From contig NZ_CP107954.1 of the NCBI RefSeq assembly GCF_036067295.1, forward strand, positions 3,162,001-3,226,000: a DNA stretch of 64,000 bases, in the 5' to 3' direction. How positions within the stretch are numbered: the first letter of the stretch is position 1; each line of letters begins with the position of its first letter. A model generated the notes under the pieces. It searched no databases and was not told where the DNA came from. It worked only from the letters and a program-made list of their open reading frames with translations. Both the position numbers and the translations under genes were made by a program. This document shows, one piece after another, positions 1 through 64,000 of this stretch. This stretch comes from Kribbella sp. NBC_00382 (GTDB lineage: Bacteria > Actinomycetota > Actinomycetes > Propionibacteriales > Kribbellaceae).

Positions 1-414
1 GTCGACCGCAGCCACAGCCTCTGCTCGCGTACCGCTGACGAAAGCCCACTCATGTAGGCGAACCGCTGCCTCGACCGCTGCGTCGGAGACATCTTTCGGG
101 CCGATGATGAGCACGAGGTTCATTGCTTCGATCACGCTGCGGTGAGGGCCTTCGTAGCCCATGTCACCAGGGCGGACCTGGTGCTCGTCTTCATACTCGT
201 CGGTGGAATTGATCGTCTTCTGACAAGCAGCGGCAAACGAGACGTATGCGTCCTTGCGACTAGCGAAACGTGCTTCCTCGACCTCATGACGCCGCCGAAC
301 CTCATCACGGGCCGCCTGTCGCTTCTCACTCATCCTGTCTCGGACCATGGCGATACCACCCGCGAGAGCGATACCGGCGAGCGCGCTGATGGTCCCGACC
401 CATGCCGATTGCAC
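1..414 (-). CDS. Membrane-anchored protein of unknown function (C-terminus outside window)
   Basis: An open frame runs from a GTG at 414 to the window edge (138 codons, no stop). An in-frame TAG lies upstream of the GTG and there is no ATG/GTG between them, so the start is well bounded. The first ~23 residues (small and hydrophobic, e.g. ISALAGIALAGGIAMV) form one membrane segment, followed by a charged Arg/Glu-rich helix and then a soluble region with the segment VLIIGPKDVSDAA. This is the usual layout of small actinobacterial inner-membrane proteins with a cytoplasmic helical tail. I cannot assign a function. It is the last of three minus-strand genes in a block that abuts tRNA genes, so it may be accessory DNA. 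Confidence 0.6.
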   Translation of the reverse strand, partial: MQSAWVGTISALAGIALAGGIAMVRDRMSEKRQAARDEVRRRHEVEEARFASRKDAYVSFAAACQKTINSTDEYEDEHQVRPGDMGYEGPHRSVIEAMNLVLIIGPKDVSDAAVEAAVRLHEWAFVSGTRAEAVAAVD

Positions 415-590
415 AAATCGAGCGTATCCCGAGTGTGATCCGCCAACCGATGTGCGACGGGTCTAGAAGCCTGCCAACCACGTCGGGCAACGGTAGTACC
501 CCGTGACGGGATATTTGTCCGCCTGTGACAGGTCTATCGGCAGGCCACCCTCGATCGCGACGGGTCGCTCGTCGAGAGGGTCCGGGAGGG

Positions 591-2858
591 CTACTCGGCC
601 TGCAAGTCCTCGACGTTCCGGTCCGGCGCGACCGAGGCGTAGATGGCATCAAGCCGCCGATATTCAGCATTGTCGAATTCTGGCGGTCCATTCGTAGCGA
701 TCATCGTGGTGTCCCAAAGTCGCCCGTTTGTGCTCGGTCGCGGGGTGAGCAGCACGCCGACACTCCACGGCCACATCGGACCCAGCGCGTTGGACTTCGC
801 AAGGAATCGCTGCCGCCGATGCAGCAGCCAGGAACGGAACATCTCTTGGTAATAGCCCGTCAACGTCCCCATACAGGTGAATGACAGGTGCAGTTCGCCT
901 TGGTCGACGTAGAGGAGGCGGTGTTCAACCCTGAGGGTCCCTGGCGGGGCATTGCCACAGGTGATGAGCCGCCGCAGCAGCAGGCGTCCCAACTCAGCTC
1001 TGGTAGCTACCGCCACCCGGTCGATGTGCGAGAGGATCTGGACTCGATCGGTCTCGTCGCCAGTGAAGTCGGTTCCTGCGATGTCCTCCAGGATCCGCTG
1101 GAAGACACGGAACCCGAGTTCGTCACTGGCGGACGTCGGATCCGTCGGCAACAGCGGGACGTTTACCGGATCGGCTCCACCGTCATTCATCCAGTCGGGC
1201 AAGCGACTAGGCAGAACATGGAGATCCTTGTTGGCGAGGTCGAAGTAGCGGTTGGTTTCTGAGCCCAACTCAGCGGGGTCGTCCTCGCCCGAGACGCGAT
1301 GGATGTAGTCCACGACTGCGGATGCCGAACGCAATTGGTTCCAGAGGAACTCCCAGTCTCGACGTAGCATGACGACGCTCGGACCGTCAGCGTCCTTGGG
1401 CGGGACGACTTCTCTCGGAGGGTTCGGATGATCCAGGACGACGACAGCGACCCATTCCACCCGCTTGCCATCAAGGCGGACTGGACGACCCCGCAGATTG
1501 TCCAGCGTCACGTCTCCGGCTCTGAACGTCGACCGGATCGTTCCGCGTGCTTGTCTTAGTCCGACACCCGCATTCTTGAGCAGCCAGGATCGGGCGCGCT
1601 CGGGCGTGTCTGGCGTTGCAGAGGATCTCGCTTTGACCTGGAGTGCAATACCACGGAATCCGGAGACGATGGTCCCGTCGCCGATCTCTCGACGGCCGCT
1701 GCCCTTCGGAACAACTTTGGGCCGTAGCACGAAGTCCGGCAGCCCCCACCGACCTGCTACGGCGCGGGTGGCCCTCTCGACCTGCGTGCCGTATTCCTCG
1801 CCCGGGGGCAGTGCCTCCGCATCCGGGATCTCTCGGCCGACGATCCGCCCGTCCCGGAGCGCCAGATAAGTTAGCAGGCCGTCGTCGGTGCTGTAGATCG
1901 CCTGGCCTCGATCAGAGTCTTGGATTGCCTGGCGCGATTCCTGCTCTTGGCTCGGGTCATCGAACCGGACCGGCACCCATACCTCCGTGGGCTCCGAGGG
2001 CATGGAGGCGTCGAGTGCCTCCAACTTTCGGATCGACTCATCGGTGTTGAGTGAATCCTCGAGAATCTCGATAAACGTCCGGACGATCGTGAGGAGGGCA
2101 TCCGTTCGTCGATCCAGGTTGTCGTCAGAGTCCACGGGCCATGGCGCAACGTTCAGGATCGGGTCGAAGTAGATGTTCGGGTTTCCGGTGAACATCACGT
2201 CCGGAAGACGCGGGCTGACTTTGAGAGTAGCCAGTCGCTTGGGATCTTCCAGCGTTCCGGGCTCATCGAGCGTGACCGCAGTCAGCGTGTAGCCCTCCGG
2301 CAGGTTGGGACGTGGGTCGGCTCGGCCAGCCCAGACCGAGATCAGCCGTCCGCCTGATTGCGCGCGGCGCAGCGCTAGAGCGAATTGCCGCATGTGGACG
2401 CCGAGATACTGGTCTTTCGCGAAGGGCTGTACGTCGCGAACCACGTTCACCTGATCGGGGCGGAGCCCCATGAGCCAGCCCTCATATGGAAGCTCATCGA
2501 ACTCTGAAGCATCGAAGCACAGCGGCATTGAGTGCTTGTCGACCACGAGAGTTCCGAGCCCTACGTTGGCGATGGCCGCGGCTAAGACGGCTGCGTCCAT
2601 CGCGCTCTTGACCTCAGCAAGCAGTGCGCCGGCCGCCTCATCGATGGTGCGCGACTGCAGCGCAGTCGGTCGATACGCGCACCAGATCTCCACCGTGTCC
2701 TCGCTCGACGTCTCAGGCCAGGCAGCAAACGGTCCACGATGCCGGATTTCGTCCCAGAGCCGGATGCACTCGCGCTGGTGCTCCAGAGCGCGATTCAAGT
2801 GGATACGAGCGCTCGCGAACAGACGAGGGACGCGAAGGTGATCGGGGGGCTCCGGCAT
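591..2858 (-). CDS. Large soluble protein of unknown function with possible PD-(D/E)xK nuclease-like core
   Basis: 756 aa from the ATG at 2858 (MPEPPDHLRV); an upstream ATG at 2933 would add 25 low-quality residues. No signal peptide or membrane segment. Near the middle it has PDFVLRPKVVPKG, then REIGDGTIVSG and GIALQVKARS: an acidic residue followed 10-20 residues later by a hydrophobic strand ending in Q-x-K, which is the spacing of PD-(D/E)xK nuclease folds. This resemblance is my inference, not a recognised family hit. The rest (WLMGLRPDQ, an Asp/Pro-rich C-terminus) matches nothing I know. Codon use looks less extreme than in genes to the right. It could belong to a defence or mobile-element gene set. 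Confidence 0.7.
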   Translation of the reverse strand: MPEPPDHLRVPRLFASARIHLNRALEHQRECIRLWDEIRHRGPFAAWPETSSEDTVEIWCAYRPTALQSRTIDEAAGALLAEVKSAMDAAVLAAAIANVGLGTLVVDKHSMPLCFDASEFDELPYEGWLMGLRPDQVNVVRDVQPFAKDQYLGVHMRQFALALRRAQSGGRLISVWAGRADPRPNLPEGYTLTAVTLDEPGTLEDPKRLATLKVSPRLPDVMFTGNPNIYFDPILNVAPWPVDSDDNLDRRTDALLTIVRTFIEILEDSLNTDESIRKLEALDASMPSEPTEVWVPVRFDDPSQEQESRQAIQDSDRGQAIYSTDDGLLTYLALRDGRIVGREIPDAEALPPGEEYGTQVERATRAVAGRWGLPDFVLRPKVVPKGSGRREIGDGTIVSGFRGIALQVKARSSATPDTPERARSWLLKNAGVGLRQARGTIRSTFRAGDVTLDNLRGRPVRLDGKRVEWVAVVVLDHPNPPREVVPPKDADGPSVVMLRRDWEFLWNQLRSASAVVDYIHRVSGEDDPAELGSETNRYFDLANKDLHVLPSRLPDWMNDGGADPVNVPLLPTDPTSASDELGFRVFQRILEDIAGTDFTGDETDRVQILSHIDRVAVATRAELGRLLLRRLITCGNAPPGTLRVEHRLLYVDQGELHLSFTCMGTLTGYYQEMFRSWLLHRRQRFLAKSNALGPMWPWSVGVLLTPRPSTNGRLWDTTMIATNGPPEFDNAEYRRLDAIYASVAPDRNVEDLQAE

Positions 2859-3559
2859 GCGATAAGAATGGCCGACGCCACCGACAGTTCGGCAGATCAA
2901 GACACGAGCTGTACCACGCTCGAAGTGGCGCACGCGTCACATCACCGCATGACGTAGGAGCCCGTTTCAGTTTCGGGTGAACGGTGGACACAACGTCTGG
3001 TCAGCCCGCCCGACAGGAAGCCCAACCGCCCACGTGGGGAAGACTTCCTCGACCTCGACCTCGACCGCCATGTCGTCCTATGCACCAGGAGGCTACGGCG
3101 ACCGCCCAGCCGTGCCACCCGAACACGACCGCAGCCTGTCATCGAAACGACCACGCATGCCGCGGTCCGATGCTCTCGCACTGTCGCAGATCACGGGTGT
3201 CGCACATCAGCCGACGGAGGACATCGAGTACATCCCGTGGTGCTGCCGAGTTGACCTCTTATGGATCAAGGGCGCGCCTCCGGCGCGCTAGGCCGGGCGC
3301 GCCCTCCGGGGCGCGGGCCCATGCGGCCTGCCGGCCGAACCCCGCGCCCCGGAGCCGACCCGGCCTGAGACCGGAGAACCCAGAACATGAGGAAGCGGCC
3401 AGAGGCCGTTTCAGGCACCTGACCGTAGGAGTTGGCCCCATCCCCCTGGCCGCTCGATTGTCCGGCCAGCACGACCCACGTCAAGAGCGCTCCGCGTCCC
3501 TGCGGGATCGAGCAAGCTCGACACTTGACATGCGCCGCGCTGACCTGGGTTAGCAGCTA
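2859..3559. other. Intergenic stretch, no convincing gene
   Basis: About 700 bases lie between two minus-strand genes. Open frames exist on both strands but have Arg/Pro/Ser-rich, shadow-like translations without Shine-Dalgarno sites. The one small frame that looks at all protein-like is a minus-strand 34-codon ORF near 2970-3075 (MAVEVEVEEVFPTW). A very GC-rich palindromic patch lies around 3270-3320. The loose packing supports the idea that this block is imported or decaying. Confidence 0.5.
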
Positions 3560-4420
3560 TCAGGGGGACGCGGCAGGTGTGGCGTTGGGGCGGCCATCAG
3601 TAGGCGGAAGCGTGGTGGTCGCCGCTTTCCATTGCTCTGTATCCGCCTCGACTTGAGCGAGGACACGCTTGCGCCGTTCTCGGAAATCCACGTAGTTGGC
3701 GTCGGTATTCGCGCTCATCGCGTCGAGTTCTTTCCGAGTCGCTTCGAGGCGAGCCGCGATAGCAAGCCGCGCTACCTGTTGGTGGCGGACTTCGCTGATG
3801 AATCGTTCCCGCTCATCGGTGTCCTCCCAGGCTGCCGCTCCAGATTCAAAGACGTCGAGGTCCCTGAGAATGGCCGCGTTCTCTCGCTCCATGGCGGCGT
3901 GGCGCTCCGACAATCGTCGGAGGCGTGGGATGTCCATCCAGCGCGTGAGTGCAATCTGGAAACCCAGACGAAGGTTCTTGGGTGAGAGTCGAGCAAAGCC
4001 CCGCGCATTTGAACGGACGAGGAACTCAATAGCAGGGGCGACGACAAGCGTGGTCATCCCAAGATAGATGCCCTGCTCGATGACGTCCGGCCAACCTGAC
4101 CAGACCTCTCTTCCTGCGAGTGCCCGGAAACAGGCCGGCTCAGAGAACGCATAGATCAAGAGTGAGGCGCCCCATAGGAAGCCCTGTAGCCTCTTGATGC
4201 CTCGGTCTTCCCCAGGGACCCAGTTCTGCATGATCGCGCGAGCCTCGACGACGATAGCGAGGGCCAGGACCGGCATGGTCTGGGCGCTGGTGGCCCAGAA
4301 GTCTGATGGTGGCACGGAGCCAGTATCGGTCCCGCGATCGCCGTTGTGTTCCGTGCAACAAGGAATCAACCAGGCAACTGCCTGTACGGCATTGGCGCTG
4401 GTGGACCAGAAGCCAGTCAT
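3560..4420 (-). CDS. Multi-pass membrane protein with C-terminal coiled coil, unknown function
   Basis: 286 aa from the ATG at 4420. Hydrophobic segments near residues 50-65 (MPVLALAIVVEARAI), 77-95 and 115-135 are followed by a long charged helical region (HAAMERENAAILRDLD; ATRKELDAMSANTD) likely to form a coiled coil in the cytoplasm. The N-terminus holds two similar stretches, GFWSTSANAVQAVAWLI and DFWATSAQTMPVLALAI, 37 codons apart, so the first may be a duplication and a GTG at 4315 could be the ancestral start. No family recognised. The gene starts about 125 bp from the 3' end of tRNA-Phe, at the edge of the possible island. Confidence 0.6.
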   Translation of the reverse strand: MTGFWSTSANAVQAVAWLIPCCTEHNGDRGTDTGSVPPSDFWATSAQTMPVLALAIVVEARAIMQNWVPGEDRGIKRLQGFLWGASLLIYAFSEPACFRALAGREVWSGWPDVIEQGIYLGMTTLVVAPAIEFLVRSNARGFARLSPKNLRLGFQIALTRWMDIPRLRRLSERHAAMERENAAILRDLDVFESGAAAWEDTDERERFISEVRHQQVARLAIAARLEATRKELDAMSANTDANYVDFRERRKRVLAQVEADTEQWKAATTTLPPTDGRPNATPAASP

Positions 4421-4544
4421 GGCACCACACCAAATCGGTCTTGGGGGGCGGGGCGTGCAACATCCGTGCAACTACGGATGGTCGCTGAGGGGGATTCACG
4501 GGTACTGGCGGTCGGCCCAGATGGGCCGGGTTCACGCTTAGAGA

Positions 4545-4620
4545 TGGTGGTCAGGGGCGGTCTCGAACCGCCGACCTTCCGCTTTTCAGGCGGACGCTCT
4601 ACCAGCTGAGCTACCTGACC
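4545..4620 (-). tRNA. tRNA-Phe (GAA), CCA encoded
   Basis: The reverse complement folds as a standard cloverleaf: acceptor GGTCAGG pairing with CCTGACC, D-arm with AGCTCAGCTGGTAGAGC, anticodon loop CTGAAAA (anticodon GAA) and T-loop GGTTCGAGACC, ending in A-CCA. It is last in a Glu-Asp-Phe cluster read leftwards. Its 3' end faces the loosely packed block at 1-4540. Confidence 0.95.
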
Positions 4621-4667
4621 GGGAGAGATAAATGGCGGCGGTGTGTGGACACCCGCCGCCACTCTCC

Positions 4668-4744
4668 TGGCGACCCAGACGGGACTCGAACCCGCGACCT
4701 CCGCCGTGACAGGGCGGCACGCTAACCAACTGCGCTACTGGGCC
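4668..4744 (-). tRNA. tRNA-Asp (GTC), CCA encoded
   Basis: The reverse complement begins GGCCCAGTAGCGCAG, with anticodon loop CTGTCAC (anticodon GTC) on a CCGCC/GGCGG stem, T-arm GGGTTCGAGTCCC and an encoded CCA end. Middle gene of the three-tRNA cluster. Confidence 0.95.
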
Positions 4745-4803
4745 TAGCAACTCGATGATGCTACACCATCATTCGAGCCTTACTGACAACGGTCTTTTGA
4801 CCG

Positions 4804-4876
4804 TATCCCCAACGGGATTCGAACCCGCGTTACCGCCTTGAAAGGGCAGCGTCCTAGGCCACTAGACGATGGGGAC
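4804..4876 (-). tRNA. tRNA-Glu (TTC), CCA not encoded
   Basis: The reverse complement begins GTCCCCATCGTCTAG, with anticodon loop CTTTCAA (anticodon TTC) and T-arm GGGTTCGAATCCC. The discriminator A is followed by CGG rather than CCA, so the 3' CCA must be added after transcription, unlike the two neighbouring tRNAs. First gene of the cluster in the direction of transcription. Confidence 0.93.
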
Positions 4877-4962
4877 TCGGACCGCGGGAGCCGAAGCTCC
4901 GGGGACATCGGTAAGCATAGAGGAGGACGGCCCGAGGTCCAAAACGAGTTCTGGTGACGGCT

Positions 4963-5007
4963 GACACGTGGCGCGGGAGGTGAGGAAACCGGGCCGCGCC
5001 ACGTGTC
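4963..5007 (-). terminator. Intrinsic-type terminator hairpin after the secreted zinc peptidase gene
   Basis: Perfect 14-bp inverted repeat (gacacgtggcgcgg / ccgcgccacgtgtc) with a 17-nt loop starting 9 bp past the stop codon at 5017. No clear U-tract, as is usual for high-GC actinobacterial terminators. Confidence 0.75.
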
Positions 5008-5016
5008 GTCAGGGGG

Positions 5017-6243
5017 TCAGCCGGCGTCCGGTGCGACCAGCAGAGGGAGCACCTTCTCGAAGCGCGCGGCGAAGACGCGGGACGGCAGGATGAGGCCCTG
5101 CGCGCGAGCCGACTCGGCGACGCCGAAGCCCCAGAGGGCGGCCCGGGAGCGCTGGTTCGGGGTGCCGTGGTGGCTCGGGGAGGTGAAGCCGCAGTCGCCG
5201 ACCTGGGCGAACACCTGGACGAAGTCCTGCACCCGGCGCCACTTCATGTTCTCGCCGCGGCGGTGGGTCAGGAAGTACGCGCTGAACGCGTCCGCCATCA
5301 GCTCCGTACGCCGAGTCGCCTCGGGCGCCGGCAACGTCGACTGGAACAGCCCGTCCTCGTACTGGATGTGGTGACCGAACTCATGCCCGATGATCGCCTG
5401 GGTGACCACGTCCGAGAGCCCCACCAGTGCGAAGCCGTCCAGCACACCGTCCCCAACCACGATCCGGTCCGGCACCAGCCCGATCCCAGGCGTCGGCACG
5501 CCCTCCGAGCTGTTCGCGTAGGCGTTGAAGGTGAAGAGGGGAGCGTCACCGAACTGAAGAGCCGCAGTGTCGACCTGGCCGGCGATGAACGCCGCCGTGT
5601 TCGCCGAGAGGTCCGCCGGCTGGTGGTAGATGGTCGTGAAGACCTTCGTCACCCGGGCCTGGTCGAGCAGCATCCGGCCGTGCGCGGGCACCAACTGGAT
5701 GTCCCGCGACTTGATGTCCCAGAAGCGACGAAGATCCTTGAAGGTCTGCGACGCCTTCTTGCTGTAGGTCCCCTTCGAGCCGAACGTGTACGGGCCGGGC
5801 GTGGACAGGTACACCGCCTCGGTCATCGGGATGTCGAAGAGGATCGCGTACGTCGCAGCCAGCCGCTGGTCCTGCGTCCAGTCCTGGATGCCGGCCGTGA
5901 TCGCGTCGAGCACCGGCGGATTGGCGGTCGGGCAGTCGTACTGCGTGGGATCGATCACATCCAGTACTGCGGAACGCAGCGGACTGTCGTCGAGTCCGAG
6001 CCTGGCGCGAGCCTCAGCGGCCGCTTCACGCGCCGCGGGCAGCCCGGCGAGCAGTTGATCGGCAATGGACGAGTTAGGCGCCGAGACGGCGGCTACAGGC
6101 GCGGAGACGGCTGCAGAGGCGGAGACGGCTGCAGAGGCGGAGACGGCTGCAGAGGCGGAGACGGCGGCAGTAACCGGCAAGGCGAGTGAGGCCGGGAAGA
6201 CGAGGGCGGCGAGGGCGGCCGCCCAGATTGTGCGTTTTCTCAT
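5017..6243 (-). CDS. Secreted neutral zinc metallopeptidase-like protein
   Basis: 408 aa. The start at 6243 (MRKRTIWAAALAALV) has an AGGAG site 7 bp upstream and opens a classic signal peptide ending near TAAVSASA. A zincin motif, ATIGHEFGHHIQYEDG, sits in the C-terminal half (HExxH with a further acidic region ELMADAFSAYFL that could supply the third ligand), resembling putative neutral zinc metallopeptidases. Expected to act outside the membrane on protein substrates that I cannot name. The region after the signal peptide carries near-identical six-residue repeats (ASAAVS), encoded by 18-bp tandem repeats. Monocistronic, with its own terminator; divergent from a small zincin gene. Confidence 0.85.
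   Translation of the reverse strand: MRKRTIWAAALAALVFPASLALPVTAAVSASAAVSASAAVSASAAVSAPVAAVSAPNSSIADQLLAGLPAAREAAAEARARLGLDDSPLRSAVLDVIDPTQYDCPTANPPVLDAITAGIQDWTQDQRLAATYAILFDIPMTEAVYLSTPGPYTFGSKGTYSKKASQTFKDLRRFWDIKSRDIQLVPAHGRMLLDQARVTKVFTTIYHQPADLSANTAAFIAGQVDTAALQFGDAPLFTFNAYANSSEGVPTPGIGLVPDRIVVGDGVLDGFALVGLSDVVTQAIIGHEFGHHIQYEDGLFQSTLPAPEATRRTELMADAFSAYFLTHRRGENMKWRRVQDFVQVFAQVGDCGFTSPSHHGTPNQRSRAALWGFGVAESARAQGLILPSRVFAARFEKVLPLLVAPDAG
6101..6170. repeat. 18-bp tandem repeat inside the peptidase gene
   Basis: Three perfect copies of gcggagacggctgcagag (6101, 6119, 6137) followed by a partial fourth copy (6155-6170). The unit is six codons, so copy-number change keeps the frame and only alters the length of the Ala/Ser/Val linker just after the signal peptide. 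Confidence 0.9.
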
Positions 6244-6416
6244 GCGGGACTCCTGCGACAGGGGACGGAACCAGTTGGCCGTCAGTATTCGCAGGAGCCG
6301 ACCCGTACTACGAGGGCTTTCGTTGTCAGAAACCGGCATGGCAAGAACCTGAAGCAGGCCGGCAAGTACTCGACGGCCCGTGTGGAGCGCATCACTAGGC
6401 TGGCGGAGTGATCGAG

Positions 6417-6758
6417 ATGAGCCGGGCTGATTTCGAGTTGCTGGTGTCCGAGGCGCTGGATCAGGTGCCGACCGAGCTGGCGGCGTTGATCGACAACGTG
6501 GCGGTGTTCGTCGAGGACGACGCGCCGAGCAGCGATCCGCATCTGCTCGGGATCTACGAGGGCATCCCGCTGACCGAGCGCGGGCACTACTACGGCGGCG
6601 TACTACCGGACCGGATCACCATCTACCGCAACCCGACGCTGCAGATCTGCGAGACGGTCGAGGACGTCGTCGAAGAAGTCCACATCACCGTGGTGCACGA
6701 GATCGCCCACCACTTCGGCATCGACGACGCCCGCCTGCACCAACTCGGCTACGGCTAA
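6417..6758 (+). CDS. Small zincin-like metallopeptidase family protein
   Basis: 113 aa. The motif VVHEIAHHFGIDDARLHQLG (HExxH plus downstream D) is typical of the compact PF06262-type zincin family of actinobacteria; no signal peptide, so cytoplasmic. I chose the ATG at 6417 because a GGAG lies 8 bp upstream; a GTG at 6408 would put the site on top of the start. Substrate unknown for the family. Its promoter must lie in the ~170-bp divergent region shared with the secreted zinc peptidase. The two adjacent genes are both HExxH proteins but otherwise unrelated in sequence. Confidence 0.88.
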   Translation: MSRADFELLVSEALDQVPTELAALIDNVAVFVEDDAPSSDPHLLGIYEGIPLTERGHYYGGVLPDRITIYRNPTLQICETVEDVVEEVHITVVHEIAHHFGIDDARLHQLGYG

Positions 6759-6781
6759 AAGCCCTCAAGCCTTCAAAGCAC

Positions 6782-7510
6782 CTAGGACCGCTTGAACAGC
6801 AGCTTCCAAGGCATCAGCGCCGACTCCAGCTGCACCTTCAGGCTCATCTTCGAAGCCCCGACGGTCCGCTCCTCGAACCGGATCGGCGTCTCCGCGATCC
6901 GCCGGCCCTGGCGCACCGTCCGGTAGTTCATCTCCACCTGGAACGAGTACCCGTTGCTCTGGATCGTCGACACGTCGATCGCGCGCAGCGTGTCCGCCTT
7001 CCACGCCTTGAAGCCCGCCGTGGCGTCCTTCACATGCAGGCGCAGAAGCGTGTTCACATACACATTCGCAAAGGCCGACAGCAGCCGTCGATGCCAGGCC
7101 CACTCCGCTGCGGCCTCGCCACCTTCGACGTACCGGGAACCGATCACCACGGCAGCGTCGGTCGTCTGCAGGATGTTGACCATGGTCGGGATCACCGAGG
7201 CCGGGTGCGACAGGTCGGCGTCCATCTGGATCACGATGTCGGCGTTCTCGTCGAGCGCCCGGCTGATCCCGGCGATGTAGGCGCGGCCGAGGCCGTCCTT
7301 CTCGGTCCGGTGCAGGACGGAGACCTCCGTCGGCGCGGCCTTGGCCAGCTCGTCGGCGACGTCGCCGGTGCCGTCGGGGGAGTTGTCGTCGACCACCAGC
7401 ATCTGCAGCCCGGGCAGCTTCAGGTCGGACAGCAGCGCCGCCAGGACGGGCAGGTTCTCCCGCTCGTTGTAGGTCGGCACCACCACGATGATCTTGGCGC
7501 TCTCAGCCAT
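6782..7510 (-). CDS. Polyprenol monophosphomannose synthase-like family 2 glycosyltransferase
   Basis: 242 aa. The N-terminus KIIVVVPTYNERENLPVL, VVDDNSPDGTGDVADELA and the metal-binding stretch IVIQMDADLSHPASVIP are diagnostic of the dolichol/polyprenol-phosphate mannose synthase branch of GT2, which moves a sugar (usually mannose from GDP-mannose) to polyprenyl phosphate at the inner face of the membrane. The domain is the short, soluble type with no C-terminal membrane helices; in actinobacteria a separate Lnt-like partner may be fused or elsewhere, but none is seen here. Start at 7510 has GAAGGA 6 bp upstream. Ends tail-to-tail with the small zincin gene, 23 bp apart. Confidence 0.9.
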   Translation of the reverse strand: MAESAKIIVVVPTYNERENLPVLAALLSDLKLPGLQMLVVDDNSPDGTGDVADELAKAAPTEVSVLHRTEKDGLGRAYIAGISRALDENADIVIQMDADLSHPASVIPTMVNILQTTDAAVVIGSRYVEGGEAAAEWAWHRRLLSAFANVYVNTLLRLHVKDATAGFKAWKADTLRAIDVSTIQSNGYSFQVEMNYRTVRQGRRIAETPIRFEERTVGASKMSLKVQLESALMPWKLLFKRS

Positions 7511-7633
7511 TCTCATTCCTTCGTCAAAGCCTTCACCGGACACAGGACGCTATCGCATCAACTGTTCCAACCACGCAATGGTGACGTGATCAAAGATTGC
7601 AGTACGGCGTACGCGGGCTGATCAGGCGGGCCG

Positions 7634-7677
7634 GCGCCTTCGCGGTGGCCTGTGCGAGCAGGCCGCCGCGAAGGCGC
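7634..7677 (-). terminator. Terminator hairpin after the lacI-sugar isomerase pair
   Basis: 17-bp inverted repeat (gcgccttcgcggtggcc / ggccgccgcgaaggcgc, a single G-T pair) with a 10-nt loop, 35 bp beyond the isomerase stop at 7712. Likely ends that operon before the glycosyltransferase gene. Confidence 0.75.
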
Positions 7678-7711
7678 TGGCGAGTGGGTTGGCGGACGGG
7701 TCAGCGGTCGG

Positions 7712-8296
7712 TCAGAAGGCGGCGGCCCACTGGTCGACCAGTTCGCTGACCATGTGCAGGGCCAGCAGGTGCATCTCCTGGATCCTCGCGGTCTCCTCGG
7801 CCGGTACGACGAGGGCCAGATCAGCCGCCGCCGCCAGGCCGATCCCGCGCCGGGAAGTGAAGGCCACCGAGCAGGCTCCGGCGTTTCGGGCCGCCTCCAG
7901 CCCCTTGACCACGGTCGGTGAGGTCCCGGACGTGCTGAAGCCGACGACCATGTCTCCCGGTCTGACGAGGGCCTGGACCTGCCGCGAGAACACGTCCTCG
8001 TACCCGTAGTCGTTGGCGATGCAACTGGTCACGGCCGCGTCCCCGACCAGGGCTACGGCGGGCAGCGGCCGCCGTTCCCTGAGGTAGCGGCCGATGAGTT
8101 CACCGACCAGGTGCTGTGCGTCGGCGGCGGATCCGCCGTTCCCGTACGTGTAGAGCACTCCGCCCATGTCCAGTCGGCGGATGAGCTCGTCGGCGATCGC
8201 CTGGATCGCGTCCAGCTGGCTGTGCATCGCCTCGGCGACCTCGGTGTGGCGCTCGAGCTGCCTGGCGATGACCCGGTCTACATAGAGTTGTGTCAT
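7712..8296 (-). CDS. SIS-domain sugar isomerase, GmhA-like (phosphoheptose isomerase family)
   Basis: 194 aa from the ATG at 8296 (MTQLYVDRVIARQLE). The SIS fold is shown by LYTYGNGGSAADAQHLVGEL (sugar-phosphate loop), ALVGDAAVTSCIANDYGY and VVGFSTSGTSPTVVKGLEAA, all typical of the sedoheptulose-7-phosphate isomerase family that isomerises keto/aldo phosphosugars in the cytoplasm. Length matches GmhA (about 195 aa). It starts 22 bp after the LacI-type regulator and is probably co-transcribed with it; this suggests a role in a sugar-responsive step rather than LPS heptose synthesis, which a Gram-positive lacks. Substrate uncertain. Confidence 0.85.
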   Translation of the reverse strand: MTQLYVDRVIARQLERHTEVAEAMHSQLDAIQAIADELIRRLDMGGVLYTYGNGGSAADAQHLVGELIGRYLRERRPLPAVALVGDAAVTSCIANDYGYEDVFSRQVQALVRPGDMVVGFSTSGTSPTVVKGLEAARNAGACSVAFTSRRGIGLAAAADLALVVPAEETARIQEMHLLALHMVSELVDQWAAAF

Positions 8297-8318
8297 GTGC
8301 CGGTGGTACGCCAGAAAT

Positions 8319-9356
8319 TCAGTTTCTGGGAGCCGGTCCGGTAGATCCGCGGACAACAAGACGTGGCGCAACTCGCACGATTCGCCGTCTGGCGGGCAGT
8401 TCATCCCGGATTCTGGCCAGCAATAGTTGCGCAGCGCTACGGCCCAGATCCACAGTGTGCTGATCCACCGTGGTGATGCCCGGTTGGACCAGTGACATCC
8501 ACGGCACGTCGTCATATGCGGCGAGGCTGATTTTGTTCGGTATCCGGAGTCTCCGGCGCTTCAATTCGGCCAGTGCGCCCTGCGCCAGCACGTTGTTGGC
8601 GGACAGGATCGCGGTCACGTGCTGCTCGTCGAGCAGCTTGCGGGTGGTCTCCTTGGCCGCCTCCGCGTCGAAGCTGGTGAAGACGATCAGGTCCTCGTCC
8701 AGCTCCAGACCGGCGTCCTCGTAGGCCGCCCGGAACCCGGCCAGCCGGCCCGCGCCGGTCGACCACTTGGTCTCGTCGATCAGCAGGCCGATCCGCTCGT
8801 GGCCGAGTCCGAGCAGGTGCTCGGTCAGCTCCCGCGCTCCGGCCTTGTTGTCGCTCAGGACGGCGTCGCCGCCGCGCCCGAGCTGCCGGTCGGCGGAGAC
8901 CACGTGGATGCCGTTGTCCTGCAGCATCTTCGGGCAGGCGGCCGCGACCGGAGTCACGATCACCCCGGCCACCTGCATCGCCAGCAGCGTCTCCGCCGCG
9001 TGCATCTCCTCTTCAGGGTCGCCGTTGTCGTTCACCAGGATCATCTGGTGCCCCTCGAACCGGAGCACCTCCTCGATCCCGGCGGCCAGATCGGCGTAGA
9101 ACGGGTTGCGCAGGTCGGAGATCAGTACGCCGATCGCGGTCGACGTCCGGCTGCGCAGGTTGCGGGCCATGTGGTTCGGCACGTAGCCGAGCCGCTGGGC
9201 GGCCGCCTGGACACGTTCGCGGACCTCTGGTGAGGCGTAGCCCCGGGTGTGCAGGGCGCGCGACACAGTCGACGGCGAGACGCCTGCCTCCCGGGCGACG
9301 TCCTGCACGGTCGGCCGGCTCTGTTGCTTCCTGGATTCCCCGGTCACACGCGTCAT
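8319..9356 (-). CDS. LacI-family transcriptional regulator
   Basis: 345 aa from the ATG at 9356 (MTRVTGESRKQQ). The N-terminal helix-turn-helix is clear (TVQDVAREAGVSPSTVSRAL, then the hinge PNHMARNLRSRTSTAIGVL), followed by the periplasmic-binding-protein-like effector domain (DLRNPFYADLAAGIEEVL; SANNVLAQGALAELKRR; AAYDDVPWMSLVQPGITTV). It would bind an operator as a dimer and release it on binding a sugar-type ligand. It leads the isomerase gene in an apparent two-gene operon, so probably controls it and itself; a candidate operator lies at 9418-9431. Effector unknown. Confidence 0.93.
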   Translation of the reverse strand: MTRVTGESRKQQSRPTVQDVAREAGVSPSTVSRALHTRGYASPEVRERVQAAAQRLGYVPNHMARNLRSRTSTAIGVLISDLRNPFYADLAAGIEEVLRFEGHQMILVNDNGDPEEEMHAAETLLAMQVAGVIVTPVAAACPKMLQDNGIHVVSADRQLGRGGDAVLSDNKAGARELTEHLLGLGHERIGLLIDETKWSTGAGRLAGFRAAYEDAGLELDEDLIVFTSFDAEAAKETTRKLLDEQHVTAILSANNVLAQGALAELKRRRLRIPNKISLAAYDDVPWMSLVQPGITTVDQHTVDLGRSAAQLLLARIRDELPARRRIVRVAPRLVVRGSTGPAPRN

Positions 9357-9417
9357 GTTAGGGCCAGTACCGCCAATTCGGGCCCCATTGGCTTCTATCG
9401 TGAGCAAAGCGCCGCCC

Positions 9418-9431
9418 AAGTGAGCGCTTGT
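9418..9431. promoter_or_regulatory. Possible LacI-type operator upstream of lacI gene
   Basis: aagtgagcgcttgt is an imperfect palindrome around a central CG, as in operators of LacI-family sugar repressors (consensus-like AAGCGCTT). It lies 62 bp upstream of the LacI start. Location and symmetry are seen; function is inferred. Confidence 0.35.
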
Positions 9432-9491
9432 ACCCCGTATTCGCAGTCCTGGCACGGGGATGTCGATTGCCCGCTCAGCGTCCGCGGGCGG

Positions 9492-10280
9492 CTACAGACC
9501 GTTGCGCCAGCTGTTGTTGATCGCCACCCGCGCGTTCGGCGACCGCAGCCGGATCGTGGCCCAGACGAGTTTGCCGCCGATCGAGGTCGGATTGGCGCCC
9601 CACGCGGTCGCCAGTGTCGCGACGATGCCGAGTCCCAGCCCACCGTCGCGGACGCCCAGCGGACGGCGTACAGGCAGGTCAGGGCTGCCGTCCGAGACTG
9701 CGATGGTGAGTACCTGGCGGCGCAGCTCCAGGCGGAGGTCGGCGTCCGTGTGCGCGTGCCGGATCACGTTGGCCACCAGCTCCGAGGTGATCGCGACCGC
9801 GTCCTCGGAGAGGTCTTCGCAGTGCCACAGCTCGCAGACGGAGGCGACGAACCGGCGGGCGGTGGACGCGCTGTGCGACTCAGGAGCGAGCCTGAGCTTG
9901 CTGAGCTGCCGGGCCGGCGGGTTGCGGATGGACGCCAGCGCGGTGGCCAGGTCGGGGAAGACGGGGATGAAGCGGGAGATCAGCTCCGAGTGCCGTTGCA
10001 GCTCGTGGCTGCGGTTCCGGCCGGTGACGAGTACGAACGGAGTGCCGGACCAGTCCGCGACCTGCCGGGCGAGATTGGTGAAGACGCTGAGCGAGTAGGC
10101 GCGGGCCAGTACGAGATCTTGCAGCAGCACGATCACCGCTCCGGGCTGATCGGCCAGCCGGCGGGCGAGAAAGGTCCGCAACTGCGGAGCGGTGGTCAGT
10201 TCGAGAGTTCCCGACGGGCTGACCACGACCGCCTCCCCGACGGTCCGGACGCCGATCGCCAAGGAAGTCCTTCGACCCAT
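9492..10280 (-). CDS. Fused STAS-HATPase (anti-sigma factor-like) protein, copy 1
   Basis: 262 aa. Residues ~15-110 form a STAS-like domain (VVVSPSGTLELTTAPQLRTF, AVIVLLQDLVL), while ~140-260 form a HATPase_c_2 domain of the RsbW/SpoIIAB kinase type (ITSELVANVIRHAHTDADL; G1-like box DGGLGLGIVATLATAWG). Antagonist and kinase domains are normally separate proteins; here they are joined. The STAS part lacks an obvious phosphorylatable Ser/Thr at the usual place, so it may be structural. The start at 10280 has GGAGG about 9 bp upstream. It is a close paralogue of the protein at 12304-13095 and sits 166 bp downstream of the CheR-PAS gene. Confidence 0.85.
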   Translation of the reverse strand: MGRRTSLAIGVRTVGEAVVVSPSGTLELTTAPQLRTFLARRLADQPGAVIVLLQDLVLARAYSLSVFTNLARQVADWSGTPFVLVTGRNRSHELQRHSELISRFIPVFPDLATALASIRNPPARQLSKLRLAPESHSASTARRFVASVCELWHCEDLSEDAVAITSELVANVIRHAHTDADLRLELRRQVLTIAVSDGSPDLPVRRPLGVRDGGLGLGIVATLATAWGANPTSIGGKLVWATIRLRSPNARVAINNSWRNGL

Positions 10281-10446
10281 AAGCATCCCCCTCCCCAATT
10301 GCCGCGACCCTTCCCCCGGTCGTGCGGCATCGTTGCCACCTCACTCGGCCACGGCCCAGCAGTTACAGAACGTCCCCACCCGCGACGTCAGCTAATCCTT
10401 TCCGGCCTGTCCGGTATCACATAGTGACCGCGGCGACGCCGTGAAC

Positions 10447-12294
<1,848 letters not shown>

Positions 12295-12303
12295 CCGGCC
12301 ACG

Positions 12304-13095
12304 CTACTTCCCGTTGCGCCAGCCGTTGTTGAGCACCGCCGCCGTATCCGGGCCCGGGACCCGGAGCGTCGCCCAGACGACCTTTCCGCCGGTGGAGGTC
12401 GAATGGCAGCCCCAGGCCGTCGACAGGGCAGAGACGATGGCGAGACCGCGGCCGCCTTCCAGGGCATCGTTGCGCGGCTGCGGCGCCGGCAGGGTGGAGT
12501 CGCCGTCGCTGACCGCCACGGTCAGTAGTTGCCGGCGCAGTTCGAGACGCAGGACGGCATCGGTACGAGCATGGATGACCGAGTTGGCGACCAGCTCGGA
12601 GACGATCGCGACGGCGTTCTCCGCGACCTCCTCGCAGCGCCACAGCTCGCAGGTGGCGGCGACATACCGGCGGGCCACGCCGGCACTGCCGGATTGGGCG
12701 GCGAGCCGCAGCTTGGTCAGCTGCCGGGCCGGCGCCCGGTTGATCGAGGCGAGCGCCGAGGCGAGGTCCCGGAAGACGGGGATGAACCGCGCGGCCACCT
12801 CCGAATGCAGCTGGAGCTGACGATCCTGACCGCGGCCGATGACCAGGACCAGGGGGACCCCTGACCAGTCGGTGGTCTGCCGGGCCACGCTGGTGAACAC
12901 ACTGAGTGAGTACGCCCTGGCGAGGACAAGGTCCTGCAGCAGCACGATCACGGCCGCGGGCTGGTCCGCGAGTTGCTTGAGCAGGAACGTTCGCAACTGT
13001 GGAGCGGAGGCCACGTCGAGGACTCCGGACGGGCTCACCACGATCGCTTCGCCGACCGTCCGTACCGCTAACCGCAGGCGGTCAGTCCTGCTCAT
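12304..13095 (-). CDS. Fused STAS-HATPase (anti-sigma factor-like) protein, copy 2
   Basis: 263 aa, collinear with the protein at 9492-10280 across its whole length (shared VRTVGEA, APQLRTFL, VIVLLQDLVLARAYSLSVFT, ARQL-KLRLA). STAS-like N-terminal half, RsbW-type HATPase C-terminal half (IVSELVANSVIHARTDAVL; EGGRGLAIVSALSTAWG). The start at 13095 lies 14 bp inside the CheB gene and has GAGGGAG 8 bp upstream, pointing to translational coupling. The gene lies between cheB-like and cheR-like genes, so this kinase-like protein is probably controlled by, or controls, the methylation proteins. Target unknown; the sigma factor at 28034-28846 is a candidate. Confidence 0.87.
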   Translation of the reverse strand: MSRTDRLRLAVRTVGEAIVVSPSGVLDVASAPQLRTFLLKQLADQPAAVIVLLQDLVLARAYSLSVFTSVARQTTDWSGVPLVLVIGRGQDRQLQLHSEVAARFIPVFRDLASALASINRAPARQLTKLRLAAQSGSAGVARRYVAATCELWRCEEVAENAVAIVSELVANSVIHARTDAVLRLELRRQLLTVAVSDGDSTLPAPQPRNDALEGGRGLAIVSALSTAWGCHSTSTGGKVVWATLRVPGPDTAAVLNNGWRNGK

Positions 13096-13990
13096 GGCCG
13101 GCTCCCTCGCGCGGCATCGGAGGAGTTGGCGCCGAGGTCAGCCACCGGCGCAGCACCAGGGCCGCGGCCGCGGTCTCGCCGACCGCTTCCTCGTACCTGC
13201 GGCTGAGCTCCGTGGTGCCACGAAGTCTGGCGGCCGCGGCCATTCGCCGGTTCAGCCCGGCCTTCTCCTCGAGGGTCCTCACTGCCAACCACAAGGCCAC
13301 CTGGATCTCTTCATCGGGCGCGCCTGACGCCGAGTCCGATCCTTCACGGCATGTCTGGTCCTGCTGAGAGATCGGTAAAGCGGAAGTCTTCCCGCTTTCG
13401 GCCCGCGGCATGCTCAGTATCCGGCCCAGTTGTTGGCCGATCTCGGCCGCGGGAAGCACATGGTCGACCTGGACGTTGGTCAGCGCGCTGTCCGGCATCC
13501 CCCGGTACGCCGCCTCCTCGGGGTCCTGCACGATCGCCAGGCCGCCGTGGGCCTTGATCTCGACCAGCCCTGCAGTCCCGTCGTCCAGAGCACCAGACAG
13601 CACGACCCCGACGACTGAGCTGCCCCTGGTCCGGGCAGCCGACCGGAACAACGCGTCGATTCCCGGCCGATGGCCGCTCTCGGGTGGCCCCGCCGACAAG
13701 AGCATCCGGGTCTCGTCGACGAGCAGGTGGTGACCGGGTGGAGCGACGTACACGTGGCCCGGTTCGGTGATCGCGCCGTGGGTGGCCGACGTAGTCGGCA
13801 ACCTGCCGACGGCGCCGAGGATTCCGGCCAGTGCGCTCGACCCGTCGGGCGCCATGTGCAGGACGATCAGCACGCTCGCGGCCAGGTCGGCCGGCAGCCG
13901 CTCCACCACGGACCGCAGTGCCTGCACGCCGCCGGCCGACGCCCCGATGACGACCAGTCCGGGGGGATTTCCCGAGCGGCTGACGGTCAT
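13082..13990 (-). CDS. CheB-type methylesterase domain protein without receiver domain
   Basis: 302 aa. The first ~190 residues are a CheB catalytic domain: VIGASAGGVQALRSVV (nucleophile Ser region), SVLIVLHMAPDGSSALAGIL (catalytic His), and VVLSGALDDGTAGLVEIK (catalytic Asp). Expected reaction is hydrolysis of glutamyl methyl esters (or deamidation) on a signalling partner. It lacks the N-terminal response-regulator domain of chemotaxis CheB and instead has a ~100-residue helical C-terminal extension (DEEIQVALWLAVRTLEEKAG) seen in non-chemotaxis homologues. Starts 26 bp after the STAS gene; likely one operon with the following STAS-HATPase and CheR-PAS genes. Confidence 0.92.
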   Translation of the reverse strand: MTVSRSGNPPGLVVIGASAGGVQALRSVVERLPADLAASVLIVLHMAPDGSSALAGILGAVGRLPTTSATHGAITEPGHVYVAPPGHHLLVDETRMLLSAGPPESGHRPGIDALFRSAARTRGSSVVGVVLSGALDDGTAGLVEIKAHGGLAIVQDPEEAAYRGMPDSALTNVQVDHVLPAAEIGQQLGRILSMPRAESGKTSALPISQQDQTCREGSDSASGAPDEEIQVALWLAVRTLEEKAGLNRRMAAAARLRGTTELSRRYEEAVGETAAAALVLRRWLTSAPTPPMPREGAGHEQD

Positions 13991-14016
13991 CTCAGGTCCG
14001 GATGACCTCGACAGGC

Positions 14017-14400
14017 TCAGCCATGGCTCAGCGCGTCGTCGACGGAGGCGTAGATCCGGAATTCGCGGCCGAGGCCGGTGATGGTCAGCGGACGGTCGAC
14101 CGGGCGGCCGACCCCGACCAATGCGAGATCGATGCCATGTTGCCCGGCCAGTTGCCGCGCCTCGACCAGATTTCCCAATCCGGCGGAGCTGCAGAACGTC
14201 ACCGCGGACACGTCGATCAGCACCAGCCGGGCCGGTGGTGCGATCGCCGCCCGGATCGCTTCGGCGGCGAAATCGGTGGTGGCGATGTCGATCTCACCGG
14301 ACAGCCGGACCACCAGGATGCCGGGCTGGATCCCCTCGGTGACGGCGCCGAACGTCGTCCGGATCATCTCGCCATCCCCCTGATCGGGCTGGATCGTCAC
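14017..14400 (-). CDS. STAS-domain anti-sigma factor antagonist
   Basis: 127 aa from the GTG at 14400, preceded by GGGGGAG with 8-bp spacing; longer upstream readings are poor and would run into the divergent gene. A single STAS domain (LVVRLSGEIDIATTDFAAEA, VLIDVSAVTFCSSAGLGNLV): the S-S-A-G motif at the start of the second helix is the phosphorylation site of RsbV/SpoIIAA-type antagonists. In partner switching the unphosphorylated form binds the kinase/anti-sigma protein and frees its target. It leads the operon containing the CheB-like, STAS-HATPase and CheR-PAS genes, so the two STAS-HATPase proteins are natural partners. Confidence 0.88.
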   Translation of the reverse strand: MTIQPDQGDGEMIRTTFGAVTEGIQPGILVVRLSGEIDIATTDFAAEAIRAAIAPPARLVLIDVSAVTFCSSAGLGNLVEARQLAGQHGIDLALVGVGRPVDRPLTITGLGREFRIYASVDDALSHG

Positions 14401-14560
14401 GCTGTCTTCTCCCCCGGGTGCTCCTGCGACGCCGGTCGGTCCTGGCGCGGTGGAAGACAGCCCTGGTATCACCGTATGCCCGAACACTCCGGGGTCACAA
14501 CGGTTGTTCTTCCGTGGACCCCGGACCAGTACCCGCCGAAGTTCTTGAGCACTGCAGCAG

Positions 14561-14723
14561 ATGGACCACAGGAAGATGCCCGGGATGGCGACCCAGGCCG
14601 AGCTGACCATCCTGCAGAAGGCCCGTGGCAAGGCCCTCGACGAGCTGTTCCTGAGCCTGATGATCAAGCATCATGAGGGGGCCGGAGATCGCCACGATGA
14701 AGCAGTTGCAGAAGGAGTACTGA
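14561..14723 (+). pseudogene. Remnant of a DUF305 gene
   Basis: Codons 9-40 of the overlapping open frame carry the C-terminal half of a DUF305 domain including its second HH pair (MIKHHEGA). After that the family's closing segment (EIATMKQLQKEY, TGA at 14721) lies in the +1 frame, and an in-frame stop lies just upstream of 14561, so the N-terminal half is missing. DUF305 proteins are normally ~180-220 aa periplasmic or secreted metal-linked proteins. I read this as a truncated, frameshifted remnant directly in front of the AlkD-like gene. Confidence 0.6.
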
Positions 14724-15460
14724 CCCTGCCCACCATCGACGACCTGCTCAGCGAGATCGACGAAGCGGCGGACCCGGCGACTGCCGACACCCTCGCGCGC
14801 TACTTCCAGGTCAAACCCGGCGGCTACGGCGACGGCGACCGGATGATCGGCGTCAAACTCTCCACCCTGCGCGTCCTGCTGAAGCAGTACCTCCGGGCCG
14901 GCCTTCCTCTGCCGGACATCGAGAGAGCGCTGACCAGTCCGATCCACGAACACCGGCTCGCAGTCCTCTGCCTCTTGGCAGACCGCGCCTCCAGAGCCCT
15001 CAAGCCCCGTACTGCGAACCCCGCGGAGCTGACCGCGATCTACGACCTGTACCTGCGCAACACGAAGTTCATCGACAACTGGGACCTGGTCGACTGCAGC
15101 GCCCCCGAGATCGTCGGCGGCCAGCTGCTCGACCACCCTCGCGACCCGCTCTACCGATTGATTGCCTCCGGCAACCTCTGGGAACGCCGGATCGCTCTGG
15201 TGGCCACCCATCGCCTGATCCGCAGCGGCGAGACCGCCGACACCTTCGCCCTGGCCGAGCTGGTCCTCGACGACCGCGAAGACCTTATCCACAAGGCCTC
15301 CGGCTGGATGCTCCGCGAGGCCGGCAAGCACACCGCTCCCAACGAGCTGCTCGCCTTCCTCGACAAGCACGCGACCCGGATGCCCCGCACCATGCTCCGC
15401 TACGCGATCGAGCGCCTCCCCGCCGAGACCCGGAAGCACTACCTGCATCTCGGTCAGTGA
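14561..15460 (+). CDS. AlkD-like HEAT-repeat DNA alkylation repair protein with DUF305 fragment at N-terminus
   Basis: The open frame gives 299 aa. Residues ~55-299 match the AlkD family of HEAT-like repeat DNA glycosylases (ARYFQVKPGGYGDGD, GVKLSTLRVLLKQY, NWDLVDCSAPEIVG, WERRIALVATHRLI, EDLIHKASGWMLREAGK), which excise alkylated bases. The first ~40 residues instead read as the end of a DUF305 protein (PGMATQAELTILQKARGKAL; FLSLMIKHHEGA), and the DUF305 tail EIATMKQLQKEY resumes one frame over at 14685-14723. So the natural AlkD start may be further in: a CTG at 14726 has GAAGGAG 8 bp upstream. Treat the N-terminal 55 residues as doubtful. Confidence 0.85.
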   Translation: MDHRKMPGMATQAELTILQKARGKALDELFLSLMIKHHEGAGDRHDEAVAEGVLTLPTIDDLLSEIDEAADPATADTLARYFQVKPGGYGDGDRMIGVKLSTLRVLLKQYLRAGLPLPDIERALTSPIHEHRLAVLCLLADRASRALKPRTANPAELTAIYDLYLRNTKFIDNWDLVDCSAPEIVGGQLLDHPRDPLYRLIASGNLWERRIALVATHRLIRSGETADTFALAELVLDDREDLIHKASGWMLREAGKHTAPNELLAFLDKHATRMPRTMLRYAIERLPAETRKHYLHLGQ

Positions 15461-15544
15461 CGAGGTCTTCACAGACTGCGAGCATTTCGATACTCTCCGG
15501 TAAAGGTGAAATCGATTCAGCTTTCGTCGGACCGAGGAGACGCC

Positions 15545-17557
15545 ATGCGCCGCCGCCCCCGCTCGTTGGTCGCCTTAGTAGCGTTCGCGCTCGTTGCTAC
15601 CGGGCTGAACCTCCATCGGACTCCACCAGCGCAGGCTGTTGATTCCGCCTATCTGGTCGGCCGGGGGATCTCGGACATCACCGGACCCGCCGCCGAGAAC
15701 GGGATGATGGGGTACTCCAAGTTCGGCCAGAACACGACCGGGATCCATCAGCGGCTACGGGCCCGGGCGTTCGTCACCGTCGAGCAGGCGACCGGTGAGC
15801 GGGTCGCGTACGTCAACTCGGATCTCGGGATGATCTTCCAGGCCCAGCGCGACGCCGTCCTGGCGAAGCTGCAGGCGAAGTACGGGAACCTGTACTCCGA
15901 ACGCAACGTGTTGCTCTCAGCAACGCACACTCACAGCGGCCCAGGCGGTCAGTCGCACAACCTGGCCTACAACCTGTCCATCTACGGGTTCCAGAAGCAG
16001 GCCTTCGACGCGACCGTCGACGGCATCGTCGAGGCGATCACCAAGGCGCACCAGAACCTTGCCCCCGGCACCATCAGCCTCGGCCGGTCCACGTTGACCA
16101 ATGCCAGCGTCAACCGTTCGCGGATCGCTTTCGATCAGAACCCGGCCGCCGACCGGGCCGCGTTCCCGCAGGCGATCGACCCGGCGGTGACCGTACTGCG
16201 CTTCCAGCAAGGCGGCACCGACATCGGCGCGATCAGCTGGTTCGCCACCCATGCGACCTCGATCACCAACGAGAACACGCTGATCAGCCCGGACAACAAG
16301 GGCTATGCGGCGTACCGCTGGGAGCACGACGAGAAGGGCGTCCGGTACCTGGACGAGAGCCAGGGGTTCGTCGCCGCGTTCCCCAACTCCAACGCCGGCG
16401 ACATGTCGCCCAACCTCAACCTCAAGCCAGGCTCCGGTCCGACCGAGGACCCGTTGCTCAACGAGCAGATCCTCGGCGAGCGGCAGCAGCAGGCGGCCGA
16501 GCAGGCCTACAACGGGCCGCGGGCAACGATCACCGGCAGCATCGACGCCCGGATGCGATTTGTCGATATGTCGGCTGTACAGGTGGACCCGCAGTACACG
16601 CCGGACGGTGAGGCGCATCGCACCTGTACCGGCGTGGTCGGCGCCTCCACGCTGGCCGGCAGTGTCGAGGACGGGCCGGCCATCCCGATCATCCCCGAGG
16701 GCGTGACGAACCCGTTCTTCGAGGCGCTGAAGCCGTTCAAGGTCGACGTCGCGCCGTGGCTGATCAGTTGCCAGTCACCGAAGCTGGCCGCAGTACCGAC
16801 CGGGTTGCTGCAGGCGACGCCTGACATCGTGCCGATCCAATTGGTCAAGCTGGGCCAGTTCTACCTGGTCGCGATGCCCGGTGAGGTGACGATCGTGGCC
16901 GGCCTGCGACTCCGGCGGACGGTCGCGGCGGAGCTCGGAGTACCGATCGAGAACGTGCTGATCTCGGGCTACTCCAACGCCTACAGCTCGTACGTGACGA
17001 CGCCGGAGGAGTACCAGCTGCAGCAGTACGAAGGTGGCTCGACGCTGTTCGGGAAGTACACGTTGCCGGCGTACCAGCAGGAGTTCGCCGGACTCGCCAA
17101 AGCCCTGAAGGCCGGTACGCCGGTAGCGGCCGGAACTCATCCGCCGAAGCCGATCACGGCCGAGCTCAACCTGCAGACGGGTGTGGTGTTCGACAGCCCG
17201 CCGCCGTTCAAGTCGTTCGGCCAGGTACTGACGGATGCGGCGCCGCAGTACCAGCGTGGGGCGACTGTGTCGGTGGCGTTCGTGACCGGCCATCCGAAGA
17301 ACAACCTGCACCGCAACGGCAGCTACCTTGAGGTGCAGCGCCAAGTTGGTGGCCAATGGCAACGAATTGCCGACGACGGCGACTGGGACACCACCTACCG
17401 CTGGGAGCGCACCGGCCTCGCCGATTCCAAGGCGACCATCACCTGGAAGGCGACCCAACCCGGCACCTACCGGATCGTCCACCACGGCGACTCGAAGGCG
17501 CTGAACGGCACCATCACCCCGTTCACCGGGACCTCCCGCACCTTCACAGTTTCGTAG
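15545..17557 (+). CDS. Secreted neutral/alkaline ceramidase
   Basis: 670 aa; start at 15545 with GAGGAG 6 bp upstream opens a signal peptide (MRRRPRSLVALVAFALVATG ... PAQA). The mature protein has neutral ceramidase signatures: GRGISDITGPAAENGMMGYS, zinc-site LLSATHTHSGPGG and ISWFATHATSITNEN, and the catalytic serine region NSNAGDMSPNLN. A C-terminal immunoglobulin-like domain (~residues 520-670) is also typical. It would cleave the N-acyl bond of ceramides from outside sources, releasing fatty acid and sphingosine. Length is normal for the family. Its last 14 bp overlap the end of the convergent efflux-pump gene. Confidence 0.93.
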   Translation: MRRRPRSLVALVAFALVATGLNLHRTPPAQAVDSAYLVGRGISDITGPAAENGMMGYSKFGQNTTGIHQRLRARAFVTVEQATGERVAYVNSDLGMIFQAQRDAVLAKLQAKYGNLYSERNVLLSATHTHSGPGGQSHNLAYNLSIYGFQKQAFDATVDGIVEAITKAHQNLAPGTISLGRSTLTNASVNRSRIAFDQNPAADRAAFPQAIDPAVTVLRFQQGGTDIGAISWFATHATSITNENTLISPDNKGYAAYRWEHDEKGVRYLDESQGFVAAFPNSNAGDMSPNLNLKPGSGPTEDPLLNEQILGERQQQAAEQAYNGPRATITGSIDARMRFVDMSAVQVDPQYTPDGEAHRTCTGVVGASTLAGSVEDGPAIPIIPEGVTNPFFEALKPFKVDVAPWLISCQSPKLAAVPTGLLQATPDIVPIQLVKLGQFYLVAMPGEVTIVAGLRLRRTVAAELGVPIENVLISGYSNAYSSYVTTPEEYQLQQYEGGSTLFGKYTLPAYQQEFAGLAKALKAGTPVAAGTHPPKPITAELNLQTGVVFDSPPPFKSFGQVLTDAAPQYQRGATVSVAFVTGHPKNNLHRNGSYLEVQRQVGGQWQRIADDGDWDTTYRWERTGLADSKATITWKATQPGTYRIVHHGDSKALNGTITPFTGTSRTFTVS

Positions 17558-19040
17558 GCTCCGGAGCAGGAGGCGGCGGCGACACCAGCGGACAGTGCGT
17601 GTAGTGCTGCTCCTCGGCGACGGGCGGCTTCGAGGACTTCCCCGGAGCCAGCGTCACCCAGGCCAGTACTGCGCCCGCGACGGCCAGGCCGGCCGAGATC
17701 CACATAGCCATCTGGAAGCCATCGCTGAAGGCGACGGGATCCCGGTAGGAGTCACCGGTGATCCCGGCCGCCAGCGGGATCGCGGCGACCGCCATCAGCT
17801 GGGCGGTCCGGGCGATCGCGTTGTTGATTCCGGAAGCGACACCGGCGTGGTGGTCCTCGACGGCGTTCAGCACTGTCGAGGTCAGCGGGGCCACTGTGCA
17901 GACCAGTCCGATTCCCAGGACGATGACAGAGGGCAGTACGTCGGTGAGGTAGCCGGCGCCTGGCTTGACCCGCATCATCAGCAGGAAACCGACGGCCATG
18001 AAAAGCGGTCCGACCGTCATGTGGATCCGGGCGCCGATGATCTCCGACAGGGCGCCCGCGTAGCCGGAGAGCGTCAGCATCAGCAGGGTCATCGGCAGCA
18101 GGGCCGCGCCCGCTTCGAGTGCTCCGTAGCCGAGGGCTGTCTGCAGGAACACGACCAGGAGGAAGGTGGCCGTGCCCAAGGCGCCGTAGACGGCGATGGT
18201 GACCAGGTTGGCGCCGGTGAAGCGCAGGTTGGCGAAGATCCCCGGCGGCAGGATCGGGTGCGAGCTGCGCCGCTCGACCTCGACGAACGCCGCAAGGCCG
18301 ATGACGCCGATCGCCAGCGTGGTCAGCACCACGGGGTCACCGAAGCCCCGGTCGCCGGCGCTGATCAGGCCGAAGGTCACTCCGGCCAGGCCGAGCGTAG
18401 CGAGCAGCGCTCCGGTGACGTCGAGCTTGCCGGTCGCCGTCTCGTCCCGCGTCTCGGGGATATGGCGGAGAGTGACCAGGACGGTCGCCGCTGCCAGCGG
18501 CAGGTTCAGCACGAAGATCCAGCGCCACGAGCCGCTGTCGACCAGGGTGCCGCCGACGAACGGGCCGACGGCCGCAGCCACTGAGGTCAGACCTGACCAG
18601 GTACCGACCGCTTTGGCGCGGTCCGACGGCCGGAAGCTCGTCTGCAGGATCGCCAGGCTGCCCGGAGTGAGCAGTGCGCCGCCGATCCCTTGCAGCACTC
18701 GGCCGGCGATCATCACCTCGAGGTTCGGCGCCACCGCACAGATGAGCGAGGCGACCGCGAACCAGATGACGCCGGCCAGAAAGGTCTTGCGGCGGCCGAG
18801 CCGGTCGCCGAGCGAACCGCTCAGCAGGATCAGCGACGCGAGCATCAACATGTAGCCGTTGACGATCCACTGCAGACCCGAGATCTCGGCGTTCAGATCC
18901 TCGCCCATCGCGGGCAAGGCAACGTTGACCACCGTGCCGTCCAGGAATGCCATCCCGGAGCCGAGCGCGGTGGCCGCCAGCACCCAGCGGCCCCGCGCGG
19001 TACCGAGGGCGATCGGCCCCGCGGCCTGTGTGTTGACCAT
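17544..19040 (-). CDS. DHA2-family (EmrB/QacA-type) MFS drug efflux transporter
   Basis: 498 aa with 14 predicted membrane segments. Motifs: MAFLDGTVVNVALPAMGEDL in TM1, GSLGDRLGRRKTFLAGV (MFS motif A), RVLQGIGGALLTPGSLAILQ and GTWSGLTSVAAAVGPFVGG (motif C region), all typical of proton-driven multidrug pumps. Works in the cytoplasmic membrane, exporting hydrophobic compounds. The start at 19040 is preceded by a patch rich in nested palindromes (aagcgcttaagcttgaagc), a possible operator, but no regulator gene is adjacent. The stop lies inside the convergent ceramidase gene. Confidence 0.93.
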   Translation of the reverse strand: MVNTQAAGPIALGTARGRWVLAATALGSGMAFLDGTVVNVALPAMGEDLNAEISGLQWIVNGYMLMLASLILLSGSLGDRLGRRKTFLAGVIWFAVASLICAVAPNLEVMIAGRVLQGIGGALLTPGSLAILQTSFRPSDRAKAVGTWSGLTSVAAAVGPFVGGTLVDSGSWRWIFVLNLPLAAATVLVTLRHIPETRDETATGKLDVTGALLATLGLAGVTFGLISAGDRGFGDPVVLTTLAIGVIGLAAFVEVERRSSHPILPPGIFANLRFTGANLVTIAVYGALGTATFLLVVFLQTALGYGALEAGAALLPMTLLMLTLSGYAGALSEIIGARIHMTVGPLFMAVGFLLMMRVKPGAGYLTDVLPSVIVLGIGLVCTVAPLTSTVLNAVEDHHAGVASGINNAIARTAQLMAVAAIPLAAGITGDSYRDPVAFSDGFQMAMWISAGLAVAGAVLAWVTLAPGKSSKPPVAEEQHYTHCPLVSPPPPAPEPTKL

Positions 19041-19069
19041 GCTTCAAGCTTAAGCGCTTCAAAGGGCTA

Positions 19070-19233
19070 AGCGTCCCGTGAGCGGTGCAGCTTGACGCTA
19101 TCGGCGCCCAGGCACGCACCTCGCGGCACTTGCCCAGCGCCCACGATGCTCCGCATCGAGGCCACTGCTCAAGCACCACGATGCACGCACCTGGACACCG
19201 CTATCGTTCAAGCTGCACCGCTCACGGGACGCT
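19070..19233. repeat. 164-bp element bounded by perfect 26-bp inverted repeats
   Basis: The left arm at 19070-19095 (agcgtcccgtgagcggtgca + gcttga) is the exact reverse complement of the right arm at 19208-19233. The 112-bp interior has shorter repeats (gcacgcacct twice, ccacgatgc twice, cgctatcg twice) but no open frame. It fills the whole gap between the lipoprotein gene and the efflux gene. It could be a MITE-like insertion, or a long structured RNA/terminator; flanks share ggct on both sides, too short to prove a target duplication. Confidence 0.8.
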
Positions 19234-19236
19234 GGC

Positions 19237-19968
19237 TCAGGGCTGCATCGGCAGGTTCAGTTGGAGGACGGCGAGGGACTGGTCGGCGGGGATGCCCTGC
19301 TGGATGCCGAGGCCGGGCGGTTCGCCTACCGCACAGCGGGTTTCGGCCATGTCCGGGCAGACCGCGTTGAGCAGGCCGCCGCCGGAGATCTGGTAGTTGG
19401 TCGGCAGGGTCGGGTCGATGCCGGCGGTCAGCGGACTGATCGCCGCCGACGCGCGTCCGGTCTCGGACGGCAGGCTCCGGATCGTCGAACCGGACAGCCG
19501 GTAGACCAACCGCAGCTTCGTCGCGGCGACCGTCAACGGCAGATCCCGGGTCGCGGCCAGCTTGGTGGTCTCCATCGCGACCGGCTGGTCGTCGGCGGTG
19601 ATCTTCAAGCTGGTCGCCATCGGCTTGGTCGGGTGCATCATGCCGACCAGCTTCAGGCCCGACTGCGGCAGTCGCAGCCGGATCAGCGCGACCTCGGAGC
19701 GCAGTACGACGTCCTCGGTGATGTCGAAACTGCCATCACCGCGCGGTACTGCGGCCAGGTGGATCCCGGGCGCGGTCAAGCCCGGTCCCTCCGCCGTCGG
19801 TGGCGGTTGGACCGGTGCTGCGCCGCCCCCGTTGGCCAACGGGCCAGGGCTGGGCGCGACCGGCGAACCGGCCTGTTCCTGCGCCGAGCAGGCAACAGTC
19901 GTACTGATCCCCAGAGTCAGTACCACCGCCGCCAGCACAGAGGTCTTCAACGATCTACGTGCGGACAT
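19237..19968 (-). CDS. Putative lipoprotein of unknown function
   Basis: 243 aa from the ATG at 19968 (MSARRSLKTSVLAAVVL). An N-terminal hydrophobic segment ends in a lipobox-like TTVAC-SAQ, followed by a long Pro/Gly-rich linker (SPVAPSPGPLANGGG) and a globular domain (GSFDITEDVVLRSEVALIRL; KPMATSLKITADDQPVAM) ending with a Cys pair near NAVCPDMAETRCA. Expected to be lipid-anchored outside the membrane. I do not recognise the domain. Divergent from the DUF4397-sortase pair, so it might share their surface setting. Confidence 0.75.
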   Translation of the reverse strand: MSARRSLKTSVLAAVVLTLGISTTVACSAQEQAGSPVAPSPGPLANGGGAAPVQPPPTAEGPGLTAPGIHLAAVPRGDGSFDITEDVVLRSEVALIRLRLPQSGLKLVGMMHPTKPMATSLKITADDQPVAMETTKLAATRDLPLTVAATKLRLVYRLSGSTIRSLPSETGRASAAISPLTAGIDPTLPTNYQISGGGLLNAVCPDMAETRCAVGEPPGLGIQQGIPADQSLAVLQLNLPMQP

Positions 19969-20155
19969 GCGACATCGCCCCCAAAGGACCCGGCCACTTC
20001 CTCTGGTGGCCGGATCGACTTCCGCATACGATACGCCCGAATTCGCCTTGCGAGGCAAATACTTATGCATTTGCAAAAGGGGTGGGAAAATGCGGGAACT
20101 CAGCGTGTCCGGGCAATCTCCAACAGTGATATTCGGGCTTGGGAAAATCAGGACG

Positions 20156-21001
20156 ATGTTATCGAGAATGTCAGGTCCGCAATTTCGCCGGCTGATCTCC
20201 GCGGTGCTGGCGGTGACCGTGGTCGGGCTGGGGGCCCTGATCGCGGTACCGGCCCAGGCGGCCGGCAACGGGGTGCTGCACGTGATCCAGGGGTTGCCGG
20301 GACGGACCCTGGACATCGCCGTGGACGGCAAGACGGTCGCCACCGGGGTGAAGGCGACCGAGGTGGTCGGCCCGCTGACGGTTGCGGCCGGCGCGCGCAA
20401 AATCACCGCGAAGGACAACGGCAAGGTGGTGCTCGAGCGGCAGGTCACGGTCGCCGCGGACAGCAACCTCGACGTCGTCATCCACCGCCCGGCCTCGCCG
20501 ACGGCGGCTCCGGTGATCACCACCTACGTCAACAAGCTGACCGCCGTTCCGCGCGACAAGGGTGCGGTCCGGGTCGCTCACACGGCCGCGGTCGGCCCGG
20601 CCGACATCCGGGTGAACGGAAAGGTGCTATTTGCCAACGTCGCGAACGGAGAATCACTCGACGTAGTCGTACCGGCCGGTATTTATTCGGTCGAGATCGT
20701 GCCCGCCGGGTCGACCAAGCCGGTCGTTCTGGGCCCGCTGAAATTGCCGGTCCGGGCCGGCTACCTGACCCGGGTCTTCGCGATCGGCGAACCGACCTCG
20801 AAGACGATGAACGTCGCGGTCGCGACGCTGAAGCTGCCCGGTGCCGGGAGTGAGAAGCCCGGCCTCGTCAACACCGGTACCGGTGGGCAGGCGGCAGCGC
20901 TCGGGCTCACTGAGGAGCACCAGGGTTCAACGCTGCCCCTGCTGATCCTGGTGGGTGCGCTGGCGCTGACGCTGGTGGTCAGAAAGGCGGTACGTCGCTG
21001 A
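20156..21001 (+). CDS. DUF4397 cell-surface protein, probable class F sortase substrate
   Basis: 281 aa. Signal peptide (RRLISAVLAVTVVGLGALIA...AQA), then two DUF4397 repeats (HVIQGLPGRTLDIAVDGKTV; VRVAHTAAVGPADIRVNGKV), and a C-terminal sorting-type signal: LVNTG at about residue 242, a spacer, a hydrophobic helix LPLLILVGALALTLVV and a basic tail RKAVRR. LVNTG fits an LxxTG cleavage site, and a class F sortase gene follows with a 4-bp overlap, which supports wall anchoring. Start uncertain: an in-frame ATG at 20090 has a good AAGGGG site but would give an unusually long signal peptide n-region. Confidence 0.87.
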   Translation: MLSRMSGPQFRRLISAVLAVTVVGLGALIAVPAQAAGNGVLHVIQGLPGRTLDIAVDGKTVATGVKATEVVGPLTVAAGARKITAKDNGKVVLERQVTVAADSNLDVVIHRPASPTAAPVITTYVNKLTAVPRDKGAVRVAHTAAVGPADIRVNGKVLFANVANGESLDVVVPAGIYSVEIVPAGSTKPVVLGPLKLPVRAGYLTRVFAIGEPTSKTMNVAVATLKLPGAGSEKPGLVNTGTGGQAAALGLTEEHQGSTLPLLILVGALALTLVVRKAVRR

Positions 21002-21636
21002 GGCGGCTCCTACTCGGTCTGCTGTTCACCTGCCTGGCCCTGGAGGGGTGCGCCGCGCAGGTGAACGAAGCAGTCCCGAGTCCTGGTACGGCGGACGGCG
21101 GTACTCCGGCTGTGGGGCAGCCGGAGCCGTCGTCAGCCGTGCTACCCGGGCGGGTCGGTACGCCGGCGCCCAGCCAGCGGGTGCGGTTCGTACCGACCGA
21201 GATCGTGATGCCCGGTGGGGCCGAGGCGACCGTGTTGCCGGCCTCGACGGTCGGGGGGCAACTCGTAGTACCGGAGCATGTCCAGCGGGTCGGCTGGTGG
21301 GACGGGGGAGCCGAGGCCGGTGATCCGTTCGGGTCGGTGGTGATCGCGGGGCACATCGACTCCGCCAAGGAGGGGATCGGCTTCTTCGTGCGGCTCGAGC
21401 GGGTCAAGACGGGCGAGACCGTCGTACTGCGCGGCGACGGGCACAGCGCGTCGTACCGGGTGGACTCGGTGACCTCGGTGCCGAAGGATGCGCTGGCGAC
21501 CAAGAGTGGCGCGTTCGACCAGACAGGTGATCATCGGCTGGTGCTCATCACGTGCACGGGTGCGTACGACCGTGGGCGTGGTGGCTACGAGAAGAACCTG
21601 GTGGTCAGCGCGACGCCGCTGGGGCTGGCTAAGTAG
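20998..21636 (+). CDS. Class F sortase with lipoprotein-type signal, apparent CTG start
   Basis: The catalytic core is clear: His in VVIAGHIDSAKEGIGFF, Cys in RLVLITCTGAYDRG and Arg in RGGYEKNLVV, as in class F sortases, which cut a sorting motif and join the protein to an amino acceptor in the wall. Read from the first ATG/GTG (21061) the protein has no membrane targeting. The frame upstream of that GTG encodes RRLLLGLLFTCLALEGCAAQ, a signal with lipobox LEGC, and the only usable start is a CTG at 20998 that overlaps the upstream TGA (CTGA) and has AAAGGCGG 7 bp before it. I therefore annotate a CTG start. Partner: the DUF4397 protein just upstream. Confidence 0.85.
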   Translation: MRRLLLGLLFTCLALEGCAAQVNEAVPSPGTADGGTPAVGQPEPSSAVLPGRVGTPAPSQRVRFVPTEIVMPGGAEATVLPASTVGGQLVVPEHVQRVGWWDGGAEAGDPFGSVVIAGHIDSAKEGIGFFVRLERVKTGETVVLRGDGHSASYRVDSVTSVPKDALATKSGAFDQTGDHRLVLITCTGAYDRGRGGYEKNLVVSATPLGLAK

Positions 21637-21706
21637 GTCTAGGTCTACCCCTGATGTGGTGGTCGCTCCCTGGCTGAGGTCGTGCGGACCGACAAGAGTT
21701 GGCGGC

Positions 21707-23074
21707 ATGAAGCTCAAACCGCTGGCTGTTGTCGGGATCGTTGCTGGGCTGGCCGCTTTGCCCTTGTCTGCGCCGTTGGCCGCGAGTGCGGCGACCTCGC
21801 TCGACGGCGTCTGGCAGATGGACGGCTACAGCACGATCGTTGCCATCGACAACGGTAAGGCCAACCTCTACTCAACTACGTCGATCAGCTGTACGCCGGC
21901 GGGCGAGTACACGCAGAACGGCGACCGCTTCACCGCCGAGGAGCAGCAGGCCTTCACCGTGCGTGGCCGTCGCGACCGCGCGGTCATGCACGTCGAGGGC
22001 AATGTCGGCGACAAACACCTGCGCAGGTTGGCGAAACTGCCCAAGCTCTGCACGGTGCCCGGCGCGACAGGTCCGCTGGCCGTCTTCGACCAGTTCTGGA
22101 CGACGTACGCCGAGAACTACCCCTTCTTCCGCGCCAAGGGCATCGACTGGAACAAGGTCCGCGCCACCTACCGCCCACTCGTCACGCCGGACATGTCGGA
22201 CGATGCGTTGTTCGCCTTGCTGAGCAAGATGATCAAGCCGCTGGGCGACGCGCACACCGCGATCCGTACTCCCGACGGCAAGCTGTTCGCCGGCGTCCGG
22301 CCGGGGACGACCCTGCCGACGGAGGAGCTCGAGGCGAAGCTGCGGCCGTACATCGAGTCGACCGCGTTGAAGGGCGTGCAGTTCACGTCGTACGCGAACG
22401 ACCGGATCGGGTACGCCGATCTGCCCGGCCGGATCGGCTACCTCAGGATCATCGCGTTCCTCGGCTACGGCAACGTGCCCGACTATAACGCCGAGCGGGC
22501 CACCTTGAACGCGACGCTGGACCAGATCCTCACCAAGCAACGCACCAGCGGCCCGGCCAAGCTGCGCGGGCTGATCGTCGACCTGCGGATCAACGGCGGT
22601 GGCTCCGACCAGCTCGCCCTCGACCTGGCGTCGCGACTGACCAGCAAGCCGTTCTTCGCGTACGCCAAGCGCGCCCGCAACAACCCGACCGACGCGAGCG
22701 CCTTCACCGCCCCGCAGCCGCTGTTCGTCCAGCCGTCGGAGCGGACGAAGTACACGGGACCGATCGCGATGCTGACCGGTGGCTCGCAGATGAGCGCCGG
22801 CGAGACCTTCACCCAGGCGATGATCAACCGCGTGCCGCGACCGATCAGGATCGGCGAGAACACGCAGGGCGTCTTCTCCGACACCCTGCAACGCACCCTG
22901 CCCAACGGCTGGGAGTACATCCTCCCCAACGAGGAGTTCCGCACCCGTGACTGGAAGACCTTCGACGGTCCCGGCATCCCGCCGGACATCCACACGCCGG
23001 TCTTCACGGCCGCCGAAATCAACGGTCAGCGCGACAGCGCCTTCGCCACAGCCCTGAAGGTCCTGGTCAGGTAG
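21707..23074 (+). CDS. Secreted S41-family (C-terminal processing type) peptidase
   Basis: 455 aa. Signal peptide MKLKPLAVVGIVAGLAALPL...ASA, a β-rich N-terminal domain, a helical region with LGDAHTAIRTPDG, and the S41 core: GRIGYLRIIAFLGYGN, LRGLIVDLRINGGGSDQLAL and the nucleophile region MLTGGSQMSAGETF. This resembles tricorn-like/CtpA-type serine peptidases with Ser-Lys chemistry, lacking a recognisable PDZ. Acts outside the membrane on unknown proteins. Its position after the sortase may be chance; a 70-bp gap with no terminator separates them. Confidence 0.88.
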   Translation: MKLKPLAVVGIVAGLAALPLSAPLAASAATSLDGVWQMDGYSTIVAIDNGKANLYSTTSISCTPAGEYTQNGDRFTAEEQQAFTVRGRRDRAVMHVEGNVGDKHLRRLAKLPKLCTVPGATGPLAVFDQFWTTYAENYPFFRAKGIDWNKVRATYRPLVTPDMSDDALFALLSKMIKPLGDAHTAIRTPDGKLFAGVRPGTTLPTEELEAKLRPYIESTALKGVQFTSYANDRIGYADLPGRIGYLRIIAFLGYGNVPDYNAERATLNATLDQILTKQRTSGPAKLRGLIVDLRINGGGSDQLALDLASRLTSKPFFAYAKRARNNPTDASAFTAPQPLFVQPSERTKYTGPIAMLTGGSQMSAGETFTQAMINRVPRPIRIGENTQGVFSDTLQRTLPNGWEYILPNEEFRTRDWKTFDGPGIPPDIHTPVFTAAEINGQRDSAFATALKVLVR

Positions 23075-23111
23075 CTCACCGAGGGCCGCCCGGATCCGAC
23101 CCTGATCTACA

Positions 23112-23148
23112 CTCCAAGCCGTTCCCATCGCTCGGGAACGGCTTGGAG
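23112..23148 (+). promoter_or_regulatory. Strong hairpin that also covers a Shine-Dalgarno site
   Basis: A perfect 15-bp stem (ctccaagccgttccc / gggaacggcttggag, 7-nt loop) lies 37 bp after the S41 peptidase stop and could be its terminator. The last bases of the 3' arm, GGAG at 23145-23148, are the only ribosome-binding site for a 28-codon ORF whose ATG is at 23159. So the hairpin would either end transcription or block translation of the small ORF. Confidence 0.65.
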
Positions 23149-23158
23149 AATCACTGTC

Positions 23159-23245
23159 ATGACCACCCCGCCCCGGTTCGCCCGGCCGATCCTCACCACC
23201 GTCCTCGCCCTGACGACGCTGGCGCTGACCCTTCTGCTCTCGTAG
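23159..23245 (+). CDS. 28-residue predicted single-span membrane peptide
   Basis: ATG at 23159 to TAG at 23243: a basic/Pro-rich head (MTTPPRFARP) and a continuous hydrophobic segment (ILTTVLALTTLALTLLLS). GGAG lies 10 bp upstream but inside the preceding hairpin stem. It sits 24 bp before the YciO-like gene. It might be a genuine small membrane peptide or a leader ORF; no homologue known to me. Confidence 0.35.
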   Translation: MTTPPRFARPILTTVLALTTLALTLLLS

Positions 23246-23269
23246 GGGATGTACCGCTAGGGTCGGCAC

Positions 23270-23890
23270 ATGGCGAGGTATTTCGATGTGCACCCGGAGA
23301 ATCCGCAGAAGCGATCGATCGGGCAGGTCGTCGACCTGATCCGCAACGACGGGTTGATCGCCTATCCGACGGACTCCTGCTTCGCGCTCGGCTGTCAGCT
23401 CGGCAACAAGGACGGCCTCGACCGGATCCGGTCCATCCGGCACCTGGACGATCGGCACCACTTCACCCTGGTCTGCCAGGACTTCGCCCAGCTCGGCCAG
23501 TTCGTGCACATCAGCAACGCGGTCTTCCGCTCGATCAAGGCGGCGACCCCGGGCAGCTACACCTTCATCCTGCCGGCCACCAAAGAGGTCCCGCGCCGGC
23601 TGCTGCACCCGAAGAAGAAAACAGTCGGTGTCCGGATCCCCGACCACGTCGTGACGCAGGCGCTGCTCGAGGAGCTCGGCGAGCCGCTCCTGTCGAGCAC
23701 GCTGCTGCTGCCCGACCAGGAGGAGCCGATGACGCAGGGCTGGGAGATCAAGGAACTGCTCGATCACCAGATCGACGCCGTCATCGACTCCGGCGAATGC
23801 GGCACCGAGCCCACCACGGTGATCGATTTCTCCGAGGACGCCCCCGAGGTCGTCCGGGTCGGCGCGGGAGATCCAGCCCCGTTCGAATAG
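23270..23890 (+). CDS. YciO/Sua5-family (threonylcarbamoyl-AMP synthase-like) protein
   Basis: 206 aa, single YrdC-fold domain: IRNDGLIAYPTDSCFALGCQ, IRSIRHLDDRHHFTLVCQDF, GSYTFILPATKEVPRRLLHP (the nucleotide/RNA-binding basic loop with KKKT) and VGVRIPDH. The length and the N-terminal YFDVHPENPQKRSI place it with YciO rather than TsaC/Sua5, which make threonylcarbamoyl-AMP for tRNA t6A. YciO is likely related in chemistry but its cellular role is less certain. Cytoplasmic. Start ATG at 23270. Confidence 0.9.
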   Translation: MARYFDVHPENPQKRSIGQVVDLIRNDGLIAYPTDSCFALGCQLGNKDGLDRIRSIRHLDDRHHFTLVCQDFAQLGQFVHISNAVFRSIKAATPGSYTFILPATKEVPRRLLHPKKKTVGVRIPDHVVTQALLEELGEPLLSSTLLLPDQEEPMTQGWEIKELLDHQIDAVIDSGECGTEPTTVIDFSEDAPEVVRVGAGDPAPFE

Positions 23891-24210
23891 CACCCGCCGA
23901 CTCGGCCTGGCCAGCCGGTTCTGGGCGACTTTGTGCACGGCATGAGCAGATCCGCCGCCGGGAGATGCTCAGGTGGTGCACAAGGTGTCCCCGGCCACTG
24001 GCTTGAGGGGGTCGGTGAGGGGCGGCGGGTGTTCTTGGGGTCGGCTGGCGGGTTTTGGTGCCGATGGCGTGATGCTTCAGGGCAGGCGTACGAAAACCTG
24101 CGATCCACAGTCGCCAGCTGGTGACCTCTTGCGGTGCGGAAAATTGTGTCTGAAAGTGGCCAGTAGAGGTTACTGATTCACGGACTCGACCGCCCCGAAT
24201 GGAGACCACC
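23891..24210. other. Intergenic region with one hairpin
   Basis: No open frame worth calling. Between 23931 and 23983 an imperfect inverted repeat (ttgtgcac...tgagca / tgctca...gtgcacaa, four unpaired bases in the middle) could end the YciO-like transcript. The remaining ~200 bases upstream of the endopeptidase gene presumably hold its promoter; I looked for a c-di-AMP riboswitch here and do not see its conserved blocks. Confidence 0.5.
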
Positions 24211-25182
24211 GTGCCCTCGCTCAAGAGAAGTGGCCTTGCGCTGCTCGCCGCGATCCTGCTGATCGGCATGATCCCGGGTAGCGCCCAGGCGTACGCGAAC
24301 GCGTTCTTCCCGACCCAGAGCCTCAACAACCGCGGTGCCGACGTACTGGCGATCCAGTACCTGCTGCAGCACAACGGGCAGTCATCGCCCGCTGATGGCG
24401 TCTTCGGCGCGTCGACGGTGACTGCGGCAAAGGCGTTTCAGACCGCCAAGGGCCTCGGCTCCGATGGCATCGTCGGGCCGATGACCTGGGGTGCGCTGGT
24501 GCCCACGATCCGGTCCGGTGACAACAACGCCGCGGTGAAGGCGCTGCAGGTGGAGCTGAACGCCAAGCGTCGGCTCAGCCTGCCGGTCGACGGAGTCTTC
24601 AGTACCGCCGTACGCGATGCCGTCGTCGCCTTCCAGTCGCACGCGGGGATCGGCGCGGACGGCATCGTCGGCCCGATCACCTGGCGCAACCTCGCCTGGC
24701 ACTACGACTACCCCGACTTCACCGCCAACCTCTGCGACCAGGACCCCGACGGCAACGGCACCGCCGCCAACTGGGCTGCCGCTGCAGCTGTGGCTCAGCT
24801 AGAGGCAGCCACCCGCTCCTTCGCGAGCACCAACCAGGGCAAGGTCGGCTACGGCGACGCCGGGTTCGAGCACGGCGGCGACATCCCGGGCCACGCCAGC
24901 CACGACAACGGTATGGACATCGACATCTGGCCGATCCGCACCGACAACGCGCAGTGCACCGCCGGACGGATCACCTGGGAGTCTGCGACGTACGACCGTG
25001 CAGCGACCCGCCAACTCGTGCAAGCGGTCCGGGCAGCCGCTCCCGGGCACGTCAAGTTCATCTGGTTCAACGACCCGACCCTGATCAGCGAAGGCCTGAC
25101 CGCCAACTGGCCGGCCCACGACAACCACCTCCACATCCGGTACTGCGAGAAGGTCCACCCCAACTCGACATATGTCTGCTGA
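24211..25182 (+). CDS. Secreted MepA-type (penicillin-insensitive) murein endopeptidase with peptidoglycan-binding repeats
   Basis: 323 aa from the GTG at 24211 (GGAGA 5 bp upstream); an ATG 12 bp earlier overlaps that site. Signal peptide KRSGLALLAAILLIGMIPGS-AQA, then two PG_binding_1 repeats (NNRGADVLAIQYLLQHNG, DGVFGASTVTAAKAFQ; DNNAAVKALQVELNAK, DGVFSTAVRDAVVAFQ), then a zinc peptidase domain with the M74 pattern HGGDIPGHASHDNGMDIDIW and HDNHLHIRYC. It would cut cross-links in wall peptidoglycan. The fusion to binding repeats is common in actinobacteria. Confidence 0.9.
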   Translation: MPSLKRSGLALLAAILLIGMIPGSAQAYANAFFPTQSLNNRGADVLAIQYLLQHNGQSSPADGVFGASTVTAAKAFQTAKGLGSDGIVGPMTWGALVPTIRSGDNNAAVKALQVELNAKRRLSLPVDGVFSTAVRDAVVAFQSHAGIGADGIVGPITWRNLAWHYDYPDFTANLCDQDPDGNGTAANWAAAAAVAQLEAATRSFASTNQGKVGYGDAGFEHGGDIPGHASHDNGMDIDIWPIRTDNAQCTAGRITWESATYDRAATRQLVQAVRAAAPGHVKFIWFNDPTLISEGLTANWPAHDNHLHIRYCEKVHPNSTYVC

Positions 25183-25194
25183 CAAACTGAGGTA

Positions 25195-25839
25195 GTGACA
25201 ACACTCGACCTGACCCCAGACGAACTGCTCACCACCACCCGTACCGTCCGCAAGCGGCTCGACCTCGAGCGGCCGGTGCCGATGGAGCTGATCCGCGAGT
25301 GCATCGAGATCGCGCTCCAGGCGCCGTCCGGGAGCAACCGGCAGACGTGGCACTGGCTGGTGATCACCGATGCGGAGAAGCGGGCAGCGATCGGGGAGTA
25401 CTACCGGCGGTCCGTCGAGTCGTACCTGGAGTCCCCGGGTGCGGCCGGCCGCCTGCATGCCGACGACCCGGACAGGGCGCCGGTGCAGCAACGAGTCGGG
25501 TCGAGTGTCGCTTACCTGGGCGAGAAGATGGGCCAGGTGCCGGTCCTGGTCATCCCCTGCCTGCAGGTGAAGTCACTGGGCGCGGGCAACCAGGCCGGCA
25601 TCTGGGGCTCGATCCTGCCGGCCGCCTGGCAGTACTGCCTCGCCGCCCGCGCACGCGGCCTCGGCACTGCGTGGACCACGCTGCACATGACCTATGAGCA
25701 GGAGATCTCCGAGCTGCTCGGACTGCCGGAGGACATCCGGCAGTCCGTGCTCCTCCCGACTGCCTACTACACCGGCGACACCTTCAAGCCGGCCGCGCGC
25801 CAGCCTGTCGAGGAAGTACTGCACCTCAACGGCTGGTGA
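25195..25839 (+). CDS. Nitroreductase-family FMN-dependent oxidoreductase
   Basis: 214 aa. TTRTVRKRLDLERPVPMEL and EIALQAPSGSNRQTWHWLVI form the FMN-phosphate site; GSILPAAWQYCLAARARGLG and GLPEDIRQSVLLPTAYYTG are the usual C-terminal blocks. Such enzymes reduce nitro, quinone or enone substrates with NAD(P)H; the physiological substrate cannot be told. GTG start 12 bp after the endopeptidase stop with GAGG close by, so probably co-transcribed though functionally unrelated. Confidence 0.9.
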   Translation: MTTLDLTPDELLTTTRTVRKRLDLERPVPMELIRECIEIALQAPSGSNRQTWHWLVITDAEKRAAIGEYYRRSVESYLESPGAAGRLHADDPDRAPVQQRVGSSVAYLGEKMGQVPVLVIPCLQVKSLGAGNQAGIWGSILPAAWQYCLAARARGLGTAWTTLHMTYEQEISELLGLPEDIRQSVLLPTAYYTGDTFKPAARQPVEEVLHLNGW

Positions 25840-25931
25840 GTCACCGGACCTCCAGCTCGGACAGCTGCATGCGGGTCACCGGTTGCCTAACAGGTAAAAC
25901 TCTTTTAGGTTGTTAGGAGAGGTGATTCCTG

Positions 25932-26474
25932 ATGGCTTACCAGCCAGAACTGATCGGCGGCCACGTAGCCCTGGACCTGCTCAACACCATCTCCTGGCGG
26001 CTGGACCCCACTCGCACCATCGACCGGATGGCTACGCCCGAGGCGCTGGATATCTGGTGTTCAGCAGTCGGTTTGACTGCATCACTGGGTGTTTTAGAAC
26101 GGGTTGGCGCGGTGCGTGAGGTGGTCTACCGCGCCGTTCTGCCCATCGCGCGCGGGTTGGAGCCGGCGGACCTGGAGGAACTGCAGCAGTTGCTGGTGGG
26201 GGCTCTGGGGCGGGCGACGCCGCGCGGGGTGCGGCCGTTGGATTGGCTGGGGGCCGACTTGGCGGATGAGTTGGTGCTGGCGGCTGGGCGGTTGATGGAG
26301 CGGGAGGACTTGGGGCGGTTGCGGGAGTGCCAGGACTCGGGGTGTGGGTGGCTGTTCCTGGATCGGAGCAAGAACGGGTCTCGACGGTGGTGCAGCTCGG
26401 GGGATTGCGGGAACCGCGCCAGGGCCAAGCGGCATTACGAGCGGCTTCACCCGGGTACTGGGAGGCCGTCATGA
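25932..26474 (+). CDS. CGNR zinc-finger / ABATE-domain putative transcriptional regulator
   Basis: 180 aa. The N-terminal stress-sensing ABATE-type domain starts LIGGHVALDLLNTISWRLDP, and the C-terminal zinc finger reads CQDSGCGWLFLDRSKNGSRR...CGNRARAKRHYER, the CGNR motif that names the family. Thought to bind DNA. It overlaps the AzlC gene by 4 bp (ATGA) and so probably controls branched-chain amino-acid export or responds to the same signal. A TTAGG-containing direct repeat (ttttaggttgttagg) lies just upstream of the start. Confidence 0.9.
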   Translation: MAYQPELIGGHVALDLLNTISWRLDPTRTIDRMATPEALDIWCSAVGLTASLGVLERVGAVREVVYRAVLPIARGLEPADLEELQQLLVGALGRATPRGVRPLDWLGADLADELVLAAGRLMEREDLGRLRECQDSGCGWLFLDRSKNGSRRWCSSGDCGNRARAKRHYERLHPGTGRPS

Positions 26475-27157
26475 AGAGCCTGACGCGACGGCGGGAGTTC
26501 TTCGCGGGGATGCGGTTGGGCGTGGGGCCGGGCGCGGCTGCCTTTGTGCTGGCGTTGAGTTTTGGGGCGGAGGCGACTGCGCGCGGGTGGGGGTTCGGGC
26601 TGCCGGTGCTGTTCTCGATGTTCGCGTTCTCGGGGTCGGCTCAGTTCACGTTGCTCACCACGTTGGCCGGTGGGTCGGCAGTAGCGGCCGTCATCTCGGC
26701 CGTGCTGATCAACGCGCGGTACCTGGTGATGAGCGTCGCGCTGAACGACAGCCTGGAAGGCGGCCGGATCAGTCGGGCGATCCAGGCGCAGGCCCTCTGC
26801 GACGCTTCGTTCGTGGTTGCCCACGGCAACGACGGCAGGTACGACGTCGTCCGGCTGATCGGCGCGAGTGTGCCGCAATGGCTGCTCTGGAGCTCCGGTA
26901 CGGCGGTCGGCGCGCTCACCTCGCCGTCACCCGACCTGATGCACCAGCTCGGTCTCGACGTCGCCTTCCCGGCGTTCTTCCTCATCCTCGCTCTCGACGA
27001 ACTGCGCCGCTCGAAGCGCGCCCTCACAGCAGCCCTCCTCGGCGCCACGATCGCCGCGGGACTGCTCTTCGTCACCACCCCGAGCTACGCCCTGCTCGGC
27101 GCGATCGCGGCAGCGCTGCTCGGCGTACTGCCGCAGAAGGAAGGCGATCTCGCATGA
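26471..27157 (+). CDS. azlC: AzlC-type branched-chain amino-acid exporter, large subunit
   Basis: 228 aa with seven or eight hydrophobic segments. FFAGMRLGVGPGAAAFVLAL, FSMFAFSGSAQFTLLTTLAG and AVLINARYLVMSVAL are typical of AzlC, which together with the small AzlD subunit exports branched-chain amino acids across the cytoplasmic membrane. Start by 4-bp overlap with the CGNR regulator; ends with a 4-bp overlap into azlD. Regulation by the upstream regulator is inferred from the operon. Confidence 0.93.
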   Translation: MKSLTRRREFFAGMRLGVGPGAAAFVLALSFGAEATARGWGFGLPVLFSMFAFSGSAQFTLLTTLAGGSAVAAVISAVLINARYLVMSVALNDSLEGGRISRAIQAQALCDASFVVAHGNDGRYDVVRLIGASVPQWLLWSSGTAVGALTSPSPDLMHQLGLDVAFPAFFLILALDELRRSKRALTAALLGATIAAGLLFVTTPSYALLGAIAAALLGVLPQKEGDLA

Positions 27158-27462
27158 AGCTCTGGCTGTCCGTCCTCGCCGTGACCGTGATCAGCTGGCT
27201 GATGAAGGCCAGCGCCCCACTCATCATCGGCCACCACAAACTCCCACCGAGCGTGATCAGAATGACCGCCCTGACCGCTCCGGTCCTGCTGGCCGGCTTG
27301 ATCGTCACCGAGCTGGGTGGCGAACACTGGCAGGCCCTGGACTGGACGAAGGTCGTCGGCACCGCCACGGCCGGCGGACTGTGCCTGGCCAAAGTACCGA
27401 TGCTGCTGGCAGTTGCCGGTGGCATCGTCATCACCGCGGTGATCAGGCTGAGCCTGCGGTAG
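27154..27462 (+). CDS. azlD: AzlD-type branched-chain amino-acid exporter, small subunit
   Basis: 102 aa with about four membrane segments (WLSVLAVTVISWLMKA; MTALTAPVLLAGLIV; LAKVPMLLAVAGGIVITAVI), the size and pattern of AzlD. Works with the AzlC protein encoded just upstream (ATGA overlap). Its last 20 bp overlap the end of the convergent phosphoesterase gene. Confidence 0.92.
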   Translation: MKLWLSVLAVTVISWLMKASAPLIIGHHKLPPSVIRMTALTAPVLLAGLIVTELGGEHWQALDWTKVVGTATAGGLCLAKVPMLLAVAGGIVITAVIRLSLR

Positions 27463-27946
27463 CCGCCATCTCCTCGATGGTCAGCCCGCTCAGGATCGAG
27501 CGCGGCTCGGCCACCGTCAGATCCAGCGAGGGATCAGCGGCCTCGTCGCGCACCTTCACCAGCAGCCAGTCACCATCACGCCCGGTCCGCGTGAACGCCC
27601 ACGAACCGGTCAACTTCACGCCCTGCAAGGCAAAACGGAAATGCCCGCGCTCGATCGCCAGCGCCGGCTTGACCAGTTTGCGTTCCTTGTCCCGCGTCTG
27701 GTTCTGATAGTCACCGGCATCCCAGACGATGACCGCGCCACTGCCGTACCGGGCACCTTCGTGCACACCCTCGTACGTCGCGTACTCCATCGCGTGATCA
27801 TCGGTCGGCACCGCCAACCTCTTCACCACGGGATCGAGCGAAGGCCCGCGCGGCACCGCCCACGACTTCAGCACGCCGTCGACTTCCAGCCGTACGTCGT
27901 AGTGCATCCGCCGCGCATCATGCTGCTGGACCACAAAGACAGGCAT
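27443..27946 (-). CDS. Stand-alone LigD-type 3'-phosphoesterase domain protein
   Basis: 167 aa. VFVVQQHDARRMHYDVRLEV, LKSWAVPRGPSLDP, DHAMEYATYEGVHEGARYG and GSWAFTRTGRDGDWLLVK are the signature blocks of the PE domain of DNA ligase D, with the active-site His and Asp residues present. In LigD this domain trims 3'-ribonucleotides or phosphates during non-homologous end joining. Here no ligase or polymerase domain is attached and no ku gene is near, so it acts alone or with LigD encoded elsewhere. Start ATG 27946. Confidence 0.9.
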   Translation of the reverse strand: MPVFVVQQHDARRMHYDVRLEVDGVLKSWAVPRGPSLDPVVKRLAVPTDDHAMEYATYEGVHEGARYGSGAVIVWDAGDYQNQTRDKERKLVKPALAIERGHFRFALQGVKLTGSWAFTRTGRDGDWLLVKVRDEAADPSLDLTVAEPRSILSGLTIEEMAATAGSA

Positions 27947-28033
27947 GAACCGGCCCTCCGCTAGTGGTCCGCCGCGCAGACAAGTCTACGGCGGACCACC
28001 GCGGGGAGGGCGCTACCAGGTCTGACGGGAGGG

Positions 28034-28846
28034 TCAGGCGGCGGCAGCGGCGGGAGGCTCGATCTGGTCGCGGAGGCGATCCAGGATGCCGCGCAACAGG
28101 CGGGAGACCTGCATCTGGCTGACGCCGATCTCGGCGCCGATGTCGGCCTGGGTGTGACCCTCGATGAAGCGCAGTTCGAGGATCTTGCGTTCGCGCGGGT
28201 TGAGGTCGTTCAGCACCGGCTCGAGCATGGCGACCGCTTCGGTCCGCTCGAAGGCGCTGTCCTCCTCGTCCGCGATCGTGTCGCCCAGGCTCGCCGTCGA
28301 CTCACCGTCGAGCGGGCGGTCCAGGGACAGTACGGAGAAACAACCGTCGGCAGCGAGCGCCGCCTCGACCTCGGCGACCGTGGTGCCGAGTCGCTCGGCC
28401 AGCTCCTCCAGGGTGGGGTCACGCTGCAGGTCCTGCACCAGCTGCGGTCGCACGGAGGCGATCGAGCCCTGCAGTTCCTGCAGTCTGCGGGGGATCCGCA
28501 CGGTCCAGGAACAGTCCCGGAAGTAGCGCTTCACCTCACCGCGGATGGTCGGTACGGCGTAGGCGAGGAACGGCGTCTCGGTGTCGGGACGGTAGCTGCG
28601 GGCGGCCTTCACCAGCCCCAGGTACGCGACCTGGTCGAGATCGTCGGATTCGACGCCCCGGCCGCGGAAACGGCCGGCGATGCTGTGGGCGATTCCGAGA
28701 TTCAACTCGATGGCTTCGTCCAGCAGGAGCTGCCGGACTGCTTCGTCGGTGGACTGCGCGCGCCGGGTGAGAAGGTCCCGGGTGGTCAGATCGCGCTGCT
28801 GCTTCGGATCGCTGTGCTTCTTCGGTTCGGCAAGTACGGTAACCAT
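28034..28846 (-). CDS. SigB/SigF-type (group 3) RNA polymerase sigma factor
   Basis: 270 aa. Region 2: NLGIAHSIAGRFRGRGVES, DDLDQVAYLGLVKAARSY, TPFLAYAVPTIRGEVKRYFR; region 3 around residues 125-180 (DPTLEELAERLGTTVAEVEA); region 4: ERKILELRFIEGHTQADIGAEIGVSQMQVSRLL. The RDCSWTVRIPRRLQEL link is typical of the stress/sporulation group controlled by partner-switching anti-sigma factors. Candidate controllers in this window are the STAS/HATPase proteins at 9492-14400, though not adjacent. A minus-strand GGGTAG lies at about 28922-28927, resembling the -10 of this sigma class, but the matching GTTT -35 is absent at standard spacing. Confidence 0.94.
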   Translation of the reverse strand: MVTVLAEPKKHSDPKQQRDLTTRDLLTRRAQSTDEAVRQLLLDEAIELNLGIAHSIAGRFRGRGVESDDLDQVAYLGLVKAARSYRPDTETPFLAYAVPTIRGEVKRYFRDCSWTVRIPRRLQELQGSIASVRPQLVQDLQRDPTLEELAERLGTTVAEVEAALAADGCFSVLSLDRPLDGESTASLGDTIADEEDSAFERTEAVAMLEPVLNDLNPRERKILELRFIEGHTQADIGAEIGVSQMQVSRLLRGILDRLRDQIEPPAAAAA

Positions 28847-28990
28847 GATTCTTGACCTCGCGACTGTGAGTCACGGCGCGGCACATGTCTGGACCGCGGT
28901 CAATATCTGTGAAGTCATTCCTACCCCATGAATAGCAAAGTTATGCACCCGAGGGTCGAATTACACGAACTCGATGCCGTCCCTCAACGT

Positions 28991-29869
28991 TTAATCCAGG
29001 CTTCGCAACACGGCGAGCGCGGCGGCCGGAGTGCGTGGTGAGTCGCGCCAGCGGAGGGACCATCCGTACGGCGGTACGCCCGCCGCGAGTGGTCGGACCA
29101 CAACGCCGGGCGGAGCCGGAGTCGAGAGGAGGCCGAGCGCGACGCACTCGCCGGCCCGGACGAGTTCGGCGGCTGAATTGTTGCCGGCGGAGCTGTTGCT
29201 CGCGGGGTGACGGCGGGGCGCGAATCCCGCAGTACGGCAGCAAGCGATGACGAACTCGTTCCACTCCGGCGCGAGGTCGTCCTGCGGCAGGTAGTGCAGT
29301 TCGTCGGTCAGTTCCCGTACTGCGACAGGCTCCGACGCCGCGAGTGGGTGCCGCTCGGGGAGTGCCACCCCGAGAGCTTCGCGACGGATGATGCGCTGCA
29401 TGACTCCGTCGGGGCAGCGTGCCGTGGAGCCGCAGAGGGCCAGGTCGAGCTCGCCGGCGAGCAGGCGTTGCTGTTGCTCGCGGGTGCCGCGGCTGCTGAT
29501 CTCGAGCCGGAACGACGGCAGCCGATCGCGCAGCCGGGCCAGCACCGCGCGAGGAGTGGCGAGATTGGTCTGCAGCATGTCGATCCGCAGGACCTGATCG
29601 CGCTCGGCGGCAGCGGTGGCGTCGACGACCCCGGACCTGATCGCCTCGAGCGCGCCGCGGGCGTGCGGGAGGAAGGCGTCACCGGCGGCGGTCAGCGTCA
29701 CGCCGCGTGGCGAGCGGTCGAACAGTTGCGCGCCGAGCTGGGTCTCGAGCCGGCGGATCTGGTTACTCAGAGCTGGTTGCGACACGTACAGCCGACGTGC
29801 CGCGGCGGTGAAATGCAGTTCCTCCGCCATCACCAGGAAGTACCGCACCAGCCGCAAATCGACGTCCAT
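28991..29869 (-). CDS. LysR-family transcriptional regulator
   Basis: 292 aa from the ATG at 29869 (MDVDLRLVRYFLVMAEELHF); earlier in-frame starts give a non-LysR head. Helix-turn-helix: TAAARRLYVSQPALSNQIRRLE, followed by the LysR_substrate domain (LRIDMLQTNLATPRAVLARL; GELDLALCGSTARC; ERHPLAASEPVAV). Binds DNA as a tetramer and responds to a small ligand. Targets are not evident: the neighbours are the sigma-factor gene downstream and an envelope-stress operon transcribed the same way. Confidence 0.92.
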   Translation of the reverse strand: MDVDLRLVRYFLVMAEELHFTAAARRLYVSQPALSNQIRRLETQLGAQLFDRSPRGVTLTAAGDAFLPHARGALEAIRSGVVDATAAAERDQVLRIDMLQTNLATPRAVLARLRDRLPSFRLEISSRGTREQQQRLLAGELDLALCGSTARCPDGVMQRIIRREALGVALPERHPLAASEPVAVRELTDELHYLPQDDLAPEWNEFVIACCRTAGFAPRRHPASNSSAGNNSAAELVRAGECVALGLLSTPAPPGVVVRPLAAGVPPYGWSLRWRDSPRTPAAALAVLRSLD

Positions 29870-30149
29870 GCCTGTCGGAACCTTCTCCACCCTCGACGTC
29901 CGGAAGGCTGCGACGGTAGTGCTACCGACCGTCACCCGTCGAGGGCTCGGGGCGGAGAACACGAATCCCTTACACAGAACGAAGAATCTGTCGGCCATTT
30001 GCCCGACAGTGGCTGCGGTGAGTGAGCAGCCCGGGCATGGTGCGGCCCCGGCGCTGTCTGCTCAACGCCGGGGCCCATGGCAACCGTGTCTTGCTGTCTT
30101 CCAGTGCCCTTCAACTGTGTTCTCAATCGAGGCGCCGGTCACATCCCGG
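29870..30149. other. Intergenic region between lysR and the DUF4235 operon
   Basis: About 280 bases without a gene. It holds a terminator-like hairpin (annotated separately) and a smaller 7-bp inverted repeat ctgtcgg/ccgacag at 29988-30009, which is in the promoter region of the LysR gene and could be a regulator site. Confidence 0.5.
30044..30075 (-). terminator. Terminator-like hairpin after the DUF4235 operon
   Basis: Perfect 10-bp arms ggccccggcg / cgccggggcc with a 12-nt loop, 74 bp past the stop codon of the DUF4235 gene. GC-rich stem without U-tract. Confidence 0.6.
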
Positions 30150-30422
30150 TCAGTTCCCGGGCCATTCCCCGGTCCAGCGCTCGAAAGCTTTCGCGCCACC
30201 TCGATCGATGGCGGCCTTCACTACGGCGTACACCGCGCCCTGCAGTGCGGCGGCGAGCAGGACCTCTCGCCACGGGTACTCGGACTGCAGTGCGTCGGGA
30301 GCGTCGTCCTTGTCGCTGATCCGCCGCCAGACCTGCTTGAAGACGGCGCCGGCGACCAGCCCGCCCGCGATGCCCGAGAGCAACCCGAACGGACGGTAGG
30401 CGATCTTGACCGCTTTACTCAC
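30150..30422 (-). CDS. DUF4235 small membrane protein
   Basis: 90 aa from a GTG at 30422 that overlaps the DUF3618 stop (GTGA). Pattern FGLLSGIAGGLVAGAVFKQV, then a polar loop with SDKDDAPDAL, then WREVLLAAALQGAVYAVVKA: two membrane helices, as in DUF4235. Third gene of a three-gene operon with Holin-X and DUF3618 proteins, a set often found together in actinobacteria; role probably in envelope or stress physiology but unproven. Confidence 0.88.
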   Translation of the reverse strand: MSKAVKIAYRPFGLLSGIAGGLVAGAVFKQVWRRISDKDDAPDALQSEYPWREVLLAAALQGAVYAVVKAAIDRGGAKAFERWTGEWPGN

Positions 30423-30757
30423 CGGCCCCGCCCCACGATCCACGCCGCCGCACCCACACCCAACGCCACAGCACCCCCGACGGCAGCAGCCGCCTTCGGG
30501 TGCTCCCGCGCAGTCGCCGGCATCCCCTTGGCGCGGGCCGGCAGGTTGCGGGCGCCGTCCTTGGCGCGCTCGCCCGCTGTACCGGCTGCTTGGACGGCAC
30601 GTTGGCCGGCGCTCGCCGCCGACTCCTTGATGCGGCGGGGGACGTTGAGTTGGCGGGTCAACTCCTGGACCGTGTCGGCCAGGTGCTGACGGGTCAGCTC
30701 CAGGTCGGCCCGCAATGCTTCGGTCTCGGTCATCTGGGTGTTCTTGGTGGTGGTCAT
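30419..30757 (-). CDS. DUF3618 protein
   Basis: 112 aa. N-terminal helix MTETEALRADLELTRQHLAD-TVQELTRQLNVP is the DUF3618 signature (ELTR/DTV-x-L), followed by an Ala/Gly/Lys-rich amphipathic stretch and one C-terminal membrane helix (AVALGVGAAAWIVG). Start overlaps the Holin-X stop by 4 bp. Function unknown; the family is a membrane-tethered helical protein partner of Holin-X-type proteins. Confidence 0.88.
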   Translation of the reverse strand: MTTTKNTQMTETEALRADLELTRQHLADTVQELTRQLNVPRRIKESAASAGQRAVQAAGTAGERAKDGARNLPARAKGMPATAREHPKAAAAVGGAVALGVGAAAWIVGRGR

Positions 30758-31188
30758 GCGCTGACCTTCCCTTCCGGCTGGTGGCCCTTGAGAGCCTCGA
30801 GGTCCTGGTGGACGCCTTCGACGGCGTGTTCCGGCAGGGGCGGAGTCGCCTGGCTGACATGCCGCTTGCCGAGCAACGCGGCGACGCCGGCGATCGCGAA
30901 CAGCACCAGCGCGACGATCAACGCCGACAACCAGGCCGGTACCGCGGTCGCGAGACCGAGGATGGCCGCGGCGACCAGCGCGCCGACGCCGTACACGGCG
31001 ACCGTTCCGGCGCCACCGAACAAGCCGATGCCGATCCCGGCCTCCTTGCCCTTGTCCTTGAGCTCGGCCGTGGCCAGCTGCAGCTCGTCGCGAACCAGCC
31101 GGCTCACGTCGTTGCTGAGCTGAGCGACCAGAGCACCGACATGCTGCTCCTGATGGTCCTCATGGATGGTTTCCGGGTGCGTGGTCAT
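30754..31188 (-). CDS. Actinobacterial Holin-X family membrane protein
   Basis: 144 aa from the ATG at 31188 (MTTHPETIHED). An amphipathic helix, ALVAQLSNDVSRLVRDEL...TAELKDKGKEAG, precedes two long hydrophobic helices (GAGTVAVYGVGALVAAAIL; SALIVALVLFAIAGVAALL), the layout of the phage-holin-like Holin-X family. Despite the name these are chromosomal membrane proteins with no lysin nearby. First gene of the operon with DUF3618 and DUF4235. Confidence 0.9.
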   Translation of the reverse strand: MTTHPETIHEDHQEQHVGALVAQLSNDVSRLVRDELQLATAELKDKGKEAGIGIGLFGGAGTVAVYGVGALVAAAILGLATAVPAWLSALIVALVLFAIAGVAALLGKRHVSQATPPLPEHAVEGVHQDLEALKGHQPEGKVSA

Positions 31189-31303
31189 GCCGGCCCGGTA
31201 CCCACGGTCCGTGACGATAAGCAACCGGACCGGTAGCGGCCAGAAGATGACCGCTACCGGCGATACGTTTTCCCAGTCATCAACAAGCGGGAGGGAAACT
31301 CAG

Positions 31304-31675
31304 ATGGACTGGAAGCTGGAGCTGGTCTCGGTACCGGTGTCGGACGTGGACCGGGCCAAGGCGTTCTACACCGAGAAGATCGGCTTCAACGCCGACCACG
31401 ACCATCAGGTCAGCGACGAGCTGCGGTTCGTTCAGCTGACCCCGCCGGGGTCGGCGTGCTCGATCGCGTTCGGCACCGGGATGCCGCAGGCCGAGCCGGG
31501 CTCCGTTCGCGGTCTGCAGATCGTGGTCACCGATGTCGCCGCCGCCCGGGAGGAACTGGCCGGCCGCGGCGTGGAGGTCAGCGAGGTGCAGGAGTTCCCG
31601 TGGGGGAACTTCGTCTTCTTCGACGACCCCGACGGCAACGGCTGGGCGCTGCAGCAGCTGCCCGCCTGGCGCTGA
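31304..31675 (+). CDS. VOC-superfamily (glyoxalase/bleomycin-resistance-like) protein
   Basis: 123 aa; start ATG at 31304 with GGAGGG upstream. Two βαβββ modules: LELVSVPVSDVDRAKAFYTE and GLQIVVTDVAAAREELAGRG, ending NFVFFDDPDGNGWALQQLP with the late acidic metal-ligand region. Such single-subunit VOC proteins bind small molecules or act as metal-dependent isomerases/lyases; substrate unknown. Stands alone, divergent from the Holin-X operon. Confidence 0.9.
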   Translation: MDWKLELVSVPVSDVDRAKAFYTEKIGFNADHDHQVSDELRFVQLTPPGSACSIAFGTGMPQAEPGSVRGLQIVVTDVAAAREELAGRGVEVSEVQEFPWGNFVFFDDPDGNGWALQQLPAWR

Positions 31676-31699
31676 CCGGGCGGCGGGCGGGTTTAGGGA

Positions 31700-31767
31700 C
31701 GGACAGTTCGAAAAGTCCTTACCTGGTTGGGAATGAACGCCGGGTTTCCGGTGTTCGGACAGTTCGA
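31700..31767. promoter_or_regulatory. Pair of 12-bp direct repeats in an upstream region
   Basis: cggacagttcga occurs at 31700-31711 and again at 31756-31767, 56 bp apart, in the noncoding region before the small protein gene at 31873. Could be a regulator-binding pair. The rest of 31676-31872 contains no gene. Confidence 0.4.
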
Positions 31768-31872
31768 GTTACCGCTGGGTTCACGGTGGTGACCGGTTGT
31801 AAGGTGGCCTTTGGTTGAGCAGCCAGCCGGCGTTGGATGCGTCGACGACTGCGGTCCCTGCCGAGGACGACT

Positions 31873-32127
31873 ATGACCGATCTGCATCACCACCCCATCC
31901 CTGCTGTACGACGCCGCAAAACCGTCTCCGCCCCTGTTCAGAAGTCTGGTGCCATGTCTGTTACCACCCCGGTGCGTCCCACGAACGCGCGGCCGGAGTC
32001 CGTCCAGGTGAAACTGGGCGGCCGCTGGATCGCCGGCCAGGCGCTGGCCCAGCGCAGCGGCGAAGTGCTGGTCAGCCACCACGGCCACTTGGTCTGGGTG
32101 GACCAGCAGTCCATCCGCAAGCCTTAA
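31873..32127 (+). CDS. Small basic protein of unknown function
   Basis: 84 aa from ATG 31873 with GAGGA 5 bp upstream; a second ATG at 31954 is possible. The N-terminal 25 residues are His/Arg-rich (MTDLHHHPIP), and the C-terminal part looks like one small β-rich domain (VQVKLGGRWIAGQALAQRSG; VLVSHHGHLVWVDQQSIR). No family recognised. Its stop abuts the last codon of a convergent decayed gene. Confidence 0.6.
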   Translation: MTDLHHHPIPAVRRRKTVSAPVQKSGAMSVTTPVRPTNARPESVQVKLGGRWIAGQALAQRSGEVLVSHHGHLVWVDQQSIRKP

Positions 32128-32417
32128 CTACAAGGCAGTAGTTCGACCCACCAGGTCGCCGATCGCGACGGCAGCCTCGGCTCCGGTCGGGGTGAACCGG
32201 TTCTTGGTCAGCGCGAAGCTGACCCCGGTGGCGGTGTCGCCCCACGCTGCGCTGCCACCCGTCCCGGGACCGGCTGCCCGGTCGCGAGGTCGGCTACGCC
32301 CGCTACGGCGTCGACGATCAGCTCGCCCTTCCGGTAGACCGCGACCTGGAGCCCGGTCTCGGTTCCTGAGGCGACCAGGTCGTCCAGGTTCTGCTGTACC
32401 AGCTGCTGAAGGTCCAT
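32128..32417 (-). pseudogene. Decayed serine hydrolase (beta-lactamase/EstB type), internal deletion
   Basis: The first ~45 codons from the ATG at 32417 read as the head of a beta-lactamase-family serine hydrolase (LQQLVQQNLDDLVASGTETG; VAVYRKGELIVDAVAGVADL). The tail of the same family follows in another frame, down to TAG at 32128: GTGGSAAWGDTATGVSFALT then KNRFTPTGAEAA. The whole middle (~280 codons with the SxxK nucleophile and YxN motif) is missing. So this is a deletion plus frameshift remnant, not a functional gene. Confidence 0.75.
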
Positions 32418-32527
32418 GTACCGAGGTCGGATCGGTCCGGAAGTTCTCGACATGGTTTTCTCACAGCGGTGTTAGAGACGCGTTAGAGGCGCCTGGTGGG
32501 GGGCCTGTCGGTCGTTAGGTTCTTCGC

Positions 32528-34459
32528 GTGAACAGGCCACAGACCGAGCATGGGCCGTTGGCCACCTGGTTGTTGCACGACCGGCCGCATGGACATGCCG
32601 GACCACATCGACCAGCGCCGCACCCGACCCATCCGTGGTGGAAGGTGATGTGCCTGACGGGGGTCGACTACTTCTCGACGCTCGGCTACCAGCCTGCGAT
32701 CGCGGCGGCGGCCGTCGGCCTGCTGTCGCCGTTGGCCACCCTGGTACTTGTCCTGCTGACCCTGCTCGGAGCGCTGCCCGTGTATCGCCGGGTGGCGGTC
32801 GAGAGCCCGCACGGCGAGGGGTCGATCGCCATGCTGGACCGGCTGCTCGGCCGGTGGAAGGGCAAGTTCGTCATCCTCGTCCTGCTCGGCTTCATGGCCA
32901 CCGACTTCATCATCACGATGACACTGTCGGCCGCCGACGCCACCGCGCACCTGGTCGAGAACCCGTACGTACCGCACTGGCTGGACGGCAAGGAAGTCAT
33001 CATCACGCTGGTGCTGCTGGCCCTGCTCGCCGGCGTCTTCCTGCGCGGCTTCGGCGAGGCGATCGGTATCGCCGTCGTGCTGGTGGTGGTGTACCTCGGC
33101 CTCAATCTCGTTGTCGTCGGCAACGCGTTGTGGAACGTCATCGCCGCGCCCGAACTCGTGACGAACTGGCGCAACATGCTCACCACCGAGCACTCCAACA
33201 TTTGGGTGATGATCGGCATCTCGCTCGTCGTCTTCCCCAAGCTCGCGCTCGGCCTGTCCGGGTTCGAGACCGGCGTCGCGGTGATGCCGCAGGTCCAGGG
33301 CAGCCCGGACGACGACCCGGCCGAGCCGGCGGTCCGGATCCGCAACGCCCGCAAGCTGCTCACCACGGCCGCCCTGATCATGAGCGGTTTCCTGATCGTC
33401 AGCAGCTTCACCACCACGATCCTGATCCCGGCCGACGAGTTCAAGGACGGCGGTCAGGCGTCCGGCCGGGCGCTCGCGTTCCTCGCCCACGAGCACCTCG
33501 GCAACATCTTCGGGACCGTGTACGACGTCAGCACGATCCTGATCCTCTGGTTCGCCGGCGCCTCCGCGATGGCGGGGTTGCTGAACATCGTGCCGCGGTA
33601 CCTGCCGCGGTACGGGATGGTCCCGGACTGGGCCCGGGCGACCCGGCCGCTGGTCATCGTCTTCGCGCTGATCGCCTTCGTCATCACGCTGCTCTTCCGC
33701 GCGGATGTGAACGCCCAGGGTGGGGCGTACGCGACCGGCGTACTGGTGCTGATCCTGTCCGCGTCGATCGCGGTGACGCTGTCGTCGCGCCGGCGCGGCC
33801 GCAAGGGCGCGACGATCGGCTTCGGCGTGGTCAGCCTGGTCTTCCTCTACACCGCGATCGCGAACATCATCGAGCGGCCGGACGGCGTCCAGATCGCGTC
33901 CTTCTTCATCCTCGCGATCATCGTCACCTCGCTGATCTCCCGCGCTACCCGGTCGACCGAGCTGCGCGCGACCGACATCCGCTTCGACGACGAGGCACGC
34001 CGGATCCTCGGCGAGGCGGCCGCCCGGGGCGACATCCGGATCATCGCCAACGAGCCGGACGCGCGCGACGAAGCGGAGTACCAGGAGAAGGAGGACGAGC
34101 AGCGCGAGGTGAGCAACCTGCCCGACGGGCTGCCGGTCGTCTTCCTCGAGGTGATGCTGACCGACGCGTCGCAGTTCGAGTCCGAGCTGGACGTCCGCGG
34201 CGAGGAGCGGCACGGCTACCGGATCCTGCAGGTGGACAGCCCGAGCGTGCCGAACGCGATCGCCGCGCTGTTGCTGGAGATCCGCGACGAGTTCGGCGTG
34301 ATGCCGCACATCTACTTCGCCTGGGCGGAGGGCAATCCGTTCTACTTCCTCTTCCGGTACCTGATCTCCGGTGAGGGTGACGTCCCACCGGTCACCCGGG
34401 AGGTACTCCGCCGGGCCGAGCCGGACCGGTCGAACCGTCCTTGGGTACACGTCGGCTGA
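32528..34459 (+). CDS. APC-superfamily permease with C-terminal cytoplasmic domain
   Basis: 643 aa from GTG 32528. An N-terminal His/Pro-rich head precedes ~12 membrane segments beginning [20 protein letters not shown] (APC first-helix motif) with [20 protein letters not shown] and [18 protein letters not shown]. After residue ~480 comes a soluble domain ([40 protein letters not shown]). This is a conserved actinobacterial family annotated as amino-acid or potassium-type permease; I cannot name the substrate. Its 3' end overlaps the convergent regulator gene by 68 bp. Confidence 0.88.
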
Positions 34460-36200
34460 GCTCTTCCAGGTACTGGTCGATGGGCCCGAGATTGACCAGG
34501 CCGCTGCCTGCGGCCAATTGACCGGCTGCAGGAGCCAGTACTTCCAAAGCCCGGCGCATGGCCTGTTGGTCGTCTTGCTCCAGGGCGGCCTTGGCTCTCA
34601 GACACCAGCGGGCCTCTAGGAGGAGGTCTGCGGCGGGCTCTTCTGTCGTGGGGGTCTGTTGTGCCAGGGCTAGCAGGTTGTCTGCAAGCATGCCGGGCAT
34701 GCCTGCGTTCTGGAGGAGGGCTGCGGCCTCGCGGTACGCCGTTTCGTCGCCTGACCGCATTGCTCGGTACCAGGTGGTGAAGACGGCTACTAGCGGCAGC
34801 TCTCGCTTGGCGGCCAGGTCATCGGCGGCTGCTGCGTGGGCGTCGGCAGTGGTGAAGTCATTGAGGGCGCTGCGGGCTTGTACGCGGATGAGGTGGCCCA
34901 GTACTTCGTACGTGGTCAGGTCGTGGCGGCTGGCCAGCGTGATCAGCTCGGCGCCGATCTGGTCGCGTTCCGGGGCTAGACCGGCTCGGTAGAAGGTCTG
35001 CATGAACAGGCCGTTGAGGGCGAAGGCCAGTAGGGCTGGGTCTTCCAGCTGCCTGGCGAGCTCCACTGCCTCTTCGGCTGCCGCCAGTGCTCGGGTGCTG
35101 TTGCGGCCGCGGGATTCGATCGCCACCGTGGCCAGGAGGCGGGCTCGGGCTGCTGGCTGGGTTGTGGCTTCCAGGGTGCGCTCTGCGGCAGCGACGATTG
35201 CGTCGGCTTGCTGCTGGTCGTCGGAGCGCGTCCAGATCGCCGGTACGTCGTACAGGCCGATCACTCTGGCCGTCAGCGTCGGGTCGCCTAGCTCCTCGGC
35301 GGCGGTGATGGCGGCCAGTCTGTGTTCGCGGGCAGCCTGTAGACCGGTGCTGCCGGTCACTGCGAGGTTGCGGAGGAGTCCGACGGTTGACTCGAGCCGG
35401 GCGCGAGCAGTGGAGGCGACTGCTCGGTCGTAGGCGGCAGTGGCTTGGGCCCAGACCTGTCCTGCCGCTTGTGGAGTGAGGTGGTCGGCCTGGTTGAGGA
35501 TGTCCGTCTCGAGTTGCTGGAGCGCTGGGGTGGGGTCTACGCCGAGTTGCTCGATTAGGAGGGTCCGGGCGTTGCGTAGTACGGCTAGGGCGTCGCCCTG
35601 GCGGTCGGAGCGGTAGAGGGCTAGCGCTAGTAGACGCCAGGCGTCCTCGCGCCAGGGGTGCTCGGCTACATGTGCGTCTAGGGCCGGTACTGCTTCTTTT
35701 GCTAGGCCTAGGGCGAGTTGTGCTTCGGCCTGGCGTTCGATGGCGGTCAAGCGGAGCTCTGCGAGTTTGGAGCGCTCGGCGTGGGCCCAGGGGGCGTCGG
35801 CGAACTCCGCGTAGGCGGGGCCTCGCCACCAATTCAGTGCTTCTTGTAGCTCTTCCAGTGTTGGCTGGCGAGCCAGCACCTGCTCGAAACGCCAAGCGTC
35901 GACGTCTGTCGCCTTCAGGGCATAGCCGGGTCCTTCGGTGATGAGGAGCGTCGCCGGCGTGCGGGGTGGCCGGTCGGGTTCGAGGGCTCGTCTCAGGGCT
36001 GCGACGAAGGTACGGACTGCGCTGGTGGCGCCGTCCGGCGGGACTGTCCACAGGTCGGCGACGAGGGAGTCGACGGGGACGACGCGGCCGCGGGCGATGA
36101 GCAGGCGGGCGAGTACTGCGCGGTGGCGGGGGCCTTTGAGCGCGAGTTCTGCGCCGTCGCGCCAGGCCGTGACCGGTCCGAGTACGCCGAAAGCCACCAC
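34392..36200 (-). CDS. SARP/BTAD-family transcriptional regulator with TPR-like C-terminus
   Basis: 602 aa. Residues 1-95: OmpR-like winged helix ([54 protein letters not shown]). Residues ~100-240: bacterial transcriptional activator domain ([38 protein letters not shown]). The remaining ~360 residues are helical TPR-like repeats without an NB-ARC ATPase. SARPs activate promoters through direct repeats with 11-bp period; such repeats lie at 36219-36239 in the divergent promoter, so it likely controls itself and the neighbouring hydrolase. Overlaps the convergent permease gene by 68 bp. Confidence 0.9.
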
Positions 36201-36218
36201 CTGGTCACCGTATAGCGC

Positions 36219-36239
36219 TGCTCATCGGATGCTCATCGG
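36219..36239. promoter_or_regulatory. Two 10-bp direct repeats at 11-bp spacing (candidate SARP site)
   Basis: tgctcatcgg occurs at 36219-36228 and 36230-36239, start-to-start 11 bp, i.e. one helical turn. SARP regulators bind heptamer direct repeats with that period. The site lies between the divergent SARP-type gene (start 36200) and the hydrolase gene (start 36281). Confidence 0.5.
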
Positions 36240-36280
36240 CGCGCGGCAGGCTTCGGGGTGTGTCAGACGAAAGGACGAAG

Positions 36281-37150
36281 ATGACCATCCCCGGGTTCGA
36301 CTACCAGCGCGTCGAGGTGGCCGACGGTGTCTCGCTCAACGCGGCCGTCGGCGGTACCGGTAGCCCCATCGTGTTGTTGCACGGCTTCCCGCAGACCCAC
36401 CTGATCTGGCGGCACGTCGCCGCTGAGCTGGCGACGGACCATACGGTGATCTGCCCCGACCTCCGCGGCTACGGCGACAGCGACAAGCCGCTGGAGACCG
36501 ACGGTACGACGTACTCGAAACGCACGATGGCCACCGACATCGTGCGCCTGGCTGAGGCTTTGGGCCACGATCGGTTTGCCCTGGTCGGCCACGACCGAGG
36601 CGCCCTCGTTGCTTTCCGCGCCGGACTCGATCACCCCGACAAAATCACCCACCTGGCCTGCCTCGACGTGCTGCCGACCCTGGACATGTGGGATGCGATG
36701 CACGGCGTCAACGCCGCCGTCGCCTTCCACCTCTACCTGATGGCCCAGCCACCCGGCCTCCCCGAACAACTGATCGCCGCCGCCCCCGACGCCTTCTTCA
36801 GCTACTTCCTCGACCTCTGGATCAAAGACCCGACCGCGATCCCCACCGACATCCGCGCCGCCTACCTGAAGGCCTCCCGCGAAGCGATCCCGTCGATCGT
36901 CGCCGACTATCGGGCGAGCGCAGGCATCGACATCGAGCACGACCGGGAAGACCTTGCCGCGGGCAACAAACTCCGCATGCCGGTCGCCGTGATCCAGCAG
37001 GATTGGGGCTCCGCGCTGGGCTTCGACGCCGCCGCACTCTGGTCCGCCTGGGCCCCCAACCTCCACCACTCAACCACCACAGCCGGCCACTTCATGGCCG
37101 AAGAGTCGCCGGCGGAAATCACCAAGACGATCAGGGCGCTCACCAACTAA
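36281..37150 (+). CDS. Alpha/beta hydrolase (haloalkane/fluoroacetate dehalogenase-like)
   Basis: 289 aa from ATG 36281 with AAAGGA 6 bp upstream (a GTG 21 bp earlier is less likely). Motifs: SPIVLLHGFPQTHLIWRHVA (oxyanion hole), VICPDLRGYGDSDKP, ALVGHDRGALVAFRAGL with Asp as nucleophile rather than Ser, and STTTAGHFMAEESP for the catalytic His. An Asp nucleophile with the DRG surround is the pattern of epoxide hydrolases and haloacetate dehalogenases. Cytoplasmic. Divergent from the SARP-type regulator and probably its target. Confidence 0.9.
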   Translation: MTIPGFDYQRVEVADGVSLNAAVGGTGSPIVLLHGFPQTHLIWRHVAAELATDHTVICPDLRGYGDSDKPLETDGTTYSKRTMATDIVRLAEALGHDRFALVGHDRGALVAFRAGLDHPDKITHLACLDVLPTLDMWDAMHGVNAAVAFHLYLMAQPPGLPEQLIAAAPDAFFSYFLDLWIKDPTAIPTDIRAAYLKASREAIPSIVADYRASAGIDIEHDREDLAAGNKLRMPVAVIQQDWGSALGFDAAALWSAWAPNLHHSTTTAGHFMAEESPAEITKTIRALTN

Positions 37151-37161
37151 CCTCCCCAGCT

Positions 37162-37782
37162 ATGGACAACGAGGCGGCGAAGGAGCTCGTGCGGCGCGGG
37201 TACGACGCGCTGTCGGCCCGGTACGACGAGGCGTTTGCCGGCGAGACGAAGTACGGGCCGTTGTTGGAAGAGTTGCTCGGCCGCCTCGCCGGCCCTAGCC
37301 GGGTCCTCGACCTGGGGTGCGGCTCGGGAATGCCGGTCGCGCTAACTCTGGCTGAGGCCGGTCATCAGGTGACTGGCGTCGACATCAGCGAAGTACAGGT
37401 CGAGCGGGCGCGGGAGCGGGTGCCGGCGGCGACCTTCGTTCAGGCGGATGCCGCGCAATTGGAGCTTCCGGCCGCTGGATTCGACGCGGTGGTGTGCCTC
37501 TATGCGCTGATCCACATCCCGGTCGACGAGCAGCAGGAGTTGTTGCGCCGGATCGGTGAGTGGGTGCGGCCGGGTGGGCTCTTTGTGGCGACGGTCGGCG
37601 CCGGCGCGTGGACCGGGTCGGAGGAGAACTGGCTTGGCGGCGAGGTCCCGATGTGGTGGAGCCATGCTGATGCCGGTACGACTCGGGGGTGGGTCGAGGA
37701 GGCCGGGTTCGTGGTGGAGCGCGAAGAGTTCGTCCCCGAAGGAGCCGGTGGACACGCGCTGCTGTGGGCCGTCCGGAGCTAA
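37162..37782 (+). CDS. Class I SAM-dependent methyltransferase
   Basis: 206 aa. RVLDLGCGSGMPVALTLAEA is the SAM-binding motif I, GVDISEVQVERARERVP motif II, and FDAVVCLYALIHIPVDEQQE motif IV region; PGGLFVATVGAGAW follows. Substrate not indicated; the short C-terminal cap is typical of small-molecule methyltransferases. Starts 11 bp after the hydrolase, so likely in the same transcript. Confidence 0.9.
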   Translation: MDNEAAKELVRRGYDALSARYDEAFAGETKYGPLLEELLGRLAGPSRVLDLGCGSGMPVALTLAEAGHQVTGVDISEVQVERARERVPAATFVQADAAQLELPAAGFDAVVCLYALIHIPVDEQQELLRRIGEWVRPGGLFVATVGAGAWTGSEENWLGGEVPMWWSHADAGTTRGWVEEAGFVVEREEFVPEGAGGHALLWAVRS

Positions 37783-37790
37783 CCTCTGGC

Positions 37791-38726
37791 ATGGAGTTGC
37801 GGCAACTGGAGTACTTCGTGGCGGTGGCGCATGAGCGGAGTTTTACGTTGGCTGCTCGGCGGTTGCACGTGGTGCAGAGTGCGGTCAGTGCGGCGATTGC
37901 TTCGTTGGAGAAGGATCTGAAGGTCACGCTGTTCGAGCGGAACGCTCAGCGGGTGGTGCTGACTGAGGCTGGTACTGCGCTCCTGCCCGAGGCGTTGGCG
38001 GTGATGGATGCCGTGCAGGGGGCCCGGGATGTGGTGGATGAGCTCGGGGCGGGGATGCGGGGGACCGTACGGGTCGGGCTGCTGCCGGGGCTTGGGTTGA
38101 TCGATCTGCCGGCGGCGGCTGGGGAGTTCAGGCGGCGGTACCAGAACGTCGAACTGCAGTTGCGGGTCGAGCCTGAGGGGTCGGCGGGGGTGATCGTCGG
38201 GCTGCGCAACGGGGATATCGATGTCGGGTTCCTCGGGGTCCGGGCGGGGAGTGTGCCGCGGGAACTGACCGCTTGGGAGTTGCTGAAGGTGCCGCAGGTG
38301 CTCGCCGTGCCGGTCGGTCACCGGCTGGCGCGGCGGCGGTCGATGAAGCTGGCCGACCTCGCTGACGAGGCCTTCGTGGACTTCCCGCCCGGCTTCGGCA
38401 CCCGGACGTTGATCGACCAGAGGTTCGAGGCGGCGGGGATCGAGCGGCAGGTCGTGGTGGAGGCGCTCGGCATCGACAACGGCGTGCAGTTCGTCCGCCA
38501 CGGCGTCGGGCTCGGGGTCCTGCCTGCGTACGCGGTCGCCGGCGACGAGAAGATCCGCGCGTTCCCGATCGAGGACGAGGACTTCCAGTGGTCGCTCTAC
38601 ATGGCGACCCTGCGGAAGCGCCGGCCGTCCGCAGCGCTCCGCGCCCTGCTCGGCCTGGCCACCGCCCACCTCCAGCACCCTGCGGGAACCGAGCCCGGCA
38701 GCGATCTGATGGATCAAGAGAACTGA
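37791..38726 (+). CDS. LysR-family transcriptional regulator
   Basis: 311 aa. MELRQLEYFVAVAHERSFTL, AARRLHVVQSAVSAAIASLE (HTH), then the effector domain (RVGLLPGLGLIDLPAAAGEF, NGDIDVGFLGVRAG, GFGTRTLIDQRF). Begins 8 bp after the methyltransferase stop. All genes here read rightwards, unlike the usual divergent LysR arrangement; the two SDR genes ~100 bp downstream are plausible targets. Confidence 0.92.
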   Translation: MELRQLEYFVAVAHERSFTLAARRLHVVQSAVSAAIASLEKDLKVTLFERNAQRVVLTEAGTALLPEALAVMDAVQGARDVVDELGAGMRGTVRVGLLPGLGLIDLPAAAGEFRRRYQNVELQLRVEPEGSAGVIVGLRNGDIDVGFLGVRAGSVPRELTAWELLKVPQVLAVPVGHRLARRRSMKLADLADEAFVDFPPGFGTRTLIDQRFEAAGIERQVVVEALGIDNGVQFVRHGVGLGVLPAYAVAGDEKIRAFPIEDEDFQWSLYMATLRKRRPSAALRALLGLATAHLQHPAGTEPGSDLMDQEN

Positions 38727-38823
38727 TCTATCCATCGAGATGAGTCGTTGGATTTGATCCACGATCCGGCGCAGGATCGAGGTGTCAGCAAGAACAAGAC
38801 ACCGAGATCTGGAGTGAACGACG

Positions 38824-39573
38824 ATGACAGAGAACGCAGCCACCACCGAGCGGGTCGCGATCGTGACCGGCGGCTCGCGGGGGATCGGGCGGGAGACCGC
38901 CGGCCGCCTCGGGCGCGACGGATACGCCGTGGTGGTGACCTACAGCGGTAGCCCCGCCGAGGCCGACCAGGCCGTCAAGGAGGTCGAGCAGGCCGGCGGG
39001 CGGGCGATCGCAGTACAGGCCGACGTCGCCGACGAGAATGCGGTGAGCGCGTTGTTCGACCGGGCCGAGGAGACCTTCGGCGGTGTCGATGTCGTCGTCC
39101 ACGCGGCCGGCATCATGCCGCTGTCACCGTTGACGGACCTCGACCTGGACGTCTTCGACCAAGTCATCCGTACCAACCTCCGCGGCACCTTCGTGGTCGA
39201 CCAGCAGGCTGCCCGCCGGGTCCGCAGCGGCGGCGCGATCATCAACCTCTCCAGCTCACTGACGTTGCTGGCCCGCCCCGGCTACTCGGCGTACGCCGCG
39301 TCCAAGGGCGGTGTCGAGGCGATCACCCTGATCCTCGCCCGCGAACTCCGCGGCCGCGACATCACCGTCAACGCGGTGGCCCCCGGCCCGACCGCGACCG
39401 CGATGTTCTTCGACGGCAAGCCGCAGGAACTCGTCGACCGGATCGCCGCCGAGCCCCCGCTGGAGCGTCTCGGCCAGCCCGAGGACATCGCCGAGATCAT
39501 CCACTTCCTGGCCGGCCCCGCGCGCTGGATCAACGGCCAGGTCATCTACGCCAACGGCGGTTCCGCGGCATGA
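38824..39573 (+). CDS. Short-chain dehydrogenase/reductase (classical SDR)
   Basis: 249 aa. Cofactor loop VAIVTGGSRGIGRETAGRLG, the HAAGIMPLSP (NAAG-like) block, catalytic Ser in INLSSSLTLLARPGYSAYAA and YxxxK as YAASKGG, PG block NAVAPGPTATAMF and C-terminal INGQVIYANGGSA. Resembles 3-oxoacyl reductase-like SDRs, NADP-preferring by the Arg after GGS. Substrate unknown. Start ATG has GGAG 9 bp upstream; last 4 bp overlap the next SDR gene. Confidence 0.93.
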   Translation: MTENAATTERVAIVTGGSRGIGRETAGRLGRDGYAVVVTYSGSPAEADQAVKEVEQAGGRAIAVQADVADENAVSALFDRAEETFGGVDVVVHAAGIMPLSPLTDLDLDVFDQVIRTNLRGTFVVDQQAARRVRSGGAIINLSSSLTLLARPGYSAYAASKGGVEAITLILARELRGRDITVNAVAPGPTATAMFFDGKPQELVDRIAAEPPLERLGQPEDIAEIIHFLAGPARWINGQVIYANGGSAA

Positions 39574-40457
39574 AGACGATCCTGATCAGCGGTGCGTCGA
39601 GCGGCTTCGGCGCCCTCACCGCCCACGCCCTCGCCGACGCCGGGCACACCGTGTACGCCGGTATGCGCGGCATCGCCGGCCGCAACGCGTCGGCGGCCGC
39701 CGAGGCCAAGCAGTACTCCGGCGAGCGGGGTGTGGACCTCCGTGCTGTCGAGCTTGACGTCAGTACCGAGGAGTCAGTCGAGCAGGCCGTCCGGACGGTG
39801 ATCGCCGAGCAGGGCAAGCTCGACGTACTGATCCACAACGCCGGTCACATGGTCCTGGGTCCGGCCGAGGCGTTCACTCCGGAGCAGCTGGCCGACATCT
39901 ACGACACCAACGTCATCGGCACGCAGCGCCTCAACCGGGCCGCCCTGCCGTATCTGCGTGAGCAGCGCGACGGCCTGGTGGTCTGGGTCGGCAGCTCGAG
40001 CACTCGCGGCGGTACTCCGCCGTACCTTGCCCCGTACTTCGCGGCGAAAGCCGGTATGGACGCACTGGCCGCCAGCTACGCGTTGGAGCTGGCCAGGTTC
40101 GGCATCGAGACCACCATCGTCGTGCCCGGCGCCTTCACCAGCGGCACCAACCATTTCGCGCACAGCGGCAAGCCGTACGACGAGGAGGTGGCTGCCGCGT
40201 ACGACGAGAAGTACGACGGCCTCATGGACCAGGTCGCGCAGAAGCTGGCCGAGCTCGAGCCGTCGTGGGCCGATGTCGCAGAGGTGGCCAAGGCGATCGT
40301 CACCGTGGTCGACACCGAGAAGGGCCGTCGCCCGTTCCGCGTGCACATCGACCCGTCCGACGACGGCGCCGCAGTGGTCAACGCGGTGGCCGACCGGGTC
40401 CGCAGCGAGTTCCTGCGCCGGGTTGAGCTGCCCGATCTGCTGCACCCCGCGGTCTGA
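39570..40457 (+). CDS. Short-chain dehydrogenase/reductase, second of pair
   Basis: 295 aa. TILISGASSGFGALTAHALA, LDVLIHNAGHMVLGPAEAF, VWVGSSSTRGGTPPYLAPYF-AAKAG: here the catalytic Tyr block reads YFAAKAG (YxxxK kept) and the preceding Ser cluster is present. Starts within the previous gene (ATGA). Two coupled SDRs suggest consecutive or alternative reductions in one pathway, possibly under the upstream LysR. Confidence 0.92.
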   Translation: MKTILISGASSGFGALTAHALADAGHTVYAGMRGIAGRNASAAAEAKQYSGERGVDLRAVELDVSTEESVEQAVRTVIAEQGKLDVLIHNAGHMVLGPAEAFTPEQLADIYDTNVIGTQRLNRAALPYLREQRDGLVVWVGSSSTRGGTPPYLAPYFAAKAGMDALAASYALELARFGIETTIVVPGAFTSGTNHFAHSGKPYDEEVAAAYDEKYDGLMDQVAQKLAELEPSWADVAEVAKAIVTVVDTEKGRRPFRVHIDPSDDGAAVVNAVADRVRSEFLRRVELPDLLHPAV

Positions 40458-40575
40458 CCGTGAAGCGCTCTGGTACGACGTAGCCGGCGCGCCCGGACGA
40501 CGACGAACGCAGGACGACTCCTCGGCGAACTCGTCTGCATGTGAACCGCCCGGTTCTTGAGACGGCACTGCCCCG

Positions 40576-40587
40576 GGAAGCGCTTCC
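40576..40587. promoter_or_regulatory. Perfect palindrome resembling a LacI-family operator
   Basis: ggaagcgcttcc, a 12-bp perfect palindrome around CG, matches the general look of LacI/CcpA-type operators. It lies between two convergent genes (SDR and lectin), where a repressor site has no obvious promoter to act on. Otherwise the 200-bp gap 40458-40663 holds only a terminator. Confidence 0.3.
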
Positions 40588-40626
40588 AGGCGTACAGTTC
40601 TGAGCCGTTGAGCAATCAACAACGAC

Positions 40627-40658
40627 GCCCCGGTGGTGCTGTCAGGGCCCGCCGGGGC
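40627..40658 (-). terminator. Terminator hairpin after the lectin gene
   Basis: Arms gccccggtgg / ccgccggggc (one G-T pair) with a 12-nt loop, immediately beyond the lectin stop at 40664. Could also serve the converging SDR transcript. Confidence 0.6.
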
Positions 40659-40663
40659 CTCTC

Positions 40664-41461
40664 TCAGCGGCCCGCCGTGTTGGTGGCCCAGATCGTGGTG
40701 CGGCCGTGGATGATGACCGCGTTGCCGTCGCCGCGCAGTACCAGCACCGAGCCCGGGTTCGGTGCGGTCGCGGTGTGCCACAGCACTGTCTTGTCGGCGC
40801 GGTAGATGACCAGGTTGCCGTCGCCCTGCATGATCGCGAAGGCGCCCGGGTTGCGACCGGTCTTTGAGTTCCACAGTACGGTCTTGTTGTTCTTCACCAG
40901 TACCAGGTTGCCGTCGGCCTGCATGTTCAGGCGGTAGACCCGGTTGCGTGAGATGAGCAGCTGGTACGGCTTCAGGACGCGGTTGACGCCCAGGGTCTCG
41001 ATGACCATGTTCTTGTACCAGATCGCTTTGCCGCGGCTGTTGTAGATCACCAGGTTGTTGTCGTTCTGGACCGCGAGCGCGGCGCCCGTGCTGCCGTTGG
41101 TGTTGCTGGCCCAGACCTTGGTCCGGCCGTACACGACGACCAGGTTGCCGTCCTTCTGCATCACCAGGACGGAGCCCTTTTTGTTCGTCGCGGTGCTCCA
41201 CAGCGCGGTCCGGCCCTTGATCAGTACGGCGTTGCCGTCGGCCTGCATGCGGAAGGTGTAGACGCCGTTCTTCGAGCGGATGTACTGACCCGCCTTCAGC
41301 GACTGCCCCGGCCGGAGTACGTCAGTGACCGCCAGCGTCTGGGTGGAGGCGGTCGGAGCGGTCGGGGCCGCCGAGGCGGCGGGGGTGGCGAGGAGAGCGG
41401 CCGCGGTGCCCGCGACGACGAGAGCGAGCACCCGGCGGCGGGTCTTCAGAGTCGAGATCAT
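40664..41461 (-). CDS. Secreted bulb-type (GNA-like) mannose-binding lectin
   Basis: 265 aa: signal peptide TRRRVLALVVAGTAAALLAT-PAASA followed by two B-lectin domains. Six copies of the sugar-pocket pattern QxDxNxVxY or near variants are visible (MQADGNAVLI, MQKDGNLVVV, VQNDNNLVIY, MQADGNLVLV, MQGDGNLVIY, LRGDGNAVII); only the third and fifth keep the final Tyr, so perhaps two pockets bind mannose strongly. No catalytic domain. Probably a free secreted lectin binding glycans of other microbes or of the producer's own surface. Confidence 0.92.
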   Translation of the reverse strand: MISTLKTRRRVLALVVAGTAAALLATPAASAAPTAPTASTQTLAVTDVLRPGQSLKAGQYIRSKNGVYTFRMQADGNAVLIKGRTALWSTATNKKGSVLVMQKDGNLVVVYGRTKVWASNTNGSTGAALAVQNDNNLVIYNSRGKAIWYKNMVIETLGVNRVLKPYQLLISRNRVYRLNMQADGNLVLVKNNKTVLWNSKTGRNPGAFAIMQGDGNLVIYRADKTVLWHTATAPNPGSVLVLRGDGNAVIIHGRTTIWATNTAGR

Positions 41462-41661
41462 GGCCGGACGGTGCCACAGCGGGGAGGTCGGCTGGGATCG
41501 TTTCGATGAGGAGGCCTATTGTTGGGTACTGCAACCAAATTTCTGGTCCGGGTGAGGCTTCGCCGTACGGCGAGGTGCCGGTCCGTACTCCTCCGCCCCG
41601 GGGCAGCTCGATCAGCCGTTCCGGCCTTGTTCGACACAGCGCGCAGGAGAACAGACCCACG

Positions 41662-44004
41662 ATGTCTGCCACCGGGACCATCGCACCGCCGGCCATGCCG
41701 AATGCCGGGCCAAGTACCGGGCCGAATGCCGGGCCAACCGCCGGACCACCAGCCGGGCCGCCCGCAACCGCCGCTGGGGATCCGGCGCTGACGCATCGGG
41801 AGATCCTCGAGATCCTGGCCGGGCTGCTGGCCGCGTTGTTCACCGCGATCCTCAGCTCGACCATCGTCAGCAACGCGCTGCCGACGATCATCGCCGACCT
41901 CGAGGGGTCGCAGACGCAGTACACCTGGGTGATCACCGCCAGCCTGCTCGCGATGACCGTGTCGACGCCGGTCTGGGGCAAGCTGTCCGACCTGGTGAGC
42001 AAGAAGCTGCTCGTGCAGCTCGCGATCACGCTCTTCGTGATCGGCTCGGTGCTGGCCGGGATGGCGCACAACGTGCCGTTCCTGATCGGCGCCCGCGTGC
42101 TGCAGGGGCTCGCGATGGGCGGGCTGATGGCGTTGGCGCAGGCGATCATCGGCGCGGCGATCCCACCCCGCGACCGCGGCCGGTACTCCGGTTACATGGG
42201 CGCCACGATGGCGTTGGCGACCGTCAGCGGTCCGCTCATCGGCGGGGTCATCGTCGACACGTCCTGGCTGGGTTGGCGTTGGTGCTTCTACGTCTGCGTT
42301 CCGCTGGCCGTGATCAGCCTGGTCGTGTTGCAGCGCTACCTGCATCTGCCGCTGGTCAAGCGCCGGGTGAAGATCGACTACCTCGGCGCGCTGTTGATCA
42401 GCGGCGCGGCGAGCCTGCCGTTGATCTGGGTGTCGTTCGCTGGTTCGCACTTCGCTTGGTGGTCGTGGGAGACCGGCGCGTACCTCGGCGGTGCTGCTCT
42501 GCTCGCTCTGCTCGCGGTCATCGTCGAGACCAAGGCGAGTGAGCCGCTGGTGCCGATGGGCGTTGTGCGCGAGCGGACCACGGCACTGGCGATCGTGGCC
42601 AGCCTCGCGGTCGGCGTCGCGATGTTCGGCAGTGCTGTGTTCCTCGGCCAGTACTTCCAGTTGGCGCGCGGCTACAGCGCGACCGAGGCCGGGTTGCTGA
42701 CGATCCCGATGATGTTCGGCTCGTTCCTCGGATCGGTCGGGGCCGGCCAGCTGATCACCCGATTCGGCAAGTGGAAGCGGTACCTCGTCCTCGGCGGGCT
42801 GTTCCTGACCGCGGGGCTCGGAGTGCTCGGCACCATCGACCACACCAGCCCGTACTGGTACATCGGCCTCGGCATGCTCGGCATGGGCATCGGGATGGGC
42901 ATGATGATGCAGAACCTCGTACTCGCCGTACAGAACACCGTCGACGTCAGCGAGGTCGGCGCGGCGAGCGCATCGGTGACGTTCTTCCGCAGCCTCGGAG
43001 GTGCCGTCGGCGTCTCGGTGCTCGGCGCGGTACTGGCGACGCGGGTCAAGGACCTGATCACCGCCAACATCCAAGCCCTCGGCCCGGACGGAGCGGCAGC
43101 CGGACGGGCGTTGCAGGACGGCTCGGGCACGAGCGTCCTCGACGTCGGGTCGCTACCACCCCAACTGGGCGAGATCGTCAGGCACGCTTATGGCGATGCG
43201 ACCGGCCGAATCTTCCTCATCGCGGCTTGCTCGGCTGTGGTCAGCCTGTTGGCAGTCCTGTTCATCCGCGAGGTCCCACTACGTCGCACGGTCGGAATGA
43301 CGGGCGACGCGGACGTAGTACCGGCTGCTCCTGAGGTAGTACCGGATGATCCGGCGGAGCGGGCTGCTGTTGTTGCGCTTGATGTGATCACGTCGGCCGA
43401 GCGGACCGCGCGTGAGCGGGAGCGTGAGGCCAGCGAGCGGGTACAGGCGGCTGCGACGGTCATCCGGCAGATGCGTACGGATGTCGCCGATCTCTTCACC
43501 CGGGTCGACCAGCAGATCGCCGACCTCGAGTCGAACCTTCCGGTGGTCGTCGACCCATCCAACCCAGCTGCCGCACTCCTGAACGCCCAGCGTCCCGACG
43601 ACAACCTGGTCGACGAACTCCGCCGGTACGAACTGAGCGTCCTCTCCGCCAGCCAACGCACCGCCGACCACCTTCGCGAGGCGGCCCGCACCGAAGCCGA
43701 CGAGCTACTGGCCACCGCCCGCGAAGAAGAGGATGCAATCCGCCACCGAATCGCCGAACTGGAGGCAGTAGAACAACGCCTCCTGGGCACCATCCGAGAC
43801 GGCCTCTCCGGCACCCCCACCCCACCCGCCGCCATCACCAACCCCCACCGCGGCGACCCCGGCCACCCCGCCCACGCATCTCAAAGCCACTCTGACCACG
43901 CGGTCCACTCACCCCACAACCACGCCACCAACGGCTACCCGGTAGCCCACGAGCCCCACCCCAACCCAGCCGCCCACGACCAGGACCGCCAAGCCTTCGG
44001 CTGA
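41662..44004 (+). CDS. DHA2-family MFS efflux transporter with coiled-coil and His-rich C-terminal tail
   Basis: 780 aa from ATG 41662; a start at 41506 would add a poor head. After a Pro/Gly-rich N-terminus (repeats of NAGP/TGP) come 14 membrane segments with EmrB/QacA motifs (SSTIVSNALPTIIADLEGSQ, GARVLQGLAMGGLMALAQAI, GPLIGGVIVDTSWLGWRWCF). Residues ~560-740 are cytoplasmic: charged helices (AERTAREREREASERVQAAA; EADELLATAREEEDAIRHRI) that resemble DivIVA-like coiled coils, and the last ~55 residues hold about a dozen His. Such pumps are normally ~500 aa; the extra ~220 residues may tether or sense metal. Drug and pH/metal specificity unknown. Confidence 0.9.
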   Translation: MSATGTIAPPAMPNAGPSTGPNAGPTAGPPAGPPATAAGDPALTHREILEILAGLLAALFTAILSSTIVSNALPTIIADLEGSQTQYTWVITASLLAMTVSTPVWGKLSDLVSKKLLVQLAITLFVIGSVLAGMAHNVPFLIGARVLQGLAMGGLMALAQAIIGAAIPPRDRGRYSGYMGATMALATVSGPLIGGVIVDTSWLGWRWCFYVCVPLAVISLVVLQRYLHLPLVKRRVKIDYLGALLISGAASLPLIWVSFAGSHFAWWSWETGAYLGGAALLALLAVIVETKASEPLVPMGVVRERTTALAIVASLAVGVAMFGSAVFLGQYFQLARGYSATEAGLLTIPMMFGSFLGSVGAGQLITRFGKWKRYLVLGGLFLTAGLGVLGTIDHTSPYWYIGLGMLGMGIGMGMMMQNLVLAVQNTVDVSEVGAASASVTFFRSLGGAVGVSVLGAVLATRVKDLITANIQALGPDGAAAGRALQDGSGTSVLDVGSLPPQLGEIVRHAYGDATGRIFLIAACSAVVSLLAVLFIREVPLRRTVGMTGDADVVPAAPEVVPDDPAERAAVVALDVITSAERTAREREREASERVQAAATVIRQMRTDVADLFTRVDQQIADLESNLPVVVDPSNPAAALLNAQRPDDNLVDELRRYELSVLSASQRTADHLREAARTEADELLATAREEEDAIRHRIAELEAVEQRLLGTIRDGLSGTPTPPAAITNPHRGDPGHPAHASQSHSDHAVHSPHNHATNGYPVAHEPHPNPAAHDQDRQAFG

Positions 44005-44051
44005 CCCACCCACCCAACACACCGACCCAGCGCACGCCAGAACTGCGCACC

Positions 44052-44115
44052 TTGAACACCTAATGGCGACCTTGGACACCTAATAACTTGTTCAAGGTCG
44101 CCGTTGGGTGTTCAA
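44052..44115. repeat. Nested inverted/direct repeats built from a 20-bp unit
   Basis: A unit of the form GGCGACCTTGRACACCYAAY occurs twice on the plus strand (one copy partial) and twice on the minus strand (one partial) between 44052 and ~44122. The result is a 23-bp inverted repeat (44052-44074 with 44093-44115; two G-T pairs, 18-nt loop). It lies between the MFS gene and the SWIM/MoxR operon, so it could be a terminator for the first, a multi-site operator for the second, or both. Confidence 0.7.
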
Positions 44116-44174
44116 GGTCGCCACTTGGGGCGGTGGGGTGTGGTCGGTTGGTGGGGGTGTCGGGGGTGGGTGGC

Positions 44175-45527
44175 ATGCTCTGCGGGGTGGGTGGTTCAGC
44201 GGCTGGGGGTGTGGTGGCGGGCTGGGATGTGGAGCAGGTTTTGGCCTTGGCGCCTGATGCTGCGTCGGCCAAGGCTGGCCAGGGGCTGGCTCGTGGCGAG
44301 AAGTGGTCGGGGAGTGGGGGCTCCGAGCGGGCGCTGTGGGGGTTGTGTCAGGGGAGTGGGAAGAAGCCGTATCAGACCGTCGTCGATCTCGGTGGGCCTG
44401 CGTTCAAGTGTTCTTGTCCTAGCCGGAAGTTTCCGTGTAAGCACGCGCTGGGGTTGATGTTGCTGTCGGCCGGCGGGCAGCTCGCGGAGGGGCCTGAGCC
44501 GGAGTGGGCATCGAGCTGGATCGAGGAGCGGGCCAACAGGGCTGAGAAGGCGGCGGAGAAGGGCGAGAAGAAGCCGGGTGAGGTTGCGGATCCGTTGGCG
44601 GCTCAGCAGCGGGTGGTGCGGCGGGCTGAGCGGGTTTCGGCGGGGATGGCTGAGCTACAGAGCTGGCTCGACGACCAGGTACGCCGTGGTCTCGGCGGGT
44701 TCGAGCAACGCGGGTACTCCGAGCTGAGCCGCCTAGCCGCCCGCATGGTCGACGCGCAGGCGCCAGGAGTAGCAGGCGCCGTACGCCGAGCCGCCGCTGT
44801 CGTCGGTCGCGGCCACGGCTGGCCGGGCGAACTCCTGGAGGAGCTCTCCCTCATCCACCTCATCGTCTCCGCCCACGCCCACCTCACCGAGCTCCCACCC
44901 AGCCTCGCCGACACCGTGCAGTCCAGAATCGGCTGGACCGTCGAAACAGCCCGCGTGCTCGCAGAAGGCGAGAAGGTAGAGGACGACTGGCTGGTACTAG
45001 GCCGAGTGGTCGAGCCCGACGACCACCTGACCGTACGACGCCTGTGGCTGCGCGGCTCCAGCACTGGACGCCTGGCCCTGATCCTCACCTTCGCAGCCGG
45101 CGGCCGCCAGCTAGACCCACTCCCGGCCCGCCCCGGCGAGCTTGTCCCCGCAGTGCTCTCCTACTACCCCGGCGCCCTCCCCATGCGAGCCCTACTGACG
45201 CAAACGGCTCCCCGCCTCCCCGCCCCACGACCAGGCGGCCTCACCGCCAAGCAGGCACTCGCTTCGTACGTCGAATCGCTAGCAGCCGACCCATGGAACG
45301 AGCGCTGGCCGCTAGTACTCGCAGACGTCCGCCCAACCCCCAACGGCGACAACTGGGCGCTAGTGGACGCCAACGGTGACGCCCTCGAAGTCCTACCCGG
45401 CGTGGACCTCTGGAAGCTCCTAGCCGTCTCCGCAGGCGACCCAGTGACAGTCGCCGGCGAGTGGAATCGCGCAGGCTTCAAGCCGATGACCTGCTGGCAC
45501 GGCGAGCGCCCGGTGATCCTGTCATGA
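44175..45527 (+). CDS. SWIM zinc-finger protein, first gene of the MoxR/VWA cluster
   Basis: 450 aa from the ATG at 44175 (GTG codons at 44187 and 44208 are alternatives; family-like sequence begins at GWDVEQVLALAPDAASAKAG). Residues ~60-95 carry a SWIM zinc finger, FKCSCPSRKFPCKHALGLML (CxCx6CxH), after a β-strand region YQTVVDLGGPAF. The middle is helical (RRAERVSAGMAELQSWLDDQ; HAHLTELPPSL) and the C-terminus β-rich. SWIM domains bind DNA or protein. Overlaps the next gene by 4 bp, starting a five-gene coupled operon. Confidence 0.88.
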   Translation: MLCGVGGSAAGGVVAGWDVEQVLALAPDAASAKAGQGLARGEKWSGSGGSERALWGLCQGSGKKPYQTVVDLGGPAFKCSCPSRKFPCKHALGLMLLSAGGQLAEGPEPEWASSWIEERANRAEKAAEKGEKKPGEVADPLAAQQRVVRRAERVSAGMAELQSWLDDQVRRGLGGFEQRGYSELSRLAARMVDAQAPGVAGAVRRAAAVVGRGHGWPGELLEELSLIHLIVSAHAHLTELPPSLADTVQSRIGWTVETARVLAEGEKVEDDWLVLGRVVEPDDHLTVRRLWLRGSSTGRLALILTFAAGGRQLDPLPARPGELVPAVLSYYPGALPMRALLTQTAPRLPAPRPGGLTAKQALASYVESLAADPWNERWPLVLADVRPTPNGDNWALVDANGDALEVLPGVDLWKLLAVSAGDPVTVAGEWNRAGFKPMTCWHGERPVILS

Positions 45528-46948
45528 GGGGCTGGGACGGCCTGGTCAGCTCCGCACTGCTCGGTACCGAGCGCAGACCCCCACGCTTCGAGGAGCTCCC
45601 GCCGAAGATCCAGGAGCAACTAGGCGAAGGCGGCCTGCTCGACGCCGCCGCGCTGGCAACCCTCTACAAGCGAGCCGGCCGAGTACCGCTCGAAGGTCTA
45701 ACCCCTTTGCCCACAACGCAAGGCGAGGACAGCCCTCTCCCGAGACCAGCTGCCATCCGGAGGCTCTCCGCGATGCTCACCGGCTTCCAGACCACGGCCC
45801 TGGGCGAGTGGCTGAGAGCAGCCGACGCCAAGGGTTGGGGCGTCCCGCCGGAGCTCCTTCCTGCGCTGGCCGACTATGCGCGCAACAGGGCGGAGTACCG
45901 GCCGTTGGTGGTGAAGGCAGCCGGGCGAAGGGCTAGCTGGCTGGCAGACCTCAACCCGGACTGGCGTTTCCTGCACGAAGCCGTTGTTGAGGGCAATGAT
46001 CACTGGACCCACGGCAACCCGACCCAACGGCGCAGCTGGCTGCGGGCGCTGCGCAAGAGTGATCCGGCGGCAGCGCTGGAAGCGCTGGAAGAGGTCTGGC
46101 CTGCCGAGCCGGCCGCTGTCCGACTCGACTTCCTCGGGCTACTCGCGGCCGACCTGGCTGGCTCCAACGGTGCAGGCGGCGCCAATGCGGCGACCGACGA
46201 GGCGTTTCTGGAGCGGGCGCTGGACGATCGCTCGAAGGAGGTCCGGCGGGCGGCGGCGGGTCTGCTGCAACGCATCCCCGGTTCACAGTACGGCGTACGC
46301 ATGGCAGAGCGGGTCTGGTCGCATCTCACCGTCAGTCAAGGCGTTCTCGCTGTCGACCTGCCGACCCGATTCACCGCAGCGATGGAACATGACGGCATCG
46401 AGCCCGAGCCGCAGGAGGGATTCGGCAAGCGGGCATGGTGGTTCAGCCAGATCCTCGCCGCCGCTCCACTCGCGACGTACGAGCTCGACTACCTCAAGCT
46501 GCCCGTCGAGGGGTGCTCGCCCGAGGTGCTCCAGGTCGCCTGGGCGCAAGCGACCGTCCGTGAAGGCAATGCCGAGTGGGCCCGTGCGCTTCTCAGAGCG
46601 AACACCCGAACAGGCGGCCGGGTCGCCGAGCTACTGAAGGTCCTGCCGCCCGAGGAATGGGTGCCGGCCATCGAACTACTACGCACCCGCGTCGACATCG
46701 CCGACCTCGTAGGCGGCCTGCCGGTGCCGTGGCCGACCCCACTGGGCAATGCAGTACTAGACCAGCTCGCCAAACTAGGCAGCGATCGCCGGCACGCGCG
46801 ACTCGCGAGCATCGCGGCACGCGCAGTACCGGCCGAAGTGCTGGACCATCCGATCACCCGCGAGCCGACCGGTGAGGAAGACACCTGGCGCCGGCGCCTG
46901 GTCGAGACCCTGATTTTCCGTCGTGAGATGTACGAGGAGCTGTCATGA
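45524..46948 (+). CDS. DUF5691 family protein, second gene of the MoxR/VWA cluster
   Basis: 474 aa. WDGLVSSALLGTERRPPRFE at the N-terminus is typical of the DUF5691 family, followed by α-helical repeat-like sequence (RRSWLRALRKSDPAAALEAL; FLERALDDRSKEVRRAAAGL resembles a HEAT repeat). No catalytic motif, signal peptide or membrane segment. Probably a helical scaffold that links other proteins of the cluster. Both ends overlap neighbouring genes by 4 bp (ATGA), implying fixed stoichiometric translation. Confidence 0.87.
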   Translation: MRGWDGLVSSALLGTERRPPRFEELPPKIQEQLGEGGLLDAAALATLYKRAGRVPLEGLTPLPTTQGEDSPLPRPAAIRRLSAMLTGFQTTALGEWLRAADAKGWGVPPELLPALADYARNRAEYRPLVVKAAGRRASWLADLNPDWRFLHEAVVEGNDHWTHGNPTQRRSWLRALRKSDPAAALEALEEVWPAEPAAVRLDFLGLLAADLAGSNGAGGANAATDEAFLERALDDRSKEVRRAAAGLLQRIPGSQYGVRMAERVWSHLTVSQGVLAVDLPTRFTAAMEHDGIEPEPQEGFGKRAWWFSQILAAAPLATYELDYLKLPVEGCSPEVLQVAWAQATVREGNAEWARALLRANTRTGGRVAELLKVLPPEEWVPAIELLRTRVDIADLVGGLPVPWPTPLGNAVLDQLAKLGSDRRHARLASIAARAVPAEVLDHPITREPTGEEDTWRRRLVETLIFRREMYEELS

Positions 46949-48033
46949 CAGTGAGCCCTGAGGTACTGCGCCCGCACGCCGAGGACGAGTACGCCGTGGA
47001 GCTGGCCGCGCTGGCAGCCGCCGACGACCGGACCCGCCCGCCGTCGTGGAAGCTCTCGCCGGCCGCGGTCGTCACCTATCTCCTGGGTGGCAAGGCGGGA
47101 GACGTCGAGATCACCCCCAAGTACGTCGGCCCGCGGCGACTCGTCGAGGTCGCCGTCGCCACGCTCGCGACGGACCGCGCGTTGCTGCTGCTCGGAGTAC
47201 CGGGTACTGCGAAGACGTGGGTCAGTGAGCATCTGGCCGCGGCGATCAGTGGGGACTCGACGCTGCTCGTGCAGGGGACGGCGGGCACGGCCGAGGAGTC
47301 GATCCGGTACGGCTGGAACTACGCGCAATTGATTGCCCAAGGCCCCAGTGAGCAGGCGCTGGTGCCGAGCCCGGTGTTCCGCGCGATGGCCGACGCGAAG
47401 ATCGCCCGGATCGAGGAGCTGACCCGGATGCCGTCCGATGTCCAGGACGCCCTCATCACGATCTTGTCCGAGAAGGCGCTGCCGATCTCCGAGCTGGGCA
47501 CGGAAGTCCAGGCCCGCAAGGGATTCAACGTCATTGCCACCGCCAACGATCGCGACAAGGGCGTCAACGAACTGTCCAGCGCGCTCAGAAGAAGATTCAA
47601 CACCGTCGTACTTCCGTTGCCCGACGATGCCGAGGACGAGGTCGGGATCGTCTCCCGCCGGGTCGCGCAGCTCGGCTCGTCGCTCGAGCTGCCGCAACAG
47701 GATGACGCGCTGGAGGAGATCCGCCGCGTGGTGACCGTGTTCCGCGAGTTGAGGTCCGGACGGACGGAAGACGGCCGTACCGCCGTCAAGTCGCCGTCGG
47801 GCACGCTCTCGACGGCCGAGGCGATCAGCGTTGTCACCGGTGGACTCGCGTTGGCTGCGCATTTCGGCGACGGCGTACTGCGGTCGAATGATGTTGCCGG
47901 CGGCATCCTCGGGGCCGTGGTGAAGGACCCGTCGGCGGACCGGGTGGTCTGGTCGGAGTACCTGGAGACGGTCGTCCGCGAGCGGGACGGCTGGGCTGAC
48001 TTCTATCGGGCCTGCCGGGACATCTCCGGATGA
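46945..48033 (+). CDS. MoxR-type AAA+ ATPase
   Basis: 362 aa. Walker A: ALLLLGVPGTAKTWVSEHLA. The Walker B region reads KIARIEELTRMPSDVQDALI, where the usual D-E pair is I-E-E: the catalytic Glu is kept but the preceding Asp is not obvious. Sensor 1 FNVIATANDRDKGVNELS and arginine-finger region SSALRRRFNTVVLPLPDD are normal; a lid domain follows. MoxR ATPases pair with VWA proteins as chaperone-like remodelling machines; the matching VWA protein is two genes downstream (50204-51361). Confidence 0.92.
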   Translation: MTVSPEVLRPHAEDEYAVELAALAAADDRTRPPSWKLSPAAVVTYLLGGKAGDVEITPKYVGPRRLVEVAVATLATDRALLLLGVPGTAKTWVSEHLAAAISGDSTLLVQGTAGTAEESIRYGWNYAQLIAQGPSEQALVPSPVFRAMADAKIARIEELTRMPSDVQDALITILSEKALPISELGTEVQARKGFNVIATANDRDKGVNELSSALRRRFNTVVLPLPDDAEDEVGIVSRRVAQLGSSLELPQQDDALEEIRRVVTVFRELRSGRTEDGRTAVKSPSGTLSTAEAISVVTGGLALAAHFGDGVLRSNDVAGGILGAVVKDPSADRVVWSEYLETVVRERDGWADFYRACRDISG

Positions 48034-50207
48034 CCGTCCACCTCTTCGGCATCAGGCACCACGGTCCGGGGTCCGCCCGGGCGCTCGCGGCTGCCCTGGC
48101 GGAGTTGCAGCCGGACATCGTGCTGATCGAGGGACCGCCCGAGGCCGACAAGGTGGTCGAGCTGGCGGCCTCGGAGGAGATGGTGCCGCCGGTCGCGCTG
48201 CTGGCCTACGCGGCCGACGATTCGACCAGGGCTGCCTTCTGGCCGTTCGCTGTCTTCAGCCCGGAGTGGCAGGCGATCAAGCATGCCTTGGCGGACGGCG
48301 TACCGGTGCGGTTCTGCGATCTGCCGGCGGCGTATCAGTTCGGCAGCTCGGGAAGAGAAGATCGCCGGGGGATGTCGGCGGATCCGTTGGCGACGCTGGC
48401 CGCGGCCGGTGGGTATGACGATCCCGAGCGCTGGTGGGACGACGTGATCGAGCACCGGCGGGACGGCGCCGAGCCGTTCACGGTGATCGCCGAGGCGATG
48501 TCCGAGCTGCGGCGTGATGACGAGGCGACCGGGCGGGAGGCCCAGCGCGAGGCGTACATGCGGACAACCTTGCGCAAGGCAATCAAAGAAGGCTTCGAAC
48601 GGATCGCCGTCGTCTGCGGCGCCTGGCATGTCCCCGCACTGCAAGCTCCGTTGCCGACAGCAACTTACGATCAGCGGATCCTGAAGGGCTTGCCGAAGCG
48701 GAAGGTCGCCTGTACCTGGGTGCCATGGACGCATGGCCGGCTGGCAACCGCCAGCGGGTACGGCGCCGGCGTGACCTCGCCCGGTTGGTACCACCACCTC
48801 TTCACCGCGCCTGACCAGATCACCACTCGCTGGCTGACGAAGGTCGCTCAGGTACTGCGCAAAGAGGATCTCCCGGTGTCGAGTGCGCACGTCATCGAGG
48901 CCGTGCGGCTGGCCGATGCCCTTGCTGCGTTGAGGGAACGGCCCCTCGCCGGGTTGAGTGAGGTCACGGAAGCCACCCGAGCGGTGATGTGTGGCGGCAA
49001 CGACGTACTGCTCAACCTGGTCACCCGCGAGGCCGTGGTCGGCGAGTTGCTCGGCCAAGTACCGGCGGAGACTCCCCAGGCGCCCGTGGCTGCTGACCTG
49101 GCTGCACAAGCCCGACGACTGCGGCTGAAGCGCGACGCCGCCGAGCGAGTCGTCGAGCTGGATCTGCGGAAGCCGAACGATCTGGAGAAGTCGCGGCTGC
49201 TGCACCGGCTCAGGATCCTCGGCATCGACTGGGGCGTGCCGACCGCCGACGAGCGACGCAATCAAGGCACCTTCCGCGAGACCTGGACGCTTGCCTGGGA
49301 CCCGGGACTGGAGGTCGATCTCGTTGCCGCCGGCGCCCATGGCACGACCGTGCTCGGTGCCGCGACGACGACGATGCTCAAGGCTGCTGAGGATTCGGCG
49401 ACTTTGGCCGAGGTCACCTCGGCGTTGGAGCGTTCGCTGCTGGCCGACCTCTCGGACGCGTTGCCGACGCTGCTCCAAGGCGTCGACACCCGCGCGGCCA
49501 AGGATGCCGATGTCGGGCACCTGATGGCCGCGTTGCCCGCCCTCGCGCGCTCCGCCCGGTACGGCGATGTGCGCGGCTCATCAGCGGAAGGCCTCGGTCA
49601 GGTCGCCGCCAGGATGGTCTCGCGCGTGTGCGCAGGACTCGGCCGGACCGTGCACGGACTCGACCCCGAAGCAGCCGCCAAGGTCCTCGAACTCATCGAC
49701 GACGTCCAGGACGCGACGGCCTTGCTGGACGAGGCGATCCGCGAAGAATGGCTCGCGACCCTGCAAGGCTTGAGTGACCGCGCATCGGTACCGCCGTTGA
49801 TCGCCGGCCGCCTCACCCGCCTCATGCTCGACACCTCGCGGCTGGAAGCGTCCGAGGTTGCGCTGAGGCTTGGCCGCGCACTGTCACCCGGTACGCCGAC
49901 AGCCGACGCGGCGGGCTATGTCGAGGGCTTCCTCGCTGGTGGCGGCCTCTTGCTGGTGCACGACGAACGACTGCTGGCCCTGGTCGACACGTGGCTCGCG
50001 GCGATCCCCGACGAAGCGTTCCTGGAGGCGTTGCCCTTGCTCCGCCGGACCTTCGGCACCTTCGCCTCACCAGAACGACGCTCGATCGGCGACCGTGCCC
50101 GATCACTAGGTGACCCGGCTGCCGCGGTCATTGCCGATGACAACGAGATAGACCAGTTGCTGGCGGCATCGGTTCTCCCCGTCGTCAAGCGATTGCTAGG
50201 GGTGTGA
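48030..50207 (+). CDS. DUF5682 family protein, possible TraB/ChaN-fold enzyme
   Basis: 725 aa. The N-terminal ~230 residues show motifs reminiscent of the TraB/ChaN/EreA-like superfamily: HLFGIRHHGPGSARALAAAL, DIVLIEGPPEADKVVELA and IAVVCGAWHVPAL (conserved GxxH-type blocks with His and Glu). A putative hydrolase or haem/metal site is therefore possible, which is my inference. The C-terminal ~450 residues are helical with no recognised domain (VLELIDDVQDATALLDEAIR). Coupled by 4-bp overlaps to both neighbours; the largest protein of the cluster. Confidence 0.88.
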   Translation: MTVHLFGIRHHGPGSARALAAALAELQPDIVLIEGPPEADKVVELAASEEMVPPVALLAYAADDSTRAAFWPFAVFSPEWQAIKHALADGVPVRFCDLPAAYQFGSSGREDRRGMSADPLATLAAAGGYDDPERWWDDVIEHRRDGAEPFTVIAEAMSELRRDDEATGREAQREAYMRTTLRKAIKEGFERIAVVCGAWHVPALQAPLPTATYDQRILKGLPKRKVACTWVPWTHGRLATASGYGAGVTSPGWYHHLFTAPDQITTRWLTKVAQVLRKEDLPVSSAHVIEAVRLADALAALRERPLAGLSEVTEATRAVMCGGNDVLLNLVTREAVVGELLGQVPAETPQAPVAADLAAQARRLRLKRDAAERVVELDLRKPNDLEKSRLLHRLRILGIDWGVPTADERRNQGTFRETWTLAWDPGLEVDLVAAGAHGTTVLGAATTTMLKAAEDSATLAEVTSALERSLLADLSDALPTLLQGVDTRAAKDADVGHLMAALPALARSARYGDVRGSSAEGLGQVAARMVSRVCAGLGRTVHGLDPEAAAKVLELIDDVQDATALLDEAIREEWLATLQGLSDRASVPPLIAGRLTRLMLDTSRLEASEVALRLGRALSPGTPTADAAGYVEGFLAGGGLLLVHDERLLALVDTWLAAIPDEAFLEALPLLRRTFGTFASPERRSIGDRARSLGDPAAAVIADDNEIDQLLAASVLPVVKRLLGV

Positions 50208-51361
50208 CGATGGCGGACGACGAACGCATGCGGCGCTGGCGGATGGTCCTCGGCAGCGAGGCCGACCCGGAGACCGGTACGGAACTTTCCACCTCCGACC
50301 GCTCCATCGACGCCGCGCTGGCCGCCTTGTACGACGCCGAGCGAGGCGAACCGGGTACCAAGAGATCCGCCGGTCTGGGGTCGAGTGCGCCACGCGTCGC
50401 CCGCTGGCTGGGCGACATCCGGCAGTACTTCCCCAGCACCGTCGTCCAGGTGATGCAGCGCGACGCGGTCGAGCGCCTCGGCATCACCCGGATGCTGATG
50501 GAACCCGAGCTGCTCAACGCGGTCGAGCCCGACGTCCACCTGGTCAGCACGCTGCTCGCGCTCAACGAAGTCATGCCCGAGGAGACCAAGCACACCGCCC
50601 GCGAGGTGGTCGGCCGGGTCGTCGCCGAGTTGGAGGCCCGACTGGCCGAGCGCACGCGAGCAGCGGTGAGCGGTGCACTCGACCGAGCCGGCCGGACCGG
50701 GCGGCCGCGGCACTCGGACATCGACTGGGATCGGACGATTCGCGCCAATCTCAAGCACTTCTCGCCGACGCTCGGCACGATCGTCCCGGATCGGTTGGTC
50801 GGGTATGCCCGGCGCAACCACAGTGTGCAGCGGGACGTAGTACTGGCGATCGATCAGTCGGGGTCGATGGCCGAATCTGTCGTCTACGCGAGCCTGTTCG
50901 GGGCGGTACTGGGCTCGATGCGCGCCTTGCGGACGAGCCTGGTCGTCTTCGACACGGCCGTCGTCGACCTCACCGAGGAGCTGGACGACCCGGTGGACGT
51001 GCTCTTCGGCACCCAGCTCGGTGGTGGCACGGACATCAACCGCGCCGTCGCGTACTGCGAACAGCTCATCACCCGGCCGGGCGAGACGGTGATGGTGCTC
51101 ATCAGCGACCTGTACGAAGGCGGCATCCGCGAGGAACTGCTCAGAAGGGCCCGCAATCTGGTCGAGTCCGGCGTCCAGCTGATCGCGTTGCTGGCGCTCT
51201 CGGACTCGGGCACTCCGTCGTACGACGCCGAGAACGCGGCTGCCCTCGCGGACCTCGGCGTACCGACCTTCGCCTGTACCCCCGAGCTCTTCCCCGACCT
51301 GATGGCGGCCGCGATCCGCCGCGACGACATCTCCGCCTGGGCAGCGTCGAATATCGATTGA
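50204..51361 (+). CDS. VWA-domain protein, partner of the MoxR ATPase
   Basis: 385 aa; GTG at 50204 overlaps the previous stop (GTGA), though the ATG at 50210 has a better-spaced AGGGG. N-terminal half is helical (WLGDIRQYFPSTVVQVMQRD; TKHTAREVVGRVVAELEARL). The C-terminal half is a VWA domain with an intact MIDAS metal site: DVVLAIDQSGSMAESVVYAS (DxSxS), QLGGGTDINRAVAYC (Thr) and VMVLISDLYEGGIREELL (Asp). Expected to bind a target via Mg2+ and to act as client adaptor for the MoxR ATPase. Last gene of the cluster. Confidence 0.92.
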   Translation: MTMADDERMRRWRMVLGSEADPETGTELSTSDRSIDAALAALYDAERGEPGTKRSAGLGSSAPRVARWLGDIRQYFPSTVVQVMQRDAVERLGITRMLMEPELLNAVEPDVHLVSTLLALNEVMPEETKHTAREVVGRVVAELEARLAERTRAAVSGALDRAGRTGRPRHSDIDWDRTIRANLKHFSPTLGTIVPDRLVGYARRNHSVQRDVVLAIDQSGSMAESVVYASLFGAVLGSMRALRTSLVVFDTAVVDLTEELDDPVDVLFGTQLGGGTDINRAVAYCEQLITRPGETVMVLISDLYEGGIREELLRRARNLVESGVQLIALLALSDSGTPSYDAENAAALADLGVPTFACTPELFPDLMAAAIRRDDISAWAASNID

Positions 51362-51384
51362 GCAGTGGTGATTGACTGGGCTTC

Positions 51385-52230
51385 ATGCGGATCGTGACGA
51401 TGAACGCCTTCCTGCCCGGCTACCACAACATCGCCGGGTGGGCCGAGGAGCACGGCCACGAGATCGTGCTGGTGGTGACGCCACCAGCCGGTGCCAGCGA
51501 CCGGTACGACGCGGCTGCGCCGCCGTTCGTGGTCGGACTGCCGCGGACCGCGAACGTACTGGTCACCAGCAAGCTCAAGACGGTGGCCGCGCCGGTGATC
51601 GCCGCGCTGGAGCCCGATCTGGTCATCTCGGCCGCGTTCCCTCGGCTGATCCCCGCAGAGATCCTGAAGATCCCGACGTACGGAGCGGTGAACCTGCACC
51701 CGTCGCCGCTACCGGCCGGGCGGGGACCGAATCCGGTCCGGCTGGTCTACGAAGGCGCCACCACGGTGGGCGCGACGCTGCATCGGACCGAGGCCGAGTT
51801 CGACACCGGCGCGATCCTGAGTCAACGCGAGCGGCCGTTGCCCGAGAACGTCACCGGTCCGGCGATCTTCCAGGCCTGGCGCGAGATGCTGCGCGAAGTA
51901 CTGGTCGAAGGTGCCGCGCGGGCGCTTGCTGGTGAGTCTGGGACTCCGCAAGATCCGGCGGTGGCTTCGGAGGCGCCGATGTTCACGCCGGAGGAAGAGG
52001 TGCTGCGGCTGAGCGATCCGGGCGCGGTACTGGTCCGGAAGTCCGCCGCTCTCAACGTGCTCGCCGCGAAGAGCAAGGTGATCGTGGCCGGGACGAAGCA
52101 GTCCGTTCGCCGGATCGAGCTCGTATCGGCCGGTGAGGAGTCGTCGCAGGCGGGCGAGATCATCACGTACCACACAGACGGCTGGACGGTCCGGTCCGGC
52201 GACGGAGTGGTCAGGTTGTACACGACCTGA
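51385..52230 (+). CDS. Formyltransferase-family protein (Fmt-like)
   Basis: 281 aa. The N-terminal Rossmann-like domain carries the formyl-transfer signature: LEPDLVISAAFPRLIPAEIL, YGAVNLHPSPLPAGRGPNPV (Asn-His pair) and LHRTEAEFDTGAILSQRERP (catalytic Asp). A C-terminal domain (residues ~200-281, VRKSAALNVLAAKSKVIVAG) is shorter than in Fmt. It would move a formyl group from 10-formyl-tetrahydrofolate to an amine; acceptor may be a sugar nucleotide or other amine rather than Met-tRNA. Lies 23 bp after the VWA gene, so may share its transcript. Confidence 0.85.
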   Translation: MRIVTMNAFLPGYHNIAGWAEEHGHEIVLVVTPPAGASDRYDAAAPPFVVGLPRTANVLVTSKLKTVAAPVIAALEPDLVISAAFPRLIPAEILKIPTYGAVNLHPSPLPAGRGPNPVRLVYEGATTVGATLHRTEAEFDTGAILSQRERPLPENVTGPAIFQAWREMLREVLVEGAARALAGESGTPQDPAVASEAPMFTPEEEVLRLSDPGAVLVRKSAALNVLAAKSKVIVAGTKQSVRRIELVSAGEESSQAGEIITYHTDGWTVRSGDGVVRLYTT

Positions 52231-52238
52231 AGAGCCTT

Positions 52239-52281
52239 CAAGGGGCAGAGGTTCGCCTCCCCCGCGAACCTCTGCCCCTTG
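52239..52281. terminator. Strong bidirectional terminator hairpin
   Basis: Perfect 18-bp stem (caaggggcagaggttcgc / gcgaacctctgccccttg) with a 7-nt loop between the convergent formyltransferase-like gene (stop 52230) and the secreted-protein gene (stop 52319). Likely ends both transcripts. Confidence 0.85.
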
Positions 52282-52318
52282 GTGTAAAGCGGTACCCCCG
52301 ATACCGCCGGTACTTCGG

Positions 52319-52948
52319 TCAGCCGGCCAGGTAGGCCGACGTGGTGGCGCGGGCGAGGACGGTGGTCAGGCCGGCCTTGTCCGCGACGGTGCCGCCGACG
52401 GTGATCTCGACCCCGGCCGAGCCGCCGCCGCTGTACGCGTCCTGGAAGCGGGTCGCGACCCAGCGGGTGTGCTTGGCCGAGTCGGTGTAGGTGTAGACGA
52501 TCGTGGAGTACACGATCCCGCCTGAACGGGCAGTGGCCACGCCCTGCACCTTGAGGTTCTTGGTGCCCTTCAGCGACTTCTGCTTCTGCGCGACGGCCTG
52601 CTTGGTGGTCAGGTCGTACGGGCCCTGGGCGACGCGGAGGAAGTACGAGCCGGACTTGGGGGTGAACTTCGCGTCGCTGTGGTTGATCGACGTCACCTTC
52701 CAGCCCTTCGGCACGACCGCCCCGATGTGGCAGTCCTTGCCGCCGAACCAGTTGCCGTCCTCGCACCACCAGCGGGCGTTGACGAAGCTCAGGCTGGACG
52801 GCTTGAGGCCGGTCGCGTTGCTCGCGGCAACGTTGTGCGTGGTCGCCGCGTCACTCGGCAGCGCCCCGAGCAGTACCGCCCCGACGGCGCCGATGGCCGC
52901 AATCCCTGCAGTGGAAGCGGAAACGGCCAGCTTGATCTTCTTGTTCAT
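52319..52948 (-). CDS. Secreted protein of unknown function
   Basis: 209 aa from ATG 52948. Signal peptide KKIKLAVSASTAGIAAIGAV...SDA-A. The mature part has a Cys pair within ARWWCEDGNWFGGKDCHIGA, a Lys-rich strand region (AVAQKQKSLKGTKNLKVQGV) and a Gly-rich turn (SGGGSAGVEITVGGTVA). No family recognised. Single gene with its own terminator and a ~70-bp upstream region. Confidence 0.82.
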   Translation of the reverse strand: MNKKIKLAVSASTAGIAAIGAVGAVLLGALPSDAATTHNVAASNATGLKPSSLSFVNARWWCEDGNWFGGKDCHIGAVVPKGWKVTSINHSDAKFTPKSGSYFLRVAQGPYDLTTKQAVAQKQKSLKGTKNLKVQGVATARSGGIVYSTIVYTYTDSAKHTRWVATRFQDAYSGGGSAGVEITVGGTVADKAGLTTVLARATTSAYLAG

Positions 52949-53018
52949 GATCCCCAAACCCCTTGTGTGTCAGTCTCTGCAGCACCCCCTCGGCCCTGCA
53001 CACACTGAGACGGCGGCT

Positions 53019-54347
53019 CTAGGAAAAAGGTTGGCCGTTGATGAGATTTTTCTTCGGGGCGTAGTAGCTGGTGGGGCTGGATGCTCTCGGCAAGCTGTCC
53101 AGAGCAGGCGCCAGGGCATCCGGGGTGGGGATGAGGACCGAGTCGCCGCGGGCGATGGTGGGGTCCAGGTACTCGTGGCCGGGGAGGTTGGCCACTGCGG
53201 TGCGGCAGCCGAGCAGCATGCCTTCGAAGAGGGCGGTGGTGGAGACGCCTACCTGGTAGGTCGCGGCGGCCAGGACGGCGAGGGTGTTGCCCGCAGACAG
53301 CCGCACGCCATCAGGAAGGACATAGTCCGTACTGCGCTCGCTCGGGTGCAAGTGGAAGGCCACGTCCAGGTCAGGGCGGGCAGCCGCGAGCTCGGCCGCA
53401 TAGGAGAGTAGTGCCGGGCCGGTCGTGCCCTGGGACAGGAAGACGACCAGGCGTGGGTCCTTGGCCGCCAACTCATCCGGCGACAGCGGGGAGATGAAAG
53501 AGGCGCCGGCTACCTCAGCCTTCATCCCGGCCGGCAACTCGGCGACGTCGGTCCAGTACGAGCCGAAACACCAGAGCTCATCGGGCTGGTCGGCCACGTC
53601 GGGACGCCCGGGATAGCTGTAGCCGAGGTGGTACGGGCTGATGGCGCCGTGCTGGAGCTCGACGACCCGGATGCCGAGGTCGCGGGCGGCGCCGACGATG
53701 TGCTGGTGGAAGTACGCCACCACGACGTACACGGTCTTGATCTCTCGGCGTTTGAGCAAGGTGCGATAGATCGCACGCAGCCGACTGTGTTTCGGCAACT
53801 CGCGAGCAACCAGCGCGGCGACGGGGACCTTGACGCCCGTCTCGGCCTCCAGCGCGGACGCGATCTCAGCGCAACGGGCGTGCACACGCCGGCTCCGAAC
53901 GGCACCAAAAGCCGAGGTGAAGAAGTCGAGGTTGACGCTCCCCGGCAGCGGCGTCCCGTTGATGCCCGAGTCCAGTACCAGGGCCGAGTCGCCGAGCGCC
54001 GTACGCAGTGAGTCGGTGTAGATCTCGATGCCGCCCGGCTTTCGCGGGTGCGGGACCACCAGAGCGTCGTACGAGCCGCGGGCCAGGAACGGGTTGCGGG
54101 TGACGGTGCCGGCCACGTGCTTGCCGACGAGACGGGCCTGGTCGGCGCGGGTCCGGCGTACCGGGTGGGGGTCGCCGTGCAGGCCGCTGCGGCGGGTCAG
54201 CTCATGGAAGATGCGCATCCGGATGATCGGCCACGGTCGGACGCCGTCGATCTGCCAGGTCAGCAGGTCCAGCTCCCGCTCCACCTTCCAGATCGCCTGG
54301 CAGAGTGTCGTCACCGTCAGGATGGTGCCGCTCCCGGTACTCGTCAT
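53019..54347 (-). CDS. Putative GT-B-like surface glycan transferase
   Basis: 442 aa. VRPWPIIRMRIFHELTRRSG at the N-terminus, then a central region with VYVVVAYFHQHIVGAARDLG, VVELQHGAISPYHLGYSYPG and DELWCFGSYWTDVAEL, and a C-terminal Rossmann half (LVVFLSQGTTGPALLSYAAE; VAFHLHPSERSTDYV; VGVSTTALFEGMLLG). The LQHG motif and late H-x-H-P/ST-ALFE blocks resemble transferases of surface polymers (teichoic or sialic type), so I infer a glycan transferase; donor unknown. No membrane segment. Its start lies 146 bp inside the preceding glycosyltransferase gene. Confidence 0.7.
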   Translation of the reverse strand: MTSTGSGTILTVTTLCQAIWKVERELDLLTWQIDGVRPWPIIRMRIFHELTRRSGLHGDPHPVRRTRADQARLVGKHVAGTVTRNPFLARGSYDALVVPHPRKPGGIEIYTDSLRTALGDSALVLDSGINGTPLPGSVNLDFFTSAFGAVRSRRVHARCAEIASALEAETGVKVPVAALVARELPKHSRLRAIYRTLLKRREIKTVYVVVAYFHQHIVGAARDLGIRVVELQHGAISPYHLGYSYPGRPDVADQPDELWCFGSYWTDVAELPAGMKAEVAGASFISPLSPDELAAKDPRLVVFLSQGTTGPALLSYAAELAAARPDLDVAFHLHPSERSTDYVLPDGVRLSAGNTLAVLAAATYQVGVSTTALFEGMLLGCRTAVANLPGHEYLDPTIARGDSVLIPTPDALAPALDSLPRASSPTSYYAPKKNLINGQPFS

Positions 54348-55251
54348 GGTTGATCCCTACTATCCCCGCGAGGCTGCCGATGCCCGAGAAGAACCGGCGG
54401 ACAGCCTTCAGCAGGTACGCCTTCCGGAAGAGCACCAGACCGCCGAGGCCGAACCCCAGGGCCGACACGATCCGGGCCAAAGAATAGGCCAGTACCAGGA
54501 CGTACCCGCGCACGCCCGGCCGGATCAGCAGCCGGCTGATGGTGTCGCCGCTGCCGGACCGGAAGGCGCGGCGGACCAGCCAGGACAGGGTCGTCCGGGA
54601 CGGTGGCACGTGTTCGTGGATCTGGGCTTCCTCGCACCAGACGATCCGGTAGCCGGCCCGGTGCACGCGGAGGAAGAAGTGCAGGTCGCTGGAGCCGGTG
54701 TAGCGGAAGGCGGGATGGAAGCTCGGCGTCACCGAGTGGTAGACGTGCTGGGCGACCAGGGTGTTGTTCGTGTACGCCTTGTTCCGCAGATCGCCCGTCT
54801 CGTGCCGGCCGGTCGAGTCGTGGACGTCGCTGTACCGGTTCCAGCCGGGTGCGTCGGGAGGCAGGATGCCCCGGACCGGGCCGGTCACCACGTCGGCGCC
54901 GGCCGTGCGCCAGGCGCGCAGCAGAGTGCTCAGCCAGCCGGGCGGCGCCACCTCGTCATCGTCGACGAAGATCAGCGCGTCGTCGTCCCAGGCGAGCAGG
55001 ACCGACTTCTCCCGGGCGAAGGGGATACCGGGCTCCGGCTCCATCGCTGCCTCGACCGGGTAGCGGCCGTCCTTGGCCGCGCGCTCGATCACGTCGGTGG
55101 CAGTGCCCTCGTCGTCGTTGTCGACCACGATGATCCGGACGGTGTAGTCCTCTTCTTCCGGAAGTTCCTGGGCGAGCAGGCTGTCGAGCAGCGCTTCCAG
55201 CAGAGCGGGTCGCCGAAAGGTGATGACGGCGATCGCGACCCTGGTGCCCAT
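54202..55251 (-). CDS. Family 2 glycosyltransferase
   Basis: 349 aa from ATG 55251. VAIAVITFRRPALLEALLDS, VRIIVVDNDDEGTATDVIER and DDALIFVDDDEVAPPGWLS are GT2 (GT-A fold) donor and metal motifs; a membrane-associated helix region (VRGYVLVLAYSLARIVSALG; LGGLVLFRKAYLLKAVRRF) follows. Would transfer a sugar to a surface-glycan acceptor on the cytoplasmic side. The final ~48 residues after GIVGINHDEYRE are Asp/Arg-rich and are just the other reading frame of the next gene's start, so the ancestral stop has probably been lost. Confidence 0.88.
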   Translation of the reverse strand: MGTRVAIAVITFRRPALLEALLDSLLAQELPEEEDYTVRIIVVDNDDEGTATDVIERAAKDGRYPVEAAMEPEPGIPFAREKSVLLAWDDDALIFVDDDEVAPPGWLSTLLRAWRTAGADVVTGPVRGILPPDAPGWNRYSDVHDSTGRHETGDLRNKAYTNNTLVAQHVYHSVTPSFHPAFRYTGSSDLHFFLRVHRAGYRIVWCEEAQIHEHVPPSRTTLSWLVRRAFRSGSGDTISRLLIRPGVRGYVLVLAYSLARIVSALGFGLGGLVLFRKAYLLKAVRRFFSGIGSLAGIVGINHDEYRERHHPDGDDTLPGDLEGGAGAGPADLADRRRPTVADHPDAHLP

Positions 55252-55325
55252 GCCGCCAGACAATATCTGTACATGGCCACCCGGCGTGAGGTCGGCTGTG
55301 TCGTGAAACCTGCTAGAAACAGCGC

Positions 55326-55347
55326 CTGTACCTACGCGTGGGTACAG
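55326..55347. promoter_or_regulatory. 22-bp palindrome, probable TetR operator
   Basis: ctgtacctacgcgtgggtac + ag: arms ctgtaccta and tgggtacag are complementary apart from one position, around a central cgcg. It ends 7 bp before the TetR-type start codon (55355), the expected place for autorepression. Confidence 0.65.
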
Positions 55348-55354
55348 TGGCGAG

Positions 55355-55918
55355 GTGGAGACAGCGGAACGGTTGATCCGGAGTACGCAGGAATTGCTCT
55401 GGGAACGGGGCTACGTCGGTACCAGCCCGAAGGCGATCCAGCTCGCCGCCGAGGCCGGTCAGGGCAGCATGTACCACCACTTCAGCGGCAAGGCCGAGCT
55501 GGCCAAAGCGGCCATCGAGCGGTCCGGCGCGGAACTGCGTGAGGCCGCCGAGCAGCAGTTCGAAGCGGCCGGTACGGCGACCGAGCGGATCGCCGGCTAC
55601 CTCGAGCGCGATCGCGAGGTGCTCAAGGGCTGCCGGATGGGCCGGCTGACCGCTGACCCGGACGTGATCGCCGATCCGGTACTGCGTGCGCCGGTCGCCG
55701 AGACCTTCAGTTGGCTCCGCGCCCGGCTCGCCGAGATCATTGCTGAGGGCAAGGAATCGGGTGAGTATCCGGCCGGCCTGGATCCGGACCGGACCGCCGC
55801 GACGATCGCGGCGGTGTTGCAGGGTGGCTACGTGCTGGCCCGCGCGGACGGGTCGGACGAGCCGTTCGAACTTGCTGTCCAAGGCCTGGTTGATCTGCTC
55901 AAGGGAGTTACTTCGTGA
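55355..55918 (+). CDS. TetR-family transcriptional regulator
   Basis: 187 aa, GTG start. DNA-binding head: AERLIRSTQELLWERGYVGT, SPKAIQLAAEAGQGSMYHHF (HTH), SGKAELAKAAIERSG; the rest is the helical ligand domain. Probably represses its own operon with the LLM oxidoreductase and malate synthase through the palindrome at 55326-55347. Ends with a 4-bp overlap (GTGA) into the oxidoreductase gene. Confidence 0.92.
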   Translation: METAERLIRSTQELLWERGYVGTSPKAIQLAAEAGQGSMYHHFSGKAELAKAAIERSGAELREAAEQQFEAAGTATERIAGYLERDREVLKGCRMGRLTADPDVIADPVLRAPVAETFSWLRARLAEIIAEGKESGEYPAGLDPDRTAATIAAVLQGGYVLARADGSDEPFELAVQGLVDLLKGVTS

Positions 55919-56781
55919 GAATCGGTGCGATCTTTCCCCAGCTCGAGATCGGTGCGGATCCGGGTGTCGTCCGGGACTGGACCGAGACGGTCGAGGCGGC
56001 CGGCTACACGCATGCGCTCGCCTATGACCACGTGCTCGGCGCCGATCCCGCCAACCGGCCGGGCTGGACGGGGTACACGGACAAGTCGCTGTTCCACGAG
56101 GTCTTCGTGCTCTTCGGGTACATGGCCGCCATCACCACGACGCTGGAGCTCGTCACCGGCGTACTGGTCCTCCCGCAACGCCAGACCGCGCTGGCCGCCA
56201 AGCAGGCGGCGGAGGTCGACGTCCTGAGCGGCGGCCGGCTGCGGCTCGGTGTCGGCATCGGATGGAACGCGGTCGAGTACGAAGCGCTCGGTGTGCCGTT
56301 CGAGCAGCGCGGCGCCCGGCTGACCGAGCAAGTCGAGTTGCTCCGCAAGCTCTGGGCCGAGCCGGTCATCTCAGCTGAGGGCCGGCACGAGAAGATCGTC
56401 GAGGCCGGGCTCAACCCGTTGCCGCCGCGTCGGCGCATTCCGGTCTGGTTCGGCGGTGGGGCGGAGGCCGTACTACGCCGTACCGGCCGGATCGGTGACG
56501 GTTGGATGCCGCAGAGCCCGCCGACCGCTGAGGCGCGACGGCAGGTCGAGCTGGTCCGGTCAACCGCAGTCGAGGCCGGGCGCGATCCGGCGGAGATCGG
56601 GTTCGAGGCGAGGCTGTCGCTGGGGGCGGTACCGGAGAAGGAATGGCCCGATTTCGTCGAGGGATGGCGGGAGCTGGGAGCCACGCATCTCGGGGTGAAT
56701 ACGATGAACATGGGTCTCGGGAAACCCGAGGAGCACGCCGCCGTACTACGAGACGTCCTGCCGCTGCTGCAGGGCCGATAG
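55915..56781 (+). CDS. LLM-class F420-dependent oxidoreductase
   Basis: 288 aa. Luciferase-like (TIM-barrel) features: [75 protein letters not shown] and [20 protein letters not shown]. In actinobacteria this subgroup usually uses coenzyme F420 rather than FMN. Substrate unknown. GTG start within the TetR gene (4-bp overlap) and 10 bp before malate synthase, so it is the middle gene of an operon. Confidence 0.9.
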
Positions 56782-56791
56782 GAGTCCAGCT

Positions 56792-58360
56792 GTGTCAGTC
56801 GACGTCATCGGGCCGATGGGTGAGCGGTACGACGAGATCTTGAGCGAGCGGGCGCTGGAGCTGATCGGGCTCCTGCACCGGGAGCTGAACCCGCGCCGGC
56901 TGGAGTTGCTGGAGCGACGGCAGGCGCGGCAGGAGGAGATCGCGGCCGGTGGGTCGCTCGGGTTCCTGGACGAGACGAAGGCCGTCCGTGAGGACCCGTC
57001 ATGGCGAGTGGCGGAGGCAGCGCCGGGGCTGGTCGACCGGCGGGTGGAGATCACCGGGCCGACCGACCGGAAGATGACGATCAACGCGCTCAACTCGGGC
57101 GCCAAGGTCTGGCTGGCCGACCAGGAGGACGCGAACACGCCGACCTGGGAGAACGTGGTCGGCGGGCAGCTCAACCTGCTCGACGCGGTGACCCGCAAGA
57201 TCGACTTCAGTACCTCCTCAAAGTCGTACGCGCTGAAGCCGGACGAAGAGCTCGCGACGATCGTCGTCCGGCCGCGCGGCTGGCACCTGCCGGAGAAGCA
57301 TCTACTGGTCGACGGCGAGCGGACCTCGGGGTCCCTGGTCGACTTCGCGCTCTACCTCGTGGCCTGTGGACAACTGCAGCTCGACCGTGGCGCCGGGCCG
57401 TACTACTACCTGCCGAAGATGGAGTCGCACCTCGAGGCGCGGCTGTGGAACGACGCGTTCGTCCTCGCCCAGGACTTCCTCGGGCTGCCGCGCGGCACGA
57501 TCCGCGCGACCGTGCTGATCGAGACGTACCCGGCGGCCTTCGAGATGGAGGAGATCCTGTACGAGCTGCGCGAGCACTCGGCCGGGCTGAACGCCGGGCG
57601 CTGGGACTTCATGTTCTCGGTGATCAAGACGTACCGCACCCGTGGCGCCGACTTCCAGCTGCCCGACCGCAACTCGGTGACGATGACCGTGCCGTTCATG
57701 CGGGCGTACACGGAGCTGCTCGTCCGTACCTGCCACAAGCGCGGCGCGCACGCGATCGGCGGGATGGCGGCGTTCATCCCGAGCAAGGACCCGGCGGTCA
57801 ACGAGCAGGCGTTCGCGAAGGTCGAGGCGGACAAGACCCGCGAGGCCGGCGACGGCTTCGACGGGTCGTGGGTCGCCCACCCGGGCATGGTCGAGACGTG
57901 CAAGACGGTTTTCAGTTCGGTGCTGGGTGACCGGCCGAACCAACTCGACGTACTGCGCGAAGACGTGCACGTCACGGCCGAACAGCTCCTCGACGTGGCG
58001 GCAACGCCCGGCGAGGTGACCGAGGCCGGGCTGCGGAACAACATCAGCGTGGCGGTCCAATACCTCGCCGCCTGGCTCGAAGGCACCGGCGCGGTCGGGA
58101 TCTTCAACCTGATGGAGGACGCTGCCACCGCTGAGATCTCGCGCTCGCAGATCTGGCAATGGCGCCGCAACGGCGTGGTGCTGGACACCGGCGCCGAGGT
58201 GACGACCGATCTCGTCACCGCCCTCGCCGACGAGGAGATCGCCAAGCTCGGTGGCGACCCTGCTGCCTATGCCACCGCCCGCGAGACCTTCCTCGCGGTG
58301 GCGCTCGCCGACGAGTACATCGACTTCCTGACGCTGCCCGCCTACGAGCGCTTCAAGTAG
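56792..58360 (+). CDS. aceB: Malate synthase A
   Basis: 522 aa, normal for type A. GTG start with AGGAG 7 bp upstream. Conserved blocks: [87 protein letters not shown] and [13 protein letters not shown]. Condenses glyoxylate with acetyl-CoA to malate in the glyoxylate shunt or glyoxylate disposal. No isocitrate lyase gene is in the window. Third gene of the TetR-LLM-aceB set; the last 19 bp overlap the convergent cupin gene. Confidence 0.96.
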
Positions 58361-58719
58361 TCCTCGACGTTCACGGTCGGGATGCCGCCACCCGCGCGGG
58401 CGATCACAGCGACAGAGACCTCGTCGGTGGGATTGCTCTCGCGGTGGATGGTGAACGCCGGCACGTGGATGAAGTCACCGGCCTCGGCATCCACGTAGCC
58501 CTCGCCGCCGTCGAACTCCAGCCGGAGAATGCCCGAGACGACGTACAGGCTGGTCTCGTTGCGGTCGTGGTGATGCCAGCCGGAGATCGCGCCGGGCTGG
58601 GTCTCGACCCGCCCGGCCCACAGGATCGGCAACTCGAACGCCTTCTTGCGAAGCATCCCGCTGGTCGGGTCGGTCGCCACCAGCTCGACTTCGCGGATCA
58701 CGCGCACAGGTTCGCTCAT
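58342..58719 (-). CDS. Cupin-domain protein
   Basis: 125 aa, single cupin barrel: [20 protein letters not shown] (HxH...E metal ligands) and [18 protein letters not shown] (second motif with the distal His). Metal site looks complete, so it may bind Fe/Mn/Zn and act as a small-molecule enzyme or sensor; substrate unknown. Four bp from the universal stress gene upstream on the same strand, so probably in the same operon. Confidence 0.9.
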
Positions 58720-58723
58720 GGGA

Positions 58724-59626
58724 TCAGTCTGACCAGGTGTAGGTGCCAGCCGGTACTACGAGGGTTGGTACTGGCGTGTGGCGGAGGATTTTGGTCGCGG
58801 TGGAGCCCAGGAACACTCGGGCCAGTTGGCCCAGGCGGCTGGAGCCGAGGACCAGGACGTCGTCGGGGGACCAGGGGATGGCGGTGAGGGCGCCGGCCCA
58901 GCCGCGGCCACGGGCGACCACCGTCTCGACGTCGGTGATGCCGTGGTTCTTGCAGAACTCCAAGGCGTCCTCGTGGAGTTCGACGGCCTGCTCGGCCCAT
59001 TGGGCGGCGACCATGTCCTCGGCGTCGAGGCCGACCTCGGGTGGGTACATCGTGTTGGCGCGCGGGACGAAGGTGGCGACCCGGAGATGGCCGTTGTAGC
59101 GCTTGACCAGGGAGCAGGCCGCGGCGAGTGCTTCGCGAGACCGATCGGTACCGGCGTACGCGCAGGTCAAGGAGCCGAAGGTGGCGTGGGGGTCGCCACC
59201 GTAGCCTTGGGGAGCGAGCAGGATCGGGACCGGCGACGAGTGCAGCAGTCTGGAGCTGACGCTGCCCGCCAGGAACGAGCCTTGAGTGGCGGCTCTGGCG
59301 GAGCCCAGGACGAGTAGGTCGACGCCGGCCTCCTCGGCGACGCGGACCAGCCCGTCGGCAACGGAGCTCGAGGCGATCCGGCGGAACTCCAGCCCGTCGG
59401 GATTGCCGGGTGACAACGCTTCGACCGCGTCGCGATGGGCCTGGTCGGCGACGGAGTCGAGCCATTGACGGTACTCGAGGTCGACTCGTTCGGTACCGGG
59501 TTCGGAGCCGGGCGGTAGGACGGCGACGACGACCAGCTCAGCTCCCGTAGTACGGCGTAATGTCGCGCCGAGTTCGAGGGCTTCGGGGGTGTCGTCGCCA
59601 CCGCGGTAGGCGACTACGGCCTTCAC
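58724..59626 (-). CDS. Tandem universal stress protein (two UspA domains)
   Basis: 300 aa. Domain 1 (1-140): MKAVVAYRGGDDTPEALELG ... LLVLGSARAATQGSFLAGSV; domain 2 (148-300): LTCAYAGTDRSREALAAACS ... VLVLGSSRLGQLARVFLGST. Both carry the G-S-x-(8-9)-G-S-type nucleotide loop, so ATP binding is possible. Cytoplasmic stress protein. The ATG overlaps the permease stop by 4 bp, linking the two genes; the stress protein may regulate the permease, as is common for such pairs. Confidence 0.93.
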   Translation of the reverse strand: MKAVVAYRGGDDTPEALELGATLRRTTGAELVVVAVLPPGSEPGTERVDLEYRQWLDSVADQAHRDAVEALSPGNPDGLEFRRIASSSVADGLVRVAEEAGVDLLVLGSARAATQGSFLAGSVSSRLLHSSPVPILLAPQGYGGDPHATFGSLTCAYAGTDRSREALAAACSLVKRYNGHLRVATFVPRANTMYPPEVGLDAEDMVAAQWAEQAVELHEDALEFCKNHGITDVETVVARGRGWAGALTAIPWSPDDVLVLGSSRLGQLARVFLGSTATKILRHTPVPTLVVPAGTYTWSD

Positions 59627-61074
59627 AGTTCACCTGCCTCGGTGTCGTGCAGGATCGAATGCTTGTGGCTGTAGAGGAAGTAGACGGTCAGCGCCAGGAG
59701 CAGCCAGATCCCGACCGAGATCCAGGTGACGGCGGCGATCGTGCTCGCGGCGTACGCGCAGGAGACGATCGACAGGACCGGGATCACCGGGCCGAACGGC
59801 AACCGGAAGCCGCGCTCCAGGTCGGGCCGGGTCCGGCGCAGGATGATCACCGTCGCCGACACCACCATGAACGCGGCCAGCGTGCCGATGCTGACCAGGT
59901 CGAACAGCTTGTCGATCGGTACCACCGCTGCCAGCACCGCGATGAAGGTGCTGGTGACGAGCACGTTCTTGTTCGGCGACAAGGTGTTGCTGTTCACCTC
60001 TTTGAACAACGGCGGCAGCATCCCGTCGCGGCCCATCGCGAACAGGATCCGGGTCTGGCCGTAGACGGTGATCAGGGTGACCGAGAAGATCGAGATGACG
60101 GCGCCCGCGGCGATGATGATGCCGGGCAGCGCGACCCCGGTGACGTCGTTCAGGATCGCTTCCAGGCCGGCGTCCTGACCCTCGAACTTGGGTGTGGGCT
60201 GGGCGGCCACGGCGGCGAAGGCGACCAGCAGGTAGAAGACGGTGACGATCGCGACCGCGCCGAAGACCGCTCGCGGGATGGTCCGGCCGGGGTTCTTGAC
60301 CTCCTCACCCGCGGTGGAGACGGCGTCGATGCCGAGGAAGGTGAAGAAGATCGCCGGGATGGCGGCGGAGATCCCGCTGATCCCCTCGGGCGCGAAGGGC
60401 TTCAGGTTGCCGGACTTGAAGCCGGTCAGCGCCAGTACGACGAACAGCGCCAGCACACACAGCTTGATGACCACCATGATCGCGTTCGCCCGGGCGGACT
60501 CCTTCGCGCCGCGCAGCAGCAACAGGCAGCACAGGCCGACCAGGACGACGGCGGGCAGGTTGATGATGCCGGGGCCTTCGGCGAGCAGCCCGGAGCTCAG
60601 CGATTCGGGGATCCGGAAGCCGAAGACGTCGTCGAGCAACGCGTTGAAGTACTCGGCCCAGCCGACCGACGTGGCGGCGCCGGCCACGCCGTACTCGAGG
60701 ATGAGGGCCCAGCCGACGAGGTAGGCGGGGAGTTCGCCGAGCGAAGCGAACGAGTAGGAGTAGGCCGAACCCGAGACCGGGATGGTCGAGGCGACCTCCG
60801 CGTAGCAGAGCGCGGTCAGGGCCGCGATGATCCCGACCAGCAGGAAGGTGATCATCACGGCCGGGCCGGCCTTGGGGACGGTCACCGCGAGCACGAAGAA
60901 GATGCCGGTACCGATGGTGGCGCCGACGCCGAACATCATCAGCTGGAACGTGGTCATCGTTCGCTCGAGGTGCTCCGACCCGTGTTCGCCCCGGCTCGCG
61001 GCGAGCATGTCGTCGATACTCTTCTTGCGCAACAACGGATGCGACGGTGACGGCGGACGAGTGGCTCTGCTCAT
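59623..61074 (-). CDS. APC-family amino-acid permease (cationic amino-acid transporter type)
   Basis: 483 aa with about 12-13 membrane segments. MMFGVGATIGTGIFFVLAVT (first APC helix), ALCYAEVASTIPVSGSAYSY, ESARANAIMVVIKLCVLALF, AIPAIFFTFLGIDAVSTAGE-EVKNPGRTIP are diagnostic of the APA/CAT branch (YfnA-like). Imports or exchanges amino acids across the plasma membrane; substrate choice not visible. Heads an operon with the universal stress protein and cupin genes. Confidence 0.93.
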   Translation of the reverse strand: MSRATRPPSPSHPLLRKKSIDDMLAASRGEHGSEHLERTMTTFQLMMFGVGATIGTGIFFVLAVTVPKAGPAVMITFLLVGIIAALTALCYAEVASTIPVSGSAYSYSFASLGELPAYLVGWALILEYGVAGAATSVGWAEYFNALLDDVFGFRIPESLSSGLLAEGPGIINLPAVVLVGLCCLLLLRGAKESARANAIMVVIKLCVLALFVVLALTGFKSGNLKPFAPEGISGISAAIPAIFFTFLGIDAVSTAGEEVKNPGRTIPRAVFGAVAIVTVFYLLVAFAAVAAQPTPKFEGQDAGLEAILNDVTGVALPGIIIAAGAVISIFSVTLITVYGQTRILFAMGRDGMLPPLFKEVNSNTLSPNKNVLVTSTFIAVLAAVVPIDKLFDLVSIGTLAAFMVVSATVIILRRTRPDLERGFRLPFGPVIPVLSIVSCAYAASTIAAVTWISVGIWLLLALTVYFLYSHKHSILHDTEAGEL

Positions 61075-61113
61075 GGTGGCCTCCGACCGGATCGGTCGGG
61101 CCAGCGTGACAGG

Positions 61114-63534
61114 TTAACTGCGTTTCCAGAAGTCCCGGGTGGGTGCCTTGACCGGCGCGGTGGTGCCGGCGAACTCGTCGAGGGCTTGCAGGGTTTCTGT
61201 CCAGAGGGCGTCGAGGCGGGTGTCGTCGAGTGGGATGGTGTCCAGGGACTTCAGGGTGGTGATGAGGTTCTGGAGCTTGGTGACTTCGAGGTTCTGGAGT
61301 ACGGCTTCCAGGCGGCTGGCCAGGTCGGACAGGATGATTCGGCGCTGGGCCGCGGTCGGCGTACCGGCTGAGCGGAGGAGTTGGGCCTCAGCGGCTGCCT
61401 GGGCGCGGGCCTCTTCGATCAGTCCGCCGGCCGACTGCTCGATGACAGGGCTGGGGGCCATGCGCTTCGAGCTGCGGGAGAAGATTCCTGGGCCATCGCC
61501 GAAGGCCCGGCCTCGGCGGGCTGGGGCTGCTGCGCCTGCAGGTGCTGCGCCTCCAGGAGCAAAGCCCATCGCGTTCAGCGGGGCTGCAGCGAACCCCATA
61601 GCGGGCGCGGCGGGCATGGCTAGTTGGCGGGGGTCCCAGCCGGCGGGGAGTTCTACGGGTTGCGTGACGCGGTGCTTGGGGCCGCCTTCGGCGACGACTC
61701 GGGTGTCGACGGCGACTAGGGCTGTGAAGCGGCAGAGGACGTGGTGCTTCAGGGAGACCGCGACGATCTGGTGTTCCAGCTTCTCGAGATCGACCGAGCC
61801 GCCGCCGAAGGTGTCGCTCGCGGTGGCGTAGCGGTCTTCGAGGTCGCGCAGATGACCGCGGGCCCAGACGGCGGCTGCGGCGCCTTCGGTTTGGACGGCT
61901 GGGATCGTCACCTGCCATGGCTCGCCTGCGGGCGTGAGGCCGTGGAGGTGGGCCGTGGCGTTCTCGGGGGTACCGCTGTAGCGGCCGCGGAGTACGAGCG
62001 GGACGCCGGCGAAGGCGTTCGGCATCCGGGCCGGGCTGATCGTGTCGTCGAGCAGGGTGAGGCCGTCGGCGGTGAGCGTGAGGTTGGTGAGCAACGGCGT
62101 ACCGATCCTGAGGTGGATGCGGTCGAGTGCCTCGTCGAGACGGTCCTCGCTCTCGACTAGCTCGCAGCGGCCGCCGCCGAGGCCGGCCAGGCGACCGAGG
62201 AAGCCGGCGTTGACGGCTTGATCGATGCCGACGGTGTGGATCCGTACGCCGGCCAGCGGTGTGGCCAGTCCGGCGAGGAGCTGGTCCTCGTTGCCTACCT
62301 GTCCATCCGTCACCAGGACGAGGACGCGGTCGCGGGAGTTGCTGTTCTCGCCTAGGAGCCGGGCGGCTTCCTGGAGCGGGGTGAACATTTCGGTGCCGCC
62401 GCGAGCGGTCAGGCCGGCGAGGTGCTCGACGGCGCGGAAGCGGTTGCGGTCGGTGGCTTCGGCCAAGGTGTTCTCGGGCAGGCCGGTGGGGCGCTCGATG
62501 ACGGTGTCGAAGCTCAGTACGGCGAAGCGGTCCGTCGCCGTCAGGGTGTCGACGATCCGGGCTGCGGCTCGGCGGGCGGCGACCATCTTCCAGCCGCTCA
62601 TGCTGCCGGATCGGTCTAGTACCAGCACTACGTCCCGCGGTCGGGTTGCTGTGTCGTTGACCGGCGGCAGGATGGTCAGCTCGAAGGTTCCCTCGCTGGT
62701 GGACTCCTGGTCGGGCTGGGTGGTGAAGGCTGTGGCGGTTGCTTCGGGTTCGCCGTAGGCGAGTCGGAGGATGAAGTCGCGGTCGACGCGTTCGCCGGGG
62801 TTGATGGTGACGGTGGTCTGGCGAGCGCCTTGTTCGGTGGCGATCGCGTGCAGGCTGGAGCGGATGCCGTTGAGGGGAAGGCCTGCCGGGTCGATGTCGG
62901 CGGTGATGCTGAGGCGGACGGGGTTGGGGAAGCCGGGGAGCAGGATCGGCGGGGTGATACGAGAGGCATCCGGTACTGCGTCCGTGTCGGGTACGACGCC
63001 GTCGCCGACGGACGGTCCGCTGATCGGCGTACCGGGGATGTAGCGCGGGGCGACGACCAACGGCAGCCGGTACGTCGCTTCGCCGTCCTCGTACGGGAGG
63101 GGGCCGACGAGGGTGAGCTCCACCGACACGCGCTCGCCGGGGACGATGTTGCCGACCCGCAGCGTGAAGACGTCGGGGCGCTCTTCTTCCGCGATCGACG
63201 CACGCTGACCGGCCGCGATCGCCTGGTCGTAGGTCTCCCGTGCCTCGGCGCGCTCTTTCAGCTCAGCCTCGACGGTTCGTCCATCCGCAGTCATCCGCAA
63301 TCCAGTCACCGCGGCGCGCGGCGGCAACGGGAAGATGTACGTCGCCTCCAGCGCGACGTCATGGGGGTTGTGGAACCCCTGCGTAATCACCGTCCGAGAC
63401 ACCAGCCCCGTCACAGTCGCCCGCACGTCGATGCTCTCCAGCGGCAGATTCCCCCGCTCAGTACTCAAGCTACCGAGCCCCGCATCAGAAGCACTCTGCA
63501 ACTCGTCGGGTCGGAGGGTAGGCAGAACAGTCAT
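61114..63534 (-). CDS. VIT-VWA domain protein
   Basis: 806 aa. The N-terminal VIT (vault inter-alpha-trypsin) domain (ESIDVRATVTGLVSRTVITQ; ATYIFPLPPRAAVTGLRM) is followed at ~295-470 by a VWA domain with an intact MIDAS: DVVLVLDRSGSMSGWKMVAA, LTARGGTEMFTPLQEA and VLVLVTDGQVGNED. A Pro/Ala/Gly-rich linker (~residue 640-690) leads to a helical tail (ALQNLEVTKL-type repeats). No signal peptide, so probably cytoplasmic. Function of bacterial VIT-VWA proteins is unclear. Its ATG overlaps the upstream gene's stop by 4 bp. Confidence 0.93.
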   Translation of the reverse strand: MTVLPTLRPDELQSASDAGLGSLSTERGNLPLESIDVRATVTGLVSRTVITQGFHNPHDVALEATYIFPLPPRAAVTGLRMTADGRTVEAELKERAEARETYDQAIAAGQRASIAEEERPDVFTLRVGNIVPGERVSVELTLVGPLPYEDGEATYRLPLVVAPRYIPGTPISGPSVGDGVVPDTDAVPDASRITPPILLPGFPNPVRLSITADIDPAGLPLNGIRSSLHAIATEQGARQTTVTINPGERVDRDFILRLAYGEPEATATAFTTQPDQESTSEGTFELTILPPVNDTATRPRDVVLVLDRSGSMSGWKMVAARRAAARIVDTLTATDRFAVLSFDTVIERPTGLPENTLAEATDRNRFRAVEHLAGLTARGGTEMFTPLQEAARLLGENSNSRDRVLVLVTDGQVGNEDQLLAGLATPLAGVRIHTVGIDQAVNAGFLGRLAGLGGGRCELVESEDRLDEALDRIHLRIGTPLLTNLTLTADGLTLLDDTISPARMPNAFAGVPLVLRGRYSGTPENATAHLHGLTPAGEPWQVTIPAVQTEGAAAAVWARGHLRDLEDRYATASDTFGGGSVDLEKLEHQIVAVSLKHHVLCRFTALVAVDTRVVAEGGPKHRVTQPVELPAGWDPRQLAMPAAPAMGFAAAPLNAMGFAPGGAAPAGAAAPARRGRAFGDGPGIFSRSSKRMAPSPVIEQSAGGLIEEARAQAAAEAQLLRSAGTPTAAQRRIILSDLASRLEAVLQNLEVTKLQNLITTLKSLDTIPLDDTRLDALWTETLQALDEFAGTTAPVKAPTRDFWKRS

Positions 63535-64000
63535 AACTCGTCTCCTGACGATTGAGAAAGAAGCCCCTGCCGCCTCAACTCAGCAAGCAACGGACCAGCC
63601 GCAGCAGCAAGCCGCTCGACATCCGGAACAGCCCCACCCTGATCCAGCACCACAGTCACCCCGTCAGCAATCCGCACAGCAGCAACCACCGCGACCTCCG
63701 GCGCTAACGCGCCGGAGGTCGCGGGAAGCAGGTCGGGCGCCGAGGCAGCAGCGAGACGGTGAGTGCCGCCGGTGGCAGTGCCGGCGGGGAGTACCTCATG
63801 CTCCGCCGCGCCGAGCGGAGCGTTAGCGGAGCGAGGGGTCTCGCCGGGGGCGGTGTCGGCGGGGCTGGGCTCGGGTGAGCGGTCCGCCCAGAAGCGGGCT
63901 CGGGCCAAGGCGGGCTGGCCCGCCGTCGCAGCTGCGGCCGACTCGGGGGCCGCGCCCCCGGGAGCTGCCGGCGCGGGCGCCGCACCTGCTGACACGCCCG
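63531..64000 (-). CDS. Protein of unknown function, C-terminal part only
   Basis: The frame is open from the window edge to the TGA at 63531; a GTG at 63995 is in frame but the true start is probably outside. About 100 residues of Ala/Pro/Gly-rich sequence (APAAPGGAAPESAAAATAGQ) precede a compact C-terminal domain (VAVVAAVRIADGVTVVLDQG; LAAAAGPLLAELRRQGLLSQ). Translationally coupled to the VIT-VWA gene (4-bp overlap), so the two products probably work together. Not recognised. Confidence 0.65.
   Translation of the reverse strand, partial: GVSAGAAPAPAAPGGAAPESAAAATAGQPALARARFWADRSPEPSPADTAPGETPRSANAPLGAAEHEVLPAGTATGGTHRLAAASAPDLLPATSGALAPEVAVVAAVRIADGVTVVLDQGGAVPDVERLAAAAGPLLAELRRQGLLSQSSGDEL
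63691..63722. repeat. Perfect 13-bp palindrome inside a coding region
   Basis: gcgacctccggcg and cgccggaggtcgc flank a 6-bp spacer (ctaacg) within the truncated gene. Related fragments (gcgttagcgg, gcgagg) recur around 63800-63840. It could be a small inserted palindromic element or a hairpin in the mRNA. Confidence 0.6.

Follow-up and report, generated by a model that had tools for sequence, protein, structure and literature searches.

NorQD, which inserts iron into cNOR, is a precedent for a MoxR ring working with a VWA protein (PMC9976466), and CbbQ with its partner activates Rubisco (PMC11432383). The MoxR-VWA logic is also that of the vWA-MoxR ternary conflict systems (PMC7159879). In E. 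coli K-12 the adjacent genes yehL-yehM-yehP-yehQ encode MoxR, DUF5682, VWA_CoxE and SWIM proteins; a literature search over 5.39 million papers found no functional study of yehLMPQ and no mention of DUF5682 or DUF5691.

Composition of the cluster and its E. coli counterpart

Five plus-strand genes span positions 44175-51361 of the window (the whole stretch of 64,000 nucleotides that was analysed) in the order SWIM, DUF5691, MoxR, DUF5682 and VWA. The 4-bp overlaps that the initial annotation had described at the junctions (ATGA, ATGA, ATGA and GTGA) were confirmed together with the five genes by their coordinates, junctions and Pfam matches. The first gene (44175..45527, +) encodes a SWIM zinc-finger protein of 450 aa (Pfam SWIM, 25.1 bits with a cut-off of 19.6, E 1e-5), whose CxCx6CxH motif, CSCPSRKFPCKH, lies at 44409-44444 (+). 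It is followed by a 474 aa DUF5691 protein, a putative helical-solenoid scaffold (45524..46948, +; Pfam 390 bits, E 3e-116), and by a MoxR AAA+ ATPase of 362 aa, assigned to the YehL subfamily (46945..48033, +; Pfam AAA_5, E 2e-37), with the Walker A sequence GVPGTAKT at 47194-47217 (+). The 725 aa DUF5682 protein (48030..50207, +; Pfam 908 bits, E 6e-273) precedes a putative VWA_CoxE co-chaperone of 385 aa (50204..51361, +; Pfam VWA_CoxE, E 3e-54), in which the VWA_CoxE domain occurs with the MIDAS DxSGS, here DQSGSM at 50852-50869 (+). The ATPase, MIDAS and zinc-finger motifs are intact, and are widely retained: CxCx6CxH in 84/87 type-A loci, Walker A in 104/104 loci and the MIDAS in 102/105. 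A formyltransferase gene (51385-52230) begins 24 bp downstream of the cluster; it was left out of the module because the flanks in two Kribbella relatives lack any match to it. A repeat upstream of the SWIM gene is unlikely to be an operator, with 19 exact copies genome-wide.

The MoxR protein, which has an AAA_5/MoxR domain with Walker A, is nearer to E. coli YehL (42% identical, 236 bits) than to RavA (22 bits only), these being the two compared. DUF5682 is 29% identical to YehM, and the VWA protein 38% identical to YehP. As yehLMPQ is the same module without DUF5691, the MoxR protein is placed by sequence in the YehL subfamily, which is already named though uncharacterised. The K-12 genes are also the counterpart of the cluster, which is therefore no orphan. 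This counterpart was missed by the initial annotation.

The AlphaFold2 model of DUF5691 (pLDDT 90) is nearly all helix. Its best Foldseek matches are ARM/HEAT solenoids, at E ~1e-2 only and none at E<=0.001, and the HEAT Pfam model gave 13.8 bits, below its cut-off of 27.7. From this model an all-helical, HEAT/ARM-like solenoid is the probable fold, in agreement with the HEAT-type scaffold suggested earlier. DUF4132, which takes a comparable place in loci of the E. coli type, showed no homology to DUF5691 (hhalign P 0.28), and an unassigned 637-aa Fusobacterium protein in the scaffold slot showed none to either. SWIM is a zinc finger able to bind nucleic acid, and the SWIM proteins of type-A loci, including that of the window, and of E. 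coli-type loci are similar at this zinc finger only.

Conservation and distribution of the module

The distribution of the module was determined from 80 DUF5682 loci, drawn from 84,980 species genomes and covering 12 phyla; cases in Deinococcota and Fusobacteriota were taken from records other than this set. The five genes are found together in 71 of these loci, with the same order and strand in 59, and DUF5691 is present in the genome for eight of the nine loci outside the complete set. The co-occurrence in distant genomes that had been set as a test for the cluster thus holds, and clustering of the five genes is far beyond chance. Among 247 Actinomycetota genomes DUF5682 was present in 19 and DUF5691 above the cut-off in 17, all among those 19 (hypergeometric P ~2e-24, with genomes treated as independent). 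The distance matrices of the five proteins correlate with r 0.77-0.92 (raw values, shared species history included). SWIM and DUF5691 form a single ORF in nine loci, and this single polypeptide occurs in several phyla; DUF5682 and VWA form a single ORF in five loci of one actinomycete lineage. In some loci MoxR and DUF5682 are separated by an inserted gene (esterase, cyclase, IS605-type transposase or lectin-like), and none of these insertions recurs. The module is carried by 38/38 genomes of the genus, and the E. coli form by 5306/5426 E. coli genomes, almost always on the chromosome and in single copy. In the genome-reduced strain DGF-298 the yehLMPQ operon proved dispensable (PMC10652928). 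The five-gene cluster is a conserved module, co-inherited in a fixed operon, which supports the earlier idea of one machine with a MoxR-VWA core and a SWIM zinc-finger protein.

PADLOC fitted no model across the cluster and gave weak AAA matches to MoxR only (E 0.007 or worse). The bpMoxR model scored 24.2 bits on MoxR, below its cut-off of 27, with no other conflict-system component found, and the module was absent from 2.9 million viral contigs. One phage-borne copy (MT835988) was rejected because it sits among genes that look chromosomal (MgsA ATPase, polysaccharide deacetylase, DUF5716 and DUF5717).

The N-terminal domain of DUF5682

The most conserved unexplained part of the module looks like an enzyme. 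The ~260 N-terminal residues of DUF5682 (~residues 1-260, 48030-48809, +), a putative Tiki/ChaN-like hydrolase domain followed by a helical C-terminal region, contain H10, E34, D97, R173, E174 and H200, which are invariant in 82/82 sequences from four architectures; of the two patterns used to find the loci, one partly imposes H10, but E34 and H200 are not imposed. A profile of this region matched ChaN with a score of 36.2 (P 2e-4), the controls reaching a maximum of 17.9 in 100 block shuffles (0/100 as high) and 13.1 when reversed. Matches were also obtained to TraB (P 0.01, 0/100 block shuffles as high) and to Ere (P 0.03, 2/100). ChaN itself scores 32.6 against TraB, less than DUF5682 scores against ChaN, and this supports the initial suspicion of a TraB/ChaN relationship.

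DUF5682 shares with the Tiki/TraB/ChaN/erythromycin-esterase superfamily a pair of GxxH blocks, a Glu that follows the second strand, and R(D/E)xxM ahead of the final GxxH. Its CGAWH aligns with the GxxH of TraB and ChaN and its REAxMR with the RDxxMA-type signature of Ere/TraB/ChaN, and the conserved His (H10), Glu (E34) and second GxxH His (H200) of the superfamily are all present. It departs from the superfamily in having GIRH and not GExH, in its long helical C-terminus and in being tied to MoxR-VWA. The 2His/2Glu motif is the one described for RRSP, and its first Glu (GExH) is replaced in DUF5682 by Arg (79/82) or Cys (3/82); the TraB proteins examined likewise do not have this Glu (GTxH).

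The model of the whole protein (pLDDT 90) has an order of strands and helices that fits a parallel beta-sheet core. Foldseek with this full model gave no PDB match at E<=0.001, and the best 50 of 805 matches consisted of helical-repeat proteins and others that are mainly helical, with no Tiki/TraB/ChaN fold among them; the result was dominated by the helical tail. A sequence search against the PDB also gave no match. The site and the profile match expected of a TraB/ChaN-like protein were found, but structure search did not confirm the fold. The N-terminus is predicted, with good support from sequence, to be a diverged member of the Tiki/ChaN/TraB superfamily whose His/Glu/Asp/Arg/His site is invariant; this strict invariance could also reflect metal or ligand binding without catalysis.

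Proposed mechanism and comparison with known systems

The best explanation of the cluster, with a probability of roughly one half, is that a MoxR-VWA motor of the YehL class, probably cytoplasmic, is coupled to a Tiki/ChaN-like hydrolase, with the SWIM protein and the helical scaffold picking its targets; 'motor', 'sensor' and 'effector' are interpretive labels for the parts. MoxR would form a hexameric ring with its pore plugged by the VWA partner, as in NorQD. SWIM and DUF5691 may bring in a target, either a protein or a nucleoprotein; hydrolysis of ATP would next remodel this target or the complex, and the remodelling would let DUF5682, kept beside VWA, hydrolyse a bond in the target. For the position of DUF5682 next to VWA, their fusion in one actinomycete lineage was counted. 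Gene fusion and neighbourhood are the only features that suggest processing of an external target. The module would then be an ATP-controlled processing enzyme for stress or maintenance, rather than an accessory defence system.

Alternatively, MoxR-VWA could be a dedicated activase or metal-inserting chaperone, with DUF5682 as a client that is activated once and then independent, and with SWIM-DUF5691 helping to recognise the apo-enzyme. NorQD and CbbQ act in this way on cNOR and Rubisco, and a metal could sit in the His/Glu/Asp site; however, the DUF5682-VWA fusion is a better fit to a permanent partner than to a transient client, and four helper genes for a single client would be unusual, which leaves this reading unlikely, if worth keeping in view. 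A further reading, in which the targets are proteins bound to DNA or RNA, for example after DNA damage, and SWIM is the nucleic-acid reader, is decidedly improbable. Such binding is possible for SWIM, and a WGR gene and DUF4132 genes adjoin yehLMPQ in E. coli. It is reported that molR had been described as a LexA-regulon gene and that DdrO depletion raises a WGR and a DUF4132 gene in Deinococcus radiodurans (PMC8533742), but these links concern partners that the window's variant does not have, and the likeness of DUF5682 is to hydrolases of proteins and esters, not to nucleases. An anti-phage or biological-conflict role, raised initially and consistent with the MoxR-VWA logic, a patchy phylum-level distribution (19/247 Actinomycetota genomes) and some plasmid copies, is very improbable, and a defence island is not supported: the genus and, for the E. 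coli form, E. coli carry the module as a core element, no PADLOC model matches it, and the viral collection does not contain it.

A broader version of the preferred motor-hydrolase reading can be offered only tentatively: a widespread ancient machine, with DUF5682 as a new Tiki-fold hydrolase family driven by the MoxR ring and its VWA adaptor, and with interchangeable scaffolds (DUF5691, DUF4132 or the Fusobacterium 637-aa protein) that choose the targets, would constitute an ATP-dependent processing system unrecognised in K-12. The genes stay together in at least a dozen phyla, and E. coli has its own form as a core element. With this counterpart and a putative active site, an obscure actinobacterial cluster becomes testable through K-12 deletions and point mutants, opening a widespread but unstudied system to test.

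Compared with known systems, the window shares with E. coli yehLMPQ its side-by-side MoxR, DUF5682, VWA_CoxE and SWIM genes, but the SWIM gene is first in the window and at the operon end in E. coli, where a DUF4132 gene (yehI) lies just upstream in place of DUF5691. The vWA-MoxR ternary conflict systems (VMAP, iSTAND, beta-propeller) likewise combine MoxR-VWA with a third protein, and iSTAND VWA proteins tend to carry a CoxE-type N-terminal domain, the window's VWA protein being a VWA_CoxE; however, Pfam recognised none of their third components in the window, and this module is core, not accessory. As in NorQD, CbbQO and RavA-ViaA, a MoxR ATPase is encoded together with a MIDAS-bearing VWA protein, and the module differs from all three in its fixed extra partners SWIM, DUF5691 and DUF5682.

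Composition and co-occurrence of the gene unit

The five plus-strand genes of the initial annotation, encoding a SWIM zinc finger protein (44175-45527), DUF5691 (45524-46948), a MoxR ATPase (46945-48033), DUF5682 (48030-50207) and a VWA protein (50204-51361), were borne out at those positions with 4-bp overlaps at all junctions, and in a search of the window proteins SWIM, DUF5691, AAA_5, DUF5682 and VWA_CoxE all exceeded the curated Pfam cut-offs. The upstream transporter gene ends ~170 bp before the SWIM gene, and an imperfect palindrome of ACCTTGAACACC/GGTGTTCAAGGTCGCC repeats ahead of the latter (44035-44132) is a dispersed repeat; GGTGTTCAAGGTCGCC has 19 exact copies genome-wide and none in the backwards control. 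The downstream formyltransferase found no match in the sequence flanking the cluster in two Kribbella relatives (L107 and L108), whereas other neighbours did; the unit was therefore taken as five genes. The closest relatives are from Kribbella (DUF5682 identity 85-87%); in Kribbella steppae (L108) an IS605/TnpB-like ORF (7700-8995) lies between MoxR and DUF5682.

A DUF5682 alignment scan of 84,980 species genomes gave at least 593 stretches, at least 578 of them confirmed. The best 80 of these, which favour the architecture of the window (type A), were taken as loci and their gene content was scored with purpose-built HMMs. As DUF5682 alone was queried, co-occurrence of the other four genes was not built in. 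The full set was found in 71 of these best 80 loci, and the 80 represent 12 phyla (Actinomycetota, Pseudomonadota, Bacteroidota, Planctomycetota, Cyanobacteriota, Melainabacteria, Chloroflexota, Thermomicrobiota, Acidobacteriota, Armatimonadota, Thermodesulfobacteriota and Verrucomicrobiota), which is the co-occurrence the initial annotation had proposed to look for. Order and strand are those of the window in 59 of the 71 complete loci, and in 12 the SWIM-DUF5691 pair is inverted, as in Streptomyces. Five of the nine incomplete loci are at or near contig ends, and DUF5691 is present in eight of the nine genomes. Among 247 Actinomycetota genomes all 17 with DUF5691 fall within the 19 with DUF5682 (hypergeometric P ~2e-24, treating genomes as independent). 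Some actinomycete genomes (G023, G129 and G162; loci L045, L046 and L048) carry two to three DUF5682 modules of differing architecture.

Median pairwise identity is 71% for MoxR, 62% for VWA, 46% for DUF5682, 38% for SWIM and 29% for DUF5691, and the distance matrices of the five proteins correlate at r 0.77-0.92, a figure to which common species history contributes. The Walker A motif is intact in 104/104 loci, the MIDAS in 102/105 and the SWIM motif in 84/87.

Architectures and the E. coli counterpart

In a quick tree, a branch with full support separates each of types B, C and D from the rest. Type B (DUF4132-MoxR-DUF5682-VWA-SWIM) occurs in E. coli, Iodobacter, one actinomycete genome and Agrobacterium, where DUF4132 is relocated. 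Type C has MoxR and a single ORF joining DUF5682 and VWA, in one example preceded by DUF4132 and followed by a weak match to SWIM, and type D is more diverged. SWIM and DUF5691 are a single protein in nine loci, and in Fusobacterium the DUF5691 slot holds a 637-aa protein that matched no Pfam family. We read the module as a core made up of MoxR, DUF5682, VWA and, usually, SWIM, joined by a large partner that can be exchanged. In Niastella populi (L093) a DUF4132 gene (12453-15407) immediately follows a complete type A cluster, placing both scaffold families at one locus. On a Methylosinus trichosporium plasmid (L053) the VWA match runs over three overlapping ORFs (11220-12388); the record has no annotated VWA gene.

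The DUF5691 model (pLDDT 90) is almost entirely helical, and its best Foldseek matches are importins, SF3b and PP2A scaffolds, all weaker than E<=0.001; the HEAT Pfam models scored under cut-off.

A control search with Pfam DUF5682 matched E. coli, where the K-12 member of the family is yehM, within the gene series yehL (MoxR), yehM, yehP (VWA_CoxE) and yehQ (SWIM). Identity to the window proteins is 42% for YehL (E 1e-79), 29% for YehM (E 7e-42) and 38% for YehP (E 4e-83); YehQ has the zinc finger alone in common, and RavA, the other E. coli MoxR, reaches 22 bits against the window MoxR. Judging from PMC11432383, MoxR specialists are probably already aware of part of this neighbourhood. Strain DGF-298 lacks yehI to yehQ (PMC10652928), so the module is dispensable in E. 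coli. On a conjugative IncF E. coli plasmid, the yeh region of the chromosome is present as a copy near IS26 (L058, 383-14394), with a long DUF4132 frame at the position of yehH, a gene that the K-12 annotation treats as a pseudogene.

Maintenance or defence

The possible defence role suggested in the initial annotation is not favoured by the distribution, which fits a maintenance system rather than a defence island. The module's DUF5682 is in 38/38 Kribbella genomes (each with a single type-A-like copy, to which one genome adds a diverged second), 5306/5426 complete E. coli genomes have the E. coli form, none of 2.9 million viral contigs carried the module and no PADLOC model fitted the cluster. 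Plasmid copies were found in 36 of 72,556 records, several of them on very large replicons; the Deinococcota and Fusobacteriota copies come from plasmid-collection records, outside the 80 loci. A record labelled 'Bacteriophage sp.' (MT835988, L060), which contains MoxR-DUF5682-VWA, was rejected as a phage-borne copy; the neighbours encode an MgsA-type ATPase, a polysaccharide deacetylase, DUF5716 and DUF5717, and it looks like a bacterial chromosome fragment. A connection of the module to DNA damage is hinted at, through the DUF4132/WGR genes alone (PMC8533742).

DUF5682 and a possible mechanism

In NorQD, NorQ is a hexamer whose pore is plugged by the NorD VWA domain, and target contact by the MIDAS is likely (PMC9976466). 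We propose that the MoxR-VWA motor would position or open targets for DUF5682, with SWIM and the scaffold recruiting them, because DUF5682 is the sole predicted enzyme besides the ATPase, is the sole large part beside MoxR and VWA kept across every architecture, and can be fused to VWA. The nearest competitor, that DUF5682 is itself the client of MoxR-VWA, we consider less likely, at roughly one chance in four.

The AlphaFold2 model of DUF5682 (pLDDT 90, pTM 0.85) is alpha/beta in its N-terminal region, which covers residues ~1-260, and mainly helical in its C-terminal region. Among 82 sequences drawn from all architectures there is no variation at H10, E34, S77, E79, D97, W136, E141, R161, R173, E174, M177 and H200; H10, S77 and E79 overlap the locus-search patterns and were partly selected for, the others being free of such selection. 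Both the H10 and the H200 block read GxxH; E34 lies after the second strand. The N-terminal profile scored 36.2 against ChaN (P 2e-4; block-shuffled controls reach 17.9), 25.5 against TraB (P 0.01; controls 20.6) and 23.4 against erythromycin esterase (P 0.03; controls 24.6), and ChaN against TraB, the yardstick for accepted kinship, scored 32.6. The TraB/ChaN resemblance suspected in the initial annotation thus gains from the ChaN profile match and a shared signature; the kinship is short of proven, since Foldseek matches to the whole model were helical only among the matches listed and the Glu of the superfamily GExH is Arg in DUF5682. The N-terminus is nevertheless likely to be akin to the Tiki/ChaN superfamily, on whose RDxxMA-type signature the DUF5682 REAxMR aligns.
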